Shown: one piece after another, positions 1 to 64,000 of the stretch
How positions within the stretch are numbered: the first letter of the stretch is position 1
Layout of the letters: every line of letters starts with the position of its first letter
DNA from: Gimibacter soli
GTDB taxonomy: Bacteria; Pseudomonadota; Alphaproteobacteria; Sphingomonadales; Kordiimonadaceae
Length of the DNA: 64,000 nucleotides
Assembly: GCF_028463845.1 (NCBI RefSeq)
Contig: NZ_CP116805.1
Span: 930,001 to 994,000 of the forward strand
Direction of reading: 5' to 3'
Position numbers and translations under genes: made by a program
Notes under the pieces: model-generated
The model's database searches: none
What the model saw: the letters and a program-made list of their open reading frames with translations, nothing else
Told to the model about the DNA's origin: nothing

Positions 1-1198
1 GAATGATCGGCAGGCCGGGGAAATTGGCATGCACGGCATCGGTAACCGCCGTCATGATATCATCCCGCAGCGGCGAGGCCGGGCTTTCGGTACTTTCACC
101 CCGCTGGGTGAAGACAACATGATCGTCATTCACGGCCTTCTGGAGGCGTTCCTGCGTCAGCGCCACGCCTTCGCCGGGGAAGATGCGGCAGTTGACGGTG
201 GCCACGGCCGATTGCGGCAGGGCGTTTTCAGCGTGGCCGCCCTCCAGCATCGTGGCGACACAGGTGGTGCCGGTGACGCCCACATAGCTCGCCTGCTTGC
301 GGAGGGTCGCAACGGCTTTCTTGTCCTTCGGGTTTTTCGCGAAGGCGGTCATGGCCGCACCCAGTTCACCGCCGGTGAGCGGACCCTGGGCCTTGAAGAA
401 GCCAAGGGTGATGTCGTTCGTATTGACCGGGAAACTGTAGTTTTCGATCGCCGTCAGGGCCTTGGCCAGCCGGTAGATGGCGTTCGACCCCGTAGGACGG
501 GAGCTGTGGCCGCCCGGATCGGTGACGGTCAGATGGAAGGTGGCGTAGGTTTTCTCGGCTGCCTGCAGGCTGTAGCTCAGCACCTTGCCGTCCTCGCCGA
601 TGGTGCCGCCACCGGCATCGGCATTCAGCACGAACTCGGCGTCCGTTAGGTCGCGGTGCTCGTTGGCGATGGCTTTGGTGGTGACCATCGAGGATTCCTC
701 GTCGCCTGAGAAGGCGATAACCAGATCGCGGTTCGGCACATAGCCTTCGGCCTTCAGGCGCAGGAAGGTGGTGACAAGCGAGGTGACACCAAACTTGTTA
801 TCCACGATGCCGCGACCGAAGAGATAGCCGTTTTCCTCCACCATCGTGAAGGGATCGCGTTCCCAGTCCTCGCGCTTGGCCTCAACCACATCCATATGGG
901 CAGCCAGGAGGATCGGCTTCTTGCCCGCCGAGCCATCGCCCCGGTAGCGCACCACAAGGGCCGCCGTCTCACCGTGCGGCAGGATATGGATATCCTCGGC
1001 TGCAAAGCCGCCGGCCTTCAATTGGTCGGCGAGGTAGGCGGCATAAGCGGGGACCTGGCCGTGGCCTTCAGCGGTGTGGAAGGTGATCGATTTTCCAAGG
1101 ATTTCCTTGAAACGTTCGTTCCAGTCCGTGTCGGCAGCGAAAGCCGAGGAAGACAGGAGGGCGGCCACTGAGGCCGCCTTCAGAAGGGTCGAAATCAT
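1..1198 (-). CDS. M20 family metallopeptidase, secreted (C-terminus beyond window)
   Basis: Zinc-dependent exopeptidase of the M20/M28 clan, predicted to trim peptides in the periplasm. The frame stays open from ATG at 1198 to the window edge, so the C-terminus is missing. Residues 1-21 form a signal peptide (MISTLLKAASVAALLSSSAFA). The metal-binding landmarks are AAHMDVV, GRGIVDNKFGV and GDEESS. The protein closely parallels the next gene, which starts 10 bp beyond its own stop in the same direction; shared blocks include NPKDKKA and GGHAENALPQ. This indicates a tandem duplication. The family call is secure; the substrate is unknown. Confidence 0.88.
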   Translation of the reverse strand, partial: MISTLLKAASVAALLSSSAFAADTDWNERFKEILGKSITFHTAEGHGQVPAYAAYLADQLKAGGFAAEDIHILPHGETAALVVRYRGDGSAGKKPILLAAHMDVVEAKREDWERDPFTMVEENGYLFGRGIVDNKFGVTSLVTTFLRLKAEGYVPNRDLVIAFSGDEESSMVTTKAIANEHRDLTDAEFVLNADAGGGTIGEDGKVLSYSLQAAEKTYATFHLTVTDPGGHSSRPTGSNAIYRLAKALTAIENYSFPVNTNDITLGFFKAQGPLTGGELGAAMTAFAKNPKDKKAVATLRKQASYVGVTGTTCVATMLEGGHAENALPQSAVATVNCRIFPGEGVALTQERLQKAVNDDHVVFTQRGESTESPASPLRDDIMTAVTDAVHANFPGLPII

Positions 1199-1207
1199 GA
1201 GATTATC

Positions 1208-2605
1208 CTATTTCTTGCTGCCGAGATCGGTCATCAGGTGATGCCAGTGATCAAGCGCGAGCGGGATCGTGGCGGCGGGCAGCCGCTCGTTCAGGCCGTG
1301 GGCGAACATATCGGACATCTTCATATAGATGCCGCTGACGCCATAGGTCGGCCAGCCGGAAGCGCGGTAGTGCTTGCCGTCGGTGCCGCCCGATTCCATT
1401 TGCGGCAGGATCGTGAGGCCGGGATAAGCCGCATGCACCGAAGCGGTGATCGCATCCACCACATCATCGCGCAGCGGCGAGGCGGGCGAGGCGGTGCCAT
1501 CCCCCAGAAGCTTCCACTGGATCGCATCGTTGCCGGCGACCTTCTTGAGGGTCGCGAGCGTTTCCTCGGCCTTGGTGCCGGGGAAGATGCGACAGTTGAT
1601 GGTGGCGGTTGCCGCCTGCGGCAGGGCGTTTTCAGCGTGGCCGCCCTTCAGCATAGTGGCGATGCAGGTGGTGCCGGTGGTGCCGACATATTCAGGGCTT
1701 GAACGCAGCACGCCGAGGGCCTTTTTGTCCTTCGGGTTCTTCGCGAAGGCCGTCATGGCCGCGCCGGCCTCACCGCCGACGATGGGGCCGAGCGTGGCGA
1801 AATAGCGCGTGGTGATTTCGTTCACTTCGGCCGGAAACTCGAAGGCCTCGATCTTTTTCAGCGCCGTCGCGAGATCATAGATCGCATTGTCCTTGCGGGG
1901 ACGCGAGCTGTGGCCGCCGGGATTGGTGACGGTCATCTCGAACGAGGCATAGGTCTTTTCCGCCGCCTGGATCGCATAGGCGACCGGGGTGCCATCGGGC
2001 GCGAGCGCGGCGCCGCCGGCGTCAGAGTTCAGGATATATTCGATATCGATCTTGTCGTGATAATCGTAGGAAAGCGCCTTGGTGGTTTCCATGCCGCTTT
2101 CCTCGTCGCCCGTGAAAACAAGCACGAGATCGCGGGTCGGCACAAAGCCTTCGGCCTTCAGTTTCAGGAAGGTGGCGACAAGGGTGGAGACGCCGAATTT
2201 GCAATCCAGCACCCCGCGGCCGAACAGATAGCCGTCTTCCTCAACCATCGTGAAGGGGCTGCGCTCCCAGTCTTTGGGGTCGGCGTCCACCACATCCATA
2301 TGGGCGGCGAAACCGATGCCCTTTTTGCCGGACGATCCGTCGCCCTTGTAGCGCACAATCATCCCGGCGGTTTCGCCCATGGGGATGATCGTGATGTCTT
2401 CATCGGTGAAGCCGCCCTTTTTCAGCTCGTCGGCCAGATAGGCCGCAAGCTTCGGCACATTGCCAAGGCCTTTCGAGGTTTCGAAGGAAACGGCAGTGCC
2501 AAGGATTTCCTTGGTTTTGGCGATGTCGGCATCGCTTGCCGCCTGCGCGCCGCCTCCGATGAGGAGGGCGGCGATGGCGGCGGTATGCATCAGGCTTTTA
2601 TACAC
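1208..2605 (-). CDS. M20 family metallopeptidase, secreted
   Basis: A 465-residue M20 peptidase predicted to act as a periplasmic di- or tripeptidase or carboxypeptidase. It has an N-terminal signal peptide ending near GGAQA. The family metal ligands and catalytic acid are present in AAHMDVVDADP, GRGVLDCKFGV and GDEESGMETT, and a dimerisation lid lies in the middle (GGHSSRP). It sits between its paralogue and a prolyl oligopeptidase on the same strand with gaps of only 3-9 bp, so the three are probably one operon for extracytoplasmic peptide breakdown. Length is typical of the family. Exact specificity cannot be read from sequence. Confidence 0.9.
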   Translation of the reverse strand: MYKSLMHTAAIAALLIGGGAQAASDADIAKTKEILGTAVSFETSKGLGNVPKLAAYLADELKKGGFTDEDITIIPMGETAGMIVRYKGDGSSGKKGIGFAAHMDVVDADPKDWERSPFTMVEEDGYLFGRGVLDCKFGVSTLVATFLKLKAEGFVPTRDLVLVFTGDEESGMETTKALSYDYHDKIDIEYILNSDAGGAALAPDGTPVAYAIQAAEKTYASFEMTVTNPGGHSSRPRKDNAIYDLATALKKIEAFEFPAEVNEITTRYFATLGPIVGGEAGAAMTAFAKNPKDKKALGVLRSSPEYVGTTGTTCIATMLKGGHAENALPQAATATINCRIFPGTKAEETLATLKKVAGNDAIQWKLLGDGTASPASPLRDDVVDAITASVHAAYPGLTILPQMESGGTDGKHYRASGWPTYGVSGIYMKMSDMFAHGLNERLPAATIPLALDHWHHLMTDLGSKK

Positions 2606-2608
2606 GGG

Positions 2609-4738
2609 TCAGTCCTTAAGTTTCTGCAGGGCATAGACGGTTTGCAGGGCTTCGCGGCGCGCCAGTTGCGGCAGGTTCGCGGAGCCGGCATGGCCGCCTT
2701 CCATGTTTTCATAATAAAGGACCGGATAGCCGAGGCTTTCGAGCTTCGCGGTCATCTTGCGGGCATGGCCTGGATGAACGCGGTCGTCCTTCGTCGAGGT
2801 ATAGACGAACATTTCGGGGTATGGCTTGCCGGCCTCGATATGCTGGTAGGGGGAATATTTGGAAATATAGTCCCACTCTTCCGGGATATCGGGGTTGCCA
2901 TATTCACCCATCCACGAAGCACCGGCCAGAAGCTTGTTGTAGCGCTTCATGTCAATAAGCGGCACGCCGCAGATGATGGCGCCAAAGAGATCAGGCCGCT
3001 GGGTCAGCATCGCTCCCATCAGGAGCCCGCCGTTGGAGCGGCCCTGAATCCCGAGATGCGGGGTGGAGGTGAGGCCCGAGGCGATCATGTCTTCCGAAAT
3101 GGCGATGAAATCGTCATAAGCGCGCTGGCGGTTTTCCTTCAGTGCGGCCTGGTGCCACGCCGGGCCATATTCGCCGCCGCCCCGGATATTGGCGAAGGCA
3201 AAGGCGCCACCGTTTTCGACCCACAGTTTCGACACGCCGGACAGATATTGCGGGGTGATCGAAATTTCGAACCCGCCATAGCCGAACATCAGGGTCGGCG
3301 TGGTGCCGTCCATCGGGGCATCTTTCGGGCGGATCAGGAAGTAGGGCACCTTGGTGCCATCCTTCGAGGTCGCGAAATGCTGCTCGGCGACCAGATTGGC
3401 GGCATCGAAACGGGCTGGCAGGCTTTGCACCGTTGCCACCGCGTCACCGCCTTCAGCGTCGAGCGCATAAAGCGTCGTCGGCATCAGGAAGCTTTCAACG
3501 GTGAAGAGCGTGGCATCGGTATCTTCATCGCTCGTCAGGCTGGTGATCGCTGCGTTATCCGGCAGGTCAACGCTCGTGAGCGCGAAACCGTCCCCTTCCA
3601 GACGCGCGACTTTCAACCGGGCTTTCACATCCTCGATCGCGGAGACAAGAATGCGGTCGCGGCCAAGGGCGATGCTGTTGATCGATTCCTTTTCGGAAGG
3701 CGAGAAGATGGTGGTGAGGCTGTTGCCGGCGGTGCCGCCAAGGGCATCCGAAACCTTCAGCGCGACCAGATCACCGGCCTTGGCCGATGCGCCTTCAGGT
3801 GCCCAGTCAGCGCGCAGGGTGAGGATCACCCAATCGCCGACATAGCCTTGCAGCTCGATCGTGTGGGGCAGTTTCAGTTCCTGCGGTTTGCCGTCCACCA
3901 GCAGCCAATGGGCTTCGGTAAAGAAGTCGGGTGCCGAGACGATGCCGATATGCTCGCCGTCCATGCGGTGCGACGAATAGGCCTGCGACGATACATCGTC
4001 GACGCTGCCCTCAAACACCAGTTCAGCACTATCGAGCGGGGTGCCGCGCTTCCAGCGGCGCACCTGGCGCGGATAGCCGGAGGTCGTGAGCGTGCCTTCG
4101 CCGAAATCGACGGAAACGAGCAATGTGTCGGCGTCTTCCCAAGTTACGCCGCCCTTGCTTTCGGGGGTTGCGAAACCACCATCGACAAAGGCTTTGGCCT
4201 TCAGGTCGAACTCGCGGCGCACGGTCGCGTCGCTGCCGCCGCGCGACAGGTTGAGGATGCAACGGTCACCGAAGCAGCTCTTGCCTTTCCAGACCCAGTT
4301 CTCATGCTCGGCTTCCGCCAGCGCGTCGAGATCGAGAAGGGTTTCCCATGCCGGGCTGCCGCTTTTGTAGCTTGCCCAATCGGCCACACGCCACAGGCCG
4401 CGGACATTCTTGTCATCCTGCCACAGCTCATAGACCTTGCCGTGCGAAAGGCTCGCCGGGGTGATCTTGTCGGACGATTCGTAATCGGCCTTCAGGGCAT
4501 CCACGAAGCCCTGATAGCGCGGATCGGCATCCAGCACCTTGGCGGAGGCGGCGTTCTTTTCAGTGACCCATTCAAGGGCCTTTTCGCCTTCCACTTCCTC
4601 CAGCCACAGATAGGGATCGGTGGCCTCGGTCATGGCGGCAGTCTCCGGCGTTTCGGATTTTTTGGTGTCGGCAGCCGGTTCACAGGCGGCGACGAGGCAT
4701 GCGGCGGCGGTGGCGGCCAGCAGGCGTGCGATGGTCAT
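2609..4738 (-). CDS. Prolyl oligopeptidase family serine peptidase (S9A), lipoprotein
   Basis: A 709-residue S9A peptidase that should cleave short peptides after proline or a related residue. The N-terminus carries a lipobox (LVAAC), so the enzyme is probably anchored to a membrane facing the periplasm. A beta-propeller domain is followed by an alpha/beta-hydrolase domain with GYGGFE and RGGGEYG. The nucleophile is in GRSNGGLL (Ser568), the acid in KDDRVHP (Asp651/652) and the base in GGHAG (His683). The catalytic triad is therefore complete. It is likely the first gene of an operon with the two M20 peptidases downstream. Confidence 0.92.
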   Translation of the reverse strand: MTIARLLAATAAACLVAACEPAADTKKSETPETAAMTEATDPYLWLEEVEGEKALEWVTEKNAASAKVLDADPRYQGFVDALKADYESSDKITPASLSHGKVYELWQDDKNVRGLWRVADWASYKSGSPAWETLLDLDALAEAEHENWVWKGKSCFGDRCILNLSRGGSDATVRREFDLKAKAFVDGGFATPESKGGVTWEDADTLLVSVDFGEGTLTTSGYPRQVRRWKRGTPLDSAELVFEGSVDDVSSQAYSSHRMDGEHIGIVSAPDFFTEAHWLLVDGKPQELKLPHTIELQGYVGDWVILTLRADWAPEGASAKAGDLVALKVSDALGGTAGNSLTTIFSPSEKESINSIALGRDRILVSAIEDVKARLKVARLEGDGFALTSVDLPDNAAITSLTSDEDTDATLFTVESFLMPTTLYALDAEGGDAVATVQSLPARFDAANLVAEQHFATSKDGTKVPYFLIRPKDAPMDGTTPTLMFGYGGFEISITPQYLSGVSKLWVENGGAFAFANIRGGGEYGPAWHQAALKENRQRAYDDFIAISEDMIASGLTSTPHLGIQGRSNGGLLMGAMLTQRPDLFGAIICGVPLIDMKRYNKLLAGASWMGEYGNPDIPEEWDYISKYSPYQHIEAGKPYPEMFVYTSTKDDRVHPGHARKMTAKLESLGYPVLYYENMEGGHAGSANLPQLARREALQTVYALQKLKD

Positions 4739-4772
4739 TGGTGTCCCCCCAAATATTCTTATGGTCGAGCGG

Positions 4773-5537
4773 TCAGAAGTGATCCTTGCGCGTCCTGACT
4801 TCCGCGAAGATGCGGGGCAGCGGCGCGCCGATCATGCCGACCGTATCCTGCAATTCTTCGCTTGCGGCGCGCAAGAAGGGATTGGTCGCTTTCTCTATAC
4901 CAATCGTTGAGGGCACGGTGGCGCGCCCCTCGGCCCTCAGCGCCTTCACCTCGTCCATGCGGCGGCTGAGGGCGGCGTTATTCGGCTCGATGGTCAGCGC
5001 GAAGCGGCCATTGGCTTCAGTATATTCATGGGCGCAGAAAACGCGGGTTTTGTCGGGCAAAGTTATAAACTTCGACAATGAAGCCCACATCTGGTCAGGC
5101 GTTCCCTCGAAAAGGCGCCCGCAGCCCATCGAAAACAGGGTGTCGCCGCAAAAAAGGGCGTCGTCATCCCCGAAATGATAGGCGATGTGGCCGGAAGTAT
5201 GGCCCGGAACGTCAAAAACACGGGCTTCGTGGTCACCAAGGGCGACAATGTCACCGTCCCCTACCGCGATATCAAGCCCCGGGATGCGGTCGCGTTCGGC
5301 GGCCGGGCCGATGATGCGGGCCTCATGCGCCACCTTCAGGGCGAGGTTGGCGCCGGTATGGTCGCCGTGGTGATGGGTATTGAAAATATGGGTCAGGGCC
5401 CAGCCCCGCTCCGTGAGGGCGGCTTCCACAGGCTCGGCGACCGCAGGGTCGACCACCGCCGTCTCGCCGCTCACCGCGTCATGCAAAATATAGACATAAT
5501 TGTCCCTTAGGACGGGAATCTGGACGATCTCAAGCAC
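4773..5537 (-). CDS. gloB: Hydroxyacylglutathione hydrolase (glyoxalase II)
   Basis: Hydrolyses S-lactoylglutathione to lactate and glutathione, the second step of methylglyoxal detoxification, in the cytosol. The metallo-beta-lactamase signature THHHGDHTGAN is present, with further metal ligands in DVPGHTSGH, FCGDTLFSMGCGRLFEG and CAHEYTEANGRF, all characteristic of glyoxalase II. The start is the GTG at 5537, because AAGGAG lies 6 bases before it; an in-frame GTG at 5564 would add nine residues but has no such site. The product is about 254 residues, as expected for GloB. It stands 35 bp beyond the peptidase gene on the same strand. Confidence 0.93.
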   Translation of the reverse strand: MLEIVQIPVLRDNYVYILHDAVSGETAVVDPAVAEPVEAALTERGWALTHIFNTHHHGDHTGANLALKVAHEARIIGPAAERDRIPGLDIAVGDGDIVALGDHEARVFDVPGHTSGHIAYHFGDDDALFCGDTLFSMGCGRLFEGTPDQMWASLSKFITLPDKTRVFCAHEYTEANGRFALTIEPNNAALSRRMDEVKALRAEGRATVPSTIGIEKATNPFLRAASEELQDTVGMIGAPLPRIFAEVRTRKDHF

Positions 5538-5727
5538 ACCGAACTCCTTCGCAGAGCCTCCCACAGGGCCTGCATGCTACGGGCAAAAAGCCCCCTGGCG
5601 CAACGGGATAAACCCGATGTGATAGCGCCGCTCACGAAGGGGGCAATCTTGACCCCCAAAGGGGAAACGGATAGCTTGCACCGAACGTTCCGGCCGGTTG
5701 CCGGACCCTCAAGCGGATGCCATTTTG

Positions 5728-6696
5728 ATGACAGCCCCTGCCTTCCTTTCCAAGCCCCGTATTGCCGTGATGGCCCCGTGCCTCAATGAAGAAGCCGCCA
5801 TTGCCAAGGTGATTGCGGATTTCCGGCGCGAACTGCCTGACGCCACCATCTATGTGTTCGACAACCGATCGGAAGACCGCACCCGCGAGGTGGCGGCCGA
5901 GGCCGGCGCCGTGGTGCACAAGGTTTACAAGCGCGGCAAGGGCAATGTAGTGCGCCGCATGTTCCGCGAAGTGGACGCCGACATCTATATCATGATCGAC
6001 GGTGACGCGACCTATGACGCCCCGTCGGTTCACAAGCTGCTCGAGATATTCGAAAGCGAGCGGGCCGATATGGTGTGCGGCGCGCGGGTGAGCGACGAGG
6101 AAGCGGCCTACCGCTTCGGCCACCGCTTCGGCAACCGCATGCTGACGGGGCTTGTCGCCTCGGTCTTCGGGGCGGACCTACGCGACATGCTCACCGGTTA
6201 CCGGGTCATGTCCCGTCCCTTCGTGAAATCCTTCCCGGCCCTGTCGCAAGGCTTCGAGATCGAAACCGAGCTGACGATCCATGCGATGGAGCTGGACCTG
6301 AAAGTGATCGAGGTGGACACCCCCTATATGGAGCGTCCGGCAGGGTCGGCGTCGAAGCTGCACACGATCCGGGATGGCATTCGTATCCTCCGCACCATCC
6401 AGTGGCTGGTGCGCGCCGAGCGGCCGTTGCAATTCTTCTCGACGCTTGCTGCCATTTTCGTGGCGGCTGCCGTTATCCTTGGCATTCCGGTGCTGATGGA
6501 GTTTCTGGAAACCGGTCTTGTGCCGCGGCTGCCGACCGCCATCGCCAGCATGGGCCTGATGATGACGGGGCTCCTGAGCCTTTTCACCGGCCTGATCCTC
6601 GCGATGGTCGCCATGGCGCGAAAGGAAGTGCGGTCGCTTGCCTACCTTGGTGTGCCGCGCTTCGGTGACGCGCCTTCCGCAGGCCGGGGCGCATGA
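5728..6696 (+). CDS. Family 2 glycosyltransferase with C-terminal membrane segments
   Basis: Transfers a sugar from a nucleotide donor, probably onto a polyprenyl phosphate carrier (DPM1/ArnC-like). The N-terminal GT-A domain begins with IAVMAPCLNEEAAI and has the metal-binding acidic motif MIDGDATYDA. Two hydrophobic segments close the protein (about residues 230-300), which would anchor it in the inner membrane. ATG at 5728 is preferred over an upstream TTG at 5698. The stop overlaps the start of the GtrA gene, and the next gene overlaps again, giving a translationally coupled three-gene set for making and flipping a lipid-linked sugar. The actual sugar is unknown. Confidence 0.88.
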   Translation: MTAPAFLSKPRIAVMAPCLNEEAAIAKVIADFRRELPDATIYVFDNRSEDRTREVAAEAGAVVHKVYKRGKGNVVRRMFREVDADIYIMIDGDATYDAPSVHKLLEIFESERADMVCGARVSDEEAAYRFGHRFGNRMLTGLVASVFGADLRDMLTGYRVMSRPFVKSFPALSQGFEIETELTIHAMELDLKVIEVDTPYMERPAGSASKLHTIRDGIRILRTIQWLVRAERPLQFFSTLAAIFVAAAVILGIPVLMEFLETGLVPRLPTAIASMGLMMTGLLSLFTGLILAMVAMARKEVRSLAYLGVPRFGDAPSAGRGA

Positions 6697-7088
6697 CAAC
6701 GGACGAACGCGCCGTCCTTGGCGAGCTTTTCCGCTTTTCCATCGTCGGCGGTATCGGCTTTGTGGTGGATGCCGGAATGCTTTATGCCCTGCTGCCTTTC
6801 TGCGGTTTCTATCTCGCGCGGGTGGGGTCGATCCTTGCGGCGGCGAGCGTCACCTGGTGGCTCAATCGCCGTTTCACATTCGAGGCGCGCCGCGAAATGG
6901 CGGCCCACCACCAGTGGGGACGGTTCCTTGTGGTGACCGGCATCGGCGGGCTGATCAATTTCAGCGTCTATTCGCTGCTTGTTGCCTCGCTGCCCGTGGT
7001 GGCAGCCTTACCGATCATCGGGGTGGTGGCCGGAACGCTCACTGCCCTTGGCTGGAATTTTACCATGAGCCGCCGTCATGTTTTCTAG
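6693..7088 (+). CDS. GtrA family membrane protein (putative lipid-linked sugar flippase)
   Basis: A 131-residue protein with four predicted transmembrane helices, matching GtrA-like proteins that help move undecaprenyl-phosphate-linked sugars across the inner membrane. Recognisable features are FSIVGGIGFVVDAG near the start, WWLNRRFTF after the second helix, and WNFTMSRRHVF at the end. It overlaps the glycosyltransferase stop by 4 bp and the next gene by 11 bp, the usual GT2-GtrA partnership. The family call is strong; whether it serves O-antigen, capsule or protein glycosylation is not visible. Confidence 0.88.
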   Translation: MTTDERAVLGELFRFSIVGGIGFVVDAGMLYALLPFCGFYLARVGSILAAASVTWWLNRRFTFEARREMAAHHQWGRFLVVTGIGGLINFSVYSLLVASLPVVAALPIIGVVAGTLTALGWNFTMSRRHVF

Positions 7089-8487
7089 GGTCAGCCCAAC
7101 CTTCCTCGCCGCTTTCCTGACGGCGACAATCGCTTTCTTCCTGTTCCTCGGGGTGAATGGCGGGCTCATCTTCTTTTTCGATAGCTGGGGCTATTTCGGT
7201 GGTGCCGAGGTGCTGTTCAAGCATCTGCGCGGGGTGGACCTGACGGGCGGCCTCTCCTTCCTCGGGCGGTCGATCTATTACGGTCTTTTGATGCAATGGG
7301 AACTGCGCCATGCGCCGTTCGCCCCCGTGCAGATCCTGAGCACCGCCCATATGCTGGCGCTGGCGGCAGACGTGATGCTGGGGCGTGACCGGCCCTGGGT
7401 GGCGGCTGTCATTACGGCGGTTGTGGCGCTTCTGACACCTTTGCCCTTCTTCGTGATCAACGCGATGCCGGATGTCTATACGGGGCTTGCGGTTCTCGGC
7501 GTCGCGCTTGTCCTTGTGTACGGCGAGCGGATGAGCAGGGTGCAGCGGGCGGGTGCTGTCACGGTCATGATCCTTGCCGTTCTCTTTCACCAGACGCACC
7601 TCATCCTCGTTGGCGGATTTGTGGCCATCGCGCTGCTGGGGTTTGCGGCCCTTGGCCTTTCCCGGCGGATCAAGCGCCTGAAACCTTTCACGGTGCGGCT
7701 GGTGCCGCTTGTGATCGTCGTGCTTGCCGGGATCGGCGGAGACGTGGCGTTTCGCGTGGGGATGGAAGGCATCCAGGGTGAGGCTCCGATGCGCCGGCCT
7801 TTCATCCTTGGCCGCATGATCGCCGACGGGCCGGGCTACCGGTACCTGAAAGCCAACTGCCCCGAGGAAGGCTGGGTGATGTGCGATCACATGCAGAACC
7901 TGCCGATCAATATCGACTGGTTCCTGTGGTCGGCCCATCCAGACCGGCGGGTCTATACCGCGATGACGCGTGCCGAGCGCCGTCAGCTGGAGCAGGAAGA
8001 GTTCACCCTCGTTGGCCGTATCATCGCGGCGGAGCCCGGCGCGGTGCTGGCGTCCGCGGGCCATAACTGGCAGCGCCAGCTGGATATGTTCACGGTTGAA
8101 GATTTCTACTATGGCCAGATGGTGCCGGGGATCGAGAAGAATTTCGGGCCACTTGCGGGCGACATCCGCGCCCAGCGGATCGTGACATCGAAGCCGCTGC
8201 TCGCCAGCCTTTCCCGCCTGCAATTGTGGATCGTCTATGGGGCGCTTGTCGGCATCCTGTGCCTTTCCATCCGTCCGCGCGATGGCGGCGGGGAAGATGA
8301 CAGGCTGTTCCGGCTGTTTGCCGGGCTTCTGGTGTGCGGGCTGCTGATGAACGGGGCCCTGTGCGGCATGCTGTCGGAACCCCATCACCGCTATCAGGCG
8401 CGGGTTATCTGGCTGCTGCCTTATGCTGCGATGCTCTATGGGGCGCTCTGGTGGCGCTGGCGGCGGCGGATGGGGATTAGCGCCTGA
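7078..8487 (+). CDS. Multi-pass membrane protein, possible GT-C-type glycosyltransferase
   Basis: A 469-residue protein with about nine hydrophobic helices and one large hydrophilic stretch near residues 230-370. An acidic motif (FFFDSWGY) follows the first helix, where GT-C enzymes that use polyprenyl-linked sugars carry their catalytic acid. I do not recognise a specific family. Its start lies inside the end of the GtrA gene, so it probably takes the lipid-linked sugar made by the GT2 and flipped by GtrA and attaches it to a periplasmic acceptor. That role is inference from neighbours and topology. The 3' end overlaps the convergent next gene by 11 bp. Confidence 0.6.
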   Translation: MFSRVSPTFLAAFLTATIAFFLFLGVNGGLIFFFDSWGYFGGAEVLFKHLRGVDLTGGLSFLGRSIYYGLLMQWELRHAPFAPVQILSTAHMLALAADVMLGRDRPWVAAVITAVVALLTPLPFFVINAMPDVYTGLAVLGVALVLVYGERMSRVQRAGAVTVMILAVLFHQTHLILVGGFVAIALLGFAALGLSRRIKRLKPFTVRLVPLVIVVLAGIGGDVAFRVGMEGIQGEAPMRRPFILGRMIADGPGYRYLKANCPEEGWVMCDHMQNLPINIDWFLWSAHPDRRVYTAMTRAERRQLEQEEFTLVGRIIAAEPGAVLASAGHNWQRQLDMFTVEDFYYGQMVPGIEKNFGPLAGDIRAQRIVTSKPLLASLSRLQLWIVYGALVGILCLSIRPRDGGGEDDRLFRLFAGLLVCGLLMNGALCGMLSEPHHRYQARVIWLLPYAAMLYGALWWRWRRRMGISA

Positions 8488-9259
8488 ACCAGGCGCCGAC
8501 TTGCAGGGTGATGGTCGTGCCGTCGCGGTTTTCTCCCTTGGGCGCCAGATGCCAGTCCCAGCGGGCGACCTCTGCCCCCGGCCAGTCGGCGATCAGGTCC
8601 GCGGGGACGGTTTCATAAGCCCGGGTTCCGAGCGCATCGGCTTCTTCCCGCATCACATCCGTGATCAGCAGCACCGGGCAATCGGCAGCCTTCAGGGCAT
8701 CGAGATGCGCGGCGATGAGGGCGCGCCGGGTGTTCTTGTCCTCCTCGCTTTCGGGCGGGCTGTCGATGAAGGGCAGGGCAAGCTGCGACAGCAGATTGAC
8801 GCTGACGATCATGCCAGCCCCCGCAACCGGCACGGGGGCAAGCGCGGGTGCCTCGACCGCAGCGCCGTCCCGCGCCTTGGCGTAAGGCCGGATCAGGCCG
8901 GTCACGTCATGCAGTTCAAAGCCGAGATTGTCGTATTCTTTGAGCGCTTTCCGCATCGCGGGCAGGCGCACGGCATCGATCAGCAGCGCGCCTGAAGGAT
9001 GGGCGTCAAGGGCACCGAGCGGCAGATCGAGCCCGAGCCCGGCGCCCAGCACGACAACAGGCTCGGCCGGATCGGCGAACTCAAGGTGGCTGGTGATGAT
9101 ATCCCGCGTGCGGGTCAGGTGCGGTGCCCATGCCTCGGCCTGCCGACGGTGCCGCGCCTGAATGCCAATGGCTTCGTCGACAAGCCCCAGGGCCCGCGCG
9201 CCGGGCACGGCAGAGGCAATGAAGCGGGCAAGATGGTCGGCAATCATGGGCGCGATCAT
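8477..9259 (-). CDS. Methyltransferase-like protein of unknown function
   Basis: A 260-residue soluble protein with a glycine-rich motif (VVVLGAGLGLDLPL) at about residues 68-81, similar to motif I of class I SAM-dependent methyltransferases. An acidic strand end (LLIDAV) follows about 20 residues later. Other methyltransferase motifs are weak, so the fold is suggested but activity is not established. It is downstream of hisI on the same strand with a 28-bp gap, so it may be co-transcribed with folE and hisI. The 3' end overlaps the convergent membrane-protein gene. Confidence 0.5.
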   Translation of the reverse strand: MIAPMIADHLARFIASAVPGARALGLVDEAIGIQARHRRQAEAWAPHLTRTRDIITSHLEFADPAEPVVVLGAGLGLDLPLGALDAHPSGALLIDAVRLPAMRKALKEYDNLGFELHDVTGLIRPYAKARDGAAVEAPALAPVPVAGAGMIVSVNLLSQLALPFIDSPPESEEDKNTRRALIAAHLDALKAADCPVLLITDVMREEADALGTRAYETVPADLIADWPGAEVARWDWHLAPKGENRDGTTITLQVGAWFRR

Positions 9260-9287
9260 ATCCGGCGCCAGATCGGTGCGGAAGCGG

Positions 9288-9707
9288 CTATTTCGTCAGC
9301 TTCTGGGTGAGCACTACAGGGCCGTCCACGGCCTCACCCACGGGGAGGGCACGGTAGAAGCAGCTTTCATAGCCGACATGGCAGCAGCCGCCGCCAGCTT
9401 GCTCGACGACCAGCCAAAGGCTGTCCTGATCGCAATCGGTGCGGAAATCGATCACGCGCTGAATCTGGCCGGAGGTGGCACCCTTGTGCCAGAGCTCGCC
9501 CCGTGAGCGGCTCCAGTAATGCGCTTCGCCGGTGGCGATGGTGCGCTCGACCGCTTCCTCGTTCATCCATGCCTGCATCAGCACAGTGCCCGATGCGGCA
9601 TCGGTGGTGACAACGGGAATGAGCCCGCGCTCATCATATTTGAGCGCGAGCGTCAGACCATTTTCGACCGCAGCACGGTCGCTTCTGTCAGCGTTTTTGA
9701 TGGCCAT
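9288..9707 (-). CDS. hisI: Phosphoribosyl-AMP cyclohydrolase
   Basis: Opens the purine ring of phosphoribosyl-AMP, the third step of histidine synthesis, in the cytosol. The 139-residue protein is a stand-alone HisI without the HisE domain. Signatures are [31 protein letters not shown], the metal-binding DCDQD and the cysteine motif [18 protein letters not shown] at 9707 lies 8 bp after the folE stop; the frame stays open further upstream but only as antisense-like sequence inside folE. HisI next to folE is a common alphaproteobacterial arrangement. Confidence 0.94.
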
Positions 9708-9715
9708 CAGGCGTC

Positions 9716-10363
9716 TCAGGCGCCACCACGCGGTTGTTGCGCGCGGACGAGATCCCAGAACTGGCGCTCGACACGCTCTTCCTTGAACACGCCGCGGAAC
9801 TGGCGGGTGGTGGTGAACACGTCGCCGTGCTTCACACCCCGGCAGGTCATGCACTGGTGGGTGGCATCGACAACCACCGCGACGCCCTTGGGCTTCAGGT
9901 GCTTTTCGATGGCATTGGCGATCTGGGCCGTCATCGTCTCCTGCGTCTGCAGGCGGTTGGCATAAGCCTCCACCACGCGGGCGAGCTTGGAGATGCCGAC
10001 GACCGAACCATCCGGCATATAGGCCACGTGGGCCGTGCCGGACACGGGCACCATATGATGCTCGCAGTGGCTTTCGACCTTGATGTTGCGAAGCACCACC
10101 ATGTCGTCATAGCCTTCGACTTCGGCAAAGGTGCGGGCGAGGATTTCGGCAGGGTCTTCCTTGTAGCCCTTGAAGAATTCCTCATAGGCCTTCACCACGC
10201 GCTTGGGCGTATCGAGAAGGCCTTCACGGGTGGGGTTGTCACCCGCCCAGCGGATCAGGGTACGGACCGCGGCTTCCGCCTCGGCCCGGCTGGGGCGAGA
10301 TACGGTTCCTTGCGGGAATACCTTCAGTTCAGGGTCTTCGACCCTTTCAAGTACGGCATCCAT
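9716..10363 (-). CDS. folE: GTP cyclohydrolase I
   Basis: Converts GTP to dihydroneopterin triphosphate, the first step of folate synthesis, as a homodecameric cytosolic enzyme. The 215-residue sequence has the zinc and substrate motifs [34 protein letters not shown] and the second zinc cysteine in [10 protein letters not shown]. Length is normal with a short N-terminal extension. It is the first gene of a likely folE-hisI-methyltransferase-like operon. The 273-bp region before it, shared with the divergent scaffold gene, holds short inverted repeats but no riboswitch I could recognise. Confidence 0.96.
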
Positions 10364-10636
10364 TCGGATATCCTTTCGTCTTCGGAGGGCCTCGTGGTAA
10401 CCGCCTGCCTTCCGAAATGGGAAGTTGGCGGTGCGTTGAACCAGAGACCGAAATGCCTGTCTCCCCTTTTACGCAGGCCATCCGACGATGGATGACCGGC
10501 CGGGCGAAACAGGCCGAAGGCAGCAGCGCGCTACCTGCCCTGAGTGTGCCTCCAAGCGGCGGCACACACAAGTGTGTTCATATATGGGGGCGGATGGCCC
10601 TTGTGCAAGGCTCAAAGCGGCTTTAAGGGATTGGCC

Positions 10637-11050
10637 ATGGCCGAGCTTTACACCAAGGAAATCCTGCGCCTCACCACGCGCATCCCGCTGACCGAGCGTC
10701 TGGCGGCGCCCGATATCACGGTGGTGAAAACCAGCCGCCTGTGCGGCAGCCGCCTCACCGCTGACGCGAACGTGAAGGACGGGGTGATCACCCATTTCGG
10801 GCAGGAGGTGAAGGCCTGCGCGCTCGGCCAGGCCACAGCCGCCATCGTCGGGAGCCACGTGATCGGGCTCGATAAAGCCACGTTCGAGGATATCAACACC
10901 CGCTTCCGCCATATGGTCGCCACAGGGGAAGCCGATTTCCCCGAAGCATGGGCCGACCTCGCCCTCCTCGCCCCCGTCAAGGACCACCCCGGCCGCAAGG
11001 GCAGCGTGATGCTGCCGTTCGACGTGCTGGCGGAAGTGTTTGGGGTTTAG
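10637..11050 (+). CDS. Iron-sulfur cluster scaffold, IscU/NifU-like
   Basis: A 137-residue protein of the alphaproteobacterial IscU-like family, thought to hold nascent Fe-S clusters before transfer. Two of the three classic cluster cysteines are visible, in SRLCGSRL and VKACALGQATAAI. The third position, in the C-terminal segment HPGRKGSVMLPF, is serine, which is usual for this branch. ATG at 10637 follows TTTAAGGGA. It diverges from folE. The preserved cysteines support cluster or metal handling, but it may be a specialised scaffold rather than the main IscU. Confidence 0.8.
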   Translation: MAELYTKEILRLTTRIPLTERLAAPDITVVKTSRLCGSRLTADANVKDGVITHFGQEVKACALGQATAAIVGSHVIGLDKATFEDINTRFRHMVATGEADFPEAWADLALLAPVKDHPGRKGSVMLPFDVLAEVFGV

Positions 11051-11107
11051 CAAGCTTCCAAGTTCTAAGCTTTTCGCCCTTGGATTGGTTGATTGCTCAA
11101 CCCATTC

Positions 11108-11650
11108 TTATCCTTGTTTGGCTGGGTTCGGTTGCTCGTCAGGCAGTGCGGTTGTTTGCAGCTGAGGTGGTTGTTCGTTCGCTGGGGGCACAACGAAGAC
11201 CGGTACAACTTTTTCCCCTTTTGAGAGGGCATCAATAAATTTAAGCGTTTCCATTTGAAGTGCGGCCCGTTCAGCAGCGCCGCCGGGGAGGTAGCCGCCT
11301 TGCATAATGTCAAGTTGGTCAAATTTTAGACCAATGGACTCAGCTATGCGTATGTAAAGGTCTGTGAAGACCCTGGGAAATTCAGACGACTGATTATTGT
11401 TGATGACTCTCATAAACTCCCTAAAGGATTTCATGATCTTTTCGTCGTCGTTGAAATCGATCTCTATGATATTGATGGCTCTAAGAAAATCACCCGACGT
11501 TATGTCAATTCGACCAATCATGAGTCCCTTGAGAATTTCTCGCTGACGAAGTTTTGTCTCACGCCGGTCTTGCAGGTGATGTCCCACCCAAACCGCAGCG
11601 ATTGGTCCGACAAGAATAGCGACCAGAGTCAATATCTCAAAATTAGTCAT
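11108..11650 (-). CDS. DUF6680-like membrane-anchored protein
   Basis: A 180-residue protein with one N-terminal transmembrane helix (LTLVAILVGPIAAVWVG) followed by a basic segment (RRETKLRQREILKGLM), a mostly helical cytoplasmic region and a proline/glutamine-rich tail. The layout resembles the DUF6680 family from memory; its function is unknown. The gene and its flanks (about 11,060-11,700) are visibly richer in A+T than either side, with many AAT, ATT and AGA codons, suggesting recent acquisition. It sits alone between two unrelated genes. Confidence 0.6.
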   Translation of the reverse strand: MTNFEILTLVAILVGPIAAVWVGHHLQDRRETKLRQREILKGLMIGRIDITSGDFLRAINIIEIDFNDDEKIMKSFREFMRVINNNQSSEFPRVFTDLYIRIAESIGLKFDQLDIMQGGYLPGGAAERAALQMETLKFIDALSKGEKVVPVFVVPPANEQPPQLQTTALPDEQPNPAKQG

Positions 11651-11708
11651 CCCACGATGGTCCTGATTGTTAGCGCACTAATCCCCGAGATTAGATCACA
11701 TACTGCGC

Positions 11709-12470
11709 TCACTCGATATACTGGCTCACCCATGCCGAGATGATTTTTGCGACATAGATGCCGTCCTCGGCGCGGTCCATCAGCAGGTGGTCGGCCTTGT
11801 CGAGCGAGACGAAGCTTTTGGGGTGTTTGGCGGCATCGAAGATGCGGCGGGCGTGATCGACGCTGACGGTGGCATCGATGGGCGAGTGCATCACCAGAAG
11901 GGGCTTTTTGAGCCTTGCGATATGGTCGTGCACGGACTGCGCCCGGACATCTTCGATAAACTGCTTTTTGATGCGGAAGGGCCGGCCTGACAGGTTCACC
12001 TCGGCTTCGCCTTCGGCCTCGATCGTCTCCAGATGCTGGCCGAACTGTTTGAGCACATTTTCGCTGTCCGCCGGCGCGCCGATGGTGGCGACCGCCTTCA
12101 CCTCGGGCACGCTGCCGGCGGCGACAAGCGTGGCGGCGCCGCCGAGGCTGTGGCCGAGCATGATGGCGGGGCCGGCGAGCTCTGCCCGCATATGGTCAGC
12201 GGCCGCGATCAGGTCGGCGACGTTTGACGAGAAGTTCGTGTTGGCGAAATCGCCGTTCGATAGGCCTAGCCCGGTGAAATCAAACCGGAACAGCGCGATC
12301 CCTTCGGCGTTCAGCGCACGGGCGATGCGGTTGATGGCGTTCAGGTCTTTCCCGCAGGTGAAGCAATGGGCGAACAGCGCATAGGCGCGGGGTGTGCCTT
12401 CGGGCGCGTCGAGCTTCGCGGCGAGATCATGGTCCTGGCTGCCCTTGAAGATGATTTTCGTGGCCGGCAT
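11709..12470 (-). CDS. Alpha/beta hydrolase
   Basis: A 253-residue alpha/beta-hydrolase-fold enzyme of the kind often fused to or paired with OsmC domains. The nucleophile elbow is GHSLGGAAT, the acid lies in MHSPIDATVS and the base in DKADHLLM. HCFTCGKD near residue 31 is typical of the subfamily. No signal peptide is seen, so it is cytosolic. No OsmC partner lies next to it; selO is 21 bp upstream on the same strand. Substrate unknown, probably a small ester or acyl compound. Confidence 0.82.
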   Translation of the reverse strand: MPATKIIFKGSQDHDLAAKLDAPEGTPRAYALFAHCFTCGKDLNAINRIARALNAEGIALFRFDFTGLGLSNGDFANTNFSSNVADLIAAADHMRAELAGPAIMLGHSLGGAATLVAAGSVPEVKAVATIGAPADSENVLKQFGQHLETIEAEGEAEVNLSGRPFRIKKQFIEDVRAQSVHDHIARLKKPLLVMHSPIDATVSVDHARRIFDAAKHPKSFVSLDKADHLLMDRAEDGIYVAKIISAWVSQYIE

Positions 12471-12491
12471 CGCGCGTCTCCCCTTGTTGCT

Positions 12492-13901
12492 TCAGTTGCC
12501 GAGGGCTTCCCCCATCAGCCTGATCCGGTCGATCTTGTCGTAAAGCGGCTGCCAGTCGTCATGAATGGCGATCTCGGCCCAGATGGCTTCCACTTCCTCG
12601 ATCAGCATGGTGCAGGGCTCGCCCCGGAAATATTCATGCCCCGTTACATTTGCGCGCCGCGGCGTGGCGGTCATGAGGGCGGCGCGGACGGGGGCGAACT
12701 TTTCGGTGTCGTAGCGCGCTGCAATCGGGCTCGCCTTGGCGCGGGCCTCGCTCAAGGGGCCGCCGTACCAGTCGAAGAAGAAGCGCTCGTAGGGGCATTT
12801 CTCGGACACCATGAAATCGCTCATGGCGGCGAACAGGGCGTCGGCCACGCTGTTTTCCATCGGCTTCAGGCCAAGGCGGCGGGTGAGGCGGGTGCGCAGG
12901 GCTTCCATATAGGCTTGCGGGAAGGCGGCGAGCACGCTGCGCAGCTCTTCCTCGGGCGCGATATCGGCGAGCGCGCCGCCCAGCTGGTAAAGGTCCCAGT
13001 GGATGGCATCGGGCTGGCGGCCATAGGCATAAAGCCCGCTTTCATCGAAATAGGCGGCGGTGAAGCCGAGGTCCATTTCGGGCAGGAACCGCCACGGGCC
13101 GAAATCGAAAATCTCGCCCGTGATGTTGATATTGTCGCTGTTCAGCACGCCGTGCACGAAGCCTGCAGCCATCAGGTCGGCGGCGTTTTCCGCCGTGCGC
13201 GCGGTGGCGTAGGCGAGGAGCTCCAAGGCGCGCTCGGTGGCGCTGCCCTTGGGTTCAATGCCGGCGTAGGTTTTGAGGCTGTAATCAACGAGCCGTTCCA
13301 GCCGTTCGGTATCCGAGAAGAAGGCGTGGCGCTGGAAGGTGCCGATGCGGATATGGCCGTGGGTGAGGCGCACGAGCACGCTCGAGCGCGTCGGCGAGGG
13401 CTCGTCGCCCCGGTGCAGGCTTTCGCCCGTCTCGATGAGGCTGAAGGTGCGGCTGGTGTTGGCGCCGAGTGCTGCCAGCATTTCGGTCGCTATGATCTCG
13501 CGCACCCCACCCTTGAGCGTCAGTCGCCCGTCGCCCGAACGGCTGTAGGGTGTGGTGCCGCTGCCCTTGGTGCCAAGGTCCAGAAGCCGCCCTTGTGTGT
13601 CGCGCATCTGGGCAAAAAGGAAGCCGCGGCCATCGCCGATATCGGGATTGTAAACCCGGAACTGGTGGCCGTGATAGCGCTGGGCCAGCGGCTCGGCGAG
13701 GTTGCCTTCAAGCGGGGCGAAACGCCCGAAATGGCGGAGCCAGTCTTCGTCCGACAGGTGATCCAGCCCCACTTCCGCCGCCGCCCGGTCGTTCCTGTAG
13801 CGCAGGACCGTCTTCGGGAAATCCGCCGCCTTCACCGGGTCGGCAAAGCCGTCGCCAAGCGAGAGGAAAGCGGGATCGGGGCGGTAGGGGGTTTTTGTCA
13901 T
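12492..13901 (-). CDS. selO: Protein adenylyltransferase SelO (YdiU family)
   Basis: A 469-residue pseudokinase-fold enzyme that transfers AMP from ATP to hydroxyl side chains of proteins; in Escherichia coli it protects against oxidative stress. Family motifs include RYHGHQFRVYNPDIGDGRG, LGTKGSGTTPYSRSGDGR, GVREIIATEM and the metal/catalytic segment GVLNSDNINITGEIFDFGPW. Start is ATG at 13901, overlapping the nitroreductase stop by 4 bp (ATGA); longer in-frame sequence upstream lies inside that gene. The E. coli protein carries a C-terminal selenocysteine, and none is obvious here. Coupling to a nitroreductase suggests a redox context. Confidence 0.93.
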   Translation of the reverse strand: MTKTPYRPDPAFLSLGDGFADPVKAADFPKTVLRYRNDRAAAEVGLDHLSDEDWLRHFGRFAPLEGNLAEPLAQRYHGHQFRVYNPDIGDGRGFLFAQMRDTQGRLLDLGTKGSGTTPYSRSGDGRLTLKGGVREIIATEMLAALGANTSRTFSLIETGESLHRGDEPSPTRSSVLVRLTHGHIRIGTFQRHAFFSDTERLERLVDYSLKTYAGIEPKGSATERALELLAYATARTAENAADLMAAGFVHGVLNSDNINITGEIFDFGPWRFLPEMDLGFTAAYFDESGLYAYGRQPDAIHWDLYQLGGALADIAPEEELRSVLAAFPQAYMEALRTRLTRRLGLKPMENSVADALFAAMSDFMVSEKCPYERFFFDWYGGPLSEARAKASPIAARYDTEKFAPVRAALMTATPRRANVTGHEYFRGEPCTMLIEEVEAIWAEIAIHDDWQPLYDKIDRIRLMGEALGN

Positions 13902-14488
13902 GCTGTGGGCCAGCCCCAGGTGACGACCTCGTCCAGATCGGGGCGGGGGCGTTCTTCCGGCATGGCATCCTGGCGGCCAAGGAAGATGAAGCCGGCGATC
14001 TTCTCCTGCGGTTCGAGCCCGAGGCCATCGGCAACGGTGCGGCTGTAGGCGCCCCAGCCGGTGAGCCACGATCCGACAAAGCCCGCCGCGTGGGCGGCCA
14101 CCAGCAGGTTCTGGCAGGCAGCGCCCACCGACATATCCTGTTCCATCAGCGGAATGCGGTGCGTGTCACGCGGCGACGAAATGGCAATCACAAGCGTCGG
14201 GCCCTGCGTCGCGTAGCCCTTCATCTTTTCGGCCACCGTTTCGCTCGTTTCCTGTTCAAGCACCAGCGCGCGGGCGATGAGGTCGCCAAGCGGGGCGCGG
14301 TCGTCGCCACTGAGCACGATGAAGCGCCATGGGGTGAGCTTGCCATGATCCGGCACGCGGGTCGCCGCCTTCAGGATCGCTTCCATCTCGGCGCGGTCGG
14401 GGCCGGGGCCGACCATGTCGCGCGGCTTGACCGAGCGGCGGCGCATCAGGAATTCGAGGGTGGCGGAACAGGGCTGGTTGAAACTCAT
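13898..14488 (-). CDS. Nitroreductase family protein (YdjA-like)
   Basis: A 196-residue FMN-dependent oxidoreductase of the small YdjA/TdsD type, cytosolic and likely dimeric. Motifs are MRRRSVKPRDM (phosphate binding of FMN near the N-terminus), RVPDHGKLTPWRFIV, and the mid-protein AACQNLLVAAHAAGFVGSWLTGW. Such enzymes reduce nitro compounds or quinones with NAD(P)H; the natural substrate is unknown. It is the first gene of a coupled pair with selO, sharing a 4-bp overlap. It diverges from the TonB receptor across about 150 bp. Confidence 0.88.
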   Translation of the reverse strand: MSFNQPCSATLEFLMRRRSVKPRDMVGPGPDRAEMEAILKAATRVPDHGKLTPWRFIVLSGDDRAPLGDLIARALVLEQETSETVAEKMKGYATQGPTLVIAISSPRDTHRIPLMEQDMSVGAACQNLLVAAHAAGFVGSWLTGWGAYSRTVADGLGLEPQEKIAGFIFLGRQDAMPEERPRPDLDEVVTWGWPTA

Positions 14489-14644
14489 CGGCTCGCTTTC
14501 GTCGGTCTGGCAGTCTGCGGTTGTTACTATAGCTAGGCTACCTTCCCTTCGCAGAAAAGGGGCGATTGAAATTGCGTGGCATCCGCGTGCCTTGATTGAC
14601 AGGCGGAAGGTGCGCTTTAAGGTGGCGAGAATATCGCCAGTATC

Positions 14645-16702
14645 ATGGAGTGCCGCGTGCAGCGCCTTGTTTTCCCGAGCCTTGTCAGCCTTGCCGTATC
14701 CGTGGTCCCCGCGGCTGCAAGCGAGATCGATACCGTGGCAGTCGTCGGCCTCAGGCTACCGGTGGAGACGACCGGAATCACGGCGACGCGCTTCACGGCG
14801 GCGGAAATCGAGGAAATGCCGGCGCTGAGGCTTGATGACCTGCTGCGCAGCATGCCGGGTGTGGGGCTTTTCCGCCCCGCGGGCAGCCTCAGTGCACACC
14901 CGACAACGCAGGGGCTGAACATGCGCGGCGTGGGGGCGAACGGCGCGGGCCGTGTGCTTGTGATGCTGGACGGTGTGCCGCTATCCGATCCGTTCGGTGG
15001 CTGGGTCAACTGGTCGGCCATCGATACGGCGGACCTGCAGTCTGTTTCCGTGATGGCGGGCGGCACGCCCGGCGTGTTCGGCGCGCAGGCGCTTTCGGGG
15101 GCGGTGCTGATGGAATCGCGGCGGCCTGAAGAAACTGGCGGTCGCGTCGCGGGTTCCTACGGCAGTTTCGATACACAGGATATCGGCGGCAGGCTTGATG
15201 TTGCGGGGGAGCGGGCAAGCCTGACCCTCACCGGCGGGCATCTGGCGACCGATGGCTTCTATCTGGTGGATGCCGACCGGCGCGGGGAAGCGGACAAACG
15301 GGCGGAGCATTCAGCCGATCACGCCTCCCTCCGTGCCAGTGCCGATGTCGGCCCTGCCACAACGCTTGATTTCGCACTGCGCTATGAAGCCGAAGACCGG
15401 CTCAACGGCCTTGCCGGTGCCACCAACCGCACCGAGGGCTGGGCGGGGTCGCTGCGGCTGGTGCATGGCATGGCGGAAGGCCGCGCTATCGAGGCGATGG
15501 TCTATGCCCAGCGCAAGGACTTCGAGAATGTGTTCGTGGCCGTGCTGGATGACGCGCGCGAACTTTCGCGGCCCGTGCTTGACCAGTATGACGTGCCCGC
15601 CCGTGGCTATGGCGCGCTCGTGCGCTATCGCATGCCGGGGCTGGAGATCGGTGCCGATGCCCGCCTGATGGAGGGCACGGTCAATGAATATTTCCGCAAC
15701 CTCGGCGGCGGCTTCACCCGTGAACGCACGGCGGGCGGCGAGCAATCGATCCTCGGCCTTTACGGTGAGGCGACCCATGTGGCGGACAAGCTGACGCTCA
15801 GTGCCACGGCGCGGCTGGATCGCTGGCGTACCTATAACGGCGAGCGGGTGGAAAGTGACCTGGCGACCGGTGACCCGGTCCTGACGCTGGATGTGCCCGA
15901 CAAGGACGGCTGGGTCTGGACAGGTCGGCTGGGGGCATCTTACGCCGCCACCGACGCGATCGAGATGAAGGCGTCGGCCTATCGCACCTGGCGCCTGCCG
16001 ACGATCAATGAATATTATCGTCCGTTTCGGGTCGGGAACGATATCACGGAAGCCAACGCCAACCTGACGCCCGAAACGCTTTATGGCATTGAGGCCGGTG
16101 TGGCGTGGCGGCCGCTTGCCACTGTGCGGGGAGAAGTGACGCTGTTTCGCACCTGGCTCCATGACGGGGTCGGCAATGTGACCATCGGGGTCGGCCCCGG
16201 CACCTTCCCGGTTGCCGGATTCATTCCCGAGGGCGGGACGCTGCGCCAGCGCACCAATATCGACCGCAGCGTGACGGACGGCGTGGCGATATCGGGCGAG
16301 ATGACACTCGACACCAATCTCTTCCTGTATGGCGCTTACCAATATGCCCGCGCACGGGTGACGGCGGCGGCCACGAGCCCCGATATTGTGGGCAAACCCC
16401 AGCCGCTGACACCGCGGCATACACTGACCGGCCGGGCCGTGTGGCGCGAAGGGGACGTGCGGCTGACCGTTGAGGGACGCTATGCCTCCGGCCAGTATGA
16501 CGACGACCTTGCGACCCGGCGGCTGAAATCGACCCTCCTGTTCAATGCAGGTGCGGCGTGGCAGGCGGGCGAGGCCGTGACCTTGCGGCTGGACGCCGAG
16601 AATCTCTTTGACGCGCGGGTCGTCTCGGCGCTTTCGGCAGCCGGCGAAGAGACGCTTGCCGCCCGCCGCCTTGTGCGGGCCGGGGTGGAGCTGCGTTTTT
16701 AG
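14645..16702 (+). CDS. TonB-dependent outer-membrane receptor
   Basis: A 685-residue outer-membrane gated porin. After a signal peptide (cleaved near AAAS) comes a plug domain with LDDLLRSMPGV, MRGVGANGAGRVLVMLDGVPLSDP and GTPGVFGAQALSGAV. A 22-strand barrel follows, ending in the aromatic C-terminus VELRF. It imports a scarce ligand using TonB energy. No cobalamin riboswitch or Fur box was recognised upstream, and no TonB, ExbB or binding-protein gene is adjacent, so the ligand cannot be named. The TonB box is not clear; TVAVVG near the mature N-terminus is a candidate. Confidence 0.9.
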   Translation: MECRVQRLVFPSLVSLAVSVVPAAASEIDTVAVVGLRLPVETTGITATRFTAAEIEEMPALRLDDLLRSMPGVGLFRPAGSLSAHPTTQGLNMRGVGANGAGRVLVMLDGVPLSDPFGGWVNWSAIDTADLQSVSVMAGGTPGVFGAQALSGAVLMESRRPEETGGRVAGSYGSFDTQDIGGRLDVAGERASLTLTGGHLATDGFYLVDADRRGEADKRAEHSADHASLRASADVGPATTLDFALRYEAEDRLNGLAGATNRTEGWAGSLRLVHGMAEGRAIEAMVYAQRKDFENVFVAVLDDARELSRPVLDQYDVPARGYGALVRYRMPGLEIGADARLMEGTVNEYFRNLGGGFTRERTAGGEQSILGLYGEATHVADKLTLSATARLDRWRTYNGERVESDLATGDPVLTLDVPDKDGWVWTGRLGASYAATDAIEMKASAYRTWRLPTINEYYRPFRVGNDITEANANLTPETLYGIEAGVAWRPLATVRGEVTLFRTWLHDGVGNVTIGVGPGTFPVAGFIPEGGTLRQRTNIDRSVTDGVAISGEMTLDTNLFLYGAYQYARARVTAAATSPDIVGKPQPLTPRHTLTGRAVWREGDVRLTVEGRYASGQYDDDLATRRLKSTLLFNAGAAWQAGEAVTLRLDAENLFDARVVSALSAAGEETLAARRLVRAGVELRF

Positions 16703-16757
16703 GGCTTGCCGTTCCCGGGCTTTGTCTCTATCGTCCCTATATCAATTCGATATAACA

Positions 16758-16771
16758 ATCGTTCAAACGAT
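16758..16771. promoter_or_regulatory. Perfect 6-2-6 inverted repeat before lipoprotein gene
   Basis: ATCGTTCAAACGAT is a 14-bp sequence with perfect 6-bp arms, 23 bp before the lipoprotein start. A second palindromic element (ATATC-AATTC-GATAT) lies just upstream at about 16,739-16,753. Such paired arms are typical of dimeric repressor operators, but no regulator is adjacent. Confidence 0.35.
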
Positions 16772-16793
16772 GTGACGACGACAGGAGGACACA

Positions 16794-17057
16794 ATGAAAC
16801 TTGCCCACGCCCTTATTCTGCCCGCAATCGGCCTTGCGCTTGGTGGCTGCGTGATCAATGCCGGTGACGGCCATGATTACCGCCGCGACTGGAAGTCAGA
16901 GCGCTATCCCGGCGGCTATATGACCGTGACGCTGAAAAACGGCGACACCGAGACATTCGGCTGCCAGAAGGATATGGAGCCTTATGTGCTGAAGAATTCC
17001 GACGGCACGGCAGACGCCTACGGTTGCAAGCCGCTGAACGCACCAAGCCCGAACTGA
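16794..17057 (+). CDS. Small lipoprotein of unknown function
   Basis: An 87-residue lipoprotein. The N-terminus has a lipobox (LGGC, Cys20), so it should be lipidated and held at a membrane. The mature part is short and polar with two more cysteines (FGCQKD and YGCKP) that could form a disulfide. GGYMTVTLKNGDTETF looks like a beta strand pair. The start follows a strong Shine-Dalgarno (CAGGAGGACACA). It stands alone between the TonB receptor and the convergent desaturase, with palindromes upstream. I do not recognise the family. Confidence 0.75.
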   Translation: MKLAHALILPAIGLALGGCVINAGDGHDYRRDWKSERYPGGYMTVTLKNGDTETFGCQKDMEPYVLKNSDGTADAYGCKPLNAPSPN

Positions 17058-17082
17058 GCGTACGCCTCAGGCGAACAGGGTG

Positions 17083-17107
17083 AAAGGCGGCTTCAGGCCG
17101 CCTTTTC
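17083..17107. terminator. Bidirectional Rho-independent terminator
   Basis: A 9-bp stem, AAAGGCGGC / GCCGCCTTT, with a 5-base loop lies between the convergent lipoprotein and desaturase genes. T-rich and A-rich flanks mean it can stop transcription from both sides. It overlaps the last codons of the desaturase. Confidence 0.75.
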
Positions 17108-18028
17108 CGTTTTCAGCCCGGCATTGAGGCGCAGGATATCGAGATAGCCTTTACGGATTTCCATCCGCTCCGTAATGCCCTGTGCCTTCAGGATATCGTG
17201 CAGCTCCGGCAGGCGGTAGCAGGGCACGTAAGGCATCAGGTGATGCTCGATATGATAATTCACCCAGTAAGGCGCGAAGAAAGCCCGCTCGATGGGGTTC
17301 GCAAGCGTCGTGCGGCTGTTGCGCAAGGGGTCGGCGAGGTCCGGCACGGTGGCATGTTCGGCGATATTTCGCACGCGCAGCGCCAGCGGATAGCTGGTCA
17401 TCAGCGGCAACAGCCATAGAAGCAGGAAGATATCGATACGCCCAAGCCCCGCGAGGCAGACGAACAGCAGCGCATGAAAGGCGAGCGGACGGCTGTAATA
17501 GTGCCACACGCCGGCCCATCCGGCTTTCGCTTTCACAAACCGGAACAGGCCGATCTGGCCGCGCCAGAAGGCGATGCCGGTGATATCGCGCAGGAATTTC
17601 CGCCCCATGCTGGTGCGGCTCACCGGGAAGGGCGTGTACAGGAAGTTTTCGGGGTCGTCATCGGTGCGGGTGAAGCGGTGATGCGCCATGTGCCGCTTGC
17701 GGTAGGCGCCCATATCAACAAGCACCGGGGCACCGGCTGCCCATACCGCGAGCGTTTCGTTCAGCCGCCGCGTGCGGAAGAGCATGCCGTGGCTGCCTTC
17801 ATGCATCAGGATGGCAAGGCCCAGCTGGCGCCCGCCAACGAGGAGCCAGCCAATGAGCCATGTGGCCGGATTGGGGACAAAGGCATAAAGCGCCCAGGCG
17901 GCAATGATCACACCCCAGCAATGTACAAGAAGCCAGAAACCCATCAGGTCTGACCGCTGACGCAGGCGGTGCGACTGTTCGCTCGTCAGGATGTCCGACG
18001 GCTTGAGGGTTTGCCACTGAGTTGACAT
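17093..18028 (-). CDS. Fatty acid desaturase family protein
   Basis: A 311-residue membrane di-iron desaturase. The three histidine boxes are HEGSHGM, HMAHHRF and HIEHHLM, separated by hydrophobic pairs of helices as in membrane acyl-lipid desaturases and related beta-carotene hydroxylases. ATG at 18028 follows GAGAGGGAAA; the reading frame remains open far upstream across the antisense of the POT transporter, but that stretch has no protein character. It should insert double bonds or hydroxyl groups into lipids in the inner membrane. Exact substrate unknown. Confidence 0.86.
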   Translation of the reverse strand: MSTQWQTLKPSDILTSEQSHRLRQRSDLMGFWLLVHCWGVIIAAWALYAFVPNPATWLIGWLLVGGRQLGLAILMHEGSHGMLFRTRRLNETLAVWAAGAPVLVDMGAYRKRHMAHHRFTRTDDDPENFLYTPFPVSRTSMGRKFLRDITGIAFWRGQIGLFRFVKAKAGWAGVWHYYSRPLAFHALLFVCLAGLGRIDIFLLLWLLPLMTSYPLALRVRNIAEHATVPDLADPLRNSRTTLANPIERAFFAPYWVNYHIEHHLMPYVPCYRLPELHDILKAQGITERMEIRKGYLDILRLNAGLKTEKAA

Positions 18029-18115
18029 ACGCTTGTTTCCCTCTCCATTTCCCCGTTGCCATTGTCGCAAAGGAAGGCAATGCTGGCCAGAATAAAAAGA
18101 CGGGGGAGTCCAGCA

Positions 18116-18709
18116 ATGTCGTCGGCGATTGTGGAACTGGGGCAGCACGAGCATGACCTGATCGGCGATATCATCGCGGACGGCTTTGCCGATGATCCGG
18201 TCAATCTCTGGGCCTATCAGGGCACATCGGGCATGCGGCCTGTGTTCACCATGCTCGCCCGTCACCTGTATCTGCCGCGCGGTTACGGCCACAAAACGGC
18301 TGACGGATCGGCGGGTGCCCTGTGGCTGCCGCCCGACAGCTCGTTCGACCTGCCCCTGTGGCCGTCGGTGCAGGTGGCCGCGACGCTTTTGAAGCATGGC
18401 GGCATGAGATCGGTCGCCAATATCCTGAAGCTCGATGCCTTCATGAAAAGCCGCAAGCCCAAGGCGCGCTATCATTATCTGTTCGCGATTTCGGTTCGTG
18501 CCGACCGGCAGGGGCAGGGCCTTGGCGGCGCCCTGATGCGCGAAGGCCTGAAGCGGGCGGATGCTGACCGGTTGCCGGCCTACCTTGAAAGTTCGAAGGC
18601 ATCGAACGTGCCATTCTACCGCGCCCATGGCTTCGAGGTGATCGAGGAAGTGGTGCCGGCTGCGGGCTGCCCGCCCATGTGGCGCATGTGGCGCGAAACA
18701 AGGCCCTGA
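18116..18709 (+). CDS. GNAT family N-acetyltransferase
   Basis: A 197-residue acetyl-CoA-dependent acetyltransferase. The acetyl-CoA-binding motif is VRADRQGQGLGGALM, preceded by the strand YHYLFAISV and followed by LESSKASNVPFYRAHGFEV, the usual GNAT motif B. ATG at 18116 is chosen because GGGGAG lies 7 bases upstream; earlier in-frame starts have no ribosome site. It diverges from the desaturase with under 90 bp between starts. Substrate unknown. Confidence 0.85.
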   Translation: MSSAIVELGQHEHDLIGDIIADGFADDPVNLWAYQGTSGMRPVFTMLARHLYLPRGYGHKTADGSAGALWLPPDSSFDLPLWPSVQVAATLLKHGGMRSVANILKLDAFMKSRKPKARYHYLFAISVRADRQGQGLGGALMREGLKRADADRLPAYLESSKASNVPFYRAHGFEVIEEVVPAAGCPPMWRMWRETRP

Positions 18710-18859
18710 ATCAGGGTTTATTGCCAGATCGTTACCGATTCCGCTTTTACCCGCCGGGCTTCTGTGGTTTTTAAAGCTCAGGCCGGGCGGCTGACCGATT
18801 CCGCGGGGGGCGGACGGAGCGAGACCACGGCGACAATCAAAATAACTTTCGGGGATGAT

Positions 18860-20602
18860 ATGGCTGAAACTCACCTTTCCGAACGTGCCGGTTCGCAGGA
18901 ACGCGAATTTCTTGGGCATCCGATCGGCCTTGTGGTCTGCTTCCTGACCGAGATGTGGGAGCGCTTTTCCTACTATGGCATGCGCACCATCCTGGTCCTT
19001 TATCTTGTAAAATATCACCTGTTCGACGCCGGCAAGGCGAGCATGATTTACGGCGCCTACGCCGGGCTCGTTTACATGATGCCCATCATCGGCGGCTACC
19101 TTGCCGACCGGTATCTCGGCAGCCGCAAGGCGGTGACCTACGGTGCCATCCTGCTGGTGGCCGGGCACAGCCTGATGGCCGCCCACGGCCCGCACGCCGA
19201 ACGGTATCTCACCATTGATGGCAACGAATATCAGGTCGAGTTCGTCGAAGCGGCTGAAAACAAGACGAGCGAAGCCGAGTTCATCACCATGGACGGCACG
19301 CGTTACCGCGTGGACGCGGTGAAGGACGAAAGCGGTCGTTCGGCCGGGATCAATCTCGTGGCCGAGGGGCAGGATACCCGCCTGATCGCGACGGCTGACT
19401 ATGACATCCGTATCAAGCAGCACAGCGAATATCTGAGCATCTTCTTCCTTGCGCTCGCGCTGATCATCACCGGTGTCGGCTTCCTGAAAGCCAATATCTC
19501 GACGATTGTTGGTGCGCTTTATGGCCCGAAAGACCCGCGCCGCGACGGTGGCTTCTCGATCTTCTATATGGGGATCAACCTCGGTTCGGTGCTCTCCACC
19601 GCGCTTGTCGGTTATGTGGGCGAGAAATACGGCTGGAACTACGGCTTTGGCCTTGCCGGCATCGGCATGCTCTTTGGCTTGCTCGTCTTCCTTGGCGGCC
19701 AGAAGCTTCTGGAAGGCCGCGCCGAACCTACCAATCCGGCGATCCTGAAAGAGAAGTCGCCGATTGGCATCAACAAGGAATGGACCATTTACCTGAGCGG
19801 TATCCTGATGGTCGCCCTTGCATGGTTCCTGATGCACTATCAGGACTTCGTTGGCCAGCTTCTGGGCGTTTCGGGCTTCGTGATGGTCGGCATCCTTGTG
19901 CTGTACAGCATCATGAGCTGCGAGAAGGAAGACCGGCAGCGCCTGTGGGTCGCCACCTTCCTGATCGTGTTCCAGATGTTCTTCTGGGCGCTGTTCGAGC
20001 AGCAGGCCGCAAGCCTGACGCTGCTTGCCGATCAGCAGTTCGACCTTGATTTCCTTGGCATCACTTTCCTTGCATCGCAGGTACAGTTGCTGAACCCGCT
20101 GTTCATCGTGATGTTTGCGCCGGTGATGGCATGGCTCTGGGTGAAGCTGAACCACAAGAATGCCGAGCCCTCGACCCCGGCCAAATTCGCCATCTCGATG
20201 CTGCTGATCGGCCTTGGCTATGTGGTCTTTGCGTGGGGCATGGGGCTGGATGACAGCACCGAGAAGAGCTTCCTGTGGATGGTCTTCATCTATCTCTCGC
20301 TGACGCTTGCCGAGCTTTGCCTGTCGCCCGTTGGCCTGTCGATGGTGACGAAGCTGAGCGCGCCCCGTATCGTCGGCATGGTGATGGGAACTTGGTTCCT
20401 GTTCACCGCCATGGGCAACTATGCGGCGGGCTGGATCAGCTCGCTTGCCGGTGCTGCCGAACACGGTGCTGACGCAGGCCTCCTTGATATGACGGCAACG
20501 ATGGATGTTTACACGACCATCGGCCTGATCGCGATCGGGGTTGGCGCCTTCATCTTCGTGATGACGCCCCTTCTGAAAAAGGGCATGCACGGCGTCCACT
20601 AA
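18860..20602 (+). CDS. POT family proton-coupled peptide transporter with periplasmic insert
   Basis: A 580-residue MFS-type importer that brings di- and tripeptides into the cell with protons. The signature EMWERFSYYGMR (ExxERF) is in the first helix, and FSIFYMGINLGS is the PTR2 motif. Helices 3 and 4 are separated by about 80 polar residues (about 109-190) where most family members have a short loop. This insert contains two similar blocks, LTIDGNEYQVEFV and ITMDGTRYRVDAV. Start is ATG at 18860 after GGGGA. A terminator follows. Together with the secreted peptidases this suggests peptide feeding. Confidence 0.92.
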   Translation: MAETHLSERAGSQEREFLGHPIGLVVCFLTEMWERFSYYGMRTILVLYLVKYHLFDAGKASMIYGAYAGLVYMMPIIGGYLADRYLGSRKAVTYGAILLVAGHSLMAAHGPHAERYLTIDGNEYQVEFVEAAENKTSEAEFITMDGTRYRVDAVKDESGRSAGINLVAEGQDTRLIATADYDIRIKQHSEYLSIFFLALALIITGVGFLKANISTIVGALYGPKDPRRDGGFSIFYMGINLGSVLSTALVGYVGEKYGWNYGFGLAGIGMLFGLLVFLGGQKLLEGRAEPTNPAILKEKSPIGINKEWTIYLSGILMVALAWFLMHYQDFVGQLLGVSGFVMVGILVLYSIMSCEKEDRQRLWVATFLIVFQMFFWALFEQQAASLTLLADQQFDLDFLGITFLASQVQLLNPLFIVMFAPVMAWLWVKLNHKNAEPSTPAKFAISMLLIGLGYVVFAWGMGLDDSTEKSFLWMVFIYLSLTLAELCLSPVGLSMVTKLSAPRIVGMVMGTWFLFTAMGNYAAGWISSLAGAAEHGADAGLLDMTATMDVYTTIGLIAIGVGAFIFVMTPLLKKGMHGVH

Positions 20603-20626
20603 GTGGCGTTTTGATGCGAAAATCCG

Positions 20627-20660
20627 GCGGCGGGCCTTTGGGTCCGCCGCTTTGTTTTTG
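20627..20660 (+). terminator. Rho-independent terminator after POT transporter
   Basis: A 10-bp GC-rich stem, GCGGCGGGCC / GGTCCGCCGC (one G-T pair), with a TTTG loop is followed by TTTGTTTTTG, 25 bp beyond the transporter stop. Confidence 0.8.
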
Positions 20661-20682
20661 GGCATGTGTCAAATCTGCGTGC

Positions 20683-20700
20683 GGTAAACCAATGTTTACC
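20683..20700. promoter_or_regulatory. 18-bp perfect inverted repeat before amidohydrolase operon
   Basis: GGTAAAC-CAAT-GTTTACC has perfect 7-bp arms, 85 bp before the first amidohydrolase gene and just beyond the POT terminator. It has the size and symmetry of an operator for a dimeric repressor. No regulator gene is adjacent. Confidence 0.4.
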
Positions 20701-20785
20701 ACGGAAGTAGGTGACAGGCCGCTCGTGCCATTGCTACGCTGCACCGCGAAGTGCCCGGAAAGGGACCTCACAGGGAGGCTAGAAA

Positions 20786-22222
20786 ATGACACGTTGGAAA
20801 GCGTCGGCGCACCGCCGACTGGCTGCCGGTATTGCCGTTGCCGCCGTGGCTGCGACCCTCGCGGCCTGCTCACCGGAAGGCGAGCGTCAACCCTTTGTCG
20901 GGATCGACAAGGACCCGTTCCCGTCCACCTATACCCCGCTTGAAAGCCAGACGACGCTGATCGTCAATGCCAACATCTATGACGGTGTGGGCGGCGAGAT
21001 CGAAGGCGGCGCTATCCTCATGGAAGGCGGCAAGATCAAGGCGATTGGCCAGTCCATCGCAGCGCCCGACGGCGCCAGGGTGATCGATGCAGCCGGTCGC
21101 TGGGTCACGCCCGGTATCATCGACGTGCACAGCCACCTCGGCGTTTATCCAAGCCCCGGCGTATCGTCGCATTCGGACGGCAACGAAGTAGGCGAGCCGG
21201 TGACGGCTGACGCATGGGTCGAGCATTCGAACTGGCCGCAGGACCCGGGCTTCTGGCGCGCGGCAGCGGGCGGTATCACCGCGCTGCAACTGCTGCCGGG
21301 TTCGGCAAACCTTGTGGGCGGTCGTTCGGTCACGCTGAAAAACGTTCCGGGCCGCACCGGGCAGGACATGAAGTTCCCGGGTGCGCCCTATGGCATGAAA
21401 ATGGCCTGCGGCGAGAACCCGAAGCGGGTTTATGGCAGCGGCGACCACAATGTGCTGCACCGGCCTTCGACCCGCATGGGCAACGTGGCGGGTTACCGTC
21501 AGGCCTGGGCGGATGCCCAGAATTATTCGCGCGAATGGAAGAAGTACGAAGCCGACTATAAAGCCGGTAAGAACGTGCTGCCGCCGAAGCGCGACCTGAA
21601 GCTCGAGACGCTCGCGGGCGTGCTTGACGGCGAGATTCTGGTGCATATGCACTGCTACCGCGCCGACGAGATGGTGACGATGATCGACGTGATGAAGGAA
21701 TTCAATTACCAGATCGCGTCGTTCCAGCATGCGGTGGAAGCCTACAAGATCGCCGACAAGCTTGCCGAGAACAAGATTTGCGGCGCCATGTGGGCCGACT
21801 GGTGGGGCTTCAAGATGGAAGCCTTCGACGGCATCCGCGAGAATATCCCCTTCATGCATGAAGCCGGTGCCTGCGCCATTGTCCATTCGGACGACGACAT
21901 CGGTATCCAGCGCCTCAATCAGGAAGCCGCCAAGGCACTTGCGGACGGCCAGCGGGCCGGCGTGAAAGTGACCAAGGCAGAAGCCTGGCAGTGGCTCAGC
22001 CTCAACCCGGCCAAGTCGCTCGGTGTTGGTGACAAGACCGGTTCGCTTGAGGTCGGCAAGGATGCCGACGTCGTGCTGTGGTCGGCCAACCCCTACAGCG
22101 TTTATGCCAAGGCGGACGTCACCTTTGTGGACGGCGCCGTGACCTATGACCGCCATGACCCGGCGAAGCGTCCGGTTTCGGACTTTGAGCTCGGCCAGCC
22201 CGGTGAAGGAGACATGAAATGA
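20786..22222 (+). CDS. Amidohydrolase family protein, exported lipoprotein
   Basis: A 478-residue metal-dependent hydrolase of the imidazolonepropionase/dihydroorotase-like superfamily. It has a lipobox (LAAC) after a signal sequence, so it works outside the cytoplasm. The metal-binding HxH sits in VTPGIIDVHSHLG at the start of the TIM barrel; later ligands are in LVHMHCYRADEM and FQHAVEAYK, with an acid in IVHSDDD. The next gene overlaps its stop by 4 bp and encodes a shorter relative, suggesting a two-subunit enzyme. Likely substrates are cyclic or acyl amide bonds in peptide-derived compounds; this is not proven. Confidence 0.87.
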   Translation: MTRWKASAHRRLAAGIAVAAVAATLAACSPEGERQPFVGIDKDPFPSTYTPLESQTTLIVNANIYDGVGGEIEGGAILMEGGKIKAIGQSIAAPDGARVIDAAGRWVTPGIIDVHSHLGVYPSPGVSSHSDGNEVGEPVTADAWVEHSNWPQDPGFWRAAAGGITALQLLPGSANLVGGRSVTLKNVPGRTGQDMKFPGAPYGMKMACGENPKRVYGSGDHNVLHRPSTRMGNVAGYRQAWADAQNYSREWKKYEADYKAGKNVLPPKRDLKLETLAGVLDGEILVHMHCYRADEMVTMIDVMKEFNYQIASFQHAVEAYKIADKLAENKICGAMWADWWGFKMEAFDGIRENIPFMHEAGACAIVHSDDDIGIQRLNQEAAKALADGQRAGVKVTKAEAWQWLSLNPAKSLGVGDKTGSLEVGKDADVVLWSANPYSVYAKADVTFVDGAVTYDRHDPAKRPVSDFELGQPGEGDMK

Positions 22223-23478
22223 AGATGATCCGTTCCATGCTCGCCCTGTCGCTGCTGGCAGGGGTTTCGGCGGCGGCCATGGCCGAGAATATCGCAGTGA
22301 CCGGCGGCACCGCCTACACCAAGGGTGGCTATGGCAAGGTTGAAAACGCAACCGTGCTGATCGCTGACGGCAAGATCCAGTCGGTGACCGCCGCTGGCGA
22401 GGTGCCTGAGGGCTACAAGGTGATCGATGCCGCGGGCAAGATCGTCACGGTTGGCCTGATGGTTTCCGAAACCACGCTTGGCCTCACCGAGGTCGGCTTC
22501 TCGGCCGGTATCGATGATGGCAGCGCCAAGGGCGACGCGTCGATCCCGCTGGACGCCGCCGATGGCATCAACCCCGACAGCGTCCTTATTCCGGTGACCC
22601 GGATCGAAGGCGTGACCCGCGCTTACACTGGCCTTGAAGGCTCCAAGGACATGTGGCTTGGCCAGGGGGCAGTGATCCATCTCGGCAACGGCCCGGACCT
22701 TGTGGTGAAGCGTCATGCAGCCCTCGGGCTTGAGCTTGACGAGGGCGCCGCGTCCAGCAACGGCGGCAGCCGTGTGGCGCTTTGGTACTCGGTACGCTCG
22801 AAGCTCGACGGCGCCAAAGCTGGCGGCAAAGAGGACAAGGACGACAAGGACAAGAAGGAAGCCAAGCCCGACCCCGAGAAGGATGCACTGACCCGCGTCC
22901 TGAAGGGCGAGCAGCCGCTTCTGGTTCAGGCTGACCGCGCCTCGGACATCCGCAAGGTGATCGAGCTGAAGAAGGCTTATGGCGTCAGGGTCATCCTCGT
23001 GGGTGCAGCCGAAGCCTGGCGTGTGGCCGATGAACTGGCCGCCGCGCAGATTCCGGTGATCGTCAATCCGGTCCAGAACCTGCCGGGGTCGTTCGATACG
23101 CTCGGTGCCACGCAGGAAAATGCTGCGCGTCTCCATAAGGCGGGTGTCAAGATCGCGCTTGTCGGCCTTGGTACAGACAATGCGCGCCTGATGCCGCAAT
23201 ATGCGGGCAATGCGGTGGCGAACGGCCTGCCGTGGGAAGCTGCGATGGACGCCATGACGGTGAACCCGGCCGAGATGTTCGGCGTGGCGGACAGCTATGG
23301 CACGCTCGAAGCCGGCAAGGATGCCGATGTGGTTGTCTGGTCCGGTGATCCCTTGGAGCTTTCCTCAGCACCCGATCACGTGCTGATCAAAGGCGAGGAA
23401 ATCCCGCTGGTGAGCCGCCAGACCAAGCTTGCCGCGCGGTATCATCCGGTAAGCCGCGCGCCCGAATACAAGCGCTGA
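22219..23478 (+). CDS. Amidohydrolase-like protein lacking the HxH metal motif
   Basis: A 419-residue exported protein (signal peptide ending AAAMA) with the N- and C-terminal strands of the amidohydrolase superfamily. Landmarks are VLIADGKIQSV at the start and GTLEAGKDADVVVWSGDPLE at the end. Where the neighbour has VTPGIIDVHSHLG this protein has VTVGLMVSETTLG, so the two histidines that bind the first metal are missing. A charged linker of Lys and Asp (about residues 205-225) splits it. It overlaps the upstream gene by 4 bp (ATGA), which suggests equal synthesis and a complex in which this chain is structural or regulatory. Confidence 0.82.
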   Translation: MKMIRSMLALSLLAGVSAAAMAENIAVTGGTAYTKGGYGKVENATVLIADGKIQSVTAAGEVPEGYKVIDAAGKIVTVGLMVSETTLGLTEVGFSAGIDDGSAKGDASIPLDAADGINPDSVLIPVTRIEGVTRAYTGLEGSKDMWLGQGAVIHLGNGPDLVVKRHAALGLELDEGAASSNGGSRVALWYSVRSKLDGAKAGGKEDKDDKDKKEAKPDPEKDALTRVLKGEQPLLVQADRASDIRKVIELKKAYGVRVILVGAAEAWRVADELAAAQIPVIVNPVQNLPGSFDTLGATQENAARLHKAGVKIALVGLGTDNARLMPQYAGNAVANGLPWEAAMDAMTVNPAEMFGVADSYGTLEAGKDADVVVWSGDPLELSSAPDHVLIKGEEIPLVSRQTKLAARYHPVSRAPEYKR

Positions 23479-23505
23479 GGACGAAGGTCCGATTGCGCTG
23501 ACAAG

Positions 23506-23533
23506 AAGGGGCTGCTGCGGCGGCCCCTTTTTT
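23506..23533 (+). terminator. Rho-independent terminator after amidohydrolase pair
   Basis: A 10-bp stem, AAGGGGCTGC / GCGGCCCCTT with one G-T pair, and a TGCG loop, followed by a run of six T, 28 bp after the stop. Confidence 0.85.
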
Positions 23534-23550
23534 CAGTGGAGGGAGGAACG

Positions 23551-24063
23551 ATGAGCGAAGCTGACAGCAAGCTGCATGTGAAGCCGGTGCCTGATGAGGA
23601 CGCGGAAGCCTTCCGCGCCATGCTGGATGAGCCGGAAGTGGCCCGCAACACCGGCAGCATCCCCAAACATCCCGACATGGCCTGGACGCTGCAGCGCCTT
23701 GCCGATCGCCGCCGTATCGAGGCGGAAACCGGCGAGATGGTGGATCGGGGTGTGTATCTGGGTGACACGCTTGTGGGCATGGCGACCTTCTTCCGCAACA
23801 AGGCGGGTGAGATCGAGATCGGCTATCTGGTGCATGCCGACTGGCGGGGCCGTGGCATCGCCACCTATGCCTGCCACTCCGCCATCGCGCTTGCCCGGTC
23901 GTTCGGGCACACGGGGCTTCTGGTGGCCGCCTATGCCAAGGACAATCCCTCAAGCGGACGGGTGCTTGAAAAAGCAGGCTTCACGCCGAACGGCGAAGGC
24001 AGTTTCACCTCACTCGGCCGGGGCGGCGATATCGATTGCTGGCGGATGCGGCTGGAGCCCTGA
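23551..24063 (+). CDS. GNAT family N-acetyltransferase (RimJ/RimL type)
   Basis: A 170-residue acetyltransferase similar to those that acetylate ribosomal protein N-termini or amino acid analogues. The acetyl-CoA motif is YLVHADWRGRGIATYAC, followed by NPSSGRVLEKAGFTPNGEG, the motif B of the RimJ/L group. ATG at 23551 follows the strong site GGAGGGAGG. It starts right after the terminator of the amidohydrolase pair and ends 15 bp from the convergent serine-hydrolase-fold gene. Target unknown. Confidence 0.86.
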   Translation: MSEADSKLHVKPVPDEDAEAFRAMLDEPEVARNTGSIPKHPDMAWTLQRLADRRRIEAETGEMVDRGVYLGDTLVGMATFFRNKAGEIEIGYLVHADWRGRGIATYACHSAIALARSFGHTGLLVAAYAKDNPSSGRVLEKAGFTPNGEGSFTSLGRGGDIDCWRMRLEP

Positions 24064-24078
24064 GGCTCCCGCCCTTCA

Positions 24079-25602
24079 TCATTCCTTCTTGTCTTTTTCG
24101 GGAGTTGTCGGCGCCTGCAGCGGGATCGGCGCATTGAGACGCTCCAGTACCCGCACCGCATTCATGTTCGTCGGATCGATCTGCAGCGACTTCTGATAGT
24201 TCGCGATGGCGGCATCCTTGTCGCCAGAGGCCAGCTTGGCTTCGCCAAGGCTGTCCCACACATTGGCCGAATTCGGATAGTCGCGGGTGTTGAGCTCGAA
24301 AAGCGTGAGCGCCTCGGCGGTCATGCCCTTGAACAGCAGCTCGTAGCCGACCTTGTTGATGATCAGTTCGGTCGACAGCGTCTGGAAATTGGGGTCGGCG
24401 CGGAAGGCGTCATAGCGCGCCAGCGCGTCTTTCGTCTGGCCCGACCGCATCAGCACATAGAGCCGGTCACCGATCATCTCGAGCGGATTGCCAAACTGCG
24501 GGTCGTAGATGGAGGCGATGCCTTGCGCCAGCGTCGGCAGCTGGAAGGGCAGGTGCGAGCCGTTGATCTGCAGGATGATGGTGACTTCCTTGGCCTTGCC
24601 GTCGCGCGGCACGAAATGGCGGATGTCGCCAAGGCCTGCACCGTTCGCGCCGAAGACCTCGAAGCGCGGGGTTGCAGCATATTCGAACAGCGGAGTGAAG
24701 GGCTGTGGCCGGTCGCCGTCCGTTTCGGGCGTCATGGCAGCCTTCAGCGTCTTCTTCGAAAGGATTTTGCCGGACAGCAGCAGGCGCATCCAGTCGGCGA
24801 TTTCGGCTGAGGAGGCATTGAGGCCAAGGGTCGCAAATTCAAAACGCGGCAGGTCAAGATCGCTGCGGCGCTCGAGCGTCAGGCCTTCGGGGCCGGGCGG
24901 CAGGGCCTGATAAATCTCGGACCGGTTGGGGATCAGCACGCGGCTGCCGCCATAGGCCGCATCCGTCAGCTGGTAGCGCTCGAAAATCTCGCTTTTCATG
25001 AAGCCTTCAAACGGGCGGCCCGATGCTTTTTCAACGACAGCGGCGAGAAGCAGGTCTTCAGTGCGGCTGATGCCGGCTCGGGTGCCGGGCTCAAACGCGA
25101 GCGGGGCACGCGCGGCGACCAGCACAGCTTCATCGGCGCTTGCCGGTGCGCGCCCGCCATTGAACGACGGGTTGGCATAGTCGGCGAGGCCGGACCGGCG
25201 GGTCAGCAGGTGACGCACCGTGATGGCCTGCCATTTGGCGGGCAGGGCCGGCAACAGCACCCGGATAGAATCGTCAAGCTTCAGCTTGCGGTCCTCTACG
25301 AGTTCCAGCACCGCTGCCGCATTGAAGAAGCGGGTCATGGTGGCGAGCGGGAAGCGCGTGTCACGGTTCACCGGCACCTGATGTTCGATGCTGGCCGTGC
25401 CGTAGGTCTGCACATAGGAGGTTTTGCCGTCCACCAGTACAGCAAGGCTCATGCCCGGAACGCCGTAGCGTTCGATGGCGAGGCGCAGGTAGGCATCCAG
25501 CTCGCGGTCCGGCGTTTCGGCGCGCGCGAGGCCGGGAAGAAGGACAAGGACGCTGAGTGCCAGAATAGCGGCGAGGCGGAAACGGTGGAGAGTGGCGGTC
25601 AT
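24079..25602 (-). CDS. Beta-lactamase-fold serine hydrolase-like protein with TPR tail, altered catalytic motif
   Basis: A 507-residue exported protein (signal peptide ending ARA). Residues 30-350 follow the class C beta-lactamase/esterase fold, with DAYLRLAIERYGVPGMSLAVLVDGK and SGLADYANP, the Tyr-x-Asn region. The nucleophile motif SxxK is replaced by TMTR (residues 88-91, FPLATMTRFF), so both catalytic Ser and Lys are changed. The C-terminal 100 residues hold a TPR unit (NVWDSLGEAKLASGDKDAAIANYQKSLQIDPTN). It may bind peptidoglycan peptides rather than cut them. ATG at 25602 begins the signal peptide. It lies downstream of oxyR on the same strand. Confidence 0.8.
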   Translation of the reverse strand: MTATLHRFRLAAILALSVLVLLPGLARAETPDRELDAYLRLAIERYGVPGMSLAVLVDGKTSYVQTYGTASIEHQVPVNRDTRFPLATMTRFFNAAAVLELVEDRKLKLDDSIRVLLPALPAKWQAITVRHLLTRRSGLADYANPSFNGGRAPASADEAVLVAARAPLAFEPGTRAGISRTEDLLLAAVVEKASGRPFEGFMKSEIFERYQLTDAAYGGSRVLIPNRSEIYQALPPGPEGLTLERRSDLDLPRFEFATLGLNASSAEIADWMRLLLSGKILSKKTLKAAMTPETDGDRPQPFTPLFEYAATPRFEVFGANGAGLGDIRHFVPRDGKAKEVTIILQINGSHLPFQLPTLAQGIASIYDPQFGNPLEMIGDRLYVLMRSGQTKDALARYDAFRADPNFQTLSTELIINKVGYELLFKGMTAEALTLFELNTRDYPNSANVWDSLGEAKLASGDKDAAIANYQKSLQIDPTNMNAVRVLERLNAPIPLQAPTTPEKDKKE

Positions 25603-25652
25603 GGAAATTCCCGGTTTGTGCAGGCCAATAGCTTCGATTGTGGATGACGGTA

Positions 25653-26585
25653 TCATGCGGCCCCCCGGGCGCGATCACTTTTCGCCTCTGACGGGCGCAT
25701 AACGCGCTGGATGGTGCGGCCAAGGGCTTCGAACGTGGTGGCGCGCGGGTTGGTATGCCGCCAGATCAGGCCGATGGTGCGCACCGGCGTAGCGTCCGAG
25801 AAGCTTGCCACTTCGACGCCCGCGTCTGCTGCCAGGCCGGCTTCCACGGCCATACCGGGCAGCAGCGTGATGCCGTGGCCTGCTGCCACCATCTGAACGA
25901 TGGTGTGCAGACTGGTGCCGGCAAGGGCGGCCTCTGCCGACTTGCCCATCAGGGCACAGGCAGCAAGGGCGTGATCGCGGAGGCAATGGCCTTCTTCAAG
26001 GAGCAGCAGCTTTTCCTGCGAAATCTGGTCGCGGCGGATCGTCTTCCCCGGCGCCTTGCCCGGTGGATAGGCCGCCACGAAGGGGTCCTCGAAAAGCGGC
26101 ATCTCGACAACCTCGCCGCAGGCATAGGGCAGGGCATAAAGCACGAGGTCGAGGTCGCCGGTGCGGATCAGCTCGCAGAGCTCGGACGATTTATCCTCGC
26201 GGAGATGCAGCTCGATCCCCGGCAGGTCGGCCCGGATCGCCGGCATGATCCGCGGCAGGATGAAGGGCGCGATTGTCGGGATGATGCCGAGGCGCACGAT
26301 GCCGGTCAGCGGATCCTTGGCGGCGGCGGCCATGCTGGTCAGGTCCTCCACGTCGTTCAATATCTTCTGTGCGCGGCGCACCACTTCCTGCCCGATGGCT
26401 GTGAACATCACGTTGCGTTTCGTGCGCTCCACAAGCTGCGCGCCGAGGAGACTTTCGAGCTCCTGGATACCGGCAGAGAGTGTCGATTGTGTGACGTGGC
26501 AAAGGGCGGCGGCCTTGCCGAAATGGTTCGTGCGGTGCAGCGCCGTCAGATACTTGAGCTGTTTGAAGGTGGGCGGAAATATCAT
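25653..26585 (-). CDS. oxyR: Hydrogen peroxide-sensing LysR regulator OxyR
   Basis: A 310-residue LysR-type regulator. The N-terminal helix-turn-helix is AAALCHVTQSTLSAGIQELE, followed by the substrate-binding-like effector domain. The two redox cysteines are in EEGHCLRDHALAAC (Cys201 and Cys210), with the same nine-residue spacing as Cys199/Cys208 of E. coli OxyR. Oxidation by peroxide forms a disulfide and turns on antioxidant genes. No catalase or peroxiredoxin gene lies next to it in the window. The start follows about 680 bp without a gene that contains several hairpins. Confidence 0.93.
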   Translation of the reverse strand: MIFPPTFKQLKYLTALHRTNHFGKAAALCHVTQSTLSAGIQELESLLGAQLVERTKRNVMFTAIGQEVVRRAQKILNDVEDLTSMAAAAKDPLTGIVRLGIIPTIAPFILPRIMPAIRADLPGIELHLREDKSSELCELIRTGDLDLVLYALPYACGEVVEMPLFEDPFVAAYPPGKAPGKTIRRDQISQEKLLLLEEGHCLRDHALAACALMGKSAEAALAGTSLHTIVQMVAAGHGITLLPGMAVEAGLAADAGVEVASFSDATPVRTIGLIWRHTNPRATTFEALGRTIQRVMRPSEAKSDRARGAA

Positions 26586-27267
26586 CGACTTTACCGATCA
26601 GAGTGAGAGGTTCAATTCGTTGGATCGATTATAGGCAGGTCCGGCATACTTGCCAACAAGAAGACAAACACAGGTCGATGATCAACGACAGCGACAAGAC
26701 GATCAGACCAGAGCTTCCCTGCAGCACAGGACGCAGGGTGATGAAGCGCAGTGCCGGGATGTCCTGAAAAGGCTTCCTCGCTGGCCACGGCAGGACCAAG
26801 GCACTGCGGCCGAGGGCGGCGGAGGACAGGAAATTTGTGCGGCAAAGTATACAAGCGCTGCAGCAAAGTGATCCGTTCGCCGACATTTGCGTAAGAATCA
26901 ACAGCCCCCCAGCCGGACCCGTTTGCCCCCTTGCTAGCCCGGGGTCCGGCACAGCCGGGGCGGCGCGTCACCGGGTAACCGGTGGCGCTGCCGCCCCGGA
27001 TGCTTTCCCGGCCAATCCCCAGAATTCCCACGGTTTTTGCAAAAAAAATGGCCGGGTATTAAAACCCGGCCCGAGTCACGACAGCGAGGATATTGCGGTC
27101 ACGCGAAGCGCGTCCGCAATATGGAGCAAGCGCAAGGAGCGCTCGCTCGCACCTCTAAATTTACATCTATGTATCGCCGGGTCAATGATTCTCTGTGCTG
27201 AACAGGGGATTAACCATGTTTAATGTGGCGGAATTGTGCGCATTGCGCGCGAAACTCCACTTCGGCG
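26586..27267. other. Gene-free region with clustered strong hairpins
   Basis: This 682-bp stretch between oxyR and tadC has no convincing reading frame; the short open frames here match no protein pattern. It would hold the oxyR promoter and the 3' end of the tad operon. Between 26,913 and 27,148 four strong inverted repeats follow one another. They are CCGGACCC/GGGTCCGG (26,913-26,949), a 20-bp stem closed by GTAA (26,955-26,999), a terminator hairpin (27,050-27,071) and ATATTGCGG...CCGCAATAT (27,090-27,122). A fifth lies at 27,124-27,148. A TTAACCAT element sits near 27,211. It may encode a structured RNA, but I match no known family. Confidence 0.45.
27041..27071 (-). terminator. Rho-independent terminator beyond tadC
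   Basis: On the minus strand an 8-bp stem GGCCGGGT / ACCCGGCC with a 6-base loop is followed by A and eight T. It lies about 200 bp after the tadC stop and would end the tad operon transcript or a small RNA made from the hairpin region. Confidence 0.85.
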
Positions 27268-28248
27268 TCACCGGTTGATGAAGTTATCCGACATCCGGCA
27301 GGCCGCAGGGCCAATCAGCACCACAAACAGCGCAGGCATGATGAAGAGAATGAGCGGTACGGTCATGATGGCCGGCAGGCGCGCGGCTTTCTCTTCCGCC
27401 TTCATCATGCGCTCGTTCCGGAACTCGGCCGACAGCACACGAAGTGACGTGGCAAGCGGAGTACCGTACCGCTCGCTCTGGATCAGTGTGGTGACCACGC
27501 CGCGCAGTGCCGGCAGGTCAACCCGTTCGGCCAGGTTCAATAGTGCCGTGCGGCGCTCGGGCAGGAAGCCGAGCTCGATGGAGGTGAGGCCGAACTCTTC
27601 GGCAATCTCCGGCGTGGCACGGCCCATTTCCTTCGCGACCCGCTGCAGGGCGGTATCGAGCGTGAGGCCGGCTTCCGCGCAGACGACCATGAGGTCAAGC
27701 GCGTCAGGCAGGCCCTTGCGCAGGGCTTCGGTACGTTTCAGCTTGGCGTTCGTCACCAGAAGGTCAGGGAGCTTGTAGCCCGCGAATACGGCACCGATGG
27801 AATAAAGCGGATAGAAGGCTTTCTTGTCCGGCAGGACGCCGAGGCCATAGAAGAAGAAGACGGCAAGCAGGCCGAAGAGCATCGGCAGCACCAGCCGCGC
27901 CACCTGATAGGCGACAAGCGCCTCGTTCGAGCGGTAGCCGGCTTGCACCAGAAGGGCCTGGGTCTTCTTGGCCTGTTCGTTCTGCAGAAGCTTCAGCTTG
28001 TCGGCGAGGACCCGCATCAGCCCGCCCGAATCCGCCTTCTTGACCTGTGATGTGCGGCGCTTGGTCGTGACAAGGCCGGCCTTCAGCATCTCGCGGCGGT
28101 CCTGCAAGGCTTTCACACGGCCCTTCATCGGGTCGCGAACAAGGGCTGCCTGATAGACAGCGAACATCACCACGAAAGCGACAAGCCCTGTCATGATCGA
28201 CAGGAGGTCGATCATGTTGATGCCAAGAATATCTTCAATCGCCTGCAC
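27268..28248 (-). CDS. tadC: Flp pilus inner-membrane platform protein TadC
   Basis: A 326-residue T2SSF-domain membrane protein that pairs with TadB to form the platform above the TadA ATPase. It has an N-terminal helix (LLSIMTGLVAFVVMFAVYQAALV), a central pair of helices, the T2SSF core DALDLMVVCAEAGLTLDTALQRVAKEM and a C-terminal hydrophobic segment. It starts 3 bp after tadB. It is the last recognisable gene of the pilus operon; the usual next gene, tadD, is not present. Confidence 0.92.
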   Translation of the reverse strand: MQAIEDILGINMIDLLSIMTGLVAFVVMFAVYQAALVRDPMKGRVKALQDRREMLKAGLVTTKRRTSQVKKADSGGLMRVLADKLKLLQNEQAKKTQALLVQAGYRSNEALVAYQVARLVLPMLFGLLAVFFFYGLGVLPDKKAFYPLYSIGAVFAGYKLPDLLVTNAKLKRTEALRKGLPDALDLMVVCAEAGLTLDTALQRVAKEMGRATPEIAEEFGLTSIELGFLPERRTALLNLAERVDLPALRGVVTTLIQSERYGTPLATSLRVLSAEFRNERMMKAEEKAARLPAIMTVPLILFIMPALFVVLIGPAACRMSDNFINR

Positions 28249-28251
28249 GCT

Positions 28252-29241
28252 TCACACCTCGAAATTGACCATGCGGGCCATGATGAAGACCCCGACACCC
28301 ATCCAGACGAGCCCGGCAATCAGGGCAATCGTACCCTTTGGGTTGATGAACAGTTCCATCGCGTAGCCGGCGTTCACGGTCATCAGGAGGCCGAACATGA
28401 TGAAGGGCAACAGCCCCACGATCCATGCGCTGGCCTTGGCTTCTGACGACAGGGCTTTGATCTTCAGCTTCATGGCGTGGCGCTGGCGCAGGATGCCACC
28501 AAGGTTGGCGAGCGTTTCGCCAAGGTTGCCGCCGGTTTCGCGCTGCACGACAAGGCTGATGACAAAGAATTTGAACTCGGCCGTATCCAGCCGGTTGGCT
28601 GTATCCCAAAGGGCATCTTCAAGCGTGCGACCGACGCGCATCGAATCCGCGATGCGCTGGAACTCGGTGCCGGTGGGTGCCGTCAGTTCGCGCCCGATGT
28701 TGGCGATGCACTCATTGACCGGCAGGCCGGACCGCAGACCGCGGACCATCAGGTCGATGGCTTCGGGGAACTGGTCGGTAAAGCGCCCAATACGGCGCTT
28801 CATCATGATGCCAACCACGAAGTGCGGACCGCCGACACCGGCAACCACGCCGAACCCGAGGGCCAGCACGAAATTGATGCCAAGAATGAGGGCGACAAGC
28901 AGCGTGCCGATCGCGATACCGCCGCAGATCATGGCATAGCGGCCGAGCGTGATGGTGAGGCCGGCTCGCACAAGGCGGGCCTGCAGCTCTTCTTTCTTCG
29001 GCATCATGTCGGCAAGGATGCCGGCTAGCCCCGTTTCTTCCTGTCCGACCCGGATCGAACGACCGGACTGCGGACCACCGCGCGCGCCTGCCACGAAACG
29101 CGCCTTGAAACGATCAAGCTTTGCCTGCGTTTCCTTGCGCGTCTTGCCAAGGAGCATGGTGAAAAGCAGACCGCCGCCCACCAGCACGAGCATGGTAAGC
29201 CCGATGACGATCAGCATGATTTGGGAGTTCATGGTTTCCAT
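28252..29241 (-). CDS. tadB: Flp pilus inner-membrane platform protein TadB
   Basis: A 329-residue T2SSF-domain protein with an N-terminal membrane helix, two helices near residues 105-150 and two near the C-terminus. The core motif is EAIDLMVRGLRSGLPVNECIANIGRE, followed by FKFFVISLVVQRETGGNLGETLANLGGILR. It works with TadC as the base that passes pilin subunits into the growing Flp fibre. It is 9 bp after cpaF and 3 bp before tadC, and is surely co-transcribed. Confidence 0.93.
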   Translation of the reverse strand: METMNSQIMLIVIGLTMLVLVGGGLLFTMLLGKTRKETQAKLDRFKARFVAGARGGPQSGRSIRVGQEETGLAGILADMMPKKEELQARLVRAGLTITLGRYAMICGGIAIGTLLVALILGINFVLALGFGVVAGVGGPHFVVGIMMKRRIGRFTDQFPEAIDLMVRGLRSGLPVNECIANIGRELTAPTGTEFQRIADSMRVGRTLEDALWDTANRLDTAEFKFFVISLVVQRETGGNLGETLANLGGILRQRHAMKLKIKALSSEAKASAWIVGLLPFIMFGLLMTVNAGYAMELFINPKGTIALIAGLVWMGVGVFIMARMVNFEV

Positions 29242-29250
29242 AGCGCCCCC

Positions 29251-30972
<1,722 letters not shown>

Positions 30973-31013
30973 ACCTGCCTACCGTCTACTGCCACAGACG
31001 AACCGTCAGTCCA

Positions 31014-32243
31014 TCACCGTTTCAGCAATTTCCCGATCCACGAAGCCTTCTTGGCCTTATCGCCGCTGGTGCCCGCATCGAAACGACGGGAGAGCGCGGC
31101 CAGCGCCTGCGACATTTTGGAGCCCGGCACCGCATCCATGATCACCGTCCCTTTGCGCGAAGCCATCAGAAGGCTTTTTGCATCAAGCGGGATGGAAACA
31201 GCCACCGATGCCTCGATCGAAGCTTCGAAGTCCTTGTCTTCCACTTCATTCTGGCCCGGCACGGTCATGGACGCAACCACATGGAGGGTCGCATCGGGCT
31301 TCACCGATTTGATGTGGGACATCAGGCGGATACAGTCGCGGGCCGAACGCAGGCTGAAGTCGGTCACCAGCACGATGTCGGTCGCCGAATTCAGAATATC
31401 GGAATGGTCTGCGAGCGCCCCGCGCGGCAGATCCACCACCACGGTGTTGTAATTGTCCGAAAGCGCCTTCACGAGATGGTCAAGGGCGCCCGCATCAGGT
31501 TCCCGCAGGGAACCAACGGGGGCTTCGGTGCCGAGGATCGAAAGCCTGTCGATCGGCTTCACCACGGCGCGCTCCAGGAACAGGCCATCCACCCGGCTCG
31601 GGTTTTCCAGCGCATCGGCAAGGCCGCGACCGGGCTCCAGATCGAATAGGAGCGCGCTGACGCCGAAATAAAGGTCCATATCGAGAAGGACGGTCTGTTC
31701 GCCGCCCTGGGCACGGTCCCACGCGAGGTTTGCCGCAATCGTGCTGGCACCAAGGCCACCGCGCACGCCGATCACCACGATCTGATGCTTGTCGCCGGGG
31801 GCTTTCTGGGCCTGTGCCGGCTCTTCCTCAGCCACCGCAAGTGCATTCAGGGCCGATACGACCGATTCACGCAATTGCGCCGGGTCAAGCGGCTTGACGA
31901 GATAGTCGTGCACGCCAGCGCCGATCAGGTCGCGGTAAAGTGTCACATCGTTGAGTGTGCCGAGCGCCAGAACCATGGTTTCCTGCTGGCATACTTCAGC
32001 CAGCGCCTGCATGTCGGCGCGCGGATCAACCGATTCGGACAGGTCGACGATCAGGAACTCGGGCACCGGCATGGCGCCAAGTGCACGCACGGCACCAGCG
32101 ATGCCGCCGCCGAAGATCATGTCGACCGCAAGACCCTGTTCGCCCGCGATGGGGGCAAGGAGCTTGCCGGTCAGGTCATCGCACACCCACGCGCCAAACT
32201 GTTCGCGATCGAGGGCTGCTTTCTTGTTGCCTGCTTTCTGCAT
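31014..32243 (-). CDS. cpaE: Pilus localisation ATPase-like protein CpaE/TadZ
   Basis: A 409-residue protein with an N-terminal receiver-like domain (about residues 20-130) and a MinD/ParA-like domain. The deviant Walker A reads GVRGGLGASTIAANLA, without the ParA signature lysine, as is usual for TadZ. Later motifs are VVDLPRGALADH and VTDFSLRSARDCIRLM. In Caulobacter, CpaE places the pilus machine at the cell pole. It is separated from cpaD by 13 bp and from cpaF by about 40 bp. Confidence 0.92.
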   Translation of the reverse strand: MQKAGNKKAALDREQFGAWVCDDLTGKLLAPIAGEQGLAVDMIFGGGIAGAVRALGAMPVPEFLIVDLSESVDPRADMQALAEVCQQETMVLALGTLNDVTLYRDLIGAGVHDYLVKPLDPAQLRESVVSALNALAVAEEEPAQAQKAPGDKHQIVVIGVRGGLGASTIAANLAWDRAQGGEQTVLLDMDLYFGVSALLFDLEPGRGLADALENPSRVDGLFLERAVVKPIDRLSILGTEAPVGSLREPDAGALDHLVKALSDNYNTVVVDLPRGALADHSDILNSATDIVLVTDFSLRSARDCIRLMSHIKSVKPDATLHVVASMTVPGQNEVEDKDFEASIEASVAVSIPLDAKSLLMASRKGTVIMDAVPGSKMSQALAALSRRFDAGTSGDKAKKASWIGKLLKR

Positions 32244-32256
32244 CTCACGCTTTCCC

Positions 32257-32922
32257 CTAGTTACCGAAGAGCGAATTCAGCGCGCGCGAAACGGTGGTGT
32301 TGTTGCCACCATCTGCTGCCGCTTGCTGGTGCGTCTTCGCCCGACCGGTTGCCTGCGGGTTCGGTTGTGCGCCGTCCGGTTTCCTGCCACCGACCAGATC
32401 GGCAGGGTCTGCCACCATCAGCGCAAGGTTCGCATTGGTTGCGCAGCCGAAGCCCGACGAGGTGTTGTTGAACTGGTTGTCGCTTTTTGTATCGACCCAG
32501 TTGTTGCACGAGGGCGGTGTGACCACGTGCCGCTCGACATAGAGAACGAGGTCGCCGGAAGCGGGTGTTGCGCCGAAGGCTGCGAAGCCTTGAACTTCAA
32601 GGCCGCGGGCGCGAACGAAATCGGCAATCGCGCCGATCCGGTCTGGTGATGCGGCGGCGGCACCATCAAGGAAGAGGCGGTCGCCATACCCGGCCTTGAT
32701 GCCATCAAGGAAGGCGCCAAGGGCGACATAGGTGACGTTGGACGGTGTTGCCGTGCCATCGCTTTCCGCGTTGATCACATGGGTCAGGCGCACCATCTGC
32801 ACTTCGGCGCGGACGGGCGCGTCGATTGCGTGGGGCACCTGTTCCTGACCGCCGCAGGCGGCAAGGCCCAGGAGCGAGCCGGAAATCATTCCGAGGCGGG
32901 CGATTTTATGGATCATGGTCAT
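32257..32922 (-). CDS. cpaD: Pilus assembly lipoprotein CpaD
   Basis: A 221-residue lipoprotein with lipobox LAAC near residue 23. The CpaD domain is visible in the mid region and the motif CNNWVDTKSDNQFNNTSSGFGCATNANLALMVADPADL, abbreviated here as the two-cysteine block at about residues 138-165. CpaD helps the secretin CpaC at the outer membrane. It lies between cpaC and cpaE with gaps of 19 and 13 bp. Confidence 0.92.
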   Translation of the reverse strand: MTMIHKIARLGMISGSLLGLAACGGQEQVPHAIDAPVRAEVQMVRLTHVINAESDGTATPSNVTYVALGAFLDGIKAGYGDRLFLDGAAAASPDRIGAIADFVRARGLEVQGFAAFGATPASGDLVLYVERHVVTPPSCNNWVDTKSDNQFNNTSSGFGCATNANLALMVADPADLVGGRKPDGAQPNPQATGRAKTHQQAAADGGNNTTVSRALNSLFGN

Positions 32923-32941
32923 TTCCCTGTCCCTTCCTCAC

Positions 32942-34399
32942 TCAATTGATCTGGAAGCCAGCGCGTTCCTTGCGGGAAACGCCGGTCTGCTGGTCCATCG
33001 GGGCAGCCTTGTCGCCGGGCTTGGCGATGTAGGCCTGACCGCTGGTGATGCGGTCGAGATCGCCCTTGGCTTCGAAACCATCGGTCGGCAGAACGATCTG
33101 GCGGTCCGAAACCGGCTCCACAAGATAGGGCGTGACGACGATCAGAAGCTCGGTCTCGTTGCGGCGGAAATCGTCGCTCTTGAAGAGGGCACCAAGGATC
33201 GGAATATCACCAAGGCCCGGATATTTGGTGGCGTCCTGCGTGGTGCGGTTCTGCAGGAGGCCCGCAATTGCGAAGGATTGGCCGCTGCCAAGTTCGACAG
33301 TGGTCTGTGCCCGACGGCTTGAGATTGCGGGTACGCTGATGCCGTTGATATCGATGGCGCCGGCGGTTGAAAGTTCACTGACCTCAGGCGAGACCGCGAT
33401 GTTGATGCGGCCGCTGTCGAGCACGGTCGGCGTGAAGGCAAGCGACACACCGAACTGGCGGAACTGGATACCGAAGGCGCCGCCCGTGGAACTCGGGACC
33501 GGGATCGGGAATTCGCCGCCAGCGAGGAAGCTTGCCTGCTGGCCCGACTGGGCTGTCAGGTTCGGTTCGGCCAGCACGCGCAGGAACCCGTTTTGGTCGA
33601 GCGCGTCGATGGCGAAATTGAGGTCAATCCCGTGGGCGCCGTAATTGAAGACGGTGCGGGTGCCCGACTGCGGGAAGGCAAAGGATTGCACCGGCAGACC
33701 GGTGACCGGGTCAGCGATGGTGCTGACATAATCAGCACCCTGCGCGATGCCGAACAGGAAGTCGGTGCCGAAGAGGCTTTCCCAGTTCACGCCGAACTGC
33801 TTCATCGCAGAGCGCGAGACTTCGGCAATGCGGACCCGCAGGTTCACCTGCGTCGGCTGCACAACGCCGATCCGGTTGAGGATGGTGAGCGAACCGCTGC
33901 CGAACGAGGTTGCGAGGTTTTCGGCCAGTGCCGCTTCCTCGGGGCTCGAAACCGTGCCCTCGAGAATGAGGCTGTTGCCGAGGATGGCGGTTGCGAGCCT
34001 GTATTTCGGCAGCATCCGCTTCAGCGCGACATTGAGCGATTCCAGATTCTGGGTCGTCTCGATATGCGCCGAATAGATGGTGCGGTCTTCACTGTCGAGC
34101 GCGAAGAGCGAGGTCTCGCCGCGGTTCTTGCCGAAAACATAGACCACGCGGGGCGATTTCACCTGGATGTCGGCGACGGTCGGGTCAGCGACGAAAATTT
34201 CGGTCGCGGGACGGTCGAGCCGGATCAGGCGGCCGCGCCCGATTTCGAGCGAGATTTTGGAGCCTGCCGCCGGGGCGACGATCGAGGCGCCTTGCTGGCG
34301 CTCGGTCTGGTCGCCGTCAGCGAGGACGGGCAGGGCCATGAAGGGCACGACGAGCGCGGCCTTGCAGGCGAGTTTGAGGGTAGAGAGCCGCGTACGCAT
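32942..34399 (-). CDS. cpaC: Outer-membrane secretin CpaC/RcpA
   Basis: A 485-residue secretin that forms the outer-membrane channel for the Flp pilus. It has a signal peptide and an N-terminal pilus-secretin domain (GRGRLIRLDRPATEIFVADP). A BON-like region with LEGTVSSPEEAALAENLA follows, then the secretin core ending in VVTPYLVEPV. Its ATG overlaps the cpaB stop by one base (TGATG), so translation of the two is coupled. Length is normal. Confidence 0.95.
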   Translation of the reverse strand: MRTRLSTLKLACKAALVVPFMALPVLADGDQTERQQGASIVAPAAGSKISLEIGRGRLIRLDRPATEIFVADPTVADIQVKSPRVVYVFGKNRGETSLFALDSEDRTIYSAHIETTQNLESLNVALKRMLPKYRLATAILGNSLILEGTVSSPEEAALAENLATSFGSGSLTILNRIGVVQPTQVNLRVRIAEVSRSAMKQFGVNWESLFGTDFLFGIAQGADYVSTIADPVTGLPVQSFAFPQSGTRTVFNYGAHGIDLNFAIDALDQNGFLRVLAEPNLTAQSGQQASFLAGGEFPIPVPSSTGGAFGIQFRQFGVSLAFTPTVLDSGRINIAVSPEVSELSTAGAIDINGISVPAISSRRAQTTVELGSGQSFAIAGLLQNRTTQDATKYPGLGDIPILGALFKSDDFRRNETELLIVVTPYLVEPVSDRQIVLPTDGFEAKGDLDRITSGQAYIAKPGDKAAPMDQQTGVSRKERAGFQIN

Positions 34400-35451
34400 C
34401 AGTTGGCTCCTTCGTCATCTGCCGGCGCGTCGCCGTCGTTGATTTCCTGGCCACCTTCGGTCGGTGTACCGACAAGCGAAGCGCCACTCGAACCTGTGCG
34501 TTTCACGGGCATGCCCTCGCCGGAATCGAGCGGAACCATGCGGGTAGCAGTGCTGCCGCGATAAACTGTGATGATGTTGTCGTTGGCGACATCCCCCATC
34601 TTCGGCATGAAGTTGCCGATATCCGAATCGACGGCGTAGGAGCCGCTGACATCGCGGGGCTGGTCGCCATCGGGCACGCCGTTGGCGGCAAGGCTGCGCA
34701 GCGAAAGCGACAGGTCACCGATTTCATCAAGCACCAGAATGCGCTCCACCATTGCGGGCGGCAGCTCAAGCGTTGCCGAGCTCGGCGCTTTCTTCTTCTT
34801 GCCTTCAACAGGACGGGCTTCGCTTGCATCATTGAGGGCCAGCATGCGGATGTTTTCCATCACCGTTTCGCTGACCGTATGCATGCGGCGAATCTGGCGA
34901 CCGTTTTCGTAGGCGGTGCGCTGCACATCATGAGTGAGGATCACATCGACCCGGTCGCCAGGCTGGGCGAAGCCGCCAACGCCGGTGTAATTATTGACCT
35001 GCACCGTCATGGCGCGCATGCCCGGGGTCAGGGCCGCTGCCACATAACCGCGCTCGCCCGGGGCCACAAGCGAGGTCCGGGTGATCGGCTCGCCTGCGGC
35101 GAAGCCCATGCGAACGACCTTGCCGCTTGTCTTGTCGCGGTCGCGCAGCTTGGCTTTTTCTTCGTCCGTTTTGGCTTTCTCGATCGTCTTTTGCGCGGTG
35201 GCAGCATTGGTGCTGCCTTTCGAGATATAATTGACGTCGATGCCGCTATCCGGCCAATCGCGCCAGATGACATCGGTTGCGGCCAGAATGGTGCCCGGCG
35301 GCAGGTCGCGCGCAGCGACCAGAACCTGCACCTTCGGCGCCTCTTCGACGGGGCGCTGGGTCTGTCCTGCCAGATAGGACCGTGTGGCCATTACCACCAG
35401 AAGCACACCCAGTGCCGCGACGGCCAGAAACAAGATCGCGCGGATATTCAT
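34399..35451 (-). CDS. cpaB: Flp pilus assembly protein CpaB/RcpC
   Basis: A 350-residue periplasmic protein with one N-terminal membrane helix (IRAILFLAVAALGVLLVVMATRSYLAG). A SAF domain follows (VQVLVAARDLPPGTILAATDVIWRDWP) and a RcpC-type domain (MRAMTVQVNNYTGVGGFAQPGDRVDVILTH). CpaB is thought to align the secretin and peptidoglycan. Coupled to cpaC by TGATG. A 150-bp gap separates it from cpaA. Confidence 0.93.
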   Translation of the reverse strand: MNIRAILFLAVAALGVLLVVMATRSYLAGQTQRPVEEAPKVQVLVAARDLPPGTILAATDVIWRDWPDSGIDVNYISKGSTNAATAQKTIEKAKTDEEKAKLRDRDKTSGKVVRMGFAAGEPITRTSLVAPGERGYVAAALTPGMRAMTVQVNNYTGVGGFAQPGDRVDVILTHDVQRTAYENGRQIRRMHTVSETVMENIRMLALNDASEARPVEGKKKKAPSSATLELPPAMVERILVLDEIGDLSLSLRSLAANGVPDGDQPRDVSGSYAVDSDIGNFMPKMGDVANDNIITVYRGSTATRMVPLDSGEGMPVKRTGSSGASLVGTPTEGGQEINDGDAPADDEGAN

Positions 35452-35601
35452 GATAGGAACCTCCTCGGTCCGGCATGCCGGAGAGCATCTGCCAATGCTC
35501 TTTCAGCTCTTGCCGCGCTGCCATGACCGCCCCCAAGGCTATCATATCGCACGGATATTGCCGAAATCATGCGCCCCATATAGTTAACATTGCGTTGGGA
35601 A

Positions 35602-36102
35602 TTAGCTAAAAAGCGCGCGAACATCGCCGATCTCCACCCATAAGCCTGCGCAGGCAATTGCAACGCCATAAGGCACTTGCGCCGCCCGCGGGTCCACAGC
35701 CACACCGGTGCGACGCATCCATGAGCGGATTGCCATCACCAGCGCCAGAAGGCCGCCTGTCATCGCCATCACGAAGGCGAACAGGAAGGCCTGGCCACTG
35801 CCCACAAAAAGCGCGGTCGCCGCAATCAGCTTCACATCCCCGCCTCCCATTGCACCGGCCGCGAAAAGCGCCAGGGTGACAAGGAAGAATGCCGCTGCCA
35901 CAGCAACAGGGATGAGGAAAGCTTCAAGGGCGGGCACGCCCGATAGCCAGTTCAGGAAAGCGTAGGGGAGGAAAAGCAGCGCCAGAACAAGCGTTAACTT
36001 GTTCGGTATGCGCCGCTCGCGAATGTCTCCGAAGGCGGCGACCAGCAATAGAATGCCGACCGCAGCCTGAAGGAGAAGCTTGGATATGATTATCCCGTCC
36101 AT
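35602..36102 (-). CDS. cpaA: Prepilin peptidase CpaA/TadV
   Basis: A 166-residue A24 aspartic peptidase with about five membrane helices that removes the leader of Flp prepilin and the pseudopilins. The catalytic aspartates are in FGDIRERRIPNK and the GxGD motif MGGGDVKLIAA. ATG at 36102 begins the first helix; the frame is open further upstream through the flp gene but without protein character. It lacks the methyltransferase domain, as do other CpaA proteins. It follows flp by 146 bp. Confidence 0.93.
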   Translation of the reverse strand: MDGIIISKLLLQAAVGILLLVAAFGDIRERRIPNKLTLVLALLFLPYAFLNWLSGVPALEAFLIPVAVAAAFFLVTLALFAAGAMGGGDVKLIAATALFVGSGQAFLFAFVMAMTGGLLALVMAIRSWMRRTGVAVDPRAAQVPYGVAIACAGLWVEIGDVRALFS

Positions 36103-36248
36103 GCCTGCCTGATTTCCCCTGATGGGGACCGGCCTGCCCTTCAAGGGCTTGTTCCGGTCCTCAAGGAAAAGGCCGCCGGAGACCTTTATCTCCAGCGGCC
36201 TTCCGTTCTTAGAAAGCGAAACGCATTGCCTGATGCGCCGGCCGATTA

Positions 36249-36446
36249 TTACGGCGTCGGAGCTGCGGCTTCTTCGGTAGCGCCTTCGATCTTGGTGCCA
36301 ACGTCGCCAAAGAGGTCGTCGAGGGCGGTGCCAAGAGCGGTGAGGGTGCCGACGAGTACTACTGCGATCAGGGCGGCGATAAGGCCGTATTCGATTGCGG
36401 TGGCGCCTTCTTCGTTCTTGCGAAGCTTGCGGATAAGTTTGGTCAT
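36249..36446 (-). CDS. Flp type IVb major pilin
   Basis: A 65-residue pilin precursor. The leader KLIRKLRKNEEG is followed by ATAIEYGLIAALIAVVL, which carries the Glu5-Tyr6 pair expected after CpaA cleavage. A short acidic tail (GTKIEGATEEAAAPTP) completes the mature pilin. Start is ATG at 36446; a longer in-frame extension to 36,482 has no support. It is the first gene of the cpaA-tadC block and has its own 380-bp upstream region with CtrA-like and GANTC elements. Confidence 0.92.
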   Translation of the reverse strand: MTKLIRKLRKNEEGATAIEYGLIAALIAVVLVGTLTALGTALDDLFGDVGTKIEGATEEAAAPTP

Positions 36447-36826
36447 GTTTGGTCTCCAGCTGCCAAGTTTGGATAGCCCCACTATGCGAGGGAGAGTTAA
36501 ACAAAAGGTTAATGCGTTTAAAAACCCCCCTTCGATATCAAATAGTTAGCCAGCATTTAGTGTAAATAACAAGGAAAATTTTAGACAAGTTGGTTAACCA
36601 TTACGAACTAAGGAGAATTGAGGGTGGGTGCAGGACCGGCTTGTCAAATCAAGGCCTGTGGCAACCTGCGGCCGGAGCCTGGCGAAAATGCTGCGGCAGG
36701 GGGCAGGGAGCCCGCCAGTGCGCGACTCGGTATCTGAAAGCGACTATCTGATGGATAAATAGGGAGAATCGCCTGACGTTGCAGGCAGCGATTCGCGCAG
36801 AAACAACGATAGATTCAGGGATGGAA
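36447..36826. promoter_or_regulatory. Upstream region of flp with CtrA-like and clustered GANTC sites
   Basis: No gene is seen in these 380 bp. The part nearest flp is rich in A+T. It contains TTAACCAT (36,594-36,601, plus strand), a half-site of the CtrA consensus, and TTAA-N8-TTAA near 36,497-36,512, one base longer than the CtrA spacing. Five GANTC sites, the target of the CcrM methylase, fall within 36,724-36,828, the last overlapping the stop region of the TadE-like gene. In Caulobacter the pilin gene is CtrA-controlled, so similar cell-cycle control is plausible here. Confidence 0.4.
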
Positions 36827-37396
36827 TCAGGGAAGGACGGCTTGCAGCGAGCCGATCCGCGGGCGGAAATAGGCGATGCGGTGCAGGGTCGTTGCTCCGA
36901 ACACATCAAAGATGAGCGGTTCATACCGGTAGAAATACTCGGTGATGATCACCGTTTCATTCGGGTTGACCTCAATGTCATAAGGCATGGTGATATGGTC
37001 ACCTTCCTCCCCGAGCGTGCTTTCCACCGAAAGTGTGCCGGATCCTTCACGCTGCCAGAAGATGCTGGGCGTTTCGCCTTCCACCTCGCTGATCGCGGTG
37101 ATGATCATCTTTGATTCATCGGCCACCGGATAGGGCGTCATGATCTGCGGGACGGCTTCGAAAATGTCGGTCACGACGCTTTCGTAGATCTTTTCATCCC
37201 GCGTGGTGAGGTCAGCGATCGCCACCACGGTATGCTGCATCTTCAGGTGCAGCAAAAGATAGTTGCTGGCTTCCAGCGTGCCGGATGCGAGCGTCAGGTA
37301 AAGCGGGATACCAAGCGCTGTCTCGGTGAGGATCGAGGCGCCTTCCTCGACGCGCAGGCGGCGCAGCAAATTGCGGGTGCATTCAATAAGGTTCAT
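36827..37396 (-). CDS. TadE-like pseudopilin
   Basis: A 189-residue protein with a basic N-terminus and one membrane helix. The processing-like motif EEGASILTETALGIPLYLTLASGT resembles TadE/TadF prepilin-like proteins cut by CpaA after Gly. The remaining 140 residues are periplasmic. It overlaps the upstream TadE-like gene by 14 bp and is the last member of the minor-pilin block. It probably caps or primes the Flp pilus. The TadE class is clear; TadE versus TadF cannot be decided. Confidence 0.78.
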   Translation of the reverse strand: MNLIECTRNLLRRLRVEEGASILTETALGIPLYLTLASGTLEASNYLLLHLKMQHTVVAIADLTTRDEKIYESVVTDIFEAVPQIMTPYPVADESKMIITAISEVEGETPSIFWQREGSGTLSVESTLGEEGDHITMPYDIEVNPNETVIITEYFYRYEPLIFDVFGATTLHRIAYFRPRIGSLQAVLP

Positions 37397-37946
37397 TGCG
37401 CACCGCCACAGCTGCTTCTGCAGGAAGGGCCTTGGCGATCCAGGGCATCATCCCGGTCAGGCTTTCCACGCTATATTGCACCCGGTAAAGCACGATGTCG
37501 CCGGCGTTGCCGAGGCCAACCGTGCCGACGTCTTCGTCCCACTCGCCATTGCCATTGATATCGGTGAAGGGTTCGCCTTCATCGTAAACCTCGTTGGCAT
37601 TCTCATCGAGATAGGGCTCGGATTCGCCGATGTCTTCGAAGTTTTCGTAGACGAGGGTGTTGATCTCGACGGCATCCATGTCTACCCGACCGAAGGTCTG
37701 GGTGGCGATCATCTCGCGAACCACATCGTCGCGCGATACACCCTCGGTCTCGTTACCGGTGATGCCGAAACGCGATGCCTTGAGCACGGCATGCTCAAGC
37801 GCCGAGGCGACGAAATAATAGTTGGCGATCTCGAGCGTGCCGACGATCAGCGACAGGACAACAGGCAGCGCCAGCACCATCTCGACGGCGGCGACGCCGT
37901 CGTCTTGTTGCCTCAGGGCCGTGAGGGTGCGGCGAAGCCGGATCAT
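37383..37946 (-). CDS. TadE-like pseudopilin with EF-hand-like loop
   Basis: A 187-residue minor pilin-like protein. The N-terminus DDGVAAVEMVLALPVVLSLIVGTLEIA matches TadE (Gly then Val-Ala-Ala-Val-Glu-Met). In the periplasmic part an acidic segment YLDENANEVYDEG is followed by DINGNGEWDEDVG, whose spacing of Asp, Asn and Glu is that of an EF-hand calcium loop. It overlaps the TadG-like gene by 4 bp (ATGA) and the next gene by 14 bp, so the three are translationally coupled. Calcium binding is inference. Confidence 0.8.
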   Translation of the reverse strand: MIRLRRTLTALRQQDDGVAAVEMVLALPVVLSLIVGTLEIANYYFVASALEHAVLKASRFGITGNETEGVSRDDVVREMIATQTFGRVDMDAVEINTLVYENFEDIGESEPYLDENANEVYDEGEPFTDINGNGEWDEDVGTVGLGNAGDIVLYRVQYSVESLTGMMPWIAKALPAEAAVAVRNEPY

Positions 37947-39418
37947 TGCGAAAGCCTCAGGTTCGAAAGCTGCTTGCCGATGGTATCGAACACCTCGGCC
38001 AGTTCTTCATCATTCGGTGCATGATAATAGAAACTCGTGTTCGATGCACAGGTCCGATACAGCGATTTGGTCTGGCTATTTGGCGATGAGCCAAAGGTGA
38101 TCGTATAGAGGATGATGCCTTCGGCTTTCATGTCGGCGCAGGTGTTCGCCAGTTTGGTGTCGAGAATGGTCTGACCGTCCGGCAGACTGTAAACACCCAT
38201 GTCGTTGAGGCGGCCGTAGGCGGTATAGTCCGACCCGTCCGGGCCTGCGGTTCCGCTTGTCGTGGTTCTCAACTTGCTGCCATCCATATAGTAGCGGTAG
38301 TTCCAGTCATAGAACTGGTTGGCGCCGTCGGTGAGCAGCACCACAACCTTGTTCATGAAGGGCGTATTGTAAGCAAGCGGTAGGTTCGCCGGCGAATCAC
38401 CGCCCCACAGGCCGCGCCAGCCGGGGCTGATCACGCGCCAGCCCCACACAAGGCCGAGGTTGCTGGCCGTGCCGCCGCGGTGCCAGGGCAGCATTTCGTC
38501 GATCGCTGCAAGGACTGTCGCTTTAGAGGCAACAAGCGGCGTGATCGCCGGGCCGCAACCAAGGTTCGGGCCGCGACCGTCATTCTGGGCATTGTTTCCT
38601 TCATTGAGGAAATATTTTCCCGACGACGGGTTCCACATATTGTCCGTGCTGTTTGCCCAGTACATAGAGGTGAAGGGTGCATCATCCGGCGTTTCGTCGG
38701 TCTCGTCACCGTCGCCCTCGCGGGCCATGACGCAGCCTTTCCAGGAGGACGGGGAATATTTTCCGTTCGCGATATCATTCCGGCTGTCCCAGGTCAGCCA
38801 GTCGCTGTGCTGGGAGCCGATATTGACCATTGCCGTATAGGGGACAAGGCCAACCCACAGGTTGGGGTTGGTGTCATTGTCGCCGTAGACGGTTTCGACG
38901 AGGTCAGCTGCAGCATTTTTCATCGCCGTGATGGCGGTGCCGCGCATCGAGCCGGTATTGTCCATCACCAGCACCAGTTCCATCCCGCGGGTTTCGCGGG
39001 TGATCTCGGTGCTCGCATTCACGTTGATCTTGTCGTAGCCGAAAAGCCGCATGAAGGTGGTGGCGACCTTCGCCGTGCCGGTCACCGTGATGACCTTGTT
39101 GTTCGGCGAAATGTCGATGTCGAAATCGGGGTCGATTGCCACACCGCCGGCGGCGGACATGTTGGCATAGAAGAAATCGTTGGCGTCGGATTCCATCTGG
39201 TCTTCGTACATGGCGTGACCAGCGGCAAGGCCGGCGGAATCGAGCGACTTCTGCAGCACATCGTGCACGTAGAACATGCGGGTGGCGTCGATCGCGAGCC
39301 CGGCCGCACCAATACAGGTGATAATCCCGCTTGCGATAATCGGCATCATACTGCCGCGTTCGTCCCGCCCGAGCGATAGGAGCTTCCTGCGAAACGAGTG
39401 TCGTTTCAACTCTGCCAT
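37943..39418 (-). CDS. TadG-like protein with von Willebrand A domain
   Basis: A 491-residue protein with an N-terminal Tad domain (RDERGSMMPIIASGIITCIGAAGLAIDATRM) that anchors it in the inner membrane. A vWA domain follows, with the metal-ion-dependent adhesion motif VLVMDNTGSMRG (DxTGS form) and later VVVLLTDGANQFYDW. It is 491 residues from ATG 39418; a longer frame lacks a ribosome site. TadG-like vWA proteins link Flp pili to adhesion or assembly. It is coupled to the next TadE-like gene. Confidence 0.86.
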   Translation of the reverse strand: MAELKRHSFRRKLLSLGRDERGSMMPIIASGIITCIGAAGLAIDATRMFYVHDVLQKSLDSAGLAAGHAMYEDQMESDANDFFYANMSAAGGVAIDPDFDIDISPNNKVITVTGTAKVATTFMRLFGYDKINVNASTEITRETRGMELVLVMDNTGSMRGTAITAMKNAAADLVETVYGDNDTNPNLWVGLVPYTAMVNIGSQHSDWLTWDSRNDIANGKYSPSSWKGCVMAREGDGDETDETPDDAPFTSMYWANSTDNMWNPSSGKYFLNEGNNAQNDGRGPNLGCGPAITPLVASKATVLAAIDEMLPWHRGGTASNLGLVWGWRVISPGWRGLWGGDSPANLPLAYNTPFMNKVVVLLTDGANQFYDWNYRYYMDGSKLRTTTSGTAGPDGSDYTAYGRLNDMGVYSLPDGQTILDTKLANTCADMKAEGIILYTITFGSSPNSQTKSLYRTCASNTSFYYHAPNDEELAEVFDTIGKQLSNLRLSQ

Positions 39419-39557
39419 GGTTCGTCCTGCCTTTCGGGTCCTCCTGCCAGAGAATCCCGTGCCGTCAGTGTGGTGCAGCAACCGGAGGACGTAAAGGAAC
39501 GAATATAATTGTAATCAAATGCGAGAAATCAGCAGGGCAAGGCGAGGTAACCGATTG

Positions 39558-40010
39558 TCAGGTCTCGGGGATTTCTTCGGTGATGAAGCCCTGTGACTGT
39601 CCTGTAAGTTGAAAGCCTCCCTGATCACCGGCAAGGAAGGCGTCCACCGGCAGAATCGGCTTGTACTGATACTGGATCTCGACCGAGACAAGGCGGGTGT
39701 TATCGACCGGGTCGACAGGGGCCGTCACGATGATCGCGTTCAGATTCTCAGGCGAGAGGCCGATCAGGGCGTCTGCCGCCGTTGCGGTGACATCGTCCGT
39801 GGTCGCATCGTAATTGACGAGGGCGTAACGGGTCGCTTCCTGTGCGGCGAAGGAGATGATGCTTTGGGTCATCGCCATGCGGGCCACTTCCACCAGGAAA
39901 ATGATCATGGCGAGATAGATGGGCAGGGTCAGCGCAAATTCGATTGCGGCGACCCCGCGCTCGTCACGCAGGAATTTGGACGCTGATTTTCTGTCGGCCT
40001 TCCGGGTCAA
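39558..40010 (-). CDS. TadE-like pseudopilin
   Basis: A 150-residue minor pilin-like protein with RDERGVAAIEFALTLPIYLAMIIFLVEVARM, the standard TadE motif (Gly, then Ala-Ile-Glu-Phe) and a single membrane helix. The rest is a small periplasmic domain (about 100 residues). It overlaps the preceding TadE-like gene by 4 bp (ATGA). It is followed by a 139-bp gap before the vWA TadG-like gene. Confidence 0.85.
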   Translation of the reverse strand: MTRKADRKSASKFLRDERGVAAIEFALTLPIYLAMIIFLVEVARMAMTQSIISFAAQEATRYALVNYDATTDDVTATAADALIGLSPENLNAIIVTAPVDPVDNTRLVSVEIQYQYKPILPVDAFLAGDQGGFQLTGQSQGFITEEIPET

Positions 40011-40510
40011 TTCAGCCTCGCTACAACGTCTTCCTTGAGATGGATGTCATCGGCGATGCCCATGATGTTGAACATCATCGGATAAGTCTCGCTGATTGCG
40101 ACCTTGATATAGGCGGCGCGGAGCGTCGCATCGGGGCAGCTCAGGTCCTCGCCCTCTTCGCTTGTGCATTCCACATCGGTGTCATCATCGGGGCACCGGC
40201 AATACATGGAAACATCGATCTGCCGGTCGCCGGCCGTGGTTTCTGCGGGCGCTGCTTTTTCCACGGCATTGATGATGGCGGTAAAGTCGCCGCTCTGCGG
40301 TTTGCGGACGAGGGCATATTGCATGCCGGAGCGCGCGGCGTTCGCCAGCCCCATATTATGGGCAGCAAGCAGGCCATAGTCGAACACGCCAAGCCCCACC
40401 ACCAGAAGGATCGAAAGGATCATGCCGGTTTCAACCGCGATGGCGCCTTTCTCGTCGCGCCGCAGCCTGCGGATCATGGCCTTCATCAGCCGGGAGTTTT
40501 CTTTTTGCAT
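40007..40510 (-). CDS. TadE-like pseudopilin, cysteine-bearing
   Basis: A 167-residue protein with RDEKGAIAVETGMILSILLVVGLGVFDYGLL, a TadE/F-type N-terminus. The periplasmic part holds four cysteines in an acidic stretch (MYCRCPDDDTDVEC... LSCPD), which could form disulfides. ATG at 40510 is preferred because GGTGGAG lies 8 bases before it; a GTG at 40519 overlaps the upstream stop. It is translationally close to both neighbours. Likely a minor pilin. Confidence 0.8.
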   Translation of the reverse strand: MQKENSRLMKAMIRRLRRDEKGAIAVETGMILSILLVVGLGVFDYGLLAAHNMGLANAARSGMQYALVRKPQSGDFTAIINAVEKAAPAETTAGDRQIDVSMYCRCPDDDTDVECTSEEGEDLSCPDATLRAAYIKVAISETYPMMFNIMGIADDIHLKEDVVARLN

Positions 40511-40515
40511 GTCGA

Positions 40516-41826
40516 TCACTCCACCAGTTGGACCCGTTCCTGACGCTGCAGGGCGCCAAGGCCGAGGGCGGCGCAGGCTTCTTCGCTGTTCCCGAGGTTC
40601 GAGTTACCAGTAAATTCGATCTTCTTCGATACGACCAGAAGGCAGGCGTCTTCCGTGGATGCACCGCCCGTGAAGCTGACCTTCGCGCTTGGCGCATAAA
40701 TGGCACCGTTCAGGTTCATCGTCGCGCCGCCGTTGAATTTCAGCAGCGAATTGGAATCGTTATTGTACCTGTCCTGGAAGAAGAGAATGCTGTTCCAGTC
40801 GCCGGATGTCGGCGCGGTCAGGTCGACGATTGCGCCGCCGTTGACGGTGACGCTGCCGGCCTTGTAGCTGCCCTGCGAACTGAGGATGATGGTAACGCCT
40901 TCGCCGAATATTTCGGCGCCAGCGTTGGCGATGAAGTCGGCCGCCTGATTGCCGGTCGTGTACAGGTGATACACGCCAGGCTCGAAGGTCACGCCAGCTT
41001 CCTTTATAACAATGTCGCCACAATAAACACCGGGTGAAAGGGTCTCGTAGGGCTCGGCCACCTTGCCGGGATAGTCGCAGCCGGAAACGTCGGGCACCAC
41101 GAGATCCTCATAGGGGTCTTTTGAGGCCGCGGCATAGGGCTCGATCACCGGAATGGTGACATTCTCCTCATGCTGGATATTGATCTCGCCCACTGCTTGC
41201 AGCGAGTTCGAGATCAGCTCGGCGTTGCCTGTCACCCGCACGGCGGGGTTGGCGGTGCTGTTGGCGATGGCGCCGCAGTCGGCGGTCACATCAGAGTCGC
41301 CGAGGAAATCGAGCGCATATTTGGCGCTCGGGTCCAGCGCGATGATGCAGTTCTGGCCGATCTTCAAGGCTGCTGCCACGGCGCGCCCGCGCACTGTCAG
41401 CGTGAATTCACTGCCGATGAAGGAATAAAGCGCCGACACGAAGTAAAGCGGGGCTTCCCGCGCCATGACGGCTTCGACATAGCCATTGCTGCCTTCATAG
41501 TCGCCGCTTACCGGCGGCATGCTGAGGCTCAGCGTGTCGCGGGCGGGGTCCAGGCCGTTCTGGCTGAGGAAATGCTCGACCTGATCGTCAAGGTCGGTGT
41601 CGTCGAAATAGGTTTGGGAATGGGCGCCATCGATGGCCGCCATGTCGGCAAGGTTCTGGACCTGCCGCCGTTCCATATACCAGTAGGACAAATCCAGCCC
41701 GAGACCGGCAAAACCCAAGATGAGCGGCATCATGATCGCCGTCATCGTAAGGGTGCCGCCCGAATCGGCCTGAAGAAATTTATGAAGCCATACCAAACCG
41801 GATGGTCTATTTTCTACTTGATACAT
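40516..41826 (-). CDS. TadG-like Flp pilus-associated protein
   Basis: A 436-residue protein with the TadG N-terminal domain: DSGGTLTMTAIMMPLILGFAGLGLDLSYWYMERRQVQNLADMAAIDGA, here identified by its helix and the conserved RxxQNxADxAA block (about residues 22-70). Behind it lies a large extracytoplasmic region rich in Gly, Asn and Thr without a vWA motif. It is the first gene of the minor-pilin block, starting after about 120 bp of A+T-rich sequence shared with the divergent hydrolase. Probably anchors or stabilises the pilus in the envelope. Confidence 0.82.
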   Translation of the reverse strand: MYQVENRPSGLVWLHKFLQADSGGTLTMTAIMMPLILGFAGLGLDLSYWYMERRQVQNLADMAAIDGAHSQTYFDDTDLDDQVEHFLSQNGLDPARDTLSLSMPPVSGDYEGSNGYVEAVMAREAPLYFVSALYSFIGSEFTLTVRGRAVAAALKIGQNCIIALDPSAKYALDFLGDSDVTADCGAIANSTANPAVRVTGNAELISNSLQAVGEINIQHEENVTIPVIEPYAAASKDPYEDLVVPDVSGCDYPGKVAEPYETLSPGVYCGDIVIKEAGVTFEPGVYHLYTTGNQAADFIANAGAEIFGEGVTIILSSQGSYKAGSVTVNGGAIVDLTAPTSGDWNSILFFQDRYNNDSNSLLKFNGGATMNLNGAIYAPSAKVSFTGGASTEDACLLVVSKKIEFTGNSNLGNSEEACAALGLGALQRQERVQLVE

Positions 41827-41944
41827 TGCCTGCCTCGAAGCTCAACTGCCATTGCGCTTGATCAAGCCGATATTAGGTTCATCATCTTGCGATGAAGTAA
41901 ACAGATCGTAGCAATTTTTTCCAAAATGGGAGAATCTGTTAAAA

Positions 41945-42961
41945 ATGAATACTTCTCATATACATTCGGGTGACCTTGGGTTGAGTGGTTCCCTTGCCGA
42001 GCGCCTGGCTGCAGCCCGCCCGCTGCGCCGCACCGCGCCTGAGGGTTTCACGCTCACCTTCGCGACGGCACCCGATGGCGCACAGATTCGCTACGGTCTC
42101 GCGCCGGCGCTGCGGCCCGAGGCGCGGGGCACCGTGCTTTTTGTGCCGGGGCGGACCGAATTCATCGAAAAAGCGTTCGAGGACATGCATCTGTTCCACA
42201 GCCTTGGCTATGCCATGGCCGGGATGGATTTGCGCGGGCAGGGGCTTTCGCACCGCGAATGCGCGGACCGCGAAAAGCATTATGTGACGAGCTTCGACAT
42301 GCATGTCGGCGATATGGACGCGGTGATTGATGCACTGGTCGCTGCCGGTGCGCCGGGGCCGTTCTTCTTGGCCGCGCATTCTGCGGGCAGCCATGCCTCG
42401 CTGCGCTATATGCATGACCATGGGGCCCGGATCGACAGGGCTGTCACAGTATCTCCGATGGTGCGGATTTTCTCCGGCGGCCTGCCGGTCTTCATGATGC
42501 GCGGCCTTGCTGGGCTGATGTGCCGGATGGGCAACGAGAACGGCTATGTGCCGGGCCATGAGGCCTTCAAGGAGGGTCGCTGGGGTTGGCGCGCCAAGCT
42601 GACCCATGATGATGAACGCTTTCTGGATGAAGATCACTTCATCCAGACCGTTGACCGTGACCTTGCGGTGGGCGGCGCCACATGGCGGTGGCTTCTGGAG
42701 GCCGTCAAATCAACCGATGTGCTGAACAGCCCCGGATATCCGGAAGCGATCAGGAACCCCGTGCTGATGCTGCAGGCGGGTGAAGACCAGATCGTTGACA
42801 ACAAGGCGATGAACGCCTTTGCGGCGCGCATGCCGGACTGCCGTCTGGTGCGGATCGAAGGCGCGATGCACGAGATGTACAAGGAAACCGACCGGGTGCG
42901 GGCCGAGCTTTGGGCCGCTATCGTCGATTTCCTCGATCTTGGCAACGAGTTCCCGGCCTAG
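41945..42961 (+). CDS. Alpha/beta hydrolase (lysophospholipase-like)
   Basis: A 338-residue serine hydrolase similar to PldB/monoacylglycerol lipase-like enzymes. Motifs: FVPGRTEFIEKAFEDMHLF (oxyanion region), GMDLRGQGLSHRE, the nucleophile AAHSAGSHASL, an acid in LQAGEDQIVDNK and a base in EGAMHEMYKE. It is cytosolic with no signal peptide. It likely hydrolyses lysophospholipids or monoacylglycerol. It diverges from the tad minor-pilin block and its end overlaps the convergent phosphatase by 4 bp. Confidence 0.87.
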   Translation: MNTSHIHSGDLGLSGSLAERLAAARPLRRTAPEGFTLTFATAPDGAQIRYGLAPALRPEARGTVLFVPGRTEFIEKAFEDMHLFHSLGYAMAGMDLRGQGLSHRECADREKHYVTSFDMHVGDMDAVIDALVAAGAPGPFFLAAHSAGSHASLRYMHDHGARIDRAVTVSPMVRIFSGGLPVFMMRGLAGLMCRMGNENGYVPGHEAFKEGRWGWRAKLTHDDERFLDEDHFIQTVDRDLAVGGATWRWLLEAVKSTDVLNSPGYPEAIRNPVLMLQAGEDQIVDNKAMNAFAARMPDCRLVRIEGAMHEMYKETDRVRAELWAAIVDFLDLGNEFPA

Positions 42962-43749
42962 CGGGCGAGAAGCCCGCTGACGGGCGCGAGGAGGTCGGGG
43001 TTGCCGAGGGCCAGAAGGCGCCCCCCGGCCCAGTCGTTGCCACCTTCCCAGTCGCTGGCATGGCCGCCTGCGCCCCGGATCACCGGGATAAGGGCTGCCA
43101 TGTCGTAAATCTTCAGGCCCGCCTCAGCGACAATATCCATATAACCGAGCGACAAGATAGCATAGGCGTAGCAGTCGAGGCCGTAGCGCACGAGCCGGCA
43201 TTCGGCTAGAAGCCGGTCATAGGCTTCGCGGTCCTTGCCTTTGAAAAGGGCAGCGTCGGTCGTCGAAAGGGTTGCTTCCTTCACATTGGCGCACGGGCGC
43301 GTCCGGATCGGTTTGCCGTTCAGGAAAGAAGCGCCGGGCGTGCCGAGATAGCGTTCCTTGAGGTAAGGCTGGTCGATCACACCAATCAGCGGTTCGCCTT
43401 CGTAGAGAAGCCCGATCAGCGTGCCCCATGTCGGCAGGCCGGAGATGAAGGCACGGGTGCCGTCCACCGGGTCCAGCACCCAGGTGAAGGGGGAGCGCGC
43501 TTCCTTCACGCCGTGCTCTTCGCCGATGATGCCATGATCGGGGTAGCGCGCTTCGATCAGGGCGCGGATGGCTTCCTCCGCATTCTGGTCGGCAATCGTA
43601 ACGGGATCGAAACGGGCGCCGTCTTCCTTGTTGACGATATCAACTGGGCGGCGGAACCAGTCCATCGTCACCTTCGCTGCGGCGTCGGCCGTCTCCCCGG
43701 CGAAAGCGGCAAGCTCCTGGATGAGTTGGGCGGACGGGGATGCGGTCAT
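42958..43749 (-). CDS. hisN: Inositol monophosphatase family, HisN-type histidinol-phosphatase
   Basis: A 263-residue Mg-dependent phosphatase. The metal and catalytic motifs are GEEHG, WVLDPVDGTRAFISGLP and the C-terminal AGLKIYDMAALIPVIRGAGG. PVDGTRAF is the form seen in alphaproteobacterial HisN, which removes phosphate from histidinol phosphate in histidine synthesis. ATG at 43749 has GGAG 7 bases upstream; an earlier GTG at 43776 is possible. It lies apart from other his genes, as HisN often does. A general inositol-phosphatase role is the alternative. Confidence 0.82.
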   Translation of the reverse strand: MTASPSAQLIQELAAFAGETADAAAKVTMDWFRRPVDIVNKEDGARFDPVTIADQNAEEAIRALIEARYPDHGIIGEEHGVKEARSPFTWVLDPVDGTRAFISGLPTWGTLIGLLYEGEPLIGVIDQPYLKERYLGTPGASFLNGKPIRTRPCANVKEATLSTTDAALFKGKDREAYDRLLAECRLVRYGLDCYAYAILSLGYMDIVAEAGLKIYDMAALIPVIRGAGGHASDWEGGNDWAGGRLLALGNPDLLAPVSGLLAR

Positions 43750-43817
43750 GGGGTGGCTCCGGGCTTGGGGCGTCACAGGGGGGTGACTTGATTTCGCCTT
43801 CTCTATAGATCACAAGA

Positions 43818-44975
43818 ATGGCCACGGGAACTATGAGTTACAAAATGCGTGAAACGGATATCCTGATCATCGGCGGCGGCATCGCAGGGGCGGGCGCCGC
43901 TTATTTCCTGTCGTCGCACGCGCGGGTCACGCTTGTAGAGGCCGAGGCACAGGCAGGATATCACACGACGGGCCGGTCGGCGGCTTTCTATGCCGAAACC
44001 TACGGCGGGCCGAAACTGCAGCCGCTGACGACGGCTTCGAAGCCCTTCTTTGTGGCGCCTCCCGAAGGTTACACGGATGTGCCGCTGGTGGGACCGCGCG
44101 GTGAAATCCAGCTGTTCCGGGAAGACGAACGCACCGTGGCCCTGAAGGCCTTTGCCGACAAGCAGGCTGCGCTGCCTGCTGTCCGCATGATCGACCGCGA
44201 CGAAGTGCTGGCCTTGGCGCCGTTCCTTGATGGCAGCCGGTTTGCCGGCGCAATCTATGATCCCGAATGCCGCGATCTGGATGTGGCGGCACTGCATCAG
44301 GGCTATCTGCGTGGGCTGCGGAAAGCGGGCGGCGACATCCTGCTGGACGCGGGGGTCGAAAGCCTGCGCCGTGAAGGCGGACGCTGGATCGCCACAACGC
44401 GGGCGGGCGAGATTGCGGCCCCGGTCATCGTGAATGCGGCAGGTGCCTGGGCTGACAAGGTGGCGGCGATGGCGGGGCTTGCTCCTCTTGGCATTATGCC
44501 CCTTCGGCGCACTATTGTGACTATCGAGAACCCCGGACTTGAGGGTTTCAGACGCGCGGCGCCGGTGACGATGGATATCGGGGAAAACTGGTATTTCAAG
44601 CCGGAAGGGGAAGGTTTTCTTCTGTCCCCCGCCGATGAAACGCCAAGCGAACCGTGCGACGCCCAACCCGAAATGGAAGACGTTGCGCTTGCCATCGACA
44701 GTTTCGAGAAAGCGGTGGGCGCGAGTGTATCAAAGCTGCGGTCGAAATGGGCGGGGCTTCGGAGCTTTGCGCCCGACCGTGCACCGGTGATCGGCTTTGA
44801 TCCGCGGGCTGAAGGCTTTTTCTGGTCCGCCGGCCAGGGCGGTTTCGGCATCCAGACATCGCCGGCATGGTCGGCGACTGCGGCCTGCCTCTTGCGCGGT
44901 GTGCCCTTGCCGGATGCCTTTGTGGCGGCGGGGGTCGACCCCGAGGTCTATGCCCCCGCGCGGCTCATTCCCTAA
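43818..44975 (+). CDS. FAD-dependent oxidoreductase, D-arginine dehydrogenase-like
   Basis: A 385-residue DAO-family flavoprotein. The Rossmann motif is ILIIGGGIAGAGAAYFL. Segments AQAGYHTTGRSAAFYAETYG, HQGYLRGLRKAGG, VNAAGAWADK, KWAGLRSFAPD and GFFWSAGQGGFGIQTSPAW follow closely the pattern I recall for Pseudomonas DauA, which oxidises D-arginine and other D-amino acids. Start could be 43818, 43833 or 43848; none has a strong ribosome site. It should feed electrons from D-amino acids into respiration. Substrate is an inference from similarity. Confidence 0.82.
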   Translation: MATGTMSYKMRETDILIIGGGIAGAGAAYFLSSHARVTLVEAEAQAGYHTTGRSAAFYAETYGGPKLQPLTTASKPFFVAPPEGYTDVPLVGPRGEIQLFREDERTVALKAFADKQAALPAVRMIDRDEVLALAPFLDGSRFAGAIYDPECRDLDVAALHQGYLRGLRKAGGDILLDAGVESLRREGGRWIATTRAGEIAAPVIVNAAGAWADKVAAMAGLAPLGIMPLRRTIVTIENPGLEGFRRAAPVTMDIGENWYFKPEGEGFLLSPADETPSEPCDAQPEMEDVALAIDSFEKAVGASVSKLRSKWAGLRSFAPDRAPVIGFDPRAEGFFWSAGQGGFGIQTSPAWSATAACLLRGVPLPDAFVAAGVDPEVYAPARLIP

Positions 44976-44990
44976 AGGTTCTGAAGGGCC

Positions 44991-45230
44991 TCAGCCCTTC
45001 GCCTTGATCTTGCTCGATAGCCAGATCAGTACAACGGCGCCGACGGTGGCGGTGATCAGTTCACCGATGAAGCCGCTGGCGCCAAAGCCGATCAGGCTGA
45101 ACAGGAAACGGCCGACAAGGCCGCCCAAAAGCCCGAGGATGATATTGACGATGATGCCGTAGCCGGCACCTTTCATGAACTGGCCGGCCAGAAAACCTGC
45201 AAGGCCGCCGAGTAGAAGCGCGTACAACAT
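44991..45230 (-). CDS. GlsB/YeaQ/YmgE family stress membrane protein
   Basis: A 79-residue protein made almost entirely of three hydrophobic glycine-rich helices: LLLGGLAGFLAGQFMKGAGYGIIVNIILGLLGGLVGRFLF and a final FIGELITATVGAVVLIWL, recognised here by the GGLAG, GxxxNIxLGxxG and GAVVLxW elements. Members are small inner-membrane proteins linked to general stress response; the mechanism is unknown. It is 40 bp downstream of another tiny membrane protein on the same strand, suggesting a joint stress-responsive unit. Confidence 0.88.
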   Translation of the reverse strand: MLYALLLGGLAGFLAGQFMKGAGYGIIVNIILGLLGGLVGRFLFSLIGFGASGFIGELITATVGAVVLIWLSSKIKAKG

Positions 45231-45271
45231 TATTCTCCTCCCCCTTGATTAAAATCCGTGGTCCAATCCGG

Positions 45272-45463
45272 TCAGTAACGACCGCCGAGTTCGCGGCGCA
45301 TTTCCTCGTTCCGGTACTGGCTGAGGCTGTAAACCGCCCAGATTGCCGCCACCGGCCAGCCGATCAGCGTGAGCCACAGGATCAAGCAGAAGATGCCCTG
45401 AAACGGACGACCGATCGTGAAAAAGACGAGCGGTGGAATAAGGATAGCGAGCAGAAGCCGCAT
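45272..45463 (-). CDS. YqaE/Pmp3 family small membrane protein
   Basis: A 63-residue protein with two membrane helices, LLLAILIPPLVFFTI and GIFCLILWLTLIGWPVAAIWAVY, the Pmp3/YqaE hairpin. ATG at 45463 follows TCAGGAGACAATTC. Yeast and plant members limit cation leak under salt or membrane stress; bacterial roles are unclear. It precedes the GlsB-like gene on the same strand. Confidence 0.8.
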   Translation of the reverse strand: MRLLLAILIPPLVFFTIGRPFQGIFCLILWLTLIGWPVAAIWAVYSLSQYRNEEMRRELGGRY

Positions 45464-45609
45464 GAATTGTCTCCTGATTATGATGTTGCTGTCGTGCGAT
45501 GACAGGATGCCTCCAAGTGTCGGACGGTGCAAGAGGCTTGCCTTTCGGCGCGGAGCCAATAAGATTCACGCGAATGTCATAAAAAAGCACTGAGTTGATC
45601 GGGGGGAAA

Positions 45610-47016
45610 ATGATCAATCTGATGCGGCGTGTCCGCTTGCTTTACCGCATCTGGGCCATGTCTGGCCTTGGTATTCTCGGTATTTTCGCGATGGTCGTCC
45701 TTTATAACTGGGCGATTGAAGACCTTCTTAAAGGCGCTGGCAAGGTTGCCGTCGATCTGTTCGATCAGGACAAGATCATCGTTTACGGCGTCACCGCCGT
45801 GATGGTCGGCATGATTTCCTGGCTTGGCTATCTGATTACTCAAAGCTTCCTGCGACCGCTCGCGGCGCTTGAGGAAGACCTTCTGGCGCTTGCCGAAGGG
45901 CGGATTGCCAAGGAAGTCGACGGGATCGACCAGCAGGATGCGCTTGGCGGCATGGCCCGTGCGGTCGAGAAGCTGCGCCAGCGTGCGCTGGAGGCCGACC
46001 GGCTGGCCGCCGACGCCGAAGCCATGCGCGAGGAGCGCGAGGCCGAAGAACGCGCCCAGCAGGAAATGGAGCGCGCCCGCGAGGAACGCGACCGGCTTGC
46101 CAAGGAAGCGGAAGCCAAGGCCCGTGCCGAGGAAAACCGCCGCCTGCAGATGCAGCTTGCGGACTCGTTCGAAAGCGAAGTCAGCCATGTGATTGAGGCG
46201 CTGGCAACGGCAGTGACCGAACTGCAATCGGCATCGGAAACGATGGCAAGTGCGGTGGGCGAAACCCAGCGCGAGGTTGGCACCGCGGCTGGCGCCAGCG
46301 ATCAGGCCCGCGACAATATGGGGCAGGTGGCCTCGGCTGCCGAAGGCCTGTCGTCCGCCATCGGTGAAATCCGTGGCCAGGTGCAGGAGGCGAACGGCAT
46401 CACGAGCGAAGCGGTGAGTGCCGCCGAAGGTGCACGCGGGCGCGTTGAAACGCTTGAGGGCGCTTCAGGCCGCATCGCCGAGGTCATTACACTGATCAAT
46501 GATATCGCCGAGCAGACGAACCTTCTGGCCCTCAACGCCACGATCGAGGCCGCGCGTGCGGGGGAAGCAGGCCGTGGCTTTGCGGTGGTGGCGAGCGAGG
46601 TGAAGAACCTTGCCACGCAAACGGCGGGTGCCACCAAGGAGATTGAGGCACAGGTTGCAGCGATGCAGACCGCCACGCGCGACACGGTGGACGCCGTTCA
46701 GGGCATCCGCACGGCAATCGAGCGGGTGAATTCGATCAACTCCGCCATTGCTGCCGCCGTCGTCGAGCAGGAAGCCTCCACCGGCGAGATCAGCCGCAGC
46801 GCGAAAAGCGCCAGCGACGGCACCGAGATGCTGTCGGTGAGCGTGGGCCGCGTGCAGGATATGGCGGAGGAAAGCACCGGGGCGGCCGAGGTCGTTTCGC
46901 GGTCTTCCGATACGCTTATCGAGCAGTCGAGCAATCTGGAACGCTCGCTGCAGCGGTTCCTCGTGCGTCTGCGCGGCGCTGACGAGGAAAAAGAAAGCGA
47001 CCGCAAGGTCGCCTGA
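45610..47016 (+). CDS. Methyl-accepting chemotaxis protein without a periplasmic ligand domain
   Basis: A 468-residue transducer. Two membrane helices (about residues 12-37 and 57-80) are separated by only about 20 residues, so there is no room for a periplasmic sensor domain. A HAMP region and a long coiled coil rich in Glu, Arg and Ala follow (about 85-185). The signalling hairpin is [40 protein letters not shown], recognised by its centre. It may sense membrane state, redox or an internal signal. ATG at 45610 follows GGGGGG. A strong terminator follows. Confidence 0.9.
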
Positions 47017-47038
47017 TCCGCTACTGCATAGGAATCGA

Positions 47039-47076
47039 AAAGGGCGCTCCGCGGGGTCTCGGGGCGCCCTTTCCTT
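47039..47076. terminator. Rho-independent terminator between convergent genes
   Basis: Stem AAAGGGCGC / GCGCCCTTT around a 16-base loop, followed by CCTTTC on the plus strand; the A-rich 5' side makes it usable from the minus strand too. It lies 23 bp after the chemoreceptor and just before the end of the convergent desaturase-family gene. Confidence 0.75.
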
Positions 47077-47079
47077 TCA

Positions 47080-47922
47080 TCAGGCCTCCTGCGGGGAAGA
47101 ATTCGCAGGGGCTTCCGATTTAACGCCGTTGCTGGCGCCGACGACCGGCCACATCAGTTCCTGTTGCCAGCTGACATCGGGCAGACCCTCGATGCCAAAT
47201 TGTTTGGGATAGCGGCGGGTGATGTGCGCGGTGCCGAAAAGCACATCCCAGAAGAACAGCAGGTTGCCGTAATTGCCCTTGTAATTGGTGACGCCGTCTT
47301 CCTTGTGCAGCCCGTGGTGCGCGGAATGGGTGGCAGGGGTGGAGATGGTGCGTTCCACAATCCACATGACCTTGTCGAGCGCGGGGATCTTGTAGAGCCA
47401 CTCGTCCCACCGCACGCTGGAATGCGCACCGAAAATGACGCTGAGCTTGACGATCAGATACCAGGGGTAAACGGCTTCAAGGCCGAGGAAGACGAGGGCC
47501 GCGGAAATCCAGAGGCCCGGCATCAGCGCATAATAGAAGATATTGTTCCGGTAAACGATCCGGATGCTCATATAGGGTGCGCTGTGATGGGCGCGGTGCA
47601 GGTTATAGAGGAAGGGCACCGAGTGCGACAGGCGGTGCCACCAATATTGGGTCATGTCGTCGCCCACGAGGAACAGCAGCACCATTACCCAGATCGGTAG
47701 CGTGGAAAGGACGCCAGCGTACTCCGCGAACCAGTGATGGCCCATCCAGTCCACCGCAAACAGTGTGGCGGGCACAGTGACAGCCATGATGATGGTGGTG
47801 GAAATCACCTCCATGATCCAGTCACGGCTTGTGGCTACATCCTTGTTGAGAAAACGGCCGGCGATGATTTCGGCGATCCCGAAGCCGACGAATATCAGCA
47901 TTATGACGATCTTTTCGTCCAT
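47080..47922 (-). CDS. Sterol desaturase/fatty acid hydroxylase family protein
   Basis: A 280-residue membrane protein with about four helices and the histidine clusters of the FA_hydroxylase family: WWHRLSHS, NLHRAHHSA and THSAHHGLHKE. These bind two irons for O2-dependent hydroxylation or desaturation of lipids. ATG at 47922 follows AAGGGATAG. The gene diverges from a LysR-type regulator across 119 bp that contain a perfect LysR-type box, so the regulator probably controls it. The substrate could be a sterol-like lipid, hopanoid or fatty acid. Confidence 0.87.
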   Translation of the reverse strand: MDEKIVIMLIFVGFGIAEIIAGRFLNKDVATSRDWIMEVISTTIIMAVTVPATLFAVDWMGHHWFAEYAGVLSTLPIWVMVLLFLVGDDMTQYWWHRLSHSVPFLYNLHRAHHSAPYMSIRIVYRNNIFYYALMPGLWISAALVFLGLEAVYPWYLIVKLSVIFGAHSSVRWDEWLYKIPALDKVMWIVERTISTPATHSAHHGLHKEDGVTNYKGNYGNLLFFWDVLFGTAHITRRYPKQFGIEGLPDVSWQQELMWPVVGASNGVKSEAPANSSPQEA

Positions 47923-48022
47923 CACATCTATCCCTTCCCGGGCCCGGAAAGGCCCACTCTCCCTTAAAGGATAGAATAGCGCTGCCATCAGATGAAAATT
48001 AGTGATAAAAAAGACAGTATAA

Positions 48023-48037
48023 ATAACTATAGGTTAT
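48023..48037. promoter_or_regulatory. LysR-type operator (T-N11-A palindrome)
   Basis: ATAAC-TATAG-GTTAT is a perfect 15-bp inverted repeat with the T-N11-A core of LysR boxes. It lies 4 bp before the regulator start and 100 bp before the divergent desaturase-family gene. This position suits self-repression of the regulator and control of its neighbour. Confidence 0.65.
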
Positions 48038-48041
48038 ATGA

Positions 48042-48944
48042 ATGCTGGAACTGCGGCACCTGAAACATCTGGCCGCCATCGTGGATCATGGCGGGCTTGA
48101 GAAGGCAGCGGAAGCGCTGGGCCTTACGCAGCCTGCGCTGACCAAAAGCGTGCGACGGATGGAAGATCTTCTGGGCGTGCCGATGTTCGAGCGCGCGGGA
48201 AGGCGGCTGGTGCTGACCCCCATCGGCGCTGAAATCCTGGGGGACGGGCGGCGGCTGCTGCGCGAGGCCGACGATGTGGAGCGCCGCGCGAGCCTGTGGC
48301 GGCAGGGGCAGGCGGGGCGGGTGACGGTGGGCGTGGGACCAGCGGTGCAGGCAGGCTATGTGCCCGAGGTGCTGCGGCGCCTGTCGACCGAAGCCATCGA
48401 AGGCTCGTTGCTGATCGAAACCGGCCACGCCGAAAACCTGCTGCCCCGCCTGATGGCGGGCACGCTCGATTTCGCCGTTTATGATTTCACCGTAGACCCG
48501 CACGACCCCGATATCGTGGCCACCCCCCTGAAGGCTGACCCTATCGTAGCGCTGGTGCGCAGCCACCATCCGCTGATTGCCAACCCGCCGAAAACGGCGG
48601 CTGACCTGATCGTCTGCCCCATGGGCAGCGTGCCCGCCCCGCCGGGGCTGAAAGGGGTGGCAGATGCCCTGACCGGCCCGGCGCGTGCGGCAGGGCGCAT
48701 GACGCTGGAGTGCGACAGCTATGTGGCGCTGGTGGCAGCTGCGAAAACCAGCGACCTCGCCGTCCTCACGCCTGCACGCGTGGCGGCGCATCTGGCAGGC
48801 GATGAGGCGGAAACGGGCCTCGCTATCGTGCCGCTCGATTTCCTTTCCGCCACCACGCGCCCCCAGATCATCCGCCGCCGTCACCGCCCGCAAAGCCCGC
48901 TCGCCCGGCGGGTGATGAAGCTTTTTGAGGAAGTGGCGGGATAA
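48042..48944 (+). CDS. LysR family transcriptional regulator
   Basis: A 300-residue LysR regulator. The N-terminal helix-turn-helix spans LEKAAEALGLTQPALTKSVRRMEDLLG, followed by GAEILGDGRRLLREADD and an effector-binding domain with IETGHAENLLPRLMAGTLDFAVYD. It diverges from the desaturase-family gene and a T-N11-A palindrome sits just before its start, fitting the classic LysR layout of self-control plus control of the divergent gene. Co-inducer unknown. The start leaves only 4 bp after the box, so it may be translated from a short leader. Confidence 0.88.
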   Translation: MLELRHLKHLAAIVDHGGLEKAAEALGLTQPALTKSVRRMEDLLGVPMFERAGRRLVLTPIGAEILGDGRRLLREADDVERRASLWRQGQAGRVTVGVGPAVQAGYVPEVLRRLSTEAIEGSLLIETGHAENLLPRLMAGTLDFAVYDFTVDPHDPDIVATPLKADPIVALVRSHHPLIANPPKTAADLIVCPMGSVPAPPGLKGVADALTGPARAAGRMTLECDSYVALVAAAKTSDLAVLTPARVAAHLAGDEAETGLAIVPLDFLSATTRPQIIRRRHRPQSPLARRVMKLFEEVAG

Positions 48945-48949
48945 AGAAG

Positions 48950-48978
48950 AAGGGCGACCCGAGGGCCGCCCTTTTCAA
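48950..48978 (+). terminator. Rho-independent terminator after LysR gene
   Basis: Stem AAGGGCG / CGCCCTT enclosing a second CCC/GGG stem, followed by TTTTC, 5 bp beyond the regulator stop. Convergent typA ends 20 bp further on. Confidence 0.7.
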
Positions 48979-48998
48979 TTCTGATCTTGCCTTGACGC

Positions 48999-50828
48999 TT
49001 AGGCGTCTTTCGCCTTTTTGCGCTCGTGCGGCTTCAGGAAGCGTTTGCGCAGGCGGATCGATTTCGGCGTCACCTCGACGAGCTCGTCGTCGTTGATATA
49101 GGCGAGCGCTTCCTCGAGCGGCAGTTTGCGCGGGGTCGTCAGGCGGACGGCCTCGTCCTTGCCGGCGGCGCGGATGTTGGTCAGCTGCTTGGCGCGCTGC
49201 ACGTTCACATCCAGATCGTTGTCGCGGCTGTGCTCGCCGATGATCATGCCTTCATAGGTCTCGTCACCGGTTTCGATCATGATCACGCCGCGCTCTTCAA
49301 GGTTCCAAAGCGCATAGGCAACGGCCTTACCGGCGCCGTTGGCGATCAGCACACCGCGCTGGCGGCCGGCGATCGGGCCCTTGTAGGCGTCGTAGCGATC
49401 ATAGATGCGGTTCATGATGCCCGTACCGCGCGTATCGGTGAGGAATTCACCGTGGTAACCGATAAGGCCGCGAGCCGGGGCATCGAACGTGAGGCGGACC
49501 TTGCCGCCGCCCGAGGGGGCCATGCCCTTCAGTTCGGCTTTGCGCAGGCTCATCTTTTCCACCACAACGCCCTGATAGGCTTCGTCCACGTCGATCTGGA
49601 CGGTTTCGTAAGGCTCGAGGCGCTTGCAGTCTTCGTCCATCTTGAAGAGAACGCGCGGGCGCGAGATGGCAAGCTCGAAGCCTTCGCGGCGCATGGTCTC
49701 GATGAGGACGCCAAGCTGAAGTTCACCGCGACCGGCCACTTCGAAGGCATCGTTGTTTTCAGCTTCGGTGATCTTGATTGCCACGTTGCCTTCGGCTTCG
49801 CGCATCAGGCGGTCGCGGATCACGCGGCTCGTCACATGCTTGCCTTCACGGCCAGCGAGCGGGCTGTCGTTCACGGCGAAGGTCATGGCGAGGGTCGGCG
49901 GGTCCACCGGGTGGGCGCGCAGCGGCACGGTCACTTCCGGCACGGCGATGGTATCGGCCACGGTTGCGATCTGCAGGCCGGCGATGGCGATGATGTCGCC
50001 CGCTTCGGCTTGCTCGACCGGCACGCGCTCAAGGCCGCGGAACGACAGGAGCTTGGTGATACGGCCGGTTTCCACAACCTCGCCGTTACCATTGAGCGCA
50101 CGGATCGGGTCGCCGATATTGATGCGGCCGGTTTGCACACGGCCGGTCAGTACACGGCCCACGAAGTTATCGCGGTCCAGCAGGGTAACAAGCATCGAGA
50201 AGGGCTTGTCGACCGAGCCGTCGGTCGTCGGCTTCGGGGGCTCGACATGCTCGACGATCTTGGCGAACAGCGGATTGAGGTTTTCACGCTTGTCGCTCGC
50301 GAGGTCGTTGACGGCCCAGCCATCACGGCCCGACGCATAAAGGATCGGGAAATCGAGCTGCTCGTCATTGGCGCCAAGGGCCACGAACAGATCGAAGCAG
50401 GCGTCGGTGGCGGCATCCGGATCTCCGTCCGGCTTGTCCACCTTGTTCACCACCACGATGGGCTTCAGGCCGAGGGCGAGGGCCTTCATGGTCACGAACT
50501 TGGTCTGCGGCATCGGGCCTTCGGCGGCGTCCACCAGAAGCACCACGCCATCAACCATCGAAAGGATGCGCTCCACCTCGCCGCCGAAGTCGGCGTGGCC
50601 GGGGGTGTCGACGATGTTGATACGGGTATCGTTCCAGACCACCGAGGTACATTTGGCGAGAATGGTGATGCCGCGCTCGCGCTCCAGATCGCCGCTATCC
50701 ATGGCGCGCTCGGCAACGCGCTGGTTGTCGCGGACGGTGCCGGACTGGCGGAAGAGATTGTCGACGAGCGTGGTCTTGCCATGGTCGACGTGGGCGATGA
50801 TCGCGATATTGCGGATCGGCTTGCTCAT
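48999..50828 (-). CDS. typA: Ribosome-associated GTPase TypA/BipA
   Basis: A 609-residue translational GTPase that aids 50S subunit assembly and growth under cold and stress. Motifs: G1 [15 protein letters not shown]2 [12 protein letters not shown]3 [12 protein letters not shown]4 [10 protein letters not shown]. After domain II come the EF-G-like domains III and V, and the C-terminal domain holds [30 protein letters not shown], recognised by its centre. Length is standard. A hairpin lies in its leader (see separate entry). It stands alone. Confidence 0.97.
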
Positions 50829-50853
50829 GGGAGAGGTCTTTCAAATGCGGAAA

Positions 50854-50875
50854 GGCCCCGGTCACAGCCGGAGCC
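50854..50875 (-). promoter_or_regulatory. Hairpin in typA leader
   Basis: On the minus strand GGCTCCGG and CCGGGGCC can pair around CTGTGA, followed by TTTCC, about 25 bp before the typA start. It could attenuate transcription, but the T run is weak. Confidence 0.3.
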
Positions 50876-51060
50876 TCCCCTTTATGCTTTGCGGCGCCTT
50901 ATACGCGCCTTGGCCCCATCCGGCAAGCCCTGATGGCCTCGTGGCCGATTCGCACGGTGCAGCGCAGCAGAGATACACGCTTTAGGGGAGCGTTTCATAT
51001 TGAAACAGGGCGGATTTCCGCCATTTGATCGGCATAAATAGCTAAAATTAAAGCAAAATA

Positions 51061-51089
51061 TTGACTTGTTCGCATGCGCAGCATATGAA
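51061..51089 (+). promoter_or_regulatory. Sigma70-like promoter upstream of PEP-CTERM gene
   Basis: TTGACT (51,061-51,066), 17 bases, TATGAA (51,084-51,089). Spacing and sequences match a housekeeping promoter. Predicted transcript start is about 225 bp before the gene. Confidence 0.45.
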
Positions 51090-51149
51090 TCGCGCCAACC
51101 TGAACGGCGGGTGATGACCCGGCGATTTGACAGAGGCGATCAGTTGACG

Positions 51150-51165
51150 TTAACAAGAAGTTAAC
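51150..51165 (+). promoter_or_regulatory. CtrA-type binding box
   Basis: TTAACAAGAAGTTAAC equals TTAA-N7-TTAAC, the full consensus for the cell-cycle regulator CtrA. It lies within a longer perfect 7-5-7 inverted repeat (51,148-51,166), about 155 bp before the PEP-CTERM gene. Confidence 0.6.
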
Positions 51166-51320
51166 GAACAAGCCCGCTGAAGCGGCGCTCCCAAGAACAG
51201 GCATGTGAGATCAGGCTCTGCGATGTGCGATGGCACGGCGCAAGAGACGAGAAGTGTGTGCCGGATCGGCGTGAGCCCCGGATGTGTTGTAACCCCCGCG
51301 TAAGCGGAAAGGATACCGAG

Positions 51321-51977
51321 ATGAACAAGATTGCGACCTTCGGCCTTGCAGCAGCCCTCCTGATCGGTCAGGCAGCGCATGCAGCCACCAATTTTGTGAC
51401 GAATGGCAGCTTCGAGGCCGGCCACACCGTTGTGGGCGCCAACTGGCATGTGTTCAACACGGTCGGTGCGTGGGAAACCATTGATGGCGCCGGGATCGAG
51501 ATCCAGGGCAGCGGCGTCGTGACGACGGCGCAAGACGGCAATTTCTATGTCGAGCTGGATAGCGACACCACGAACGGTGGCCTGCCGGGCGAATCCACCA
51601 ACACGACGATGGGCCAGTGGCTGACGCTCGGCCAGGGTTCGTACCAGCTTTCTTTCTGGTATCGGCCGCGCACGTCGGTGCTGGGCGACAATGGCATCCT
51701 CGCCTCGATCAACGGTTTTGACGTCAGCGCCAACACGGCGGCTTCCAAGGGCACGGCGTGGGAACAGTATCTTCTGGATTTCACTATCGGCACCGGTGGT
51801 GACTATCTCCTCAGCTTCGAAGCCCTTGGCAATGCCAACGAATATGGCGGGTTCATCGATAACGTGATTGTTTCGGCGATCCCGGAGCCGGAAACCTGGC
51901 TGCTCGTGATGCTCGGCTTCGGCCTTGCCGGCACCACGTTCCGCCGCCGCAACCGGATGGCTGTGAAGCTCGCCTGA
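51321..51977 (+). CDS. PEP-CTERM sorting-domain surface protein
   Basis: A 218-residue exported protein. A signal peptide (ending AAHA) is followed by a beta-sandwich region (NFVTNGSFEAGHTVVGANWHVFN) like many lectin- or DUF642-type extracellular proteins. At the C-terminus comes VIVSAIPEPETWLLVMLGFGLAGTTFRRRNR: the PEPxxW signal, a hydrophobic helix and an arginine cluster. Such tails are cut by exosortase during export to the surface or matrix. No exosortase gene is in the window, so it must lie elsewhere. ATG at 51,321 follows GGAAAGGATACCGAG. Confidence 0.88.
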   Translation: MNKIATFGLAAALLIGQAAHAATNFVTNGSFEAGHTVVGANWHVFNTVGAWETIDGAGIEIQGSGVVTTAQDGNFYVELDSDTTNGGLPGESTNTTMGQWLTLGQGSYQLSFWYRPRTSVLGDNGILASINGFDVSANTAASKGTAWEQYLLDFTIGTGGDYLLSFEALGNANEYGGFIDNVIVSAIPEPETWLLVMLGFGLAGTTFRRRNRMAVKLA

Positions 51978-52001
51978 GGGCGCTCGATACTTCTGAATGA
52001 T

Positions 52002-52031
52002 AAAAGGCCGGGCTGATCAGTCCGGCCTTTT
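52002..52031. terminator. Bidirectional Rho-independent terminator
   Basis: A stem of AAAAGGCCGG / CCGGCCTTTT around CTGATCAG, with A and T runs on both sides, between the convergent PEP-CTERM and solute-binding-like genes. Confidence 0.85.
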
Positions 52032-52036
52032 GCTTT

Positions 52037-52897
52037 CTAGCGCTGCGGTTTGACGGCGATGCCGTCGGAGGGGCGGCCCACCGGCAGATGGATATCGACC
52101 GGGACTCCTCGGCCTTCAAAGAATTCGGCGAGGCGGCCATTTTCACGCAGCCGCAGAAGTGCAGCAGAAATGGCGGCGATGAAGGCACGTCCCTGCATGG
52201 AGGGGCGGCACACGACACCGATGGTCGCGGACACCAGCATCAGGTCGGGATTATAGGGCGGCAGCTCCTCGCCGAGCGCCTGAAACACAAAGGCCGCATC
52301 GGGCAGGGAGGCGGAGATATAGTCGACCCGACCGGTGAGCAAGAGCTTGGCCTTCGCCGTTTCATCAAGCGAAGCCATGTAGCGGGCCCCATAGGGGGCC
52401 AGCACCTCGGCAATGCGCGAGCCCATCGGGTGCCCGATCAGCTTGCCTTGCAGGTCTTCGAGCCGTGCGAGCGGGGCGCGTCCGGGCTGGGAGAACAGAT
52501 GGGTGACGACCCGCAGGAGGGGTTCGGACGCCTCGAGGCTGATTTCGAGCTGCTCATCAAGCCCGTTCGGGCGCATGATCGGCGTGTAGGCAGGGTACAG
52601 ACATCCGTCTTCATCGCCCTTCAGGCTGCCGACGGCGCGATTGTAGGGCATCACTCGATAGTCCGGACCGAAGCCGGCCTCCGAGAGCACGAATTTCATT
52701 AATTCATTATAGAAGCCCGTGCCATCTGCCTTCAGTGTCAGCCCCCAACCCGTGGCATAAAGATGCTGGGCCGGGTGATTGGCGTGCGCCGACACGACCG
52801 GCGCAGAATCGGCGACCGCCGCAGAAGAGGTGCTTCCTCCTGCGGCGGCAAATAGCATGAGCAACCCTGTTGCCTGATTGAGTGCGCGCATGAACAT
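52037..52897 (-). CDS. Periplasmic solute-binding-like protein (SBP_bac_3 type)
   Basis: A protein of about 286 residues with a signal sequence and the two-lobed layout of amino-acid-type binding proteins. It has FYNELMKFVLSEAGFGPDYRVMPYNRAVGSLKGDEDG early, then LQGKLIGHPMGSRIAEVLAPYG, AKAKLLLTGRVDYISASLPDAAF and a final RENGRLAEFFEGRG. ATG at 52,897 or 52,891. No ABC transporter gene is adjacent; instead it follows a Cache chemoreceptor on the same strand with 66 bp between them. It may present a ligand to that receptor. Ligand unknown. Confidence 0.78.
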   Translation of the reverse strand: MFMRALNQATGLLMLFAAAGGSTSSAAVADSAPVVSAHANHPAQHLYATGWGLTLKADGTGFYNELMKFVLSEAGFGPDYRVMPYNRAVGSLKGDEDGCLYPAYTPIMRPNGLDEQLEISLEASEPLLRVVTHLFSQPGRAPLARLEDLQGKLIGHPMGSRIAEVLAPYGARYMASLDETAKAKLLLTGRVDYISASLPDAAFVFQALGEELPPYNPDLMLVSATIGVVCRPSMQGRAFIAAISAALLRLRENGRLAEFFEGRGVPVDIHLPVGRPSDGIAVKPQR

Positions 52898-52963
52898 GCG
52901 GCCAGCTATAGCCCGGACCCCTTGAGATTCCGTTAAAATGCAACGGAACTGAAACATATCCGC

Positions 52964-55210
52964 TCAGCTGTTCGCAATCTCCTGAATGCGCGTGAGGAAT
53001 GCCTCGATTTCCTGCTTCAGAAGTGCGGTGCTGGAGGCAAGCTCGGTCGCCGCACCTGCCACGGTGCTCGCCGATTCCTGCGTACGCTCCGACCCCGCTG
53101 CGACACCGGAGATATTGGCGCTGACCTCATTGGTGCCCTGGGCGGCGTCCTGAACGCTTCGGGCGATTTCCTGCGTGGCAGCCTGTTGTTCCTCAACCGC
53201 CGCCGCCACGGCGGACGCAAGTTCTGCCGTGGTGCTGACGGCCCGGCGAATTTCGTTCATCGCATCGGATGCCGATTTGCTCTGGCTTTGGACCGCATTG
53301 ATCTGTTCGGCAATCTGCTCGGTTGCCTTGGCCGTCTGGCTGGCGAGTGATTTGACTTCACCGGCGACGACCGCGAAGCCCTTGCCAGCGTCGCCCGCAC
53401 GGGCGGCCTCGATGGTGGCATTGAGCGCCAGAAGGTTGGTCTGTTCGGCAATGTCATTGATCAGGTCGATCACATCGGTGATGGCCTGCGAGGCGGCGGC
53501 AAGCTCTTCCATGATGGAAGCGGTGGAGGTCGCCTTTTCGGACGCCTGCATGTTGGCGGACGTGGAGGCTGCCATCTGTCGACCGATCTCGACAATCGAG
53601 GCGCCGAGTTCTTCGGTTGCCGCCGCGACCGTTTGCACATTCACTGTTGTCTCTTCGGCGGCAGACGCAACAACGGCGGACCGGGCATTCGTTTCCTTCG
53701 CGGTTTGCGACATGAATTCCGAGGTACGGCTGAGGTCATCGGCGGCACCGGAAACACCGGCCAGCTGCTCGCGGACCTGATCCTCGAACGCACGGATGGC
53801 GTCTGCCATCGCCTGCGCTTTGGCGGCGCGGGCTTCGGCGCGGGCCGCTTCCTCGCGCGCCGCAGCGCGTTCGCGCTCCATCTCGGCCTCGCGTTCGGCG
53901 GCTTCCCGTGCGAGGCGCTCCTTCTCGGCCTTGTCGGCCTCGTCGCGCAGGCGGGAACGTTCGATCATGCCGCGTTTGAACACATCGACGGCCTTTGCCA
54001 TGTCGCCGATTTCATCGCCCCGCGCGGTGTGGGGGACAGCGACAGATGTATCGCCCTCGGCCAGTGCCTTTGTCGCATCCACCATGTTGCTGATCGGGCG
54101 GGTAAGGCCGCGCACGACAAAGAGCGAAATGGCGGCCATCAGCACGATGGCGCCGAAGGCGATCAGGATCATCATGGTGCCGGTGGAGACGATGGCGGCG
54201 CGGGCCTCTTCCGCATCAATCTCGCCGATGATGGCCCATTTGGCGCCAAGGAAGGTGATAGGCTCATAGGCCGAGGCAACCTCGACCCCGCGATAATCCT
54301 CGATCCATGCGACCCCGCTTTCGCCCTGCAGGGCGGCGCGGACAGAAGCGGTATCGATCTTCTGCTTCAGGATCGTGCTTTCCTTGGCGAAGCGGCTGTC
54401 GGTGCGCATCAGATAGTCCGCGCCAACCACATAGGTTTCGCCGGACTGGCCCATACCTTCGGATGACTGGAGGATGCCGTTCATCACATCAATCGCCATC
54501 TGGAAGGCGAGGACACCGATCTTGGCGCCTGTCGCTGGGTCGATCACCGGATATGCGATGAAGCTGGCGGGGGCGCCGTTGCTGGGGGCGTAGGATTCGA
54601 AGTCCGTGAAGCTGACGGCATCGTTGCCACCGGCCATGGCCGCCTTGAAAACGCGGGCGAGGCCTGTGCTGCTGTAGCGACCGGCGCTCAGGCTGGTGGC
54701 GAAATCATTTTCCTTGAAGACGGTATAGACAACTTCGCCTGCGGCATCGATCAGGAAAACATCATAATAGCCGCGCGTTTCCTGAAGGCTCAGGAACCAG
54801 GGATGATACTGGCCGTGCGCTTCGGAATAGGGCGAGCCATCACCGGCCTCCACAAGTTTCGATCGTGCGCCGGCGCCCTGGCTGTTGTTGGTGATGTAAA
54901 GCGACTGGAGCGTGCTTTCGGCATTGCTGCCAAACGCGCCATAGCCGGCGGTCATTGCCTTCAGGGCATCGACCACGAGCGGGCTTTCGGCGGTTACCGA
55001 AATCTCTTGCTCGGTCGTCTTCAGATAATGCTCGAAGAAGGCCCGTTTGGAGGAGACAACGGCCTGCAGCCTGTCGCGGATGATGACATCAAGTTCGCTT
55101 CGTATTTCAATGAAGCCGGCGCCGGTGATGCTGGCGGCAAGAAGCAGCAGGAAGAGAACGACGGCGGCCGGAAGTTTGACGGCGATTCTCATATTGTCGA
55201 AATAACGCAT
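52964..55210 (-). CDS. Methyl-accepting chemotaxis protein with double-Cache sensor
   Basis: A 748-residue chemoreceptor: membrane helix near residue 20, a periplasmic dCache-like domain (about 45-325; [27 protein letters not shown] and [18 protein letters not shown]), a second helix near 340-365 and a HAMP domain. A charged coiled coil (about 425-475) precedes the signalling core [40 protein letters not shown], identified by its centre. dCache domains commonly bind amino acids or organic acids. The solute-binding-like gene follows, suggesting joint sensing. Confidence 0.92.
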
Positions 55211-55365
55211 GGTTCCCCTCCCTCATGGCGGTGACATGGATGCTGGATGCGTATCTCTGGACGTGTAGGCCTGACCGTCGCGACTGTTGCCGGCGGCCAT
55301 CTGTTTGTTGGCGCCACACTAGGCTTCAGGAATTGATTTTTTGTTAAAATTTGATGAGTTACAGG

Positions 55366-55387
55366 CTGCGCGGGAATTCCTGCGCAG
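55366..55387. repeat. Near-perfect 22-bp palindrome
   Basis: CTGCGC-GGGAATTCCT-GCGCAG has perfect 6-bp outer arms and a GGAATTCC core. It lies 40 bp beyond the tRNA 3' end on the minus strand and about 155 bp upstream of the chemoreceptor start. No T run follows it, so it may be a processing hairpin of the tRNA transcript or an operator. Confidence 0.35.
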
Positions 55388-55426
55388 TATGCAAGTTCAG
55401 ATTGAAGTGTGATTGGGGAGGGAGAA

Positions 55427-55502
55427 TGGTGGTCGGTACTGGGCTCGAACCAGCGACCTTTACGATGTCAACGTAACGCTCTACCAACTGAGCTAACCGA
55501 CC
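55427..55502 (-). tRNA. tRNA-Val (anticodon GAC)
   Basis: A complete 76-base cloverleaf read on the minus strand. The acceptor stem GGTCGGT pairs with ACCGACC, the D arm is GCTCAGTTGGTAGAGC, the anticodon loop is TTGACAT (anticodon GAC, reads GTC/GTT valine codons), and the T loop is TTCGAGC. The 3' CCA is encoded. No other RNA gene follows, so it is a single tRNA transcript. Confidence 0.95.
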
Positions 55503-55755
55503 TTGCCATTCAGGCGCCCGGCTTGGGGCTGCTGTGAGCCATCAGGCCCGCAGGACGAAGCGGTGTCTACACAATCGGGCATCCGGATGCAAGCCCAAAT
55601 CTGTGTGCGATTGTGCGCCTCAAAACTGCGCTACCATGTCCTTGAAGTGACTGACTGTTTCCAATTGACACAGAATTTGGACCGAAATCGTCAATCATTT
55701 TCAATTTTCATTTAATTCATGACTTTAGGGTGGAACGGGCGTACCGTTCGCCGTC
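55503..55755. other. Intergenic region upstream of tRNA-Val
   Basis: About 250 bp with no gene. Near the N-formylglutamate amidohydrolase the sequence is A+T-rich (55,660-55,720) and may hold divergent promoters, but no exact promoter or ribosome site could be assigned. Confidence 0.4.
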
Positions 55756-56685
55756 ATGGCAAACAGCGATCCATTGCAGTTCGAGGCGATCCGGGGGGGC
55801 GAGGTTCCACCACCCTTCCATTTGCATCGCCCGAAGGATGCCGAACGCCCCTTTCTGATTGCTGTGCCGCACAGCGGGCGCTTCTATCCGTCTTCCCTCG
55901 TGGACGCTTCGCCGCTTGACGGTACGGGCCTTCGCCAGAGCGAAGATGCCTATGTCGACCATATTTTTGCAGGTCTGCCTGAAACGGGTGCCACGATGAT
56001 CGTGGCGACGCATGCGCGGGCCTATGTCGACCTCAACCGGGCGGCGGACGAGCTGGACCCTGATATGTTCCACCCCGTGCTTGACGAGGCCACGGTGCGC
56101 CGCACGCCGCGGGTGAAGGCGGGGCTCGGCACCATTCCGGCTATCGTATCGCGCGGGGCGCCGATCTATGCAGGGCCGCTGCCGGCGCGTGAAGCCCTGC
56201 ACCGGGTGCGGAGCGTGCATACGCCCTATCACGCCAAGGTGCGCTCGACACTGGATCAGCTGCGTGACCGGCATGGGCGTGCCATTCTCGTGGACTGCCA
56301 TTCGATGCCATCGGCCGAGAATGTGAGCGGCGGTCGTCGCTTCGGCTGGGGACCGGCGCGGTCCTGGCCTGATATCGTGCTGGGTGATTGCTGGGGCGAG
56401 GCCTGCGACCGCGAACTGACGGCGCTTGCCGAAGATATCTTCCTGCGGGCCGGTTTCACCGTACGCCGCAACGTGCCCTATTCGGGCGGCTATGCCACCC
56501 AGCATTACGGCGCCCCGCGCAGCGGTGTGCATGCCTTGCAGATCGAACTGTGCCGCGGCCTTTATATGGACGAGGCAACCCTCGAACCCCTGCCGGCGAT
56601 GCCCGAAGTGGCAGCCCGCCTTGGCAACGGCCTCGCCGAACTGGTGCGCACCTACGACACCGACCTGCGCCTCGCCGCCGAATAA
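55756..56685 (+). CDS. N-formylglutamate amidohydrolase family protein
   Basis: A 309-residue zinc hydrolase of the FGase family. Landmarks are IAVPHSGRFYPSSLVD at the N-terminus, YVDLNRAADELDPDMF, the metal motif ILVDCHSMPSA, and GGYATQHYGAPRSGVHALQIELCRGLYMDE. HutG-type members split N-formylglutamate to glutamate and formate at the end of histidine breakdown. No other hut genes are nearby. Another amide could be the target. It starts upstream of a large exported RTX gene with 76 bp between them. Confidence 0.88.
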   Translation: MANSDPLQFEAIRGGEVPPPFHLHRPKDAERPFLIAVPHSGRFYPSSLVDASPLDGTGLRQSEDAYVDHIFAGLPETGATMIVATHARAYVDLNRAADELDPDMFHPVLDEATVRRTPRVKAGLGTIPAIVSRGAPIYAGPLPAREALHRVRSVHTPYHAKVRSTLDQLRDRHGRAILVDCHSMPSAENVSGGRRFGWGPARSWPDIVLGDCWGEACDRELTALAEDIFLRAGFTVRRNVPYSGGYATQHYGAPRSGVHALQIELCRGLYMDEATLEPLPAMPEVAARLGNGLAELVRTYDTDLRLAAE

Positions 56686-56761
56686 CATCCCGCTACCATT
56701 TCCCTCGAAAGGGTGACAAGCGCCGCCACTTGTCCTGATTGTATGTTTCTGCAATTTTGAG

Positions 56762-59548
56762 ATGCAGATTGTTACAGATGCCCGACTTGGTCAGGGCATG
56801 TTTCAGGATCATCGTATGGCTGGTTCCAGTTTCAAAATCCCCCACGGGCCCTTCGCCGGAACGGTACTGCCCTTCAACGATCCGCTATTGCCGTTTCAGG
56901 CGAATGTGCTCGGCTACGCGCTCCAAACCGACGGTAGCGTCAAGGAAGTAGCCCACATCAACGTCGTGACTGTATGGGACGAATATTCGGGCAAGGGTGT
57001 CCTTATTGGAACACACGAACGGCCCGACATGACAAATTCAGACTTGAACGCAAACCTTGCCTTTAAAAGTGCAGGAGACGCCCTCGGTTACCATGGCTCT
57101 ATGACAACCGGGGTGTATGGCTCAGCCGCGAGCAACGACATAGGTGCTGTTGGTATTGCCTTCGAAGCCGGAATCGGTGGCACAAACTCACCAGAGCTAT
57201 TTGATGATCGCAGCGGGTTTCATCAATTCAACGTGCGCGTAGCTGATGTTGTAAACTATTCAAGCAAAGGATTGGGATTCTTCTCTGGCGCATGGAACGC
57301 TAACGTAAGTCTCGACTTTGCCGAAGAAACGTATCAGATCATTGCCAAGGCCAGAGATGGGTTGGGCAGTATTTTGGTCAATAGCGCCGGCAACGAGGGT
57401 GACCAGGATAGCTCGTTGAATGACGGTATTGACGCCTTCTCCTTCGAGCAGATTCTGGTAGGCCGGGTGAATGGTAGCGGTCTTACTTTTCAGTCCAACT
57501 TCGGCTCCAACCTCCACATCACGGCCCCTCTGGTTTCAAGCTTCAAAGATCAGGCTGTCCTGACCACCGATATCAGCGGGGACGGCGGCTATGTCTATTC
57601 CGTCGGCGGTATGGCGGCGGGCAGCGAAGGCCGGCAATCGGCCGATGTGCATTTCTCCGGTTTCGTGAATGCCGGTTACGACCTCTCCGAGCTTGGCCTC
57701 GATAGCGGCGATTATATGTGGGGAACGGGGACCAGTTCCACGGCCCCTATCGTTTCGGGCGTTGTGGCGCTGATGCTGGAAGCGTCGGAGAACAATATCT
57801 TCGGCAACGAACTCGGCTGGCGGGATGTGCAGGAGATCCTCGCCATCACGGGCAAGCATACCGGCAGCGGGCTCGGCAAGGCGGCCTCAGGGAACGAACA
57901 TCGGCCATGGACGGTGAACGGGTCCGATATGGTGAACGGTGCTGGCCTCCATCATTCCGATGATTATGGCTTCGGGATCATTGATGCCCATGCAGCGGTG
58001 CGATTGGCCGAGACCTGGGGCATGACGCATACGAGCAGCAACCAGAAGACGGTGGAGCTATCCAAGAATCTGAGCAGCAGCTTCAGCTACGGCAAGCCGG
58101 TGAGTGTCGAGTTCACGGTGTCGTCGGGCCAGTCGCTTGATCTGGATGTCGCCCAGCTTGCCTTCACGCTCAGGCACGATGACGTGCGGGAACTGCAGAT
58201 CACCCTCGTCTCGCCGGATGGCACCAAATCTGTCCTCATTGACACCCCCGGCCTCACCTCGGGCGACACCTACAAGTTCCACGAAAAGACAAACTTTGAC
58301 TGGCAGGCCACCAGCCGTGCCTTCTGGGGCGAGGAGAGTGCAGGCACCTGGACGGTAATCGTCGAGGATATGGTCGATAACGGCAATGGCGGCGCGGTAT
58401 CGGAACTGACCTTGATGCTGCAGGGCGACACGGCCAGCGACAACGACACCTATTATTTTACCGACGACTGGCGGCTGATGAAGGCCTATACGGGCAAGCT
58501 CGCCGTGATCGGGGATGGGGCCGGCACGGATGCCATCAATGCGGCGGCCCTGATGGAAGGCGTGATGATCGACCTCAGACCCGGCCAGACGAGCCTGATT
58601 GGCGGGGAAGCTGCCTTCAAGGTGGCGGCGGGTGCGGTGATCACCAGTGCCATCGGCACCGATCAGGCCGACCGGCTGATCGGCAGCGCACGAGCCGACA
58701 CGCTTTATGGCATGCAGGGCGATGACAACCTGAACGGCGACGCCGGCAATGACACGCTGATCGGGGGTGCCGGGAATGATGTGCTGGTCGGCAAGGCCGG
58801 CGCCGACCGGATGGAAGGCGGCGACGGCAATGATCAGCTCTGGGCCGGGGCCGGGGACGACATGGCTGATATTGTGCTCGGCGGCAGGGGCAACGACACC
58901 CTTGGTGGCGGGTCAGGCAATGACCTGCTGGTCGGTGGATCGGGTACTGATCTGATCTTCGGCAGCATCGGGGACGACACCATCTGGGTGGGGGACGAGA
59001 ACAGCCAGTCCGAGACCACATCCAACACCGCATGGGGTGGGGACGGGAATGACCGTATCCATGGCGGGGCAGGCGCCGACACGCTCGCCGGCGGCAAGGG
59101 CGATGACACCCTGATCGGTGGCGACGGAAACGATATCTTCTATGGCGGCAAGGGTGACGACAACGACACCGGCCGCAACGATGTGATCGAGGGCGGGGCC
59201 GGCAACGATACGATCTATGGCGGCGTCGGCGCTGACGATCTTGATGGTGGCACCGGCAATGACCAGCTCTGGGGCGGGCTTGGCAATGATACGCTGACCG
59301 GCGGCGGCGGGGACGACACCTTCGTCTTCCAGTCCGGCACCGGCAGTGACACCATCACCGACTTCAAGACAGCCGACGACATACTGGACCTTGCCGGCAC
59401 CAGCGCCGCCATAACCACGACGGCCGCGCTCAAGGCCGCTGCCAGCAGCGTATCAGGCGGCATTACCATTGACCTCGGCGGGGGTGACAGCCTGACGCTC
59501 AAGGGGCTCACGATGGGCGACCTTGATGATGTGGTGTTCGCGGGGTGA
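56762..59548 (+). CDS. RTX subtilisin-like (S8) protein with proprotein-convertase P domain
   Basis: A 928-residue protein made for type I secretion. The S8 domain has the His motif [13 protein letters not shown] (His111), oxyanion SAGNEG (Asn211) and Ser motif [11 protein letters not shown] (Ser325). At the Asp site, where relatives have DDG or DTG, it reads GTHERPDM, so the catalytic Asp seems lost. A P/Homo-B domain (about residues 430-560; [26 protein letters not shown]) is followed by RTX calcium repeats (GGxGNDxL, about 655-860) and a T1SS-like tail. Start at 56,762, or 56,816 where AGGA precedes ATG. The first 260 codons are lower in G+C than the rest. Confidence 0.85.
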
Positions 59549-59653
59549 AGGGCCTCTGTTCCCTTGGGTGAAACTGGCGTATATGGTGCTGGCGGCTTCA
59601 GTGGCGGCAAAAGGCTTGCCGCGCGAAACCGCCAAACTCCATGGCCAAAGCCC

Positions 59654-59682
59654 AAAAAAAAGGCCACGCGCGAAGCGTGGCC
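59654..59682 (-). terminator. Rho-independent terminator of candidate sRNA
   Basis: On the minus strand, stem GGCCACGC / GCGTGGCC with loop TTCGC followed by eight T. There is no protein gene on this strand for it to terminate, which points to an RNA gene. Confidence 0.9.
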
Positions 59683-59733
59683 CAGGCTCAGGGAGGAAAC
59701 GCCCACGGAGGGCATTAGCGGGTCACCCCGCCA
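59654..59733 (-). ncRNA. Candidate mmgR-like small regulatory RNA
   Basis: A predicted transcript of about 80 bases on the minus strand. It begins with a hairpin GCGGG-GTGA-CCCGC (GNRA-type loop), then GCCC-TCCGT-GGGC, then the single-stranded segment GTTTCCTCCCTGAG, and ends in a strong intrinsic terminator. The UUUCCUCCC core before the terminator is, to my knowledge, the hallmark of the alphaproteobacterial mmgR family, which includes the Sinorhizobium regulator of polyhydroxybutyrate granules. That core could pair with Shine-Dalgarno sequences. A sigma70-like promoter lies upstream. Family assignment is inference. Confidence 0.7.
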
Positions 59734-59739
59734 CCTACT

Positions 59740-59767
59740 AAGATAGAATCTCGGTAGGCAAATGCAA
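59740..59767 (-). promoter_or_regulatory. Promoter of candidate sRNA
   Basis: On the minus strand TTGCAT (59,767-59,762), 16 bases, TATCTT (59,745-59,740). The predicted start is about 59,733, giving an RNA of about 80 bases to the terminator. Confidence 0.6.
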
Positions 59768-59998
59768 GATCAGCCTAGCTCACGAATTATTGAGGACCGG
59801 TTAAAAGGCCCCAACATATTGATTCCGAAAGAATAAAAATTTCTCCAGAATCGAAGTTCCAAAGACGAATCGTTGCGGGTCCGTACCGCTTTCATGGAAT
59901 GGAAGGCTTGATTGCGGCGGCGACTCAAGATTTTCACCGTCATAAATTTGTCAACTCGCTGAAATCTATATGTAATGGCGCTCTGGCATACGGGAGCC

Positions 59999-61039
59999 AT
60001 GAAAGCAGCGCATGGTTCGAATAGCAGTTTCCCCGCCCTTGCCGGCCAGCCGGCTCAATCCCGATTTGACGATGACGATATCCTGGCCTTCACCGCCATC
60101 GAAGGTGGCGGGCTCGCTGCAGCCCTGGGCGCCAGCGCGCTCCTGAGGGGCATCGACGGCGACCGCGCCGGCCACGAGGATACGCACGATGCGGATGACA
60201 ATCACGCCAGCAATATCCGCCGCAAGGGCAAGCGCCACTTCCGGGCGGTTTTCGTGTCGGATGTTCACCTCGGCACCCGCTCCTCGCGCGCGGACCTGTT
60301 GCATGATTTCCTGAAATCCATCACCTGCGAGAAACTGTATCTGGTGGGCGATATTGTCGATGGCTGGCGCCTGAAAAAATCCTGGTACTGGGATACGCGC
60401 CACAATGACGTGATCCGCCGCGTGCTGAAGATGGCGAAATCCGGCACCGATGTGATCTATATCCCCGGCAACCATGACGAGGGCCTGCGCGGCTTCGTTG
60501 GCCACAATCTGGCGGGTGTGAGCCTGCAGATGGAAGCCGTGCATGAAGGCCTTGATGGCCGCAAATTCTGGGTCATCCACGGCGACGAGTTTGACGGCGT
60601 GGTGAAATATGCCCGCTGGCTCGCCCATGTGGGGGATCATGCCTATTCGCTGCTGCTGAAGCTGAACACCGCCTTCAACCGGGTGCGCCGCTCGCTTGGC
60701 TACCCCTACTGGTCGCTGTCGGCTTACCTGAAGCACAAGGTGAAGAATGCCGTTGAATATATCGGCAAGTTCGAAGAGGCGGTCGCTCACGAGGCCGGTC
60801 GCCGTGGTGTGCAGGGCGTGATTTGCGGCCATATCCACCATGCCGAACGCCGCATGATCGGCGACATCGAATATCTGAACGATGGCGACTGGGTGGAAAG
60901 CTGCACGGCTCTTGTCGAAACCGATGCAGGCGAGTGGGATATCATCCGCTACGCCGATGAAGTGGCCGCCGAAGAAGCCGCCCGCCCGCCGCGCGAAGGC
61001 CGCAAGCGCCGCGCCGCGCGCGACAAGGTTGCCGCATGA
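59999..61039 (+). CDS. Metallophosphoesterase, UDP-2,3-diacylglucosamine diphosphatase-like, with acidic N-terminal extension
   Basis: About 346 residues. The calcineurin-type metal motifs are VFVSDVHLGTRSS, LVGDIVDGW, IPGNHDE, WVIHGDEFD and ICGHIHHAE, as in LpxH-like enzymes and relatives annotated as UDP-2,3-diacylglucosamine diphosphatase. The first 75-80 residues before the fold are unusual: acidic, Ala/Gly-rich and containing DDDD and a His/Asp run (HEDTHDADDNHA). The stop overlaps the next gene, a GT4 glycosyltransferase, by 4 bp. The pair probably works in lipid or glycolipid metabolism. ATG at 59,999; an ATG at 59,975 is also in frame. Confidence 0.84.
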   Translation: MKAAHGSNSSFPALAGQPAQSRFDDDDILAFTAIEGGGLAAALGASALLRGIDGDRAGHEDTHDADDNHASNIRRKGKRHFRAVFVSDVHLGTRSSRADLLHDFLKSITCEKLYLVGDIVDGWRLKKSWYWDTRHNDVIRRVLKMAKSGTDVIYIPGNHDEGLRGFVGHNLAGVSLQMEAVHEGLDGRKFWVIHGDEFDGVVKYARWLAHVGDHAYSLLLKLNTAFNRVRRSLGYPYWSLSAYLKHKVKNAVEYIGKFEEAVAHEAGRRGVQGVICGHIHHAERRMIGDIEYLNDGDWVESCTALVETDAGEWDIIRYADEVAAEEAARPPREGRKRRAARDKVAA

Positions 61040-62202
61040 CGGCCCCCTTCGCCCCGCGCCCCGATGGGGTGAAACGTGCGGCGATGCGTATCTGTATCGT
61101 CACTGATGCATGGCACCCGCAAGTGAACGGCGTGGTTCGCACGCTGGATACCCTGCGGCGCACGCTCCGCGCTGAAGGGCACCGGGTTTTCATGCTGTCG
61201 CCCCGGCATTTCACGACGGTGCCGTGCCCGAGCTATCCCGAGATCCGGCTTTCCCTGAATATCCCGTTCCGCGTGGCGGCGATGATCGAGGGCTTCCGGC
61301 CGGACGCCATCCATATCGCGACCGAAGGTCCGCTTGGCTGGGCCGCACGGCGTTATTGCCTGAAGCACGGCCTGCCCTTTACCACGGCCTATCACACGGC
61401 CTTCCCCGATTATATTGCCGCGCGGACCCATCTGCCGGCGTCGTGGTTTTACCCGCTGTTCCGGCGTTTCCACGGGGCGAGCAAGGGCGTGCTTGTGGCC
61501 ACACCTTCGGTACGCCGCGACCTTGCAGATCATGGCTTCGAGCGGCTGGTGCCCTGGAGCCGCGGGGTGGACACATCAGTTTTCTATCCGCGCAGTGATG
61601 CCGAGGCGGCAGAAATGATCGCCCGCGTTTGCCCGGGCGTCGACCTTGCCAGCCTGCCGCGCCCGATCCAGCTCTATGTGGGCCGGGTGGCGGTCGAGAA
61701 GAATGTCGAGGCCTTTCTGGCGGCTGATGTGCCGGGTACCCGGCTTGTGGTCGGCGACGGCCCAGCGCTTGCCTCGCTGAAGCAGCGTTTCCCTGATGCC
61801 ATCTTCACCGGCGCGCTGTTTGGTGATGATCTCGCAACCGCCTACAGCCTTGCCGATGTTTTCGTGTTCCCGAGCAAGACCGATACCTTCGGCCTTGTGC
61901 TGATCGAGGCGCTCGCCTGCGGCACGCCGGTGGCAGCCTACCCCGTGCAGGGGCCCGTTGATGTGCTGGGGCCCGAAGGCCGTGGTGGCGGTGCCTTGCC
62001 AGTCGGGGTCAGCCCGGCGGCGCGGCCTGCGGCCTGCCTTGATGATGATCTCGCCACCGCCATTCGCGGCGCATTGGTCTTTGACCGTGACGCCTGCCTC
62101 GATCTTGCCCGCCGGTTCAGTTGGCAGACGGTTGCCCGCCAGTTTGTGGCGTCGCTTCAGGGAATTTCCTGCTTTGCCGAGGAAGCCCGCCCGGCGGCGT
62201 GA
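61036..62202 (+). CDS. Family 4 glycosyltransferase (mannosyltransferase-like)
   Basis: A 388-residue GT-B enzyme. The N-terminal half begins RICIVTDAWHPQVNGVVRTL (typical of GDP-mannose-dependent alpha-mannosyltransferases) and contains FTTAYHTAFPDY. The C-terminal half has LYVGRVAVEKNVEAFL and FPSKTDTFGLVLIEALACGTPVAAYPVQGP, the nucleotide-sugar EX7E region. ATG at 61,036 overlaps the phosphatase stop (ATGA); a start at 61,084 is an alternative. It likely adds a sugar to a diacylglycerol or other lipid. Confidence 0.88.
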   Translation: MTAPFAPRPDGVKRAAMRICIVTDAWHPQVNGVVRTLDTLRRTLRAEGHRVFMLSPRHFTTVPCPSYPEIRLSLNIPFRVAAMIEGFRPDAIHIATEGPLGWAARRYCLKHGLPFTTAYHTAFPDYIAARTHLPASWFYPLFRRFHGASKGVLVATPSVRRDLADHGFERLVPWSRGVDTSVFYPRSDAEAAEMIARVCPGVDLASLPRPIQLYVGRVAVEKNVEAFLAADVPGTRLVVGDGPALASLKQRFPDAIFTGALFGDDLATAYSLADVFVFPSKTDTFGLVLIEALACGTPVAAYPVQGPVDVLGPEGRGGGALPVGVSPAARPAACLDDDLATAIRGALVFDRDACLDLARRFSWQTVARQFVASLQGISCFAEEARPAA

Positions 62203-62211
62203 GGTGCTGGG

Positions 62212-62901
62212 CTAGTCCGAATAGCGCCGCGTTACCCACAATACCCCCGCGACAATATCGCCGGTGCCGACACTGTCGGCACCTGTGCTGTCGGCGCGCG
62301 CGCCGGGCATCAGGCGGAAAGGCCAACTTTCGTAAGCGGGGTTCGGTTTCTCGGGCAGGGGCACGAGCCAGTCCTCGCCGCTCGCGGTGCGGTGATACTG
62401 GCGGGCTGCGATGCGGCCGCCCGGGCGGGAAACCAGCAGGATCACGCCCGGCGTCATCGGGAAGAAATGCTTGCGCGGGTCGGCAGCGATGATGAGGCTG
62501 CCGGGCCGGATTTCCTGCGCCAGGCTATCGTCCCCCATCAGATAGCAGGAAAGCCCCTCCGGGCTTGTCGCATCAAGGGGGACGGCGACTTCGCGCAAGG
62601 CCATATCATCGGGCAGGGGCTCCAGCACACCGCTGCCTGTCAGGCGACCACGGATCGGCAAGGTGGCATGCGCGCCTTCCTGCGTCGGGACGGGCGCACC
62701 GGCGGCGAGGCTGAGGAGCAGGGCGCGTACGCTCATGCCCAGCATCTCGGCCATCGGGATCACTTCATCCGACTGGACCTCGCGGGTGCCATTAACGATA
62801 TCCGAAATGCGCGGCGGTGGCAGGCCGAGGGTCTCGGCCAAGTCCTTCAACTTGAAACCCCGCTGTTTGAGGGCGTCTTTGATCCAGGGCTGGGTGCGCA
62901 T
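62212..62901 (-). CDS. XRE-type repressor with S24 (LexA-like) C-terminal domain
   Basis: A 229-residue protein. The N-terminal helix-turn-helix is FKLKDLAETLGLPPPRISDIVNGTREV; the C-terminal half is an S24 fold with GDDSLAQEIRPGSLIIAADPR (Ser in place of LexA Ser119) and GGRIAARQYHR. The catalytic Lys expected in the latter seems replaced, so self-cleavage may be lost. Phage-type repressors have this form. It diverges from the DUF6362-like gene; a 25-bp palindrome lies 31 bp before its start. Confidence 0.84.
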   Translation of the reverse strand: MRTQPWIKDALKQRGFKLKDLAETLGLPPPRISDIVNGTREVQSDEVIPMAEMLGMSVRALLLSLAAGAPVPTQEGAHATLPIRGRLTGSGVLEPLPDDMALREVAVPLDATSPEGLSCYLMGDDSLAQEIRPGSLIIAADPRKHFFPMTPGVILLVSRPGGRIAARQYHRTASGEDWLVPLPEKPNPAYESWPFRLMPGARADSTGADSVGTGDIVAGVLWVTRRYSD

Positions 62902-62931
62902 GGCGCTATAATTATGGTTCTCGTAAAAAAT

Positions 62932-62956
62932 GTCATTTACTATGGTCGTAAATGAC
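62932..62956. promoter_or_regulatory. Operator-like 9-7-9 palindrome between repressor and DUF6362-like gene
   Basis: GTCATTTAC-TATGGTC-GTAAATGAC has perfect 9-bp arms. It lies in the A+T-rich divergent promoter region, 31 bp before the repressor start and about 72 bp before the DUF6362-like gene. The adjacent helix-turn-helix protein is its most likely ligand. Confidence 0.7.
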
Positions 62957-63027
62957 GATAATAAAAATACGAATAACGAAAATAATTGATCAAATCAAGC
63001 CCGGATCAAGAATGAGGACCGACAGCC

Positions 63028-63627
63028 ATGCAGAATCTGATCGACACTGCCATCCGTGCCTTGGCGCACGACATGCCCGTTAAAACCGATGCCAGCCTGA
63101 CAGCCGCCTTTCTCGAGGTGCGGATGATCGATGCGGTCTGGACGCTGCGCCGGATGCCCGACCGGGAGGCCGGTCTTCTCTATTCCCGCCAGATCCTGTG
63201 GCCGGACATGAAGGTGGACCGTCATACAGCAGTGCCGGCAGCGCTGGGGCGTGTAGCTGCTGCAAAACGGATACCGGCAGAGCCGCGGTCAATCGACCTG
63301 ATGCAGCCGGTGCTGGACCTGTTGCGCCTGCTGCCGGATGTCGAAGATCGCAGGATCGTCTTCTGGGGCGCCTGGCATCAGGACGGCGTCCGGCAGGAGC
63401 GTATGCCCTGGGCCAAAGTTCGGCGCAGCCTGTCCGGGCATCTGGGGGCGGAGAGGGCAAAGGGCCTGTCGCGCTGGACGTTGAAGAGGCGTTATGACGA
63501 TGGCCTTGGCTGGATCGCCCGGCTGCTCATCCGCGCGGAAACGGGTAGCATCACGGACACGTTAACGAATTCGGAAAAAAAGGCTTGCGTAGGCGCGGCC
63601 CATCGGGCACCATCCGTCAAGCCATAG
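63028..63627 (+). CDS. DUF6362-like protein
   Basis: A 199-residue protein resembling the DUF6362 family, from memory a small phage-associated putative DNA-binding family. Visible elements are AAFLEVRMIDAVWTLRRMPD, PRSIDLMQPVLDLLRLLPDVEDRRIVFWGAW and a helix-turn-helix-like MPWAKVRRSLSGHLGAERAKGLSRWTLKRRYDDGL, here described by its sequence MPWAKVRRS...LKRRYDDGL. ATG at 63,028; GAGG lies 10 bases upstream. It faces an S24-type repressor, which suggests a prophage remnant or a small autonomous operon. A terminator follows. Confidence 0.6.
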   Translation: MQNLIDTAIRALAHDMPVKTDASLTAAFLEVRMIDAVWTLRRMPDREAGLLYSRQILWPDMKVDRHTAVPAALGRVAAAKRIPAEPRSIDLMQPVLDLLRLLPDVEDRRIVFWGAWHQDGVRQERMPWAKVRRSLSGHLGAERAKGLSRWTLKRRYDDGLGWIARLLIRAETGSITDTLTNSEKKACVGAAHRAPSVKP

Positions 63628-63638
63628 TGACCGAATGC

Positions 63639-63677
63639 GCCCGCCGAAGGGGTTTCCCCTGAGGCGGGCTTTTCTTT
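63639..63677 (+). terminator. Rho-independent terminator after DUF6362-like gene
   Basis: GCCCGCC / GGCGGGC with an inner AGGGG/CCCCT stem, followed by TTTTCTTTG. It begins 12 bp past the stop. Confidence 0.85.
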
Positions 63678-63847
63678 GTGGAATCCGGCACTTTTCGGCC
63701 CCGATTCAGCCATTTCGGCCTCGCAGTCTCCCAAATATACAATCAAAGATTTCATTGAACGCTTTCCGCGTGCAATTCTGCCTTGGTATCGAGTCGTCAG
63801 TGATTTTGGCGCAGTTCAATAAAAAATACGAAATTCGAAAATTTATC

Positions 63848-63876
63848 TTGCACCCTTTGCGGCATTTTGCTACATA
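63848..63876 (+). promoter_or_regulatory. Sigma70-like promoter before terminal hairpin
   Basis: TTGCAC, 17 bases, TACATA. No gene start follows within reach; the terminator at 63,901 lies directly downstream. Confidence 0.4.
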
Positions 63877-63900
63877 GTGATTATCAGATTGGAAATGTGC

Positions 63901-63941
63901 GCCCGCCGAGAGCCTGATAGCTCCCGGCGGGCGTTTCCTTT
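63901..63941 (+). terminator. Rho-independent terminator at window end
   Basis: GCCCGCCG / CGGCGGGC with an inner GAGC/GCTC stem and loop CTGATA, followed by GTTTCCTTTT. Very similar in design to the terminator at 63,639. Confidence 0.7.
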
Positions 63942-64000
63942 TCCGACTTTGCTTCCGGTGGTGACATTCCCATGACCCTCCCCCCTGCAGCGTCACCACC

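Follow-up and report, generated by a model that had tools for sequence, protein, structure and literature searches.

PEP-CTERM proteins are secreted to the bacterial surface and form a large class that is still poorly understood, and Haft et al. (2006; PMC1569441) stated that more regulatory proteins and DNA motifs were still to be found for those PEP-CTERM genes that do not belong to the PrsR class. The window analyzed here, a stretch of 64,000 nt from the single-contig genome of Gimibacter soli (3,591,784 bases, 3.59 Mb), contains upstream of such a gene a palindromic box that resembles a binding site of the response regulator CtrA. This locus raises the question of which genes are marked by the box, and which protein reads it. 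The features of the window to which the text first refers are the following:

51149–51165, no strand assigned: 17-bp box, core of a 7-5-7 inverted repeat, defined by sequence, conservation and enrichment before PEP-CTERM genes
51127–51132, plus strand: −35-like TTGACA of a putative sigma70-like promoter, 17 bp before TTAACA, kept at the loci L031 and L236
51150–51155, plus strand: inferred −10-like TTAACA, which overlaps the first half-site of the box
51321–51977, plus strand: gene of a PEP-CTERM surface protein (PF07589) of 218 aa, with an N-terminal signal-like segment recognized by eye
51876–51950 (genome 981876–981950), plus strand: PEP-CTERM sorting domain, defined by the domain match and starting with AIPEPETW

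The box, GTTAACAAGAAGTTAAC, has the form GTTAAC-N5-GTTAAC, and it reads as TTAA-N7-TTAAC on both strands. The perfect inverted repeat around it (51148–51166) consists of CGTTAAC (51148–51154), the spacer AAGAA (51155–51159) and GTTAACG (51160–51166). When both strands were searched, this was the single place in the window that matched TTAA-N7-TTAAC, and in 100 dinucleotide shuffles of the window the mean number of matches was 0.03, with a maximum of 1. The preliminary description of an exact CtrA-type box within a perfect repeat, located about 155 bp before a PEP-CTERM gene, was borne out in each of these points, as the distance from the repeat to the ATG at 51321 is 155 bp, and the encoded protein matches PF07589 at its end with 28.8 bits (cut-off 20.7). 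The same description placed the box downstream of a sigma70-like promoter. The −35-like element indeed exists, but its distance to TTAACA is exactly 17 bp, so that the putative −10 element is overlapped by the box, which hence is not wholly downstream of the promoter. This overlapping arrangement is also kept in Pseudokordiimonas caeni.

The genome encodes 29 proteins with the PEP-CTERM domain and one exosortase (197.9 bits). A genome scan for such boxes and their genes, as had been proposed from the window alone, found exact GTTAAC-N5-GTTAAC sequences at five sites, all five of which are located upstream of PEP-CTERM start codons, at distances of 64–271 bp. When up to two mismatches were allowed within 350 bp, the box was found before 13 of the 29 PEP-CTERM genes, as compared to seven of 273 other genes (Fisher p = 1.7e-10), which are a non-random sample taken from 451,128 bases around PEP-CTERM genes and motif sites. 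Because at least two of the seven control matches belong to genes that either have their box in common with a divergent PEP-CTERM gene or run antisense to one, this contrast is, if anything, understated. The reversed pattern, used as a control at the same stringency, was found before one of the 29 PEP-CTERM genes, and 16 of these genes have no box at two or fewer mismatches. The PEP-CTERM start codons were picked by a script that looked for signal-peptide-like starts, and at least one of them, at G024:C3:471039 in a related genome (box at −404), has probably been placed too far downstream. With the box present at about half of the PEP-CTERM genes, the idea first raised for a single gene extends to a regulon. 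The sequence GANTC occurs upstream of the G. soli PEP-CTERM genes at 3.4 per kb, as compared to 1.4 per kb in pooled sequence that mixes intergenic and coding DNA.

The box is also present in related bacteria. The P. caeni orthologue of the window PEP-CTERM protein is 91% identical, and upstream of its gene the two half-sites are retained at the same distance from each other, with different letters in the spacer, in agreement with the expectation that the box would be conserved at the orthologous gene. In three genomes from two other genera of the same family (G011, G024 and G058) all eight exact palindromes precede PEP-CTERM genes. Among the PEP-CTERM genes examined there, which were eight of eight domain matches in G011, 18 of 20 in G024 and 24 of 25 in G058 (50 in total), the box with up to two mismatches was found at seven, ten and ten genes, respectively. 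The cleanest single result was obtained by varying the distance between the half-sites, because each other spacing acts as its own control: in 79 PEP-CTERM upstream regions TTAA-Nk-TTAA occurred 45 times with k = 7, and one to eight times with each other k between 0 and 20. That the box marks a PEP-CTERM regulon is thus a well supported prediction. In G058 the same GTTAACACTTTATTAAT was also seen before two neighboring large repeat-rich genes of surface-protein type (G058:C1:1052233 and 1055132; L227 2235 and 5134), hinting that the box may also serve non-PEP surface proteins in that genome.

Two further words were enriched before PEP-CTERM genes, and both occur upstream of the window gene:

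50992–51006, no strand assigned: inverted repeat GTTTCATATTGAAAC holding TTGAAACA, the second PEP-CTERM-enriched word; present in P. caeni as GTTTCATAATGAAAC
51211–51216, plus strand: TCAGGC, the third word enriched before PEP-CTERM genes, detected by word enrichment

The word TGAAACA was found upstream of 18 of 79 PEP-CTERM genes, as compared to 2.35 expected, and in the window it lies within GTTTCA-TAT-TGAAAC, which is conserved in P. caeni. The word at 51211–51216 is possibly a second regulatory element.

The distribution of the exact palindrome across the order provided information about genes other than those of PEP-CTERM proteins. In 60 genomes of the order 39 exact palindromes were found, of which 13 were the family PEP-CTERM sites already described (five in G. 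soli and eight in its relatives). The neighbors of the 26 others were assigned by scanning 20 genes with Pfam, with the rest judged by eye or unclear. Eight of these palindromes precede signaling genes, which were four PAS histidine kinases, one PAS_5 gene, two PilZ genes and one chemotaxis receptor. In six cases the gene that follows is of GidA/TrmFO type, as supported by Pfam for three and judged by eye for the other three; one palindrome is located upstream of a PEP-CTERM gene in a different family (L244), and the remaining 11 have mixed or unclear neighbors. At the loci L095, L097, L098, L240, L245 and L246, which belong to another Kordiimonadales family, GTTAAC-N5-GTTAAC is located 152–184 bp before the GidA/TrmFO-type genes. 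In six PEP-CTERM-rich genomes from other families (G002, G007, G027, G030, G053 and G059) the exact palindrome was not found. Signaling and cyclic di-GMP genes belong to CtrA regulons in other bacteria. Because the signaling genes that follow the palindrome match this regulon content, CtrA is the probable reader of the palindrome in this order.

The G. soli genome contains a CtrA orthologue, as the CtrA-type reading of the box had presupposed. Its protein matches NCBIfam model NF045991 with 422 bits (cut-off 350), and it is 78% identical to a Caulobacter CtrA query sequence. A stretch of 20 residues, which we take to be the recognition helix, differs from the same Caulobacter sequence solely at its first residue. 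The motif TTAA-N7-TTAAC was published as that of CtrA from ChIP-seq in H. neptunium (PMC7200025), and a "full palindromic" TTAA-N7-TTAA has been described in Caulobacter (PMC4287350). The ctrA promoter of G. soli carries GTTAACCTTGATTAAC, a TTAA-N6-TTAAC sequence located 38 bp before the ctrA ATG, and within the 9 kb around this gene it is this N6 form, instead of TTAA-N7-TTAA, that was found. Atypical spacing has been reported for the ctrA promoters of Caulobacter, and a 6-bp spacing for two other genera (PMC6180460). At the loci L085 and L158 ctrA is divergent from a gene recognized by eye as a FliI-type flagellar ATPase, with a TTAA-N6-TTAAC box between them.

For typical CtrA targets the picture in this clade is mixed. 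Of 41 mucR-family matches 30 loci were processed, with eight set aside by a reading-frame rule and two of these recovered. Among nine mucR-type loci compared, five, all in family members, have TTAA-N7-TTAA at −112 to −116; the copies of G. soli and P. caeni have a half-site only, and two other loci have none. TTAA-N7-TTAA was also found near a GGDEF gene. Directly before a PAS_5 gene of G. soli three TTAA-N7-TTAA sites are located within 56 bp (G000:C1:2412685-2412741; L233 3686–3741), two of which have counterparts in P. caeni; a PAS_5 gene of another family has the palindrome as well.

The proposal that the surface protein is controlled together with Flp pili was considered using the Flp pilin gene of the window:

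36249–36446, minus strand: Flp pilin gene (PF04964), with Tad and CpaB-type genes nearby
36497–36512, minus strand: pair of TTAACC-type half-sites with the form TTAA-N8-TTAA, located some 50 bp upstream of the pilin gene, conserved in P. caeni
36594–36601, plus strand: half-site TTAACCAT, farther upstream of the Flp pilin gene, defined by sequence

The pilA gene of Caulobacter is a CtrA target (PMC11264516). The upstream stretch that holds the TTAACC-type pair with the spacing of 8 is nearly unchanged in P. caeni, but TTAA-N7-TTAA was not found upstream of the Flp pilin gene of the window. It is plausible that the Flp pilin gene would share CtrA control with the PEP-CTERM gene.

Overall, these data suggest that the box is probably the operator of a family PEP-CTERM regulon, with CtrA as the likeliest binding protein. 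The initial reading of a CtrA-type box is in this way supported in part: the ctrA orthologue and the conservation of the box speak for it, while the binding of CtrA to the box is what we infer from the sequences.

The most serious alternative, which we consider unlikely, is that the box is the binding site of a regulator other than CtrA that is dedicated to PEP-CTERM genes. This could be another OmpR-type protein, or a dimeric repressor or activator that is unrelated and recognizes GTTAAC half-sites, and the likeness to the CtrA motif would then be due to convergence. The box is in one respect stricter than the published CtrA consensus, as G before the first TTAA is kept in 39 of 46 PEP-CTERM boxes, while C after the second is kept in 25 of 46, an asymmetry that is an orientation bias relative to the gene (p = 0.003). 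Moreover, TTAA-N7-TTAA occurs at 33 sites in the G. soli genome, as compared to 23 for the reversed control, and because 12 of the 33 sites precede PEP-CTERM genes, there is no visible surplus outside these genes. When TTAA-N7-TTAAC and the reversed pattern were counted over 29 genomes of the family and 96 of the class, the motif was above the control in just four of the 29 family genomes, although such a count has limited value, as the reversed pattern carries other biases. Among 41 box sites, the distance between the box and a TATAAT-like −10 element showed no constant value. It is the lack of a motif surplus, the four of 29 genomes, the bias for G and the lack of a fixed −10 distance that keep this explanation as a rival, and candidates for such a protein exist in the genome, where at least six further OmpR-type matches extend over the entire CtrA query or the greater part of it. 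On the other hand, the same palindrome occurs at the PAS kinase, PAS_5, PilZ and chemotaxis genes of other families, which fits a general regulator, and no regulator gene was recognized among the listed open reading frames around the exosortase gene.

It is much less probable that the box is an enhancer site of PrsR, in the form of the published PrsK-PrsR/sigma-54 control of PEP-CTERM genes, which pairs a 17-nt motif ending in TTTACA with a sigma-54 promoter about 63 nt downstream of it (Haft et al. 2006; PMC1569441). The class of target genes and the length of 17 nt are the same, and TGGCAC is located 64 nt downstream of the box, in accord with the published mean spacing, but the ending of published motif 1 is unlike that of the box. 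In addition, the window sequence TGGCACGGCGCAAGA lacks GC at −12, and P. caeni has not kept its GG at −24. For two boxes the distance to the ATG is 26 bp, too little to accommodate both an enhancer and a promoter. The cut-off of the PrsR model (TIGR02915) was exceeded in one of 29 family genomes, G038, and not in G. soli, G060, G058, G024 or G011; the best match in G. soli was 376.9 bits, below the cut-off of 502.6. Hence, the differing motif, the missing −24/−12 element at the window gene and the lack of a PrsR match above the cut-off largely refute this explanation. The G038 gene above the cut-off is located at G038:C42:68012-69337, and that genome contains a single PEP-CTERM gene and lacks the exact palindrome. 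It is hardly credible that the box is a chance AT-rich intergenic palindrome without function, even though intergenic DNA is rich in TTAA words and the plain motif is near the control level outside the G. soli PEP-CTERM genes, because the contrast of 13/29 versus 7/273 genes and the spacing peak at k = 7 refute chance as a general account, and the half-sites have been conserved while the spacer changed.

If CtrA is indeed the protein that reads the box, phosphorylated CtrA, an OmpR-type response regulator, would occupy the palindrome as a dimer and contact two TTAA half-sites that are one helical turn (11 bp) apart. It would in this way switch dispersed genes of exosortase-processed surface proteins together with signaling genes, and probably the Flp pilin gene, and the bound protein would help or block RNA polymerase depending on the promoter. 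CtrA sites at the −35 position are associated with activation and those near the −10 position with repression; the overlap of the window box with the −10-like element would be compatible with repression or with a dual role. Judging from the protein families, export of the target proteins would be followed by processing by the single exosortase and display at the cell surface. The link to the cell cycle that was suggested at first for the release of the surface protein would be one possible consequence of CtrA control.

These observations suggest that in this family a set of surface proteins is under CtrA instead of the regulator known from other bacteria. We lean toward a scenario in which control of PEP-CTERM genes in this Kordiimonadales family passed from PrsK-PrsR/sigma-54 to CtrA, with the dispersed genes each gaining a strong palindromic CtrA box, so that the composition of the surface joined the CtrA program along with Flp pili and signaling genes. 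If this is true, a conserved master regulator of Alphaproteobacteria would have taken over the cargo set of a sorting system, as a case of regulon rewiring. The box would then be one of the motifs for PEP-CTERM genes that were still to be found, and it comes with a named candidate regulator. In the literature search, which was short of the whole literature, no link of CtrA to PEP-CTERM proteins, exosortase or Kordiimonadales was found.

The box can be compared with three known systems. PmrA-type and other OmpR-family boxes also have two TTAA-containing half-sites 11 bp apart, while the flanking letters of the present box differ from those of PmrA-type boxes, and among three regulators scanned none exceeded the cut-off of the PmrA equivalog model. 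The PrsR/sigma-54 system is similar in having a 17-nt upstream element that is common to many dispersed PEP-CTERM genes; in contrast, the element described here has another sequence, lacks a −24/−12 promoter at the window gene and a PrsR protein above the cut-off, and lies at a variable and often very short distance from the gene. The CckA-ChpT-CtrA regulon of Alphaproteobacteria differs in that here PEP-CTERM genes are the main carriers, the G in front of the first half-site is retained, the full motif shows no enrichment in the rest of the genome, and the CtrA site is predicted from sequence. It is alike in the TTAA-N7-TTAAC motif, the CtrA orthologue with a matching recognition region, the ctrA box of autoregulatory type, and the kinase, PilZ, PAS and mucR-type genes as carriers.
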